Below, in pieces: positions 1 through 34,872 of a DNA stretch of 34,872 nt (position 1 is the first letter of the stretch; the number at the start of each line of letters is the position of its first letter). Both the position numbers and the translations under genes were made by a program. Under the pieces are notes generated by a model. The model was not told the DNA's origin, did not search any database, and saw only the letters and a list, made by a program, of their open reading frames with translations. Source of the DNA: Thermoactinomycetaceae bacterium (lineage in GTDB: Bacteria > Bacillota > Bacilli > Thermoactinomycetales > Thermoactinomycetaceae); contig JANWJM010000050.1 in NCBI GenBank assembly GCA_025449475.1, positions 1 through 34,872 on the forward strand, given 5' to 3'.

Positions 1-499
1 GTTCATCAGGCAATTTCCCTTCTGCTTCACTCTGAAAAAACGCATCGGGGTATTGTGCGGTGGTAGAGCTTTTGGATGCTCCTCCACCCATCCCATTGGA
101 TATATCATGGATGGATAACGAGGTATGTGGAGGATGTGAGATCTCAGAGGCTGGTGGTTTTAGCTTGGTTGCATGGCTCTCTGCTTTGTAATTTTGCAAA
201 GTATGTTTAATATTCTCATACTCGGTATACTTGTTTCGGATCTCAGACAGTTCTGTCAAACATTCTCTGCATAAACGGCGTATTTCCACCAACTTCTCTT
301 CTTCTTCCTGTTCCGTCAATTCCTTGTGGGAGCTTGCTGTTCGAGCAGTGGATTTTAAGCGACGTTCAGATTGCCTGCGCATTCTTTCTTCCATTTCTTT
401 TTCAAGGTTTTCTACTTTTTCCGTTAAGGGCTCGAGTAATTTCTTGATTTCTTCCTCCAAAATAAGAAATCTAATTATTAAGTGTTGATACTCTGTCAT
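1..499 (-). CDS. Partial coiled-coil-rich hypothetical protein; 3' end lies outside the window
   Basis: Minus-strand frame open from ATG at 499 to the window edge (MTEYQHLIIRFLILEEEIKKLLEPLTEKVENLEKEMEERM...), with AGAGGGG SD upstream. Absent from the ORF track because no stop falls in the window. Confidence 0.65.
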   Translation of the reverse strand, partial: MTEYQHLIIRFLILEEEIKKLLEPLTEKVENLEKEMEERMRRQSERRLKSTARTASSHKELTEQEEEEKLVEIRRLCRECLTELSEIRNKYTEYENIKHTLQNYKAESHATKLKPPASEISHPPHTSLSIHDISNGMGGGASKSSTTAQYPDAFFQSEAEGKLPDE

Positions 500-580
500 C
501 GTTGACTCCGCCCCTCTTTTCATAACTTTCATATATTATACATGATTTCGTAGCGAAATAATAGAATTAAAAAGAAAAAG

Positions 581-1315
581 CTAACGATTATCTATATCAA
601 GATTGTGATAGACGCTTTGCACATCCTCGTGATCCTCCAACTGTTCCAACAATGTATACAGATTGGATAGATTCTCTTGATCCACTGCGATCTTCGTCGT
701 CGGACGGAAGGTAATTTCCGATGAAAGAAACGTCAGGCTCTCTGCTGCCAATGCGTCCTGCACCCGCTCCAACTCTTGGGGTTCTGTCATGATTGCAATC
801 GTTTTTCCTGTCTGTTCAAAATCTTCTGCACCGTGCTCCATAGCAAGTAATAAAATCTCTTCTTCATCGCCTGTAAGATGATCCGTATCTACTTCTAACA
901 CACCTTTCCGTTCAAACATCCAAGCCACACTTCCTGCCTCACTTAGATTTCCATCATACTTGGAAAACAGATGACGGAGGTCTGCTGCAGTTCGATTGCG
1001 ATTATCAGTGAGCGACTCAATCAAAATCGCCACTCCATGGGGTCCATACCCTTCATAGATCACTTCTTCATAATCTTGCCCACCATCTTCTCCTGCTGCT
1101 TTTTTGATCGCTCGCTCAATGTTTTCATTCGGCATATTCTCACTTTTCGCTTTTGCAATCGCTAACCGCAACCTTTGATTGTTCGCTGGATTGGGATCTC
1201 CCATTCGCGCAGCAACATAGATCTCACGAGCCAGCTTGTGAAATATCTTCCCCTTTCGTGCATCCTGCCTTCCTTTACGATGTTGGATATTCTTCCATTT
1301 GGAATGACCCGCCAC
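581..1315 (-). CDS. yebC: YebC/PmpR family transcriptional/translation regulator
   Basis: MAGHSKWKNIQHRKGRQDARKGKIFHKLAREI is the diagnostic YebC N-terminus. Confidence 0.97.
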   Translation of the reverse strand: MAGHSKWKNIQHRKGRQDARKGKIFHKLAREIYVAARMGDPNPANNQRLRLAIAKAKSENMPNENIERAIKKAAGEDGGQDYEEVIYEGYGPHGVAILIESLTDNRNRTAADLRHLFSKYDGNLSEAGSVAWMFERKGVLEVDTDHLTGDEEEILLLAMEHGAEDFEQTGKTIAIMTEPQELERVQDALAAESLTFLSSEITFRPTTKIAVDQENLSNLYTLLEQLEDHEDVQSVYHNLDIDNR

Positions 1316-1326
1316 TTTGGTTCACC

Positions 1327-2178
1327 TCAACCTTTCCAATCTCGTAAATATCGAAAGTCAATCCCCACTGTACGTGGATTCACTTTTATGATCATCGGCA
1401 TTGTTCGTTTAAACTGATTCCGAATGACTCTCCCCATCACTTGATCCATAAAACTGTCTTGAAAGGAGAGCTTTTGTAACTGTTCCCGCGTATATCGTCT
1501 ATCAATCCAAAAATATAAAAAACGATCAACATCGATATAACGAAAACCTAACTCTTTCTCATCTGTTTGATCTTCCCATAAATCGGCACTAGGAGGTTTT
1601 GTAATAATCTGTTCAGGTACGTTTAAATAAGCGGCTAACTGACGCACCTGTGTTTTCCATAGATCGCCCAATGGATTGATTGCTGAAGCTGTATCCCCAT
1701 ATTGCGTTCCATAACCCAATAATAATTCTGTTCGATTGCTTGTCCCAATCACCAAAGCTCGATAATCAGCCGATAAATCATATAATATACTCATACGCTC
1801 GCGCGCCATCTTATTCCCTCGGCGAAGCGGGCTCGCCCCTGGCATTGACTCAAAATAAGCATCAATTTGTGGGGTGATATCGATCGTCATCGACTCCACC
1901 CCAGTATCTTCGATGGCTAACTCTGCATCTGCTAAACTACTTGGACTACTCATACGATAAGGCATTCTTACCGCAATGACACGATCCTTCCCCAACGCCT
2001 TTACGGCTAAATAGAGAGAGAGTGCTGAATCGATGCCACCTGATAAGCCAAGGATGACGCGATCAAAACCTGCTTTTTCAACCTCTTCGCGCAATGTGCT
2101 TGTCAAGATCGTGGTAACCAGTCTCTCATCTAGGCGAAGATATGGTGCTTGTTCCAATAGCTCATCAATCACTTTCAA
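1327..2178 (-). CDS. nadE: NAD synthetase, synthetase domain only
   Basis: SGGIDS PP-loop motif and SNRTELLLGYGTQYGDTASAINPLGDLWKTQV typical of NadE. Confidence 0.93.
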   Translation of the reverse strand: MKVIDELLEQAPYLRLDERLVTTILTSTLREEVEKAGFDRVILGLSGGIDSALSLYLAVKALGKDRVIAVRMPYRMSSPSSLADAELAIEDTGVESMTIDITPQIDAYFESMPGASPLRRGNKMARERMSILYDLSADYRALVIGTSNRTELLLGYGTQYGDTASAINPLGDLWKTQVRQLAAYLNVPEQIITKPPSADLWEDQTDEKELGFRYIDVDRFLYFWIDRRYTREQLQKLSFQDSFMDQVMGRVIRNQFKRTMPMIIKVNPRTVGIDFRYLRDWKG

Positions 2179-3032
2179 CGGTTTTCACCTCCATCGGTTT
2201 GCTTCTGTCGAATTCGCTGCAGTTCACGGATGGTGAGATTGATCTTTTCATCACGAAGCAATGGAGTTTGAAAGCGAGCCTGTCTCACCTGATCCATATC
2301 GAGATCCAGAATCATCAATTCTTCCTGAAATACGGGAGCTTCTGTTACAATTTCGCCAAAAGGATCCACGATAAAAGAGCCGCCATAAAAAGAAAAGTTA
2401 TCTTCACTGCCAACTCGATTGGCAAATAGAGAAAAGTTTCCATAACCCATCGCATGACTTGTCAATAGCGTTTTCCATTTCTGATGGGTTAATATTCCCT
2501 CTTTTGTGACACCATTCACGATGGAATTTGAGAGTACAATCGTCAGTTCAGCTCCATCCATCGCCAATAGATACGGGAGTGAGAAATGCCATGCATCTTC
2601 AGATATCAAAAGCCCCAATTGACCAAATCGCGTTGAAAAACTTCGTACCGATTTTCCTGTTCCAAAATAACGTGTTTCATGAAACGTTCCGTATGTAGAA
2701 AGGTAGACCTTTCGATGTAGATGGGTCAATCGCCGATGACTCGCGTAAACAGCAGAGTTATAGAAATAATGATCAGAGGAATGTTCCACAAAACCAAAAA
2801 CCACATCGATCCCATCCGCTTGTTGGATCAGCATTTGAATTTCCGCACTCGTTAATCGTCTTGCGACATCAAACGTGATATCGAAAAGATGGTATCCGGT
2901 TACACTTAATTCGGGAAAAACCAAGAGATCGACTTGTTTCTCTTTGGCTTTGTTTATTAATTTTAAATGATTTTCTATATTTTGCTCCAACCGCCCCAGT
3001 TGTGGTCGCATTTGTGCAATTCCTATTCTCAT
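2175..3032 (-). CDS. Nitrilase-superfamily (carbon-nitrogen hydrolase) protein, probable partner of NadE
   Basis: MRIGIAQMRPQLG, FPELSVTGY (Glu) and HRKVYLSTYGTFHE (Lys) motifs; 4-bp overlap with nadE. The Cys position appears to be Ser (ISEDAW). Confidence 0.85.
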   Translation of the reverse strand: MRIGIAQMRPQLGRLEQNIENHLKLINKAKEKQVDLLVFPELSVTGYHLFDITFDVARRLTSAEIQMLIQQADGIDVVFGFVEHSSDHYFYNSAVYASHRRLTHLHRKVYLSTYGTFHETRYFGTGKSVRSFSTRFGQLGLLISEDAWHFSLPYLLAMDGAELTIVLSNSIVNGVTKEGILTHQKWKTLLTSHAMGYGNFSLFANRVGSEDNFSFYGGSFIVDPFGEIVTEAPVFQEELMILDLDMDQVRQARFQTPLLRDEKINLTIRELQRIRQKQTDGGENR

Positions 3033-3105
3033 CTTTCTAGCCTCCCAATGTGATGAAGCCGCTTTCCCGTCTTATCATAACATAAGCCCTTTCAACTACC
3101 AAGGG

Positions 3106-4035
3106 TTAGGAATTCGGGGACAGTTGGCTTTGTAACCGGTTGACTGCTAACCTTTCCAAATAAGGGAAAGAGGATGAGAATGAATAGCCGGGCTTATTCA
3201 TGACCAAACCGATGGATTCCCTCATAAATTCATTTGGGAAACCAATCAATATTTTCAACATCTCTTTTTCAAGGTCATTCAACGGTCGAATCGATTCATA
3301 ACTTGTCAGCAGTCGCTGAAAGAGTTCATCATTGAGGGAATGTTCCGCCATAATTCGTGTAAACATTTGCCAAATATCGCCCAATTGACTATCATATTCC
3401 GCTAGATCAAAATCGATCAACCAGATCTTTTGCTTTTTGTCGATCAACCAATTATGGTTAGCCAGATCGCGATGAGCTAATCGATGATGTTGTCGTTCCC
3501 AATGGACATACTCTCTAAGTGGAAGCTGTTGCAATTGATCCCATACTCGATACCCATCCAGATAAAATTGAGGACCATATCGAGCGAGGAATCGCCCTAG
3601 CGTTCCGGGGATCTGTTCGACTCTCTTCATCAGTCGATAAAACTGTTTTAATCGATGATACAGACGATCATAAAAGAGAAACGCCACCGCTGGTTTGGGC
3701 GGCGTTTGTAAATGTTGACCAACTTGATGAAAAGAGGCAAGCTGTTTAACCAATCTTACCGCTTGATCCAGATTGCGATATGTTCCTACCTTCCCTTCAA
3801 TCCAAGATGTAATCACGATCTCCTGACCATCCGTGTAAAAGGAAGGCATGGAGCAAAATCCCCGATTACGCAATTCACGATCAACGGAAGCCCACCATGT
3901 CAGGTGTGTTGCAGATTTTATCTTTTTGAGCATCCATTTTTTATGATCAACCGTAGATATGAGCCAATGCTTGTGATAAGAAATCATTTTTTTCACTTTT
4001 GTCCGAAGCAACCATTCAATCTTCTTTTTATCCAT
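3106..4035 (-). CDS. CotS-family spore coat kinase-like protein
   Basis: APH/CotS-like HRDLANHNWLIDKKQKIWLIDFDLAEYD. Start set at 4035 (MDKKKIEWLL) because of an AGGGGAG SD. Confidence 0.82.
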   Translation of the reverse strand: MDKKKIEWLLRTKVKKMISYHKHWLISTVDHKKWMLKKIKSATHLTWWASVDRELRNRGFCSMPSFYTDGQEIVITSWIEGKVGTYRNLDQAVRLVKQLASFHQVGQHLQTPPKPAVAFLFYDRLYHRLKQFYRLMKRVEQIPGTLGRFLARYGPQFYLDGYRVWDQLQQLPLREYVHWERQHHRLAHRDLANHNWLIDKKQKIWLIDFDLAEYDSQLGDIWQMFTRIMAEHSLNDELFQRLLTSYESIRPLNDLEKEMLKILIGFPNEFMRESIGLVMNKPGYSFSSSFPYLERLAVNRLQSQLSPNS

Positions 4036-4055
4036 TTGACTCCCCTCGCGATTGA

Positions 4056-4670
4056 TCATCCTTCAACCGAGGAACTTTCTTTTTCAGCCCAATATTGATT
4101 CCATTTTGATTTGGAGATTGATTCGTTATAATAAGAGGATGACGCATATGATAACTGAAATTCACTTTCATCAATTTCTCGATTATATGGCATATATGCG
4201 TATGGATCATAATAATACGGCATCATGGGAACTGCGCTCAAATGTCCCATATTGCAACACGGATTGGGTGGCATCATGTAATACGAATACTCCCAATAAG
4301 CAGGTGGCAAGGATGGATAGGGCGGCATCATCGATGGATATGGAACATGTTCCGAAATATAAGATTCAGCTTGCATCGGGGGATCGAAAACATTCTCTGT
4401 TCGATATGATGACTCGATTGCAGAGGAAGATTCGTGCGATTGGATGGGCTCATCATTGCTATCTTGATCATCGTCCCTTGGATGATCGTTCTTCGCTGTC
4501 TCCTTGGTGAGAGGGATTTTTCCTGATGGGATAAAAATTTTACTCCCTTGCTTTAACGGTTGATCTTTTTCTATATTCGGATTTGCTTCTAGGATCCGAT
4601 CTTCCGAAAGATCATATTTTTTGGCTAATTCATCGAGGGAATCCCCGGATTGCACAATATGAATTTTCAT
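4056..4670 (-). CDS. safA: SafA-like spore coat morphogenetic protein, N-terminal LysM
   Basis: MKIHIVQSGDSLDELAKKYDLSEDRILEANPNI LysM, followed by a Pro/Tyr/Met-rich tail. Start at 4670 preceded by GGAGGAGG. Confidence 0.75.
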   Translation of the reverse strand: MKIHIVQSGDSLDELAKKYDLSEDRILEANPNIEKDQPLKQGSKIFIPSGKIPLTKETAKNDHPRDDDQDSNDEPIQSHESSSAIESSYRTENVFDPPMQAESYISEHVPYPSMMPPYPSLPPAYWEYSYYMMPPNPCCNMGHLSAVPMMPYYYDPYAYMPYNREIDESEFQLSYASSSYYNESISKSKWNQYWAEKESSSVEG

Positions 4671-4812
4671 CAGTAGACCTCCTCCATTATCTTCTTCTTC
4701 TATCCTATGCACTTTTGGGCGCTATGTTTCTTCACAAAAACGTCATGATCCGATTTTCGAACCGTTGTTTACAATGGAGGAAAAACAACATTTTTGTAAA
4801 AAAGGTGGTTTT

Positions 4813-5619
4813 ATGCATAAACAGAAATGGATGAGTGTGATGATCCAAATCACTGCGCTTCTTTCTTTTCTCATACTTGCCGCCGGCTTTGTCCTGAGTA
4901 TCCAAGATATCTTATCTCCCCCAACAACAAACGCACTCACCAAAAAAGAAGAAATTCCTCCCCCAATCAAAAAAGAAAACGGATTCATCGTCGGGCTAGG
5001 GGATTCATTGACCCGAGGAATTGGCGATGAAAAAGGGCTCGGATATATTGGAATTGTCCGCGCTCAGTTACAGAAAAAGACTCCAAACTCCACGATTCAA
5101 TTCACCAACTTGGCAATCAATGGTCAAACATCGAGCGAGTTGGTTGATCAGTTAAAGCAACATCATGTTCAACATCTGATCAAGCAAGCGAGATGGATTC
5201 CCATTACCATTGGTGGGAACGATTTACGAGTCAGTGCAAAAGATATTCAAAAAATCGATCTAAAACTCGCTGAAAGAAATCGAATACGCTTTGAGAAAAA
5301 TCTCGAGCAAATTTTAGCAACCATACGTACCCATAATCCACAAGCACCTGTTTTTCTGTTTTCACTGTATAACCCTTATGGAGATCTAGCGGACAAAGAG
5401 CTAACGTCAAGCGTTGTTTTGGAGTGGAATGAAACCCTTCAAGCGGTGGGACAGAAATATCCCAATGTTGTCATCGTCCCCATTTTTGATCTCTTCCAAT
5501 TGCAACCGAGTAAATATCTATCATCTGATCACCTCCATCCCAATCATGAAGGTTATCAACGAATGGCGATGAGATTGCTGCAAGTGATCGAGGATACTTC
5601 GAAAGGGAGGGAACAATAG
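4813..5619 (+). CDS. GDSL-type SGNH esterase/lipase, membrane-anchored
   Basis: GLGDSLTRGIGD block I, GGNDLR block III, SDHLHPNHEGY block V; N-terminal hydrophobic segment. Start at 4813 has SD aaaggtgg. Confidence 0.9.
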   Translation: MHKQKWMSVMIQITALLSFLILAAGFVLSIQDILSPPTTNALTKKEEIPPPIKKENGFIVGLGDSLTRGIGDEKGLGYIGIVRAQLQKKTPNSTIQFTNLAINGQTSSELVDQLKQHHVQHLIKQARWIPITIGGNDLRVSAKDIQKIDLKLAERNRIRFEKNLEQILATIRTHNPQAPVFLFSLYNPYGDLADKELTSSVVLEWNETLQAVGQKYPNVVIVPIFDLFQLQPSKYLSSDHLHPNHEGYQRMAMRLLQVIEDTSKGREQ

Positions 5620-5622
5620 AAG

Positions 5623-6552
5623 ATGAAGCAAGGAAACGCGGTACTTTCTGTTGATAAACTGAGTAAAACCATTGGTAAACGGAAAGTCGTGGACAATGTT
5701 TCATTTCACATTGATCAAGGAGAAATTTTTGGATTTCTCGGACCCAATGGTGCCGGAAAAACCACGACGATTCGCATGCTGGTGGGTCTAATCCGACCGA
5801 CAAGTGGTCAGATTCGAATTGGTGGGTATGATTTACAAAGCCAGTATTTGCAAGCCATTCGACAAGTGGGGTGTATCGTTGAAAATCCTGAATGTTATCC
5901 TTATTTAACAGGGAGGGAAAATTTAGAACTCTTCACGCGTATGGTGGATACCATCCCCACCGAACGCATCGATGAAGTGATTGAATTTGTAGAACTGGAT
6001 CAACGAATTGACGATCCCGTGAAAACCTATTCACTGGGGATGAAACAACGTTTGGGAATTGCGCAAGCTTTACTGGGTAATCCGCAACTACTCATTCTTG
6101 ATGAACCCACAAATGGACTTGATCCAGCAGGGATTCGTGAGTTACGTTCGTTTATTCGCAAATTGGCCGATGAGAAAGGAATCAGTGTTTTTATTTCCAG
6201 TCATATTCTCCATGAAATTCAATTATTATGTGATCGTGTCGCCATTATTCATGAAGGAAGAGTTCTGACGACCGAGCGGGTGAAGCAATTGGTCAATCGT
6301 CCGACCTTCGTGGAATGGCACCTTGATCCCATTGAAAAAGGAAAGGATGTGTTTGAGCAACTTTCTTACATATCCCACCTGGATATTCAAGCTGATCAAG
6401 GAAAGGTTCTCGTCCAGATGCCCCCCGATAAGATCGCAGCGACCAATCAACATTTGGTTGAGAATCAGATTCAAATCATGAGAATCCATCCCCACCAGAT
6501 GACGCTGGAAGATATCTTTTTACAAATCACTGGAAGTGATACCATTGTCTAA
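5623..6552 (+). CDS. ABC transporter ATP-binding protein
   Basis: Walker A GPNGAGKTT, signature YSLGMKQRLGIAQALL, Walker B LLILDEPTNGLDP. Confidence 0.95.
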   Translation: MKQGNAVLSVDKLSKTIGKRKVVDNVSFHIDQGEIFGFLGPNGAGKTTTIRMLVGLIRPTSGQIRIGGYDLQSQYLQAIRQVGCIVENPECYPYLTGRENLELFTRMVDTIPTERIDEVIEFVELDQRIDDPVKTYSLGMKQRLGIAQALLGNPQLLILDEPTNGLDPAGIRELRSFIRKLADEKGISVFISSHILHEIQLLCDRVAIIHEGRVLTTERVKQLVNRPTFVEWHLDPIEKGKDVFEQLSYISHLDIQADQGKVLVQMPPDKIAATNQHLVENQIQIMRIHPHQMTLEDIFLQITGSDTIV

Positions 6553-7528
6553 CCTCATCTATAATGAAATGATCAAAATGATTCGCAAAAAGCGTTTGCT
6601 TGTGATTACATTGATCTTGATTGTTCTGATCCCGATCTTCACCTATGCTCAATATAAGATGTTGCAAAATACGATTAAAAATGTCGGCAGCTCCAATTGG
6701 AGAACAATTTTACAACAACAAATCGTTGACCAACAAAATCGCTTGGCCTCCAGTCGAGTGCCGGAAGAATACAAACACCTGATTAAATTGAATATTCAGC
6801 AACGACAATATTACTTGGATCATAACATTAATCCCAATGCCCCAGGAGCTCCTACCTTTGTTCGCGGATTTGTTGAGCAAGGGATTTCACTATTTCTTCC
6901 CTTACTAGTTATTATCCTGGCTGCAGATATTGTCTCATCTGAGCATTCCTTAGGAACCATTAAGTTGCTACTTACCCGTCCAGTACCACGATGGAAAATT
7001 TTACTTAGTAAATATATCGCGCTTCTATTAAACATCTCGTTTGTCATGATCCTTACGATTCTGTTGTGCTATCTAATCTCAGGCATTATCTTTGGTTACA
7101 AAGGCTGGACATTCCCCGTGATTAGCGGATTTCAAAGCAAAGGAGAAGAACTGATTACCGATTATGTCCATGTTCTTCCACAATGGAAGTACATTTTAAT
7201 GGCATATGGTCTTGCTTGGTTTATCTGTATCGTAATAGGTACCCTATCCTTTATGGTTTCCGTATTGATGAAAAATACCGCTTCAAGCATGGGAGTGATG
7301 CTGGCAGCTCTGATCTCAGGAAATCTGCTCGAACAAGTGGCACATAGTTGGCCAGCACTGAAATATAGCGCCTTCACCCACTTGCGTCTCACCGATTATT
7401 TGGCTGGGAACACATCTTTGATTCCAGGAATGTCCCTCCCCTTTTCTTTAACCGTACTCAGTGCATGGGCGATTGTCTCGCTCGTGATTGCTTTTGCAAC
7501 ATTTACGCGTCAGGATGTGCTGACCTAA
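6536..7528 (+). CDS. ABC-2 type transporter permease
   Basis: Overlaps the ATPase gene by 17 bp; multiple hydrophobic segments; SSEHSLGTIKLLLTRPVPRWKILLSKYIALL typical of ABC-2 permeases. Confidence 0.9.
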   Translation: MIPLSNLIYNEMIKMIRKKRLLVITLILIVLIPIFTYAQYKMLQNTIKNVGSSNWRTILQQQIVDQQNRLASSRVPEEYKHLIKLNIQQRQYYLDHNINPNAPGAPTFVRGFVEQGISLFLPLLVIILAADIVSSEHSLGTIKLLLTRPVPRWKILLSKYIALLLNISFVMILTILLCYLISGIIFGYKGWTFPVISGFQSKGEELITDYVHVLPQWKYILMAYGLAWFICIVIGTLSFMVSVLMKNTASSMGVMLAALISGNLLEQVAHSWPALKYSAFTHLRLTDYLAGNTSLIPGMSLPFSLTVLSAWAIVSLVIAFATFTRQDVLT

Positions 7529-7553
7529 AAAGCGAGCCACACGGCTCGCTTTT
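7527..7553. terminator. Bidirectional rho-independent terminator
   Basis: AAAAGCGAGCC-acac-GGCTCGCTTTT between convergent permease and ilvE genes. Confidence 0.88.
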
Positions 7554-8454
7554 AATTGAGTGAAGGTTGCGGATTCACTTTGGTGCCATCGACCTTGACC
7601 AGTTCTTGAAACTCTTTTAACAGTTTTTTCATCACGGGTCCTGGTTTCCCATTCCCGATCTTGCGTCCATCCACTTCTACCACTGGAATAACCTCTGCCG
7701 CAGTGCCTGTTAAAATCACCTCATCAGCTGTATACACATCATGTAGAGTAAAAGGCACTTCCTTCACTTCAATCTTTAACTTATTCGCTAAATCAATGAT
7801 GGCTTGTCTTGTAATCCCACTCAATGCTCCAATATACGTAGGCGGGGTGATAAGAATTCCATTTTTGACTAAAAAGATATTATCTCCAGTTGCCTCCGCT
7901 ACATAACCCTCTGCGTTGAGCATTAACGCCTCTACCATTCCCGCTTGCTTTGCTTCTATTTTGGCCAAGATATTGTTAAGATAGTTGAGCGATTTTATTT
8001 TGGGGTCTAATGCTGTTGGGAGATTTCGACGTGTTGAAGCCGTGATGATCGGCAACCCGTTCTCATACAATTCTTTTGGATAAAGACTGACTTGATCCAC
8101 AATAATGATCACATTAGGATGCGGACAACGGTCGGGATCAAGCCCCAATCCTCCCTCGCCTCGAGAAACAATCAAGCGTATATAGGCATTCTCTAGGTTA
8201 TTTTTTCGGATGGTCTCAATGATATGTTGTTCCAATTCATCGATGTCATAAGGAACCCTTAAACAAATGGTTCGAGCTGAATCATACAGCCGATCGAGAT
8301 GCTCGCGGCAACGAAAGATATTGCCCTCATACACACGGATTCCCTCAAATACACCATCCCCGTACAAAAACCCATGATCAAATACTGAAACGGTTGCTTC
8401 TTCCTTTGTTTTAAATTCTCCATTAATAAAAATAAATTGCTTTGATGTAGCCAA
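7552..8454 (-). CDS. ilvE: Branched-chain amino acid aminotransferase (class IV)
   Basis: FINGEFKTKEEATVSVFDHGFLYGDGVFEGIRVY and ATGDNIFLVKNG. Confidence 0.92.
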   Translation of the reverse strand: MATSKQFIFINGEFKTKEEATVSVFDHGFLYGDGVFEGIRVYEGNIFRCREHLDRLYDSARTICLRVPYDIDELEQHIIETIRKNNLENAYIRLIVSRGEGGLGLDPDRCPHPNVIIIVDQVSLYPKELYENGLPIITASTRRNLPTALDPKIKSLNYLNNILAKIEAKQAGMVEALMLNAEGYVAEATGDNIFLVKNGILITPPTYIGALSGITRQAIIDLANKLKIEVKEVPFTLHDVYTADEVILTGTAAEVIPVVEVDGRKIGNGKPGPVMKKLLKEFQELVKVDGTKVNPQPSLN

Positions 8455-8491
8455 AATGGAAGCACACTCCTTTTACCTGACGATGTCCGAT

Positions 8492-9373
8492 TTACAATTC
8501 TACTTTTTTACTCGGCTCTTTTCGATAACATGGATACGATCCTAACAGCCGAACTGTACAACCCAATGCTTTTAATTCAGCTAAAGTTCCTTTCATTAAT
8601 ACATGATCTGCCGAAATCTCTGCATCTATAATAAAATAATAATTCCCCAACCCTGTTTTCGTTGGGCGCGACTCAATACGCGATAGATTAATTTTTCGCC
8701 ATGCAAATGTCGCTAACACTTGATGCAATGCTCCCGGATAATCCGATGGGAGTGTAACCAGTATCGTTGATTTATAGCGCAATTCCTTTTGATCCCTAAA
8801 GGAAATGGGTCTTTTTCCAATTGCAATAAAGCGAGTGAAATTATTTTCATGATCCTGAATATCTGTCTTCAATACATGCAAACCATGTTTTTTCGCTGCT
8901 TGCTGTGTCCCGATTGCTAACCATGCCTCATGTGAATGTTCCTGTAACAATTGAGCCGCTTTGGCTGTACTATCCGTATAGACCAATCTTGCTTGCGGAT
9001 ATTTGTCACGTAAAAACATTTGGCATTGTGCAATCGCCTGTGGATGTGATAAAACCTGCTTAAAATCTGACGCAGGATAGTCAGCATGATTGGGATGAAC
9101 AACTAAACATTGTGTGATGGGGTAGATTAATTCACCTACAATCGGACTATCAATGCGATGAATCAACCAATCGATTGTCGAATTGACAGAACCTTCGATT
9201 GTATTTTCGACGGGTACAACTCCATAATCCGAAATTCCCTGTTCTACTGAGACTAATACATCTGGAATGGTTGGATACGGAATAAATTCAGCTTTTGGAT
9301 TGGAAAAAAGAAGCTGAGTAGCTTCTTGTGAAAACGTTCCTACTGGACCCAAATAGGCAATGGTTTCTATCAT
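8492..9373 (-). CDS. pheA: Prephenate dehydratase
   Basis: YLGPVGTFSQEA, VPVENTIEGSVNSTIDWL, and ACT region with LSRIESRPTKTGLGNYYFIID. Confidence 0.96.
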   Translation of the reverse strand: MIETIAYLGPVGTFSQEATQLLFSNPKAEFIPYPTIPDVLVSVEQGISDYGVVPVENTIEGSVNSTIDWLIHRIDSPIVGELIYPITQCLVVHPNHADYPASDFKQVLSHPQAIAQCQMFLRDKYPQARLVYTDSTAKAAQLLQEHSHEAWLAIGTQQAAKKHGLHVLKTDIQDHENNFTRFIAIGKRPISFRDQKELRYKSTILVTLPSDYPGALHQVLATFAWRKINLSRIESRPTKTGLGNYYFIIDAEISADHVLMKGTLAELKALGCTVRLLGSYPCYRKEPSKKVEL

Positions 9374-9379
9374 TGATCC

Positions 9380-10339
9380 CTAGACTCCTATCATATTTCC
9401 AACGAATGTACTACATTTTTTCTCAGCTGTCAATTGAACAACTGCCCCTTCCTTTACAGGTTCAAAAGCAACCATCTCCATCTGCACATCCAATGTTGAA
9501 AACAACCGATGAAAATAAGATTGCAACTGTTCCATATCTTTTACAAATGCAATTAATGTCGGACCAGCTCCGCTTAATGCGACTCCCCAAGCCCCATTAT
9601 GATGAGCTTCGGCTAGAGACTCTTTTAATCCTGGAACTAAATTTTGACGATAGGGTTGATGCCAACGATCTTTCATGGCGACTGATAATAAATCCCATTT
9701 CTTTGATATTAATGCTGCCGTCAACAAATTCGCGCGACTACTGGATAAAATGGCTTCTTCCCGTGTATAGGAAGTGGGTAATACTTCTCTGGCCTTTTTG
9801 GTAAACAGCACTTGATCAGGAATCACCGCCAAAATGGGAACATCGGGTGGATCACATGTAAAAACAGTCGCTTTTTCCCCATCCCATGAACCAATGGTAA
9901 CCCCTCCAAACAATGAAGGTCCAACATTATCGGGATGTCCTTCCCATCTGGTCGCTCGTTGGAACAACTCATCGGTATTCCATGGATTTCCCATTATATG
10001 GTTTGCTGCGATGAATCCCCCGACAATCGCTGCCGCACTGCTTCCAAGACCCCGAGTTAATGGAATATAGTTTTTAATGCTTAAATGAAACGTTGGAAAC
10101 GAATAATGGTTTTCAGCAAAAGCTTTTTTCATGACTTGGATAATTAAATTATTATGATCAAGCGGTATATTTTGTTCATACCGATCTTCATTATAAAGGG
10201 TAATCTCTAATTTGTCAGAAGGAAAGAAATTCAAATATAGATATCGATTGAGAGCCATTCCAATCGAATCAAAACCGGGTCCTAAATTTGCCGTGCTGCA
10301 GGGAACTTTTACTACAAACGCCTCTTTGATGGAATTCAT
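9380..10339 (-). CDS. thrB: Homoserine kinase (GHMP family)
   Basis: [19 protein letters not shown] and [14 protein letters not shown]. Confidence 0.96.
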
Positions 10340-11388
10340 GTCATCACTGCCTTTTCCAATGCACGTCGCTCACATGGAACCACTTGTGGTTTGACTTGAC
10401 TATGCTCCATTGCAGTCTGCGGATCTTTCAATCCATTGCCCGTTAAGACACATACAACTTTTGCACCCGGTGTTACTCTGCCCCATTCACTCATTTTTAT
10501 CACCCCAGCCAGTGAAGCAGCTGATCCTGGTTCAGCAAAAATCCCTTCTGTGCTTGCCATCTTTCGATAAGCATGTAAAATCTCCTCATCCGATACACTT
10601 TGGATCATTCCTTCAGACTCATCAGCAGCTTGTACAGCTGATTTCCAACTTGCCGGATTACCGATGCGAATGGCAGTCGCAATTGTTTCCGGTTTTAAAA
10701 TGGGATGCCCTTGAACGATTGCCGCAGCTCCTTCGGCTTCAAACCCCCACATTCGAGGAAGTTTGTGGATTTTCTCGTGCTGGTAGTACTCGTTAAAACC
10801 TTTCCAATAGGCTGTGATATTTCCTGCATTTCCAACAGGTAAAGCCAAAATATCAGGTGCTTCTCCCAGTTGATCACATATTTCAAAAGCTGCAGTTTTC
10901 TGCCCTTCAATTCGATAGGGATTGATCGAATTCACCAATGTGATAGGATTCTCTTCAGCGAGCTCTCTCGCCATCTCTAAGGCTTGATCAAAGTTTCCTT
11001 CGATGGCAAGAATCTCTGCTCCGGCCATCGTAGCCTGTGAAAGTTTCCCCATTGCCACATAACCATTTGGGACAACCACCACACAGCGTATCCCTACTTT
11101 AGCGGCATAAGCTGCGGCTGATGCTGACGTGTTTCCTGTTGACGCACACATCACTACTTGACTTCCTTCTTCGATCGCTTTGGCAATGGCTACGACCATT
11201 CCGCGATCTTTAAAGGAACCTGTAGGATTGGCCCCTTCCCATTTAAAGTAAAGTTCGAGATCGAGTTCATTTGATAAGTGCTCTGCAAAGATCAATGGAG
11301 TCTCCCCTTCATAAAGGGTAATCCGCGGAGTTCGATCCGTAATGGGTAAATATGTAGAGTATCGTTCTAGGATTCCTTTTCTCATCAT
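10336..11388 (-). CDS. thrC: Threonine synthase
   Basis: [19 protein letters not shown]-lysine motif; 4-bp overlap with thrB. Confidence 0.96.
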
Positions 11389-11420
11389 CTACGCTCCTTC
11401 AGCTTTTCTACTCGCATCCA

Positions 11421-11867
11421 TTAATCTTCACTTCCTACAACAACTGTTCGTGAAACGCCATCCAATTTTTTTAAGTTGTCTATCACTCGATTGACATTCT
11501 GTTTCATATGTGTTGCATCGACAGACATGGATACGGTTGCTTCACCTTGAAGAGGAATGGTTTGATTGATCGTTAACACATTTGCACCCTCATTCGCTAA
11601 AAAACGAAGAACATTTGATAAAACGCCTGCACGGTGTTCTAACAGCATGGAGATTGTGATGATCTTTTTGCCATCCATAATACTAAAGGGAAAAACGGAA
11701 TCTTTATACTTATAAAAAGAACTACGACTGATGCCCACTTGTAAAACTGCCTCTTGGACGGTTGTCACTTCCCCCGACTCAAGCAACTTCTTCGCCTGTA
11801 AAGTTCGTTGAATCGCATCTGGAAGCACATGTCGTTGTACCAATACAAATTCATCATCCATCTTCAC
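11421..11867 (-). CDS. pheB: ACT-domain protein, PheB type
   Basis: N-terminal region VLPDAIQRTLQAKKLLESGEV...GISRSSFYKYKD followed by an ACT domain (MLLEHRAGVLSNVLRFLANEGANVLTINQ). Confidence 0.85.
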   Translation of the reverse strand: MKMDDEFVLVQRHVLPDAIQRTLQAKKLLESGEVTTVQEAVLQVGISRSSFYKYKDSVFPFSIMDGKKIITISMLLEHRAGVLSNVLRFLANEGANVLTINQTIPLQGEATVSMSVDATHMKQNVNRVIDNLKKLDGVSRTVVVGSED

Positions 11868-12004
11868 AATCGTCCTCCACAGAAAAACAAATGTGTCATT
11901 TATGCGGACATTTTACCTTGAAACATCTAAAAAAGCAAGAGGGAGGTTTTATATATAAAAAAATGTTAAAATATAAGCCGACCATCAAAATGTAGAAGGG
12001 ATAG

Positions 12005-12484
12005 GTGAAACAAATGGTCTCTGTATTATTTGTTTGTTTGGGAAATATTTGTCGTTCTCCGATGGCAGAAGCCGTATTTCGGCATTATGTACAACAAGAA
12101 GGGTTAAGTGATAAAATCCAGATTGACTCCGCTGGAACCTATCACGGACATGTTGGACAACCCCCTCATCATGGAACGCAACAGGTATTAAAGGAAAATC
12201 AGATCAACTATGATGGGATTACCGCTCGAGAGGTGCAAAAAGAAGATTTGGAACGGTATACGTACGTTATCGCAATGGATGATCAAAATATTCGCGATCT
12301 TACAAGGTTGGTGGATAACCGAATTCCAACCATCCATCGCTTTGTTGATTTTATTCCGAATACGACTTATCAAGGAGTGCCGGATCCATACTACACCGGT
12401 GATTTTCAAGAGACGTATCAATTAATTACTGCAGGTTGTCAACATTTATTAGCAACCATCAAAAATGAACAAGGATGGAATTAA
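12005..12484 (+). CDS. Low-molecular-weight protein tyrosine phosphatase (start GTG 12005 or ATG 12014)
   Basis: VLFVCLGNICRSPMAEAVF (C-x5-R-S) and VPDPYYTG. Confidence 0.95.
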   Translation: MKQMVSVLFVCLGNICRSPMAEAVFRHYVQQEGLSDKIQIDSAGTYHGHVGQPPHHGTQQVLKENQINYDGITAREVQKEDLERYTYVIAMDDQNIRDLTRLVDNRIPTIHRFVDFIPNTTYQGVPDPYYTGDFQETYQLITAGCQHLLATIKNEQGWN

Positions 12485-12506
12485 AAAAGACCACAAAAAG
12501 TGGTCT
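12483..12506 (-). terminator. Rho-independent terminator of obg transcript
   Basis: AGACCAC-aaaaa-GTGGTCT with A-run on the plus strand, i.e. U-tract on the minus transcript. Confidence 0.82.
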
Positions 12507-12519
12507 CATCCTCTCCAGA

Positions 12520-14615
<2,096 letters not shown>

Positions 14616-14662
14616 AATTCGGATAATTCCCCAAATCTTTCTATGATATTTTACCCGCTTTT

Positions 14663-14704
14663 GAAAAAAATGAAAACCCTAGCAATTTTTGCTAGGGTTT
14701 TCAT
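14663..14704 (-). terminator. Terminator downstream of rpmA
   Basis: TGAAAACCCTAGCAA / TTGCTAGGGTTTTCA stem with a T-run on the minus strand (CATTTTTTTC). Confidence 0.87.
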
Positions 14705-14713
14705 TTATCACTA

Positions 14714-15043
14714 CTATTTTTGTACAACAGCTACCTCTTGTTTAGATTCTGAAGCAACGACAGGATAAACGCTTACGCGTTTTTTTCCACGGCCAAAGCG
14801 TTCAAAGCTAACCACGCCATCAATTTTGGCGAAGAGTGTATCATCTCCACCTTTTCCAACATTCAATCCTGGATGAATCTTAGTTCCACGTTGACGAACT
14901 AAGATATTCCCAGCAGGCACGAATTGTCCATCGCCACGTTTTACACCCAAACGTTTCGAGTGACTATCGCGACCGTTTTTAGTAGATCCTACCCCTTTTT
15001 TCGATGCAAAAAATTGCAGATCCATTTTCAACATCTTTCTCAC
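14714..15043 (-). CDS. rpmA: Ribosomal protein bL27 with cleavable N-terminal extension
   Basis: [24 protein letters not shown], the Firmicutes L27 extension with the Prp-type cleavage context. Confidence 0.97.
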
Positions 15044-15378
15044 CCCTTTGTCAAATCGTTGATTTGCACATATTGTGGATACTCATTCGCCACATCTGAT
15101 AATGCCACCACCATCGCCTCCATCAATAATACAACCTTTGCCCGGACATCCTCATCCGTATCCTCTGGAAGGCGACAGTCAAGCCAACCTGGATTAGACG
15201 GGTCAGATACGATTTGTACCCCTATGAGTTTCTCGATCGCGTTTATGATTCCAATGGAAATCCCCGAGACTGCAGCACAAACGATATCTTTCCCATGTTC
15301 ATCATAATTGGCATGTCCTTGGATGGTCACACGCTGAAGCAGGTTTTGCTGATCCCGTTGGATGGTAATTGTAATCAT
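15040..15378 (-). CDS. prp: Ribosomal-processing cysteine protease Prp
   Basis: [19 protein letters not shown] has His and Cys motif; located between rplU and rpmA. Confidence 0.94.
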
Positions 15379-15689
15379 GTAAGCTCAATATTTTCAATCA
15401 ATACTTGTGTGAATGGCTGACGGTGACCCTTTTTCCGTTTATAATTCTTTTTTGGTTTATATTTGAAAACAATGATTTTCTTTCCGCGCCCATGCTTCAC
15501 TACTTTTCCAGTAACCTTAGCTCCTTGTACATAAGGAGTGCCTATTTTCACTTCACCATCTTGATTCACAAGCAATACTTTCTCAAAAGTAATGGATTCG
15601 CCCTCTTCTTGAGGGAGTTTTTCAACGGAAAGTACTTGGTCTTTTTCCACTCGGTATTGCTTGCCACCCGTCTCGATTAATGCGTACAT
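15375..15689 (-). CDS. rplU: Ribosomal protein bL21
   Basis: [25 protein letters not shown] and [19 protein letters not shown]. Confidence 0.98.
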
Positions 15690-15696
15690 TTTTCTC

Positions 15697-15770
15697 CTCC
15701 TATAATAGAGACTCGCCGAAACAGGAAAGGAGAACCCTCTTTTCCACCCTGATTCGTGCGGTACAATCTT
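15697..15770 (-). ncRNA. Putative L21 leader RNA
   Basis: Minus-strand leader CCGCACGAATCAGGGTGG...CCTTTCCTGTTTCGGCGAGTCTC immediately upstream of rplU resembles the Firmicutes L21 leader as I remember it; covariance model not run. Confidence 0.62.
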
Positions 15771-15791
15771 TACGTTTTTGACACATCGGGT

Positions 15792-15820
15792 ATTTTAACA
15801 AAAAACTAAGGATTTGTCAA
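15792..15820 (-). promoter_or_regulatory. SigA-type promoter for rplU-prp-rpmA
   Basis: TTGACA-17 bp-TAAAAT on the minus strand upstream of the L21 leader. Confidence 0.8.
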
Positions 15821-15824
15821 AAAT

Positions 15825-16688
15825 CTATCGAACAAACTCCTTCATTTGGTACCATTCCCGGTTAAAGTAGGATTGAAGCATTTTTTCTTCCGGTAGCAAC
15901 CCCATAACTTTTCCTTGTGAATCCATCACTTCGAGGACATGGTAGCGATCGCGATACCACTTTTTAATTACGTTGGGCAAATGTTCATTTTTTGATACGG
16001 AGATCTTATATAAAGGGACGGATTCTGGAATGCCATGATGCAAGCGGTGGAGTAGAAAACGCAAAAATTGAAACCTTTGTCTTTTGATGAAATGGATATT
16101 AGATAGAAATAAAAATAAACCAATGCAAAGAAGGGGTAGATGAACCCGAATGCCAGGTATCACAACCGAAAGGAGGACGAGACCGAACGACAGAAATAAA
16201 CTGAACCAACAAGTATATAAAATACAGCTACGGTACGGAATCCAATAACTTAAAAGCGATTGCAAAATTCGACCGCCATCCAATGGATAAATCGGCAACA
16301 GATTAAAAGTTGCAATGATCATATTTCCCTTGATAAAGTACTCGGTCCACTCTTGATTCCACCAACCCAACAAATAAAAAAGATAACTAAGTAAAATCAT
16401 CCAGATGTGGTGGAACGGACCTGCCAAGGCAACAACGATTTCTTCCTTAACACTTGTATTTCCCCATTCATCCATGATGGCGACTCCCCCAAAAGGAAGA
16501 AGCTCAATTTTACGAATGGTCCAACCATATGACCAAGCGGCAGTCACATGCCCCATTTCATGAATAATTACCAAGACAAATAAAGTCATGATTTCCGTAA
16601 AATAACCCGTCCAGACAGAAAGACTAATGATCCCCCAAAAAAGAGGATGAATCTTGATTGGGATTCCTTGCCACGGATACTTAGTCAA
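15825..16688 (-). CDS. spoIVFB: SpoIVFB site-2 protease (pro-SigK processing)
   Basis: HEMGH zinc motif, NLLPIYPLDGGRIL, multiple TM segments; adjacent to spoIVFA. Confidence 0.94.
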   Translation of the reverse strand: MTKYPWQGIPIKIHPLFWGIISLSVWTGYFTEIMTLFVLVIIHEMGHVTAAWSYGWTIRKIELLPFGGVAIMDEWGNTSVKEEIVVALAGPFHHIWMILLSYLFYLLGWWNQEWTEYFIKGNMIIATFNLLPIYPLDGGRILQSLLSYWIPYRSCILYTCWFSLFLSFGLVLLSVVIPGIRVHLPLLCIGLFLFLSNIHFIKRQRFQFLRFLLHRLHHGIPESVPLYKISVSKNEHLPNVIKKWYRDRYHVLEVMDSQGKVMGLLPEEKMLQSYFNREWYQMKEFVR

Positions 16689-17427
16689 AGGGAATCACTT
16701 CAGTGGGATTGATAAATTTTCCGTTTTGCTGCAACGCAACATATACCAACGATTGCCCCGATTTCAAACCAGCAACCCCTATTGGTTCACCTTTTTTCAC
16801 TTGTTGTTTTGTGCTGACATCATAGGAGTCCAACAAACTTAACCAAGTGCGTTTCCCATCTTCATGCTGTAAGATCACTGTGCGTCCGATTCCTTCTTTC
16901 TCCCCTACAAAAATCACCCTCCCATTGGCTGGAGCCACCACTTTTGCATCTTGGGGGGTTCGTATGACCACTCCATTGCGCTTTTCGTTAAAAGGAAGAA
17001 CGATTTTACCGGCGACAGGAGAAATCCAGATAGATGATTGTTTCTCTTCTGGGCGAAAGGCGGGAAGAATGGTTGGGTTTGTTCCAATATTCTCTTGATA
17101 CCAAGCGGTCATCTCTTCAAAATGAAAGGAGCGACTCATCACTTCAGTCACAAATTCTTGTGCTTGATCACTGAGAGTTGAGTTATTCTGAAAGATCAGA
17201 TAGGTAACGACAAATAACATCAATGAAAGAATGGACTGGATGGTAAGTTTTCGTATCCATTTATGAGAGCTCCTCTTCTTCGATGATGGCGATTTCCAGA
17301 ATGCGGTTCCCTCAGGCAGTTCCCATTCTTTTGAAACTGGATATTCTGGATGGATCAACTGTCCTTGCTGGATCGACCGAATTTGTTGGGCGCGTCGCTT
17401 TTTTATATTTTGTCCCCACTCATACAT
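16681..17427 (-). CDS. spoIVFA: SpoIVFA, M23-like domain membrane protein
   Basis: Single TM plus LytM-like domain (VVAPANGRVIFVGEKEGIGRTVILQHEDGKRTWLSLL); overlaps spoIVFB by 8 bp. Confidence 0.88.
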   Translation of the reverse strand: MYEWGQNIKKRRAQQIRSIQQGQLIHPEYPVSKEWELPEGTAFWKSPSSKKRSSHKWIRKLTIQSILSLMLFVVTYLIFQNNSTLSDQAQEFVTEVMSRSFHFEEMTAWYQENIGTNPTILPAFRPEEKQSSIWISPVAGKIVLPFNEKRNGVVIRTPQDAKVVAPANGRVIFVGEKEGIGRTVILQHEDGKRTWLSLLDSYDVSTKQQVKKGEPIGVAGLKSGQSLVYVALQQNGKFINPTEVIPFD

Positions 17428-17512
17428 CTCTTCACCACACCTTGTCCTACGTTCTTCTCTCTCAACATATGAGGAAGAAGGAGCAGATATTCATCCGTTT
17501 TCGGACAAAATA

Positions 17513-17542
17513 AATAAGAGCACTCCCGTCATGAAAGTGCTC
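17513..17542 (-). terminator. Terminator downstream of minD
   Basis: GAGCACT...AGTGCTC inverted repeat with T-rich 3' side on the minus strand. Confidence 0.6.
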
Positions 17543-17556
17543 AACAGCGGAGATGC

Positions 17557-18348
17557 TTAAGCAAAGCCAAACCATTTTTTCATTCGTCGAAACATACTAA
17601 CTTCCCGATCCAATACGAGTAACGGAACCATCTCTCCCTGAATGCGTTTGGCGATATTCCGGTAAGCTTTTCCAGCGGGACTATTATCAAACGCGATCGG
17701 TTCACCCAAATTGCCAGCTCGTATCACTTGTTCATCATCTGGGACTATGCCCAACAAGTGAATCGCTAAGACAGCTACGACTTCATCTACATCCATCATC
17801 CCGCCATTTTTGGTCAGATGGCTTTTGATGCGATTAATAATCAGTTTAGGAGTTGGTAATTTTTCCTTTTCCAATAACCCAATGACACGATCCGCATCCC
17901 GAACAGCGGCATTTTCGGGCGTTGTGACTACGATTGCCTGATCTGCTCCCGCAGCAGCAATCTGGAAACCAAGCTCAATTCCTGCTGGTGAATCGATAAC
18001 CACATAGTCAAATTCATCTTTCAGCTCAGCAATAATTCTACGCAATTGATTCGATGTGATGGAAGATTTATCTTTGGTTTGAGCAGCCGCTAGGAGATAA
18101 AGATCATTACATCTTTTATCCTTAATTAATGCCTTTTTCAAATCACATCTCTCTTCAATCACATCAATAATATCATAGATAATTCGGTTTTCTAATCCCA
18201 TCAAAACATCAAGATTGCGCAATCCAATATCTGTATCCACAAGACAAACGCGCTTTCCACATAAGGCAAGAGCAGTGCCGATGTTAACGGAAGTTGTTGA
18301 TTTTCCAACCCCGCCCTTTCCCGATGTAACCACTATACTCTCTCCCAT
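17557..18348 (-). CDS. minD: Septum-site determining ATPase MinD
   Basis: MGESIVVTSGKGGVGKSTTSVNIG deviant Walker A, C-terminal amphipathic SMFRRMKKWFGFA. Start at 18348 preferred over 18375. Confidence 0.96.
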   Translation of the reverse strand: MGESIVVTSGKGGVGKSTTSVNIGTALALCGKRVCLVDTDIGLRNLDVLMGLENRIIYDIIDVIEERCDLKKALIKDKRCNDLYLLAAAQTKDKSSITSNQLRRIIAELKDEFDYVVIDSPAGIELGFQIAAAGADQAIVVTTPENAAVRDADRVIGLLEKEKLPTPKLIINRIKSHLTKNGGMMDVDEVVAVLAIHLLGIVPDDEQVIRAGNLGEPIAFDNSPAGKAYRNIAKRIQGEMVPLLVLDREVSMFRRMKKWFGFA

Positions 18349-18425
18349 TGTATCCCACCCTTCACTAAAAGACATAGCCTTCTAATCCTACCGTTTCTCT
18401 ATTCCATGAAAGTACGATGGACAGC

Positions 18426-19106
18426 TTATCTGTTTCCCTTCCATTCTTTATCGCTGCGAATCTTACTGAGATGAACCAATCGTTCTACGGCAATCTGATG
18501 ATCCACTAAATAGGCAAATCGCATACCTACTTCTGACTCATCCCAGCGATCGGGAGGTCGTGAAATCACATCTGCAATTCGTAGTTGGGTTGGTTTCAAA
18601 ACAGAAGCAGCAATAATCGCTTGTTGGTCCCCTTGGCTACCAGCATGAGCCAATCCACGCAATGCTCCCAATACATAGATATCACCGGTAGAGCGAATGA
18701 CACCGCCTGGATTGATGTCACCTACAAAAAGAATATTGCCTTCAAAAGAAAAAATTTGACCTGAACGAACCGTCCCCACTCGCATCTGAATCTCGGATTC
18801 TTGCTCAAGTAAATAAGGTTTTCCATCTGATTCAAAATGCTTGATGATGAGGTTCTTACGGGACGCGAACAGTTCCCGAAGTGCCATCTCTTCCAATTTG
18901 GTAATCTGTCGCTTCCCTAACTTAATCAATACATTCATCTCAGGGCCATCCCATATCTTCGCTGCATGATCATCTTCTAACTTGTGTCGCAATTCACTCA
19001 ATATATCTGAAAAGGGGCGAGAATCGTCGAGATAAAAAAGAAGTCCATCTTTTGTTCCTTTGATTGTGATGCCTGGTTTTACACCGTTTACCATCCTGAA
19101 CGTCAC
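18426..19106 (-). CDS. minC: Septum-site determining protein MinC
   Basis: C-terminal beta-helix: GNILFVGDINPGGVIRSTGDIYVLGALRGLAHAGSQGD. Confidence 0.94.
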   Translation of the reverse strand: MTFRMVNGVKPGITIKGTKDGLLFYLDDSRPFSDILSELRHKLEDDHAAKIWDGPEMNVLIKLGKRQITKLEEMALRELFASRKNLIIKHFESDGKPYLLEQESEIQMRVGTVRSGQIFSFEGNILFVGDINPGGVIRSTGDIYVLGALRGLAHAGSQGDQQAIIAASVLKPTQLRIADVISRPPDRWDESEVGMRFAYLVDHQIAVERLVHLSKIRSDKEWKGNR

Positions 19107-19221
19107 CCCATCAATTAAAAGATTTCGTGATTTTCCTTCATTTTCCTTCTCCCTGAGACTTTACAGTTCCATCGAAAAAAAAGAGAAAACTGACGAGATG
19201 GTTGATCATCACTTTTCCCTT

Positions 19222-19923
19222 CTATTTATTCCCAGGTATTAGCCCTTTTTCTCTCATACTATAGTACAGTTGATCGCCAATAATGAGATGGTCAATTAAA
19301 TCAATCCCAATCATTTCTCCCGCATTGTATAATCGTTTCGTAATCTCTAAATCTTCTTGACTCGGTGTCGGATCACCACTTGGGTGATTATGAACACAGA
19401 TCACCCCCGCAGCACTGCATCGAATGGCTTCCCGAAAAATCTCTCTCGGATGAACCACGGAACTATTAAGACTACCAATAAAAATGCATTTTTTTTCAAT
19501 TACCCGATTCTTCGTATTGAGAAACATGCAAACAAAATGTTCTTGCTGCAAAAAGCGCATCTCTTCCATGACCAGTTGAACCGCATCTTCAGGAGAACGG
19601 ATGGCATATCTTTCATCCGGTAAAACTTTCATTAATCGTTGTCCCAATTCAATCCCTGCCAAAATCTGTACTGCCTTGGCGGGACCAATTCCATGGATTT
19701 GTGTGAGCTCATGATAAGAGAGATGAGCGATTCCTTTCAGCCCACCCGTCTGGGATAACACGCGCTGAGCCAACGCCATAACCGATTCGCCCATGCTTCC
19801 CGTCCGTAGCAGCAAAGCGATTAATTCAACGTTGGACAAATGTTCGCGCCCTTGTCGAATCATTCGCTCGCGCGGACGTTCTTCCTCAGGTACATCTCTT
19901 AACATCAACTGATTTCCAACCAT
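19222..19923 (-). CDS. radC: RadC/JAB1-MPN domain protein
   Basis: HIPAR-type HGIGPAKAVQILA plus HNHPSGDPTPSQEDL. Confidence 0.97.
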   Translation of the reverse strand: MVGNQLMLRDVPEEERPRERMIRQGREHLSNVELIALLLRTGSMGESVMALAQRVLSQTGGLKGIAHLSYHELTQIHGIGPAKAVQILAGIELGQRLMKVLPDERYAIRSPEDAVQLVMEEMRFLQQEHFVCMFLNTKNRVIEKKCIFIGSLNSSVVHPREIFREAIRCSAAGVICVHNHPSGDPTPSQEDLEITKRLYNAGEMIGIDLIDHLIIGDQLYYSMREKGLIPGNK

Positions 19924-19973
19924 TTTATCCTCTCTCCCAAAGTTTCTGGCTGCTCATCTTGTTGAGATTGTTT

Positions 19974-20576
19974 TTATTTTGCAAAATGGACCAATAACTG
20001 ATAACCCATCTGAGCTACCATTTGATTGAGTAGAGGTAATGACATGCCAACCACATTGAAATAACACCCATCGATTTTATCGATGAAACAAGCCCCGATT
20101 CCTTGGATCCCGTATGCTCCCGCTTTATCTAGAGGCTCTCCTGTCTGAATATACCAGTTGATCTGACTTTGGCTTAAAGGTAGCATCCAAACAACTGTTT
20201 TTTGGGTCTTTGTATCCACCCTTTTAATCTCGCCATTGATCACTTCCACTAAAGCAATACCGCTTACCACATGATGAGATCTCCCTTGCAATCGGGTCAA
20301 CATCTGTGCAGCTTCATCCTTATTTTGGGGTTTTCCCAATACTTCCTGATCACATACCACTAAAGTATCCGCACCTATCACAAGGGCATGATCCACTCGA
20401 TCCACAATACTCTTCGCTTTTCGAAAAGCAAGCTCCTGAACAGTCTCCTCCGGTGAGATGGAGTGAGTTAATGACTCATCCGCATTGCTCGGTATGGTTT
20501 CAAAAGAAAGCCCTAATTGCGTCAGTAATTCTTTTCTTCTTGGTGATCCGGAAGCTAGAACCAACTTAATGGTCAT
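19974..20576 (-). CDS. maf: Maf-family nucleotide pyrophosphatase
   Basis: LVLASGSPRRKELL and VIGADTLVVCD; start at 20576 (MTIKLVLASGS). Confidence 0.96.
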   Translation of the reverse strand: MTIKLVLASGSPRRKELLTQLGLSFETIPSNADESLTHSISPEETVQELAFRKAKSIVDRVDHALVIGADTLVVCDQEVLGKPQNKDEAAQMLTRLQGRSHHVVSGIALVEVINGEIKRVDTKTQKTVVWMLPLSQSQINWYIQTGEPLDKAGAYGIQGIGACFIDKIDGCYFNVVGMSLPLLNQMVAQMGYQLLVHFAK

Positions 20577-20658
20577 ATGTATAACTGCCTTTCTACTCAT
20601 TCTACTCAACAAACTGCACTACCAGTGTAGCAAAAAACAACCTTTAAGAAAATCACTT

Positions 20659-21624
20659 TTATCCAGTCCGATTTACCAACTGTTCATAATTGTTAATATA
20701 TCGAACCAATCCCTCTTGGATTTTCCACATTAAAGCAGAGTTAGGATGGAGCTTCGCTTCATTCACACTATGAACAGCTTGATCCAATGCTTGAATCATT
20801 TTCGACCATTTTTCCTTGTCTTCTTTTGATAATTGATTCCCTAATTTTTGTGTCTCTTCCAGTAGCCGTTGATACTCCTCACTTAACTTCGGACTTGGTT
20901 GTAATGAAACCTGATCTTGTCGGGAAATCCCCTGAACCGATAGTTGGCTTAATTCTTGAAATATCCATCTACTCCGTTGAAAAATGGAAGATAAAAGGGC
21001 TTGGTCGATCTGCTTTTGAACGGGGATTGTCTCTTCTTTGATATAGACCTTGATCCCTTTTTCTTGATAATCCTTCGCAAGTGCAATCGCTCCCTTTTGA
21101 TCCACACTTACGCCTAAATAGATCCGATAAGGAGCTTGATTTGACATTACCGCAGCGAATCCTTGTTTTCGAAGAGCAAGCATTTTCTTCTCCGCACCGG
21201 CTTGATGCTGAAAAATACCTGCTTGTAATCGATAGACTTTTAATGGCTGATGCGTGGCTTGATGTTCATTCTTTTGAGGAAAATATAAATGTGAATCAAT
21301 GCTGTTTTTCGAATAAGTCGGTTCATTTGTAAAGAAAATGGATAGAATGGAAGCTCCCATAATGACACCAACCATAATCGCCCCGATGATGGATAATACC
21401 ATCGAGATGATCTCCTGTTTGTTTCGCTTTTTTTTCCTATTGATGGGTTGAATCGCAGAAGAGCGCCAATGCGATTCTTGGGTTGATTTTTTTTCTTTGT
21501 CCTTGCTCGTTGACACAAGATCAAGCGAAGGTGATTCGACTGGGACTGGCGGCGATGGATCGGCGGGGGGTAACAATATTTTCTTCTTTTTATCTCTGGA
21601 GAAGATGGCGATCTTTGGTTCCAT
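20659..21624 (-). CDS. spoIIB: SpoIIB-like SPOR-domain membrane protein
   Basis: Cytoplasmic basic N-terminus, one TM, SPOR-like repeats (YRLQAGIFQHQAGAEKKMLALRKQGFAAVM), between comC and maf. Confidence 0.75.
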   Translation of the reverse strand: MEPKIAIFSRDKKKKILLPPADPSPPVPVESPSLDLVSTSKDKEKKSTQESHWRSSAIQPINRKKKRNKQEIISMVLSIIGAIMVGVIMGASILSIFFTNEPTYSKNSIDSHLYFPQKNEHQATHQPLKVYRLQAGIFQHQAGAEKKMLALRKQGFAAVMSNQAPYRIYLGVSVDQKGAIALAKDYQEKGIKVYIKEETIPVQKQIDQALLSSIFQRSRWIFQELSQLSVQGISRQDQVSLQPSPKLSEEYQRLLEETQKLGNQLSKEDKEKWSKMIQALDQAVHSVNEAKLHPNSALMWKIQEGLVRYINNYEQLVNRTG

Positions 21625-21661
21625 TCGATTCCTTCCTTTCTAACAATCTGTTGATATTAGC

Positions 21662-22375
21662 TTATGACATGATAGAAAGGATAGAACCATCAATACGCAT
21701 AATCCTGTAAATCAAATCACTTGAGGTATAAGCCAAGGCTATTCCTAAAGCGAGATGTGGGCCGAATGGGATAGGATCCTTTCTCTGAATCTTTCTACCA
21801 ATCATCCAGCGATAAACAATATAAATCGTCCCGCTGATTGTCGCTAACCAAAATGCGAGCAAGATATCAGGAATTCCAACCATTAAGCCCCCAAGACCGA
21901 CTAACTTGGCATCGCCAATTCCCATCCCCTTAGTGATGATCGCGATCAAAAAGACACTTAATCCGCCCACGATCATGGCGATAAAATAATAAACGGATAA
22001 CTGAGGATGAATCCACCAACGAGCAATGCACAAGGCGATGGCAGCGGGATAGGTAAAAATATTGGGGATCAATCCGAACCAATAATCAGTCATCGCAATC
22101 AACAACAGAATCAATAAACAAGGAACAAATAGATAGAATTCGATACTCGTCTTCCATCTCAACCAAGATAATGTTGAAAAGAATAAGAACAGCCCGATCA
22201 TCAACCATCGCCATTTTCGATGAATCAATAGTATCCCTTTCTGTGATAAAACGGCCCAAGATGGAATCCAGTAAGAAATGATTACTCCCAACATGACCAG
22301 CAGTACCATCCCCAACATCCACTTTTCTCCTCTCACGCATCGGTGTCTTTTGGAAATAAAGGTTATATTTTCCAT
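21662..22375 (-). CDS. comC: Type IV prepilin peptidase (A24), ComC-like
   Basis: MTDYWFGLIPN and GMGIGDAKL aspartate motifs in a polytopic membrane protein; syntenic with spoIIB. Confidence 0.83.
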   Translation of the reverse strand: MENITFISKRHRCVRGEKWMLGMVLLVMLGVIISYWIPSWAVLSQKGILLIHRKWRWLMIGLFLFFSTLSWLRWKTSIEFYLFVPCLLILLLIAMTDYWFGLIPNIFTYPAAIALCIARWWIHPQLSVYYFIAMIVGGLSVFLIAIITKGMGIGDAKLVGLGGLMVGIPDILLAFWLATISGTIYIVYRWMIGRKIQRKDPIPFGPHLALGIALAYTSSDLIYRIMRIDGSILSIMS

Positions 22376-22594
22376 CTATGGTTGTCAGTTTACCAAGAGA
22401 ACGAATGTTTGTCAATCGATACCGAACATTGCCTCGAGCGTTGGTAAGGATGCAAAGGGGTGATTGCTCCGGAAATCGTTCTTTACTGATTTCGCTGTCA
22501 AAATGGTATTATTAATATATTTACAAAATAGTCATTGATTTTAGAATCGAACTATGATTATTATATACAAAATTACGAAAAGGTGGGAAATACC

Positions 22595-23392
22595 ATGGGG
22601 AAGGTAATCGCCTTTATGAATATGAAAGGCGGTGTCGCAAAAACAACCACAGCTGTTAATATCGGTTATACGCTGGCGATGGAATATCAACAAAAGGTTC
22701 TACTCATTGATGCTGATCCTCAAGCAAGTGCCACCGAATATATTCTTGAGAATGATCAAATTGCTCACGTGATGAAGCCTGAAAACACACTTCTCGCTCT
22801 ATTTGACCGCGATCATGCCAATGAACAAATTATCTTTCCGTTTACTAAACGATTTCACCTGATTCCATCTCATCAGAATTTAATCTATCAGCAACTGGAC
22901 GATCATCCATTCCGCTTAAAAGAGTATATTGACAAGTATCACTTAAAAGAGACCTATGACTTTATCCTAATTGATTGTCCGCCCACACCATCTGGTTATA
23001 CGACGCTTGCCTTGCTTAGCTCTGATTGCTTTTTAGTTCCTTCGACAGTGGAACCCATGGCGATCGATGGCATCCCCAAACTATTGACCGTCGTTCATAA
23101 CTTAAAAAAAGAGCAACAGGTTGACAAGCCTGTACTGTTGGGTTTGCTCTTAACAAAAGTTCAACCGCACCTCAATGTTTATCGAGATACTTATCAGCTT
23201 CTCAAAGAATGGGGCTACGAAAAATATCTTTTTAAAGAAGAATTGAAAAAACGAACGGAGATTTCCAGAGCCGTTCACACTAAGCAAAAAAAAGTAGGAA
23301 ATCAATTTATGCTGAACATGAAAAATGTTCTGATCCAAGAAGAAATTAAACGGATTTCGAGTGAATTTGCACGAAAGGTGGGAGTTCAATGA
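22595..23392 (+). CDS. ParA/Soj-type ATPase, no ParB partner
   Basis: KGGVAKTTTAVNIG deviant Walker A, LLIDADPQAS, FILIDCPPTPSGYTTLAL. Start at ATG 22595 with aaggtggg SD; the track's 22535 start lacks this. Confidence 0.93.
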   Translation: MGKVIAFMNMKGGVAKTTTAVNIGYTLAMEYQQKVLLIDADPQASATEYILENDQIAHVMKPENTLLALFDRDHANEQIIFPFTKRFHLIPSHQNLIYQQLDDHPFRLKEYIDKYHLKETYDFILIDCPPTPSGYTTLALLSSDCFLVPSTVEPMAIDGIPKLLTVVHNLKKEQQVDKPVLLGLLLTKVQPHLNVYRDTYQLLKEWGYEKYLFKEELKKRTEISRAVHTKQKKVGNQFMLNMKNVLIQEEIKRISSEFARKVGVQ

Positions 23393-23898
23393 ATACCAGC
23401 ACAAAATCCTTGATCCATTTGCTTATTGAATTATTGGATCAGTTAACCATCCACACAGAAAATCATTCCGATCTGTTTCAAGTGAATCGACAACAATGGG
23501 AAGAAGTGAAAGATGAGCTCTTCCGTCTAACGCTTGAAAAACAAAGTCCAGAGGTAAACGATCCAGAAGATCTACGCAGCCAACTATTAACATTATTGCC
23601 CCAATACTTAAATGATCCTAAAAAATTTCCTAAAAAAGAAGATCTTCTACGTTTTGCCCAGTGCTTACAGATCCCTCGACTCAAAAAATTGGGCAATAAA
23701 ACGCGATTTGATCTGATTGGCAACATTCTTGTCGAAATCGCAACGAGACCCGAGTCAGAACTGATTGAAATCGCACAATCTCTTTCGCTGGCGACCCGCA
23801 AAACAAATGCAATACAAGCAAACTCTTCCACATCGACATCGACGCAAACGCCAAAGATTAAAAATTGGTTTGACTTTTACCAATCACTAAAAAGGTGA
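23389..23898 (+). CDS. Hypothetical 169-aa helical protein with possible SAP/LEM-like region
   Basis: ATGA overlap with the parA-like gene; region DPKKFPKKEDLLRFAQCLQIPRLKKLGNKTRFDLIGNILVEI. Confidence 0.8.
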   Translation: MNTSTKSLIHLLIELLDQLTIHTENHSDLFQVNRQQWEEVKDELFRLTLEKQSPEVNDPEDLRSQLLTLLPQYLNDPKKFPKKEDLLRFAQCLQIPRLKKLGNKTRFDLIGNILVEIATRPESELIEIAQSLSLATRKTNAIQANSSTSTSTQTPKIKNWFDFYQSLKR

Positions 23899-23902
23899 TA
23901 CG

Positions 23903-25624
23903 ATGAAGGACCGAATTATCAAGCGACAACTGACCGATTATCGGGACAACTTTCACCTCGATAACTATCATGAATATGAACTGTTTGAGATGTTTTGTTG
24001 CTACTCCATTATTTCGCAATTTGTCAGCGGCGATCAGTTGGAGATCCAAGAAGTTACGGTAGGCGGTAAAAATGATTGTGGAATTGATGGGTTAGGCATT
24101 ATTGCTGGAGGACATGTGATTGACAGTGTAGAAACAATCGATACCCTCGCCAAACAATATCACACCTTGCCTGAAATCAAATTTATCTTTGTCCAAGCGA
24201 AGAGCTCAGATAAATTTGAACAAGGGGAAATCCTAAAGTTTTGGCGTGGTGTAAAGGACTTTTTAAGCCCGGAACCACAATTGACACAAAATAAGCAGCT
24301 CGAAGATAAAGCAGACATTCTTAACTATATACTGGATCATTACCATCTCTTTCGCGCGATCTCCATAAAACTATACTATGTTACGACAGGTACTTACTAC
24401 GCGAATAAAACAGGGCGACTTGAAACCATCAGGAATGAGATCATCAAGGAATTGACTGATTTACATATTACGGATCAAATCGAGATGGAATACGTAGGAG
24501 CTCTCGAACTACAAAAATATTATCAGCAGACCAAAAGACAACCAACTGCCGAGATCCAATTTGACCATCATGTGCTAATTCCGGAAATCGAAGGAATCCA
24601 AGAAGCTTATATTGGCTATCTTCCGCTCCATGAATTTAAAAAACTGATTGTCGATCAAGCAGGCGATTTAAAAAAAGGCGTTTTTTATGACAATGTCCGT
24701 GATTTTAAAGGAGAATCGAATCCCGTCAACTCCGATATTGCTCAAACATTGCAATCAGCCCACCCTGAACAACTCGTCATTTTGAACAATGGCATCACCA
24801 TTGTCGCCAAAAATATTACACAATCTCGAAATACTTTTCGGCTCAGAGATTATCAAATTGTCAACGGGTGTCAAACCAGCCATGTGATTTATTACAACTT
24901 GGATCGAATCCATATCGATAAAGTTGGTATACCCGTAAAGATTATTGCCACAGAAGATGAATCCATTACCAATGAGCTGATCAAAGCAACCAATAACCAA
25001 ACCGAGGTGGAGCGTGAGGAGTTATTAGCACTTTCCGATTTCCAAAAACGCCTGGAAGAGTATTACAATACTTTTACAAAAAAGAGCCAACGTCTCTATT
25101 ATGAACGACGAAGTGATCAATACGCCTATAACAACGACATTGAAAAGGTACGGATTGTCAATATTCGTGATCAAATCAAAAGTTTTTCAGCAATGTTTTT
25201 AAATCTGCCGCATCTTGCCAAAGCCTACTTTGGCAAATTAATCGATCAAATTGAAGGGAAATATTTTGTTGAAAGACATCAATTGATCCCTTACTATACT
25301 TCCGCTTTTGCGCTCTATAAATTGGAGTATCTGTTTCGTAATAAAAATCTCGATTATAAATATCGAAAATTCACTTTTCAGCTGTTGATGTTACTTAAAT
25401 ATGTGGTGAATAAGAAAGACCATCCTCCACTCAACTCCAAAAAAATCGAGGCCTATTGTGAAGAAATGATCAAGATCTTGGATTCACCAGAAGCCATTTT
25501 CTATTTTCTTCAAGCGATTCGAATCATTGAAGAGACTGTAGAAGATATTCATGATAAACAACTGCCTAAAAAACAAGCGTTGACCCAAAGATTGCTTCAT
25601 GTTGCCAAACAGATACAAAGCTGA
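23903..25624 (+). CDS. AIPR-family (abortive infection phage resistance) protein with putative PD-(D/E)XK-like N-terminus
   Basis: AIPR hallmark VILNNGITIVAKNITQSRN...DYQIVNGCQTSHVIYYN and IKATNNQTEVEREELLALSDFQKRLEEYYNTF; SD overlaps the upstream stop. Confidence 0.88.
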   Translation: MKDRIIKRQLTDYRDNFHLDNYHEYELFEMFCCYSIISQFVSGDQLEIQEVTVGGKNDCGIDGLGIIAGGHVIDSVETIDTLAKQYHTLPEIKFIFVQAKSSDKFEQGEILKFWRGVKDFLSPEPQLTQNKQLEDKADILNYILDHYHLFRAISIKLYYVTTGTYYANKTGRLETIRNEIIKELTDLHITDQIEMEYVGALELQKYYQQTKRQPTAEIQFDHHVLIPEIEGIQEAYIGYLPLHEFKKLIVDQAGDLKKGVFYDNVRDFKGESNPVNSDIAQTLQSAHPEQLVILNNGITIVAKNITQSRNTFRLRDYQIVNGCQTSHVIYYNLDRIHIDKVGIPVKIIATEDESITNELIKATNNQTEVEREELLALSDFQKRLEEYYNTFTKKSQRLYYERRSDQYAYNNDIEKVRIVNIRDQIKSFSAMFLNLPHLAKAYFGKLIDQIEGKYFVERHQLIPYYTSAFALYKLEYLFRNKNLDYKYRKFTFQLLMLLKYVVNKKDHPPLNSKKIEAYCEEMIKILDSPEAIFYFLQAIRIIEETVEDIHDKQLPKKQALTQRLLHVAKQIQS

Positions 25625-25627
25625 AAC

Positions 25628-25780
25628 CTAAGTCTTTGCTCGTTCCTTTCCATAAGCTTTTTGACCAATGCGCTCCATTTCTTCATAATAGGAAGTACCT
25701 TTTGCTTTGCTTGAAACATTTACAAAACCAAGCTTTCTGATGCCTCCTCGTCGACTCCATGTGATCGCACAAGGAGGCAA
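25628..25780 (-). CDS. Possible small (50-aa) protein or remnant, TTG start
   Basis: Uninterrupted minus frame (M)PPCAITWSRRGGIRKLGFVNVSSKAKGTSYYEEMERIGQKAYGKERAKT*; no convincing SD. Confidence 0.35.
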   Translation of the reverse strand: MPPCAITWSRRGGIRKLGFVNVSSKAKGTSYYEEMERIGQKAYGKERAKT

Positions 25781-25790
25781 TCAAATGTGA
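25741..25790 (+). promoter_or_regulatory. SD-sequestering hairpin and ATG-TGA start-stop element in the ecsA leader
   Basis: TGCCTCCT (25741-25748) is the perfect complement of AGGAGGCA (25772-25779); AAGGAGG is followed 7 nt later by ATG TGA (25785-25790). Confidence 0.4.
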
Positions 25791-25805
25791 ATAAGAGGCG
25801 ATCCC

Positions 25806-26525
25806 ATGCTTTCAGTAAGAAATCTTACAGGCGGTTATTCCAACATTCCGTTGATCCATCAATTAAACTTCCATGTAAATCCGTCCGAAATGGTCGGTCT
25901 CATCGGATTAAATGGTGCAGGGAAAAGCACGACAATTAAACATATTTTAGGTCTTTTGCAACCTCTGGAAGGAACGATTACGATCCACGGAAAAACCTTA
26001 GAAGAAGATCCCTCATTTTTTCGAAAGCGTTTGGGGTATATTCCTGAAAGTCCACAATTTTACGAGGAACTGACGCTTTGGGAACACCTGGCACTCACTG
26101 CTCACGCCTATGATCTTACAGACGAACAACTCCAAGAACGAGGCGAAGTGTTACTCAAACTTTTTCACATGGAAAAAAGACGAGACTGGTTTCCACAGAT
26201 GATGTCAAAAGGGATGCAGCAAAAGTTAATGATGATCACTACCTTTTTAATTGAACCTGATTTTCTTCTGATTGATGAGCCTTTTATGGGTCTTGATCCT
26301 TTAGCCATGCAACAGCTTCTTCAGTTACTTGAACATCGAAAAAAAAGAGGGACTGGCATCCTCTTATCGACGCACATACTGGAGATCGCAGAGAAATACT
26401 GCGATCGTTTCCTATTCCTACATCATGGAAAAATACTGATACAAGGAAGTCTAGATGAAATCCGAACACAACTGAATCAACCAAACAGTTCACTTGAAGC
26501 GTTATTTCTTGCAATCACGCAGTGA
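25806..26525 (+). CDS. ecsA: EcsA-like ABC transporter ATP-binding protein
   Basis: Walker A GLNGAGKSTTIKHILGLL, RLGYIPESPQFYEELTLWEHL, Walker B FLLIDEPFMGLDPLA. Confidence 0.9.
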   Translation: MLSVRNLTGGYSNIPLIHQLNFHVNPSEMVGLIGLNGAGKSTTIKHILGLLQPLEGTITIHGKTLEEDPSFFRKRLGYIPESPQFYEELTLWEHLALTAHAYDLTDEQLQERGEVLLKLFHMEKRRDWFPQMMSKGMQQKLMMITTFLIEPDFLLIDEPFMGLDPLAMQQLLQLLEHRKKRGTGILLSTHILEIAEKYCDRFLFLHHGKILIQGSLDEIRTQLNQPNSSLEALFLAITQ

Positions 26526-27814
26526 ACATTGACGGAAAGGAGGGAATGGCCTACGCTCCTAGATCAGACAAAGATCGAGGGTTCCACGCCAATCAAATGA
26601 AAACAGTTGATCACTTGTTTCAAGAGAGAAGAAATCATTCATGGATCCAAGCACTAAGAATCATGCGATTGATCTCAAGCAGTAGTGGATTTCCGATCTT
26701 GGTCGGTCTATTGTTGATCCTACTATATGCGGGTTATAGACAGCTATTCCAGCTGTTACATCCATCATTTCCGATCAACCCGATCCTTGCCGGATGCATT
26801 GCTTGGTCGATTACCTTCTCCTTTTTTCGCACCTGGCTTCAAAAACCGGATCTCCTTTTCCTTCTTCCGATGGAACACAAACTTAAGCCATATTTCCAGG
26901 CCAGCCTTCGTTACAACCGGCTCTTTCATGGATTTCGAATCAGTTTGATTCTTATCCTTCTATACCCATTCTTGGTTCGATCTTTGACAAACTCATTGAT
27001 GATTTTGCTCTTTTTTTTGTTGATCATGGGTTATCAAATGATCTATACACGCATTTGCTGGGATCTTCTGACCGTCGAGCACAAGTGGATACAATGGGGG
27101 CTCTTCTGCTTTCATTTCCTATGCATCGATGCATTATTGGAACAATGGTGGATCTTATTCGCTTTTTCCAGCGTCATGCTTCTGGTGCTTCTTTTATGGA
27201 TTCGCAGGTCCACTCCCTTTTATCCATGGCCGTGGACCTTAATGATTCACTTGGAACAAAAAAGAGTATCATTTTATAACAGTATGGCAAGTTGGTTTAT
27301 GGAGCTACCACGAAAAAAATCGGTGATCAAGCAACGAAAGGTATTGGTAAATCTCCTACGACGCTTTGAAAGGCGACCTTCTGTTTTTTCCTATCTCTAT
27401 TGGCGTCGTTTTTTAAGAGATGATGAATATCTCTATCCTTACCTTCGCCTATTCATCTTCTCTTCGGTTCTTATGGTATTCTTGCCCAATCCATATCTCA
27501 TGCTTTTTCTATACATTTTCAGCCTTATCTTAACAGCGATTCATCTTTCAACATTGACGAATCGGGATCAATATCCCCTTTGGATCGCACTTTACCCTAA
27601 GCCAACGGAAAGCGGGCTTACCCAAATTTCTCTGACATTATTGGGACTTCAGAGTGTCTTTCTTTCCGTAATCGCGGGGTTTGTGCATTCAAAATGGTGG
27701 TTTGGAGGGGGACTTTTTCTATTGGGTGGATTGTTTATTGCCACGTATCATTGGTTCTATTTGCCTCATAGCCAACAACAAAAAAAGAAACCAACAGGTT
27801 TCTATCCGCCATAA
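26522..27814 (+). CDS. ecsB: EcsB-like ABC transporter permease (start uncertain: GTG 26522 or a downstream ATG)
   Basis: Polytopic membrane protein directly downstream of ecsA; RRNHSWIQALRIMRLISSSSGFPILVGLLL. Confidence 0.82.
   Translation: MNIDGKEGMAYAPRSDKDRGFHANQMKTVDHLFQERRNHSWIQALRIMRLISSSSGFPILVGLLLILLYAGYRQLFQLLHPSFPINPILAGCIAWSITFSFFRTWLQKPDLLFLLPMEHKLKPYFQASLRYNRLFHGFRISLILILLYPFLVRSLTNSLMILLFFLLIMGYQMIYTRICWDLLTVEHKWIQWGLFCFHFLCIDALLEQWWILFAFSSVMLLVLLLWIRRSTPFYPWPWTLMIHLEQKRVSFYNSMASWFMELPRKKSVIKQRKVLVNLLRRFERRPSVFSYLYWRRFLRDDEYLYPYLRLFIFSSVLMVFLPNPYLMLFLYIFSLILTAIHLSTLTNRDQYPLWIALYPKPTESGLTQISLTLLGLQSVFLSVIAGFVHSKWWFGGGLFLLGGLFIATYHWFYLPHSQQQKKKPTGFYPP
27780..27803 (-). terminator. 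SCO1 terminator embedded in the ecsB 3' coding end
   Basis: AGAAACC-AACA-GGTTTCT followed by a T-run on the minus strand. Confidence 0.7.
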
Positions 27815-27818
27815 TCAC

Positions 27819-28475
27819 CTACTTATTTTGTAGCTGCTGAATATCTTCTGCGATTTTTTTGGAATCTGGTTGTAATCCATCATAAAACTTTCTCACTTTT
27901 CCCTCTCCATCGATCAGATAATATCGGGTTGAATGGTTGATCATGATCGGGACCTCAGGTGAAGGTCCTTTGCTTTTGGTCAAGACCCCTTTAAAAGCGG
28001 TTTGCGTAAACTGATTGATCTCATCATAGGTATAGCCCGTCAGAAAATACCAATTGGAGAGATCGGCTTGATACTTCTTTGCATATTCGGTCAATATTTC
28101 AGGTTTATCATACTCTGGATCCACACTGAAGGAAACGATTTTGATATCTACTCCCTGCTCTTTTAAATCCTTTTGTACCTTGGATAAATTTGCGGTCATG
28201 GGTGGACAGACGGTATTGCAACGGGTAAAAATCAAATCCGCCAACCAAAGATCCCCTTGTACATCTTTATGCGTGAATGCTTTTCCGGTATGATCCACCG
28301 CTTTAAATTCAGGAATCCGCCAATTTAGAGAAGTGACATCGTTGCTCGCTGTTTGCGTGACTTCCTGCCGATTCTCCGTTTGCGGAGGTTCCGTTGAATT
28401 GCATCCCCCGACGATAAAAACAAAGATTGAAATAACAATCCAGATATACCATTTTACCTGCATGATGTTGATCAC
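27819..28475 (-). CDS. SCO1/SenC-family copper-binding lipoprotein
   Basis: Lipobox VGGC, FTRCNTVCPPMTANLSKVQ CxxxC motif, downstream conserved His (MINHSTRYYLI). Confidence 0.94.
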   Translation of the reverse strand: MINIMQVKWYIWIVISIFVFIVGGCNSTEPPQTENRQEVTQTASNDVTSLNWRIPEFKAVDHTGKAFTHKDVQGDLWLADLIFTRCNTVCPPMTANLSKVQKDLKEQGVDIKIVSFSVDPEYDKPEILTEYAKKYQADLSNWYFLTGYTYDEINQFTQTAFKGVLTKSKGPSPEVPIMINHSTRYYLIDGEGKVRKFYDGLQPDSKKIAEDIQQLQNK

Positions 28476-28541
28476 CTCTATACTAACTTATCATATTGAC
28501 CATCATATACAATGAACCGAAACATTTATTCACCAAATTGA

Positions 28542-28573
28542 AAAACCATCTTCCTTTCGTTGAAGATGGTTTT
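28542..28573 (-). terminator. Terminator downstream of folC-murC
   Basis: AAAACCATCTTC...GAAGATGGTTTT perfect 12-bp stem. Confidence 0.87.
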
Positions 28574-28595
28574 CAAATAACAGCGAATGGTATGT

Positions 28596-30011
28596 CTATT
28601 TGTTCTGTTCTAGCAATTTAACATATTCATGAGAGACTCTCCAAATATCTCCTGCACCCATTGTTAACACAACATTCCCAGGCTGAATATGTTCGAGCAA
28701 GTATTGAACAACTTCTTCTTTGGTTTCAATAAATCGTGTGTGCGGATTGCTATTGATTTTGATTAAGTCAGCTAATTTTTCAGCTGTCACCCCTGGGATC
28801 GGTTGTTCACCGGGTGGGGCGTAGATGGTATGAATAATCACTTCATCTGCTTGTTGAAACGCTCGACTAAACTCCTCCATCAAAAGATGTGTACGGGAAT
28901 AACGTTGTGGTTGAAAAACCGCAGTAATTCGTCTATTTAGCGATTTCGCTGCACGCAATGTCGCTTCGATCTCTGTGGGATGGTGAGCATAATCATCAAT
29001 GACAAGAATATCATTCTCTTCACCAATTACTTGAAATCTTCGTTTGGCTCCTTGAAACGTATATAACGCATCCGATATCTTCGAGAAAGGAACCCCGATC
29101 TCTAAGCAAACGATAATCGCAGCCAGTGCATTTGATACATTATGATGTCCAGGTATCGACAATGTCACTTTTCCTAATTCTTTTTGCTGATGAATCACTG
29201 TAAAAGAGATTTCCCGTTCGTTTTCAATGATGTCTGTCGCCATATAGTCCGCTTGTCGATTCAATGCATAGGTGATCACTTTTCCTTTTACTTGATCAAC
29301 CATCTCACAAACATAGGGATCATCCCAACAAAGGATCGCCGTTCCATCCGGTCTAACCTGGCTTAAGAAATTCCGATAAGCTTGAATTAATTGATTAAAA
29401 TCGCCGTTATAGTTCTCTAAATGATCTTTTTCGATATTGGTGACAACCGCTAGATAAGGATAATACTCCAAAAAGGTTCCATCGCTCTCATCGGCTTCTG
29501 CTACAACGTATTCACTCTTACCGGCTTTTGCATTTCCTTTGAGTCCCACAATTTCTCCACCGATAATATACGTAGGATCGACATTACAAATCTCTAATGT
29601 TTGAGCGATCATCGAGGAGGTGGTTGTCTTTCCGTGAGCTCCTGCTACGGCAACACCTTTTTTCTTATTTAATAACCGAGCCAACATATTGGAACGGTGA
29701 ATCGTCTCAATTCCTCTTTGTTTAGCCGTCACACGTTCAATATTGTCGGGAGCGATACTCGTCGAATAAACCACAGTATCTGCGCCATTGACATTTGAGG
29801 CGGCATGACCAATTGTGATTTTAGCTCCTCGCTCCTTCAAATTTTCGACCAAACGATTCTCTGCTACATCGGATCCTGATACCTCATATCCCAACTCGAT
29901 CATGACCCGAGCAATTGCGCTCATTCCATAACCGCCAATACCTACAAAGTGAATATGTTCTTTTTTCCCCAAAATGGATTCACCAACCTTCAAGTCTAAG
30001 CTGTATATCAA
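28596..30011 (-). CDS. murC: UDP-N-acetylmuramate-L-alanine ligase
   Basis: HFVGIGGYGMSAIARV, AGAHGKTTTSSMIA, VIDDYAHHPTEIEAT. Confidence 0.98.
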   Translation of the reverse strand: MIYSLDLKVGESILGKKEHIHFVGIGGYGMSAIARVMIELGYEVSGSDVAENRLVENLKERGAKITIGHAASNVNGADTVVYSTSIAPDNIERVTAKQRGIETIHRSNMLARLLNKKKGVAVAGAHGKTTTSSMIAQTLEICNVDPTYIIGGEIVGLKGNAKAGKSEYVVAEADESDGTFLEYYPYLAVVTNIEKDHLENYNGDFNQLIQAYRNFLSQVRPDGTAILCWDDPYVCEMVDQVKGKVITYALNRQADYMATDIIENEREISFTVIHQQKELGKVTLSIPGHHNVSNALAAIIVCLEIGVPFSKISDALYTFQGAKRRFQVIGEENDILVIDDYAHHPTEIEATLRAAKSLNRRITAVFQPQRYSRTHLLMEEFSRAFQQADEVIIHTIYAPPGEQPIPGVTAEKLADLIKINSNPHTRFIETKEEVVQYLLEHIQPGNVVLTMGAGDIWRVSHEYVKLLEQNK

Positions 30012-30013
30012 AT

Positions 30014-31330
30014 TTATTCAACAAAGAGCGGCCGAATTTCGGAGATAAAATACAGAGAGCCCGTTACAAGTAACAGATCACCATCTTTCTGCACACGTTT
30101 CGCATATTCAACTGCTCTTTCTGCATCGGAAAACGCTTGAACGTTCTGATTGGGTTGCAATTGTTTTATTTTTTGTGAAATTTCATCAGCCAATAAACTT
30201 CTCTCTTGACTCGATACCTGTGTTGCAATCACTTCATCCGCAAGCGGAAGAAGCTGCCCCAACATCGCATCCACTTCTTTATCTCGCATCATCGCGGTCA
30301 ACAATAAAAGTCGATCATATGTATAAAGATCTTGTATTGCTGTTGTTAAGGCTCTGACTCCATCGAAATTATGTGCTGCATCCAAAAGAATGAGTGGATA
30401 GTCACTGACTTTTTCCAATCTCCCCGGCCATGTAGTATCATATAACCCTAGACGCAGTTGGTCATCATCGATCAATGCTGCATAATATTGCCGCAACACT
30501 TCAAGGGTCATCACCGCAGTCGCAGCATTATCGAATCGATGGCGCCCCATTAATTGAATGGCAAGCTCCGAAATCGTTCGAAATACGTTGGAAAACTCAA
30601 ATTTCTGTTCCGATGATGATTGTTGTTGGGATTGAACATGAAAATCCTTATTTATTATGTATATGGGAGAATTTTTCGTTTCTGCCTCTTGAATGATCAC
30701 TTTTTGCGCTTCTGGATTTTTTGCACCACGAACCACTGGTACACCCGGTTTAATAATTGCAGCTTTCTCTTTTGCAATCTCTGAAACGGTGTCGCCGAGC
30801 AACTCTTTATGATCCATTCCAATCTGTGTGATCACAGTAACAATCGGATAAACAACATTTGTTGCATCCAGTCTACCGCCCAATAAGGTTTCCCAAACTA
30901 CAAAATCTGGATAAGCCTCATAGGCAAAATAACAAATCACGATCAATGTCCACAATTCATAATAGCTGGGTGTATCAAGCCCTTGCTCTTCCATTTCTTT
31001 CACAAAGGGCATTAAGTGATTGAGCCAACGGAGAAAGGATTCATCTGAGATAGGTTGTCCATTTATTTGAATCTCATCATTCCATTTGACTAGGTGAGGT
31101 GAAGCAAATAAACCCGTATCATAACCAGCTGCTTTTAGCACGGAGGCAATCATTGCAGCGGTAGAGCCCTTTCCATTGGTTCCAGCTATATGAATAAATT
31201 TCAAGCGGCGTTCCGGATGATTTAATCGGTCGAGCATCCACTCCATACGTTGCAGGCCAAACTTGATCTGATCTTTTTTCGCATGTAAATAGTTCAATGC
31301 TTCGTCTATTGTCTGAAACAACAGATTCAT
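30014..31330 (-). CDS. folC: Folylpolyglutamate synthase/dihydrofolate synthase
   Basis: FIHIAGTNGKGSTAAMIASVLKAAGYDTGLFASPHL; start at 31330 (MNLLFQTIDEALNYL). Confidence 0.95.
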   Translation of the reverse strand: MNLLFQTIDEALNYLHAKKDQIKFGLQRMEWMLDRLNHPERRLKFIHIAGTNGKGSTAAMIASVLKAAGYDTGLFASPHLVKWNDEIQINGQPISDESFLRWLNHLMPFVKEMEEQGLDTPSYYELWTLIVICYFAYEAYPDFVVWETLLGGRLDATNVVYPIVTVITQIGMDHKELLGDTVSEIAKEKAAIIKPGVPVVRGAKNPEAQKVIIQEAETKNSPIYIINKDFHVQSQQQSSSEQKFEFSNVFRTISELAIQLMGRHRFDNAATAVMTLEVLRQYYAALIDDDQLRLGLYDTTWPGRLEKVSDYPLILLDAAHNFDGVRALTTAIQDLYTYDRLLLLTAMMRDKEVDAMLGQLLPLADEVIATQVSSQERSLLADEISQKIKQLQPNQNVQAFSDAERAVEYAKRVQKDGDLLLVTGSLYFISEIRPLFVE

Positions 31331-31438
31331 CCCTTTCGATAAGAATACTCTCGAAAAACTCACGCCATCATTTTTTCACACATTGTATGTACAAGTCAAC
31401 TAAAAGGAGAAGAATGCCCCCTTCGATTGGTTTTCTAT

Positions 31439-31606
31439 TTATCTGCTAATACCAAACACCGATTTAATATACTCATACATGCCAACCGGATCCGCCAAAA
31501 AAGTGATAATCAGTACGGTGCAGATCAACATAATGCTTAAAAATAAGAGAAATAAAATTCCACGATATGTTTTCTTTACCATGGATTTAACCAAATTCAA
31601 GATCAT
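31439..31606 (-). CDS. Small single-TM hypothetical protein
   Basis: MILNLVKSMVKKTYRGILFLLFLSIMLICTVLIITFLADPVGMYEYIKSVFGISR; start at 31606 preceded by AAGGAAGGGG. Confidence 0.55.
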   Translation of the reverse strand: MILNLVKSMVKKTYRGILFLLFLSIMLICTVLIITFLADPVGMYEYIKSVFGISR

Positions 31607-31760
31607 AATCCCCTTCCTTGTTCTCTTATCCATATCTACACTCTTATTCTCTACTTTTCAACGCCATCTGTCTAGAGGAAACCATCGGTGAATTCTGGGG
31701 GGATCGATGAAAAAGCCAAAAAAATAAAACCCAGGAGAAAAGCTTAGGGTTCTGCACGAC

Positions 31761-32741
31761 TCATCCTTTTTGATTTGGCCACAATTTTACTACTAATTGC
31801 TGAATCTCAGATAGTTTTTCAATCTCTTTCTCCAATCGTTGTTGAGAGATGGGTTCTTCGGAGATGGTAATCCCCTCACGATATTGACTCATTCGTTTTA
31901 ATATTCGTTCAGGATAGGCTAAATACAAAGCCAATAATCTCTTTTCTTTTGGAAGAAGTTGATTTTCCCGTTCATAGAGTTGCAACAACTCGTTGGGTGC
32001 TTTTAGATGTGAAAAACGATGGATAAAAAGGGCTAAATCACGCACAGGACTATCGAGCGAAGCATGATCAAAATCGATCCAATAAAAATCCTCATGGTCA
32101 TAAACCAGATTACTGGGATGGATTCGATTATGGCATAATGTATATCGTGGAGCTCTACCCTTTTCAATTCTTATAAACTTTTCCATACCCCGAATAGCAA
32201 AGTCGAGGGATTGATCAATGGTTTGGTAGTGTTTTGACAAACTATACTCAAAGGGAGAAGGAAACTCTTCCTGTTCGATTTTCTGTTTTTCCTTTTTTAT
32301 GTTTTCTCGTTTTTCTTGCCAACGATGAATCCAATTTTGATCGATCGTGGTCTGCCAATCAGTTTCATTGCGAACATAGGGCTCTGCTAAACGATGAAAT
32401 CGTGCCAACGAGCGCACCAGCTCGTCGACTTGGAAGGGAAGATTGCGCGTTTTTTTCCAAGGAGTGGCATACCACTGATCGTGATCATCAGAAACGATCG
32501 CTTCTCCTTTTTTTGTATGTATAAAAGGCAATAGTTGGGTGTATCCATCCCATCGTATTTTATCCAATATTGCTTGCAAACGGGTAAAATTCTTAGATGA
32601 AATCCTTGAACGTTTCAAAAAAAATTTTCCCTTTGGACATGAAATCAGCCAAGTATTCTTGTTTCGATAAATCTGATAGGGCTCCTCCCATCCATACGCA
32701 CGAAGCACCTTGGTGAAAGGTTTGGTTTTAGTACTACTCAA
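31761..32741 (-). CDS. ysxE: YsxE/CotS-family spore coat kinase-like protein
   Basis: CotS-like fold with LCHNRIHPSNLVYDHEDFYWIDFDHASLDSP; adjacent to spoVID. Confidence 0.85.
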   Translation of the reverse strand: MSSTKTKPFTKVLRAYGWEEPYQIYRNKNTWLISCPKGKFFLKRSRISSKNFTRLQAILDKIRWDGYTQLLPFIHTKKGEAIVSDDHDQWYATPWKKTRNLPFQVDELVRSLARFHRLAEPYVRNETDWQTTIDQNWIHRWQEKRENIKKEKQKIEQEEFPSPFEYSLSKHYQTIDQSLDFAIRGMEKFIRIEKGRAPRYTLCHNRIHPSNLVYDHEDFYWIDFDHASLDSPVRDLALFIHRFSHLKAPNELLQLYERENQLLPKEKRLLALYLAYPERILKRMSQYREGITISEEPISQQRLEKEIEKLSEIQQLVVKLWPNQKG

Positions 32742-32758
32742 CCTGAAACACTCCTTTC

Positions 32759-33733
32759 TTACGGTTGTGAAGAGGTTCCTTTCTCATCTTCATTGGGAAT
32801 GTAAATGATCTGTCCTTTTTCCAGTTCACGATCATCCAAATGGTTTAATTGTCGAATCTGACTAGGGGATATATCATAACGCTCCGCAATCTCTTGCACT
32901 GAATCGTTCTCCTGCACAATTACCATTCGCATAGAGGTGAAATTTTCTTCTTTTTCCCCGAGCAGCCACTGTGCCCAATCCTCCTTGTTGTGATCGATTT
33001 CCTCATCAAGTTGCTCATCCATGGAGACCTGATTCTGTTCTATTTCGTCCTCTGTCTCCGACACTGGCTCGTCCTCATCTGATCTCAACTCTTCAACTTC
33101 CTCTGTTAGTGAATGATCAACTTCCGATTCTTCTGGAAATGCCTCGATCTTCTCAGCTGAAGCCCGATCATCTTTTTCGGGCATCGGGTGATCATCGACC
33201 TCCATCGATTCTTTTTGATCAGGAATTGTTGCCTCTTCTTCGTTCACACTTTCTGCTCTTTCTGAACTGCTGGTTTCAATCGATGCTTCAGAACCCGAAA
33301 ACATGGGGATCTCTTGCTCATCTACAGATTCTTCACCCTGCTTCTCAGGAATTAACCCATCAATTAATAAGATGGCATCAATCTGCAACTCAAATGGTGA
33401 TAGAACTTGATAATCAAAGGATTCAATCTCTGCTGAGATATGATCCAGTTCTGCACGATCAGCAGGCAATGTGATTTCGACCGGAATGATGTAGGACAAT
33501 TCTTCTCGCCTGTCTTCTCCTTCAAATGAGTCCCCTTCCGATTCTTCTCCTGATTGATAAGCACCCTTCAAGCGTAAAAACCCTTCAATCTTTAAATGGT
33601 TTCCTTTATCTTTGATTTCTACATCGGGATAAAGATCCAATTCTAATAACTCTTTAATACTGGGTTGCTGAGTATGTAACCGCACATTCTCACAAATATC
33701 AAAACGGAGTTGGTGAAAGGTTTGATCCGTCAA
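32759..33733 (-). CDS. spoVID: SpoVID-like spore coat morphogenetic protein, C-terminal LysM, TTG start
   Basis: N-terminal LRFDICENVRLHTQQPSIKELLELDLYPDVEI, acidic linker, C-terminal LysM (VQENDSVQEIAERYDISPSQIRQLNHLDDRELEKGQIIYIP); AAAGGAGG SD 7 nt from TTG. Confidence 0.88.
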   Translation of the reverse strand: MTDQTFHQLRFDICENVRLHTQQPSIKELLELDLYPDVEIKDKGNHLKIEGFLRLKGAYQSGEESEGDSFEGEDRREELSYIIPVEITLPADRAELDHISAEIESFDYQVLSPFELQIDAILLIDGLIPEKQGEESVDEQEIPMFSGSEASIETSSSERAESVNEEEATIPDQKESMEVDDHPMPEKDDRASAEKIEAFPEESEVDHSLTEEVEELRSDEDEPVSETEDEIEQNQVSMDEQLDEEIDHNKEDWAQWLLGEKEENFTSMRMVIVQENDSVQEIAERYDISPSQIRQLNHLDDRELEKGQIIYIPNEDEKGTSSQP

Positions 33734-33749
33734 TCCGATTCCTCCTTTT

Positions 33750-33767
33750 AGTACAATCGATTGTACT
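33750..33767. promoter_or_regulatory. Perfect 18-bp palindrome just upstream of the spoVID SD
   Basis: AGTACAATCGATTGTACT is its own reverse complement. Confidence 0.5.
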
Positions 33768-33829
33768 TATCTATATGCATGCGAGGGACTGATATAGTAC
33801 TCCATTGACATAGTTCCTCGAACCAATGA

Positions 33830-33863
33830 AAAAAGCACCCGCAATCTCTTCTTGCGAGTGCTC
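33830..33863 (-). terminator. Terminator downstream of hemL
   Basis: AGCACcCGCAA...TTGCGaGTGCT with T-run on the minus strand. Confidence 0.85.
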
Positions 33864-33868
33864 TTCCA

Positions 33869-34872
33869 TTAAAGTTTTTTGAGGGCTTTTCGATTGGCTT
33901 CAATGGTTCGTTCAATGTCATCATCCGAATGAGCAGTGGAGATAAACATTCCCTCAAACTGAGACGGTGGGAGGAGGATGCCTTCTTCCAACATCGCTCG
34001 GAAGTAGGCTTTAAATCTCTCTGTATTGGAAGCCTGTGCTTGTTGATAGTTATTCACAGGACCCTCTGTAAAAAACAGACAGACCATTGAGCCGACGCGA
34101 TTGATCCAAACCGAGATACCACAATCCTTAGCATTTTGAGCGAGACCTTCTTCCAACCGTTGTCCTTTTTCTTCGAGTGATTGATACTGTTCGAGAGTCA
34201 TTTCCAACAGGGTCGCCTTCCCTGCCGCCATCGCGATCGGGTTGCCTGAGAGTGTTCCTGCCTGGTATACAGGTCCCTCTGGAGCAATCATTTGCATAAT
34301 CTCTTTCTTTCCACCATAAGCGCCTACAGGGAGACCGCCACCGATGACTTTTCCCATTGTTGTCAAATCAGGTCGAATATGATAACGCCCTTGAGCCGAT
34401 TGATAATCGACTCGAAACCCTGTCATCACTTCATCAAAGATGAGTACGATTCCCTTTTCTTCGGTCAAACGACGAATCTCATCCAAATACCCGGGTTTGG
34501 GTGGAATGACTCCCATATTTCCCGCAACGGGTTCCATAATAACAGCTGCCAATTCATCTCCATGCTGTTCGATTGCAAGTCGAAACTGATCGAGATCATT
34601 ATAAGGTACGGTTACTGTGTGTTGTGTGGTTTCCAGAGGAACTCCTGGACTATCAGGGAGTCCTAGCGTGGCGACTCCTGAACCAGCTTTGATTAATAAG
34701 CTGTCCGAATGACCATGATAGCTTCCCTCAAATTTTAAGATCTTATTTCTACCTGTATAGGCACGCGCTAAACGCAATGCACTCATGGTCGCTTCCGTCC
34801 CTGAGTTGACCATTCGTACCATCTCGACAGCCGGCATCCGTTCAACCACCAATGAAGCCAATTCTGACTCCA
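33869..34872 (-). CDS. hemL: Glutamate-1-semialdehyde 2,1-aminomutase, 5' end outside the window
   Basis: [39 protein letters not shown] and [17 protein letters not shown]. The frame runs open to the window edge, so the track start at 34861 is internal. Confidence 0.97.

Follow-up and report, generated by a model that had tools for sequence, protein, structure and literature searches.

ParA ATPases are known for the positioning of DNA and organelles and, to our knowledge, have not been associated with immunity; likewise we know of no ParA in the MZA system. AIPR proteins have been assigned an N-terminal HEPN domain (PMC3506569), and a HEPN defence gene, Tha, has been described in the lysogeny module of a prophage (PMC11087260). 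The locus analysed here brings a ParA ATPase and an AIPR protein together in one operon. It lies in a stretch of 34,872 nucleotides from a Thermoactinomycetaceae bacterium (contig JANWJM010000050.1), which as a whole is called the window, and its features are collected in Table 1. A first-pass annotation, made from the sequence of the window, had described three tightly coupled plus-strand genes, and both the coordinates and the coupling proved correct: the ParA gene and the 169-aa gene share an ATGA overlap, and the 573-aa gene begins 4 nt past the upstream stop, with a Shine-Dalgarno sequence (AGGTGA) overlapping the TGA of that stop. We lean towards reading the locus as a mobile, modular defence-type operon of ParA ATPase, adaptor and exchangeable effector, in which the adaptor would tether and gate the effector and infection would free the nuclease.

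Table 1. Features of the ParA-adaptor-AIPR operon and its flanks, in window coordinates.
Feature	Position	Strand	Remarks
Intergenic region between the starts of comC and ParA	22376..22594	+	
Promoter-like hexamer pair upstream of ParA	22520..22547		consensus match only
ParA-family ATPase gene	22595..23392	+	265 aa; ATG 22595, stop at 23392
Deviant Walker A motif KGGVAKTT of ParA	22625..22648		residues 11-18
Adaptor-like protein gene	23389..23898	+	169 aa
Adaptor C-terminal helix	23866..23892	+	residues 160-168, W-containing; recognisable in most family members
AIPR/AbiU-family gene, putative effector nuclease	23903..25624	+	573 aa
PD-(D/E)xK-like motif of the AIPR protein	23987..24202	+	E29 23987-23989; D62 24086-24088; Q98-x-K100 24194-24202
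Downstream intergenic region, up to ecsA	25625..25805	+	
Imperfect inverted repeat between the AIPR gene and ecsA	25741..25779		

The trio does lie between comC and ecsA, which are 3.4 kb apart in the window; the first-pass annotation had it interrupting the comC-folC neighbourhood, but the relevant junction in the relatives checked is comC-ecsA. There the gap measures 177 bp in Seinonella peptonophila and 149 bp in another relative, both without the trio at this site, and in three other relatives a pilT-like gene is found between the two genes. The contents of the comC-ecsA junction (22376-25805 in the window) thus vary within the family between a short gap, a pilT-like gene and the trio, and therefore the junction may accept insertions. 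The window trio is located in a core region and not in a defence island.

The third gene had been proposed to encode an AIPR nuclease-like protein, and its product does match the AbiU/AIPR family over its full length (Pfam AIPR, PF10592, E 2e-45, 156 bits against a cut-off of 25; PADLOC AbiU, 415 bits, E 1.3e-124, residues 2-566), with E29, D62, Q98 and K100 all present. In an alignment of 79 AIPR sequences from many phyla these residues, all of them in the N-terminal half, are conserved in 76/76, 77/77, 79/79 and 66/79 sequences, respectively. In a confident AlphaFold model (pLDDT 89) E29 lies in a helix, while D62 opens one strand and Q98-x-K100 closes another, a predicted strand-helix order that fits the pattern of PD-(D/E)xK nucleases; a Foldseek search of the PDB with this model gave no significant match and no resembling solved fold, and the PD-(D/E)xK fold is not confirmed by it. 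Because the E/D/QxK residues are conserved and the model follows this pattern, the window protein, which belongs to an abortive-infection family already known, is probably active as a nuclease. The N-terminal HEPN assignment (PMC3506569) is at odds with this AIPR subfamily, in which the conserved N-terminal residues are E, D, Q and K and there is no conserved R...H. As a side observation, E replaces K100 (24200-24202 in the window) in 12 of the 79 sequences, all of which keep Q98; these sequences possibly represent a natural variant of the nuclease motif.

Among about 80 AIPR loci a single one, in Seinonella peptonophila (also Thermoactinomycetaceae), has the same trio with the order kept; the window and Seinonella proteins compare at about 46% for ParA and 30% for the small protein. 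Since the Seinonella trio lies at a different chromosomal site and the Seinonella comC-ecsA junction is empty, the trio moves as one unit. Searches with sensitive profiles turned up no adaptor at any of the remaining AIPR loci. Three of these have a ParA gene about 3-6 kb away (L052, L054 and L074, the first of them without a small gene adjoining ParA) and were discarded as candidates. Conservation of the neighbours with AIPR, on which the first-pass annotation had made its proposal depend, therefore extends to just one AIPR relative, which by itself would count against the proposal; it is the pair of ParA and small protein that recurs elsewhere. That about 77 other AIPR relatives lack this pair, with no recurring tight upstream partner seen among them, would suit an AIPR protein that acts alone like other AbiU/AIPR proteins, its ParA and small protein tuning expression or being passengers. 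We hold this to be unlikely in view of a trio that forms a unit with overlapping genes at unrelated sites in two genera, and of trio-specific changes at otherwise near-invariant sites. The two trio AIPR proteins share seven departures at positions with at least 90% invariance in the other sequences, the highest count among 256 AIPR pairs of similar divergence (mean 0.22), and both keep the catalytic residues. This fits an altered constraint after the gain of partners, although such departures could likewise arise from nothing more than a long stem branch.

The ParA and small-protein pair was found at 15 distinct loci across Bacillota and temperate phages. ParA, small gene and third gene are contiguous and coupled in translation in all 15, with a spacing ranging from an overlap to 15 nt, and in 13 of them the third gene differs from AIPR and encodes a protein of about 225-257 aa with the pattern R-x3-E...Y-x7-H (here the R...H protein), truncated in one locus. 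This gene is absent from the window and Seinonella operons, which have AIPR in its place; these are the two AIPR-type trios found, both from one bacterial family. The non-AIPR third proteins constitute one family in which R-x3-E and Y-x7-H are invariant. They gave weak DUF5677 scores below the cut-off (E 0.0035 and 0.034), with the R and H of the motif lying far apart, and neither a PADLOC match nor a meaningful NCBIfam match; their profile did not match AIPR, so that the two families are unrelated by profile. Given that 13 of 15 loci carry this other third gene and that so many AIPR relatives stand without the pair, what emerges is a ParA and adaptor module whose third component can be exchanged; the AIPR version, present in the window, is the rarer one. 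This modularity, a constant pair with an exchanged third gene, is well supported. The first-pass annotation had taken the ATPase and the small protein to be dedicated partners of AIPR: they are dedicated to each other, but not to AIPR in particular.

These loci came from several searches. A ParA profile run against 401 genomes of the class gave three strong matches (465-482 bits) and a weaker tail (158-124 bits) that merges with ordinary Soj; of the tail hits inspected, seven loci (L148-L154) have the small gene, each with ParA, a gene of 113-153 aa and a gene of about 225-255 aa, tightly packed. Run independently, a profile of the small protein returned 10 of the 401 genomes, all with an operon ParA and the same as in the ParA search, with an additional copy in one genome, and among 400 genomes of the phylum it added two further true loci (L176 and L177). 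The phage carriers, sampled from an annotated phage collection only, were Lactococcus phage PLg-TB25, Streptococcus phage Javan1 (whose prophage genes are those of locus L151) and Lactobacillus phage LF1. Three candidates were set aside: L178 (small-protein E 8e-4) is an ATP synthase and a false positive, and of two weaker hits in the ParA tail, L155 proved to be a usual ParA/ParB pair, while in L156 the ParA has no adaptor. It should also be noted that one genome holds two operon copies, L117, which is intact, and L171, on a short contig, whose third gene is shortened to 145 aa.

That the first gene encodes a ParA-type ATPase was borne out by the Pfam AAA_31 match (E 4.2e-39) and by the deviant Walker A motif, accompanied by D39 and LIDCPP. 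The Walker A motif of the window protein reads KGGVAKTT, as against KGGVGKTT in the 14 other operon ParAs. In a phylogenetic tree the 15 operon ParAs, the window protein included, form a single clade (support 100/99) separate from chromosomal Soj and other ParAs. Within it the window and Seinonella proteins pair (95/92) as sister to the ParA of L117 (96/95), a locus of another Bacilli family in which a 257-aa gene different from AIPR comes after ParA and the small gene, and the pair is nested among operons of the R...H type. Because the AIPR-type ParAs nest inside the R...H-type clade, the tree is most simply explained if AIPR/AbiU took the place of the R...H third gene, and did so once. With just two AIPR-type trios, both in one family, the association with AIPR could be a single lucky capture with little function.

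The small protein of the window gave no significant family match in Pfam, PADLOC, NCBIfam or PHROGs, and no match to ParB or a helix-turn-helix in Pfam, NCBIfam, PHROGs or PDB sequences. Its low-confidence AlphaFold model (pLDDT 61), for which Foldseek found nothing significant in the PDB, consists of a helical core at about residues 62-132, an unstructured linker and a short C-terminal helix, NWFDFYQSLK. Homologues of the window adaptor are found in L002 (the Seinonella locus), in L117 and in the phrog_6264/phrog_12497 family. It is L117 that bridges to this family, its small protein matching phrog_12497 (5e-7) and phrog_6264 (9e-6); other small proteins match phrog_6264 with E down to 1e-27. 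In a profile-profile comparison (hhalign) the window group aligned with the rest at E 3e-6, and leave-one-out profiles recovered every member, the window protein with E 3e-8. When all three members of the window group were left out, L117 was recovered at 1e-6 and the window protein scored E 0.083 (Z=4000), which is why the link of the window adaptor to the family depends on L117. Judged by these profiles the small proteins are one family; they share the pattern F-x2-N-x-[DE] ... S-R-T in the helical core, and most terminate in a C-terminal peptide containing W or another aromatic residue. As this peptide is common to operons with different third genes, it is more likely the part that binds ParA, and the core would then contact the effector.

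In Javan1 and LF1 the operon has the repressor on one side and the integrase on the other; it adjoins an integrase in L151 and lysis genes in L153 and L154. Locations of this kind, which were counted in favour of defence, house accessory genes, defence genes like Tha (PMC11087260) among them. Three divergent copies from a single family (L149, L150 and L153) stand in contexts that are chromosomal in some cases and prophage in others, suggesting frequent transfer. Membership of the ParA family, whose relatives are common on plasmids and are annotated as partition proteins in phages, would also suit a partition or maintenance module, in which ParA would work with a small ParB-like protein to segregate or stabilise mobile DNA, the third gene being cargo or a helper. 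This we judge quite improbable. Among 72,556 plasmids neither the small protein (two queries) nor the R...H protein (one query) was found, a search in which divergent members could be missed, and no iteron or centromere-like repeat array precedes ParA, the region 22376-22640 holding just short two-copy repeats; both observations argue against ordinary partition. In addition, the copies reside in integrated prophages or chromosomes, the small protein is without a ParB domain, and the third gene has been exchanged for a protein of an abortive-infection family. Another rival explanation is a toxin-antitoxin-like unit serving the addiction of mobile elements and not defence, with the small protein as antitoxin of the third gene product and ParA as an ATP-dependent switch. 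The small gene directly precedes the putative toxin in every locus and the operon is located on mobile elements, as this explanation would have it; addiction modules, however, are frequent on plasmids, where this operon was not found, and a leading ATPase is an unusual gene order for toxin-antitoxin units, so that we give it a low probability.

We infer a defence role for the ParA, adaptor and effector operon from the identity of the AIPR protein and from the prophage setting. How gating might proceed is speculative as regards the partners bound, the trigger and the target. ATP-bound ParA dimers would sit on DNA; the C-terminal helix of the adaptor would dock on ParA, the constant part, while the adaptor core keeps the variable effector restrained. 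Infection would then perturb the ATPase cycle of ParA or the DNA surface and release the effector, which would cut nucleic acid and thereby halt the infection. Still more tentatively, and as a possibility we rate below an even chance, the loci could represent an undescribed class of immune operon, borne by prophages and chromosomes, in which ParA gates interchangeable effectors via a tethering adaptor and the dynamics of ParA on DNA serve as the infection sensor. If true, this would amount to a new sensing or gating principle for bacterial immunity, would give a function to two phage protein families and would explain why some AIPR proteins have partners while most stand alone. The swap of the third gene enables a clean test, with the same sensor and a different effector.

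The first-pass annotation knew of no described system of this composition, and we likewise found no match to a ParA and adaptor operon in PADLOC 2023, in NCBIfam, by function in PHROGs or in the open-access literature searched; the effector belongs to a known family, and the ParA and adaptor operon is provisionally taken to have been unnamed before. Assignment to a known system, which that annotation had weighed, holds for one gene: AIPR matches PADLOC AbiU, but PADLOC alone would report AbiU only. Both the adaptor and the R...H protein fall within, or at the edge of, the phage families phrog_6264, phrog_12497 and phrog_7540, for which PHROGs gives neither function nor operon. ParABS and plasmid ParA/PrgP systems resemble the operon in that a small gene comes after the gene for a deviant Walker A ATPase; the operon ParAs, however, are a clade of their own with an exchangeable third gene, and the operon has neither a ParB domain nor centromere repeats and was not found on plasmids. 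MZA shares a multi-gene operon with an AIPR protein, MzaE, yet the score with the MzaE model (NCBIfam NF041935) is 52 bits where the cut-off is 1050, and the window has no MzaA-D genes. Defence genes of the Tha type share with the sister operons the repressor-integrase region of temperate phages (PMC11087260), although Tha, a HEPN protein of another kind, has neither ParA nor adaptor with it, and the R...H protein is at most a putative HEPN protein. AbiU/AIPR proteins resemble the operon in its effector, with a near full-length match, a conserved core motif (DYQIVNGCQTS) and the E/D/QxK residues common to the 79 aligned sequences. Whereas the relatives checked have neither ParA nor adaptor, the window protein is encoded by the third gene of a ParA-adaptor operon, and several residues that are nearly invariant in the other sequences, none of them in the active site, have been lost from it.
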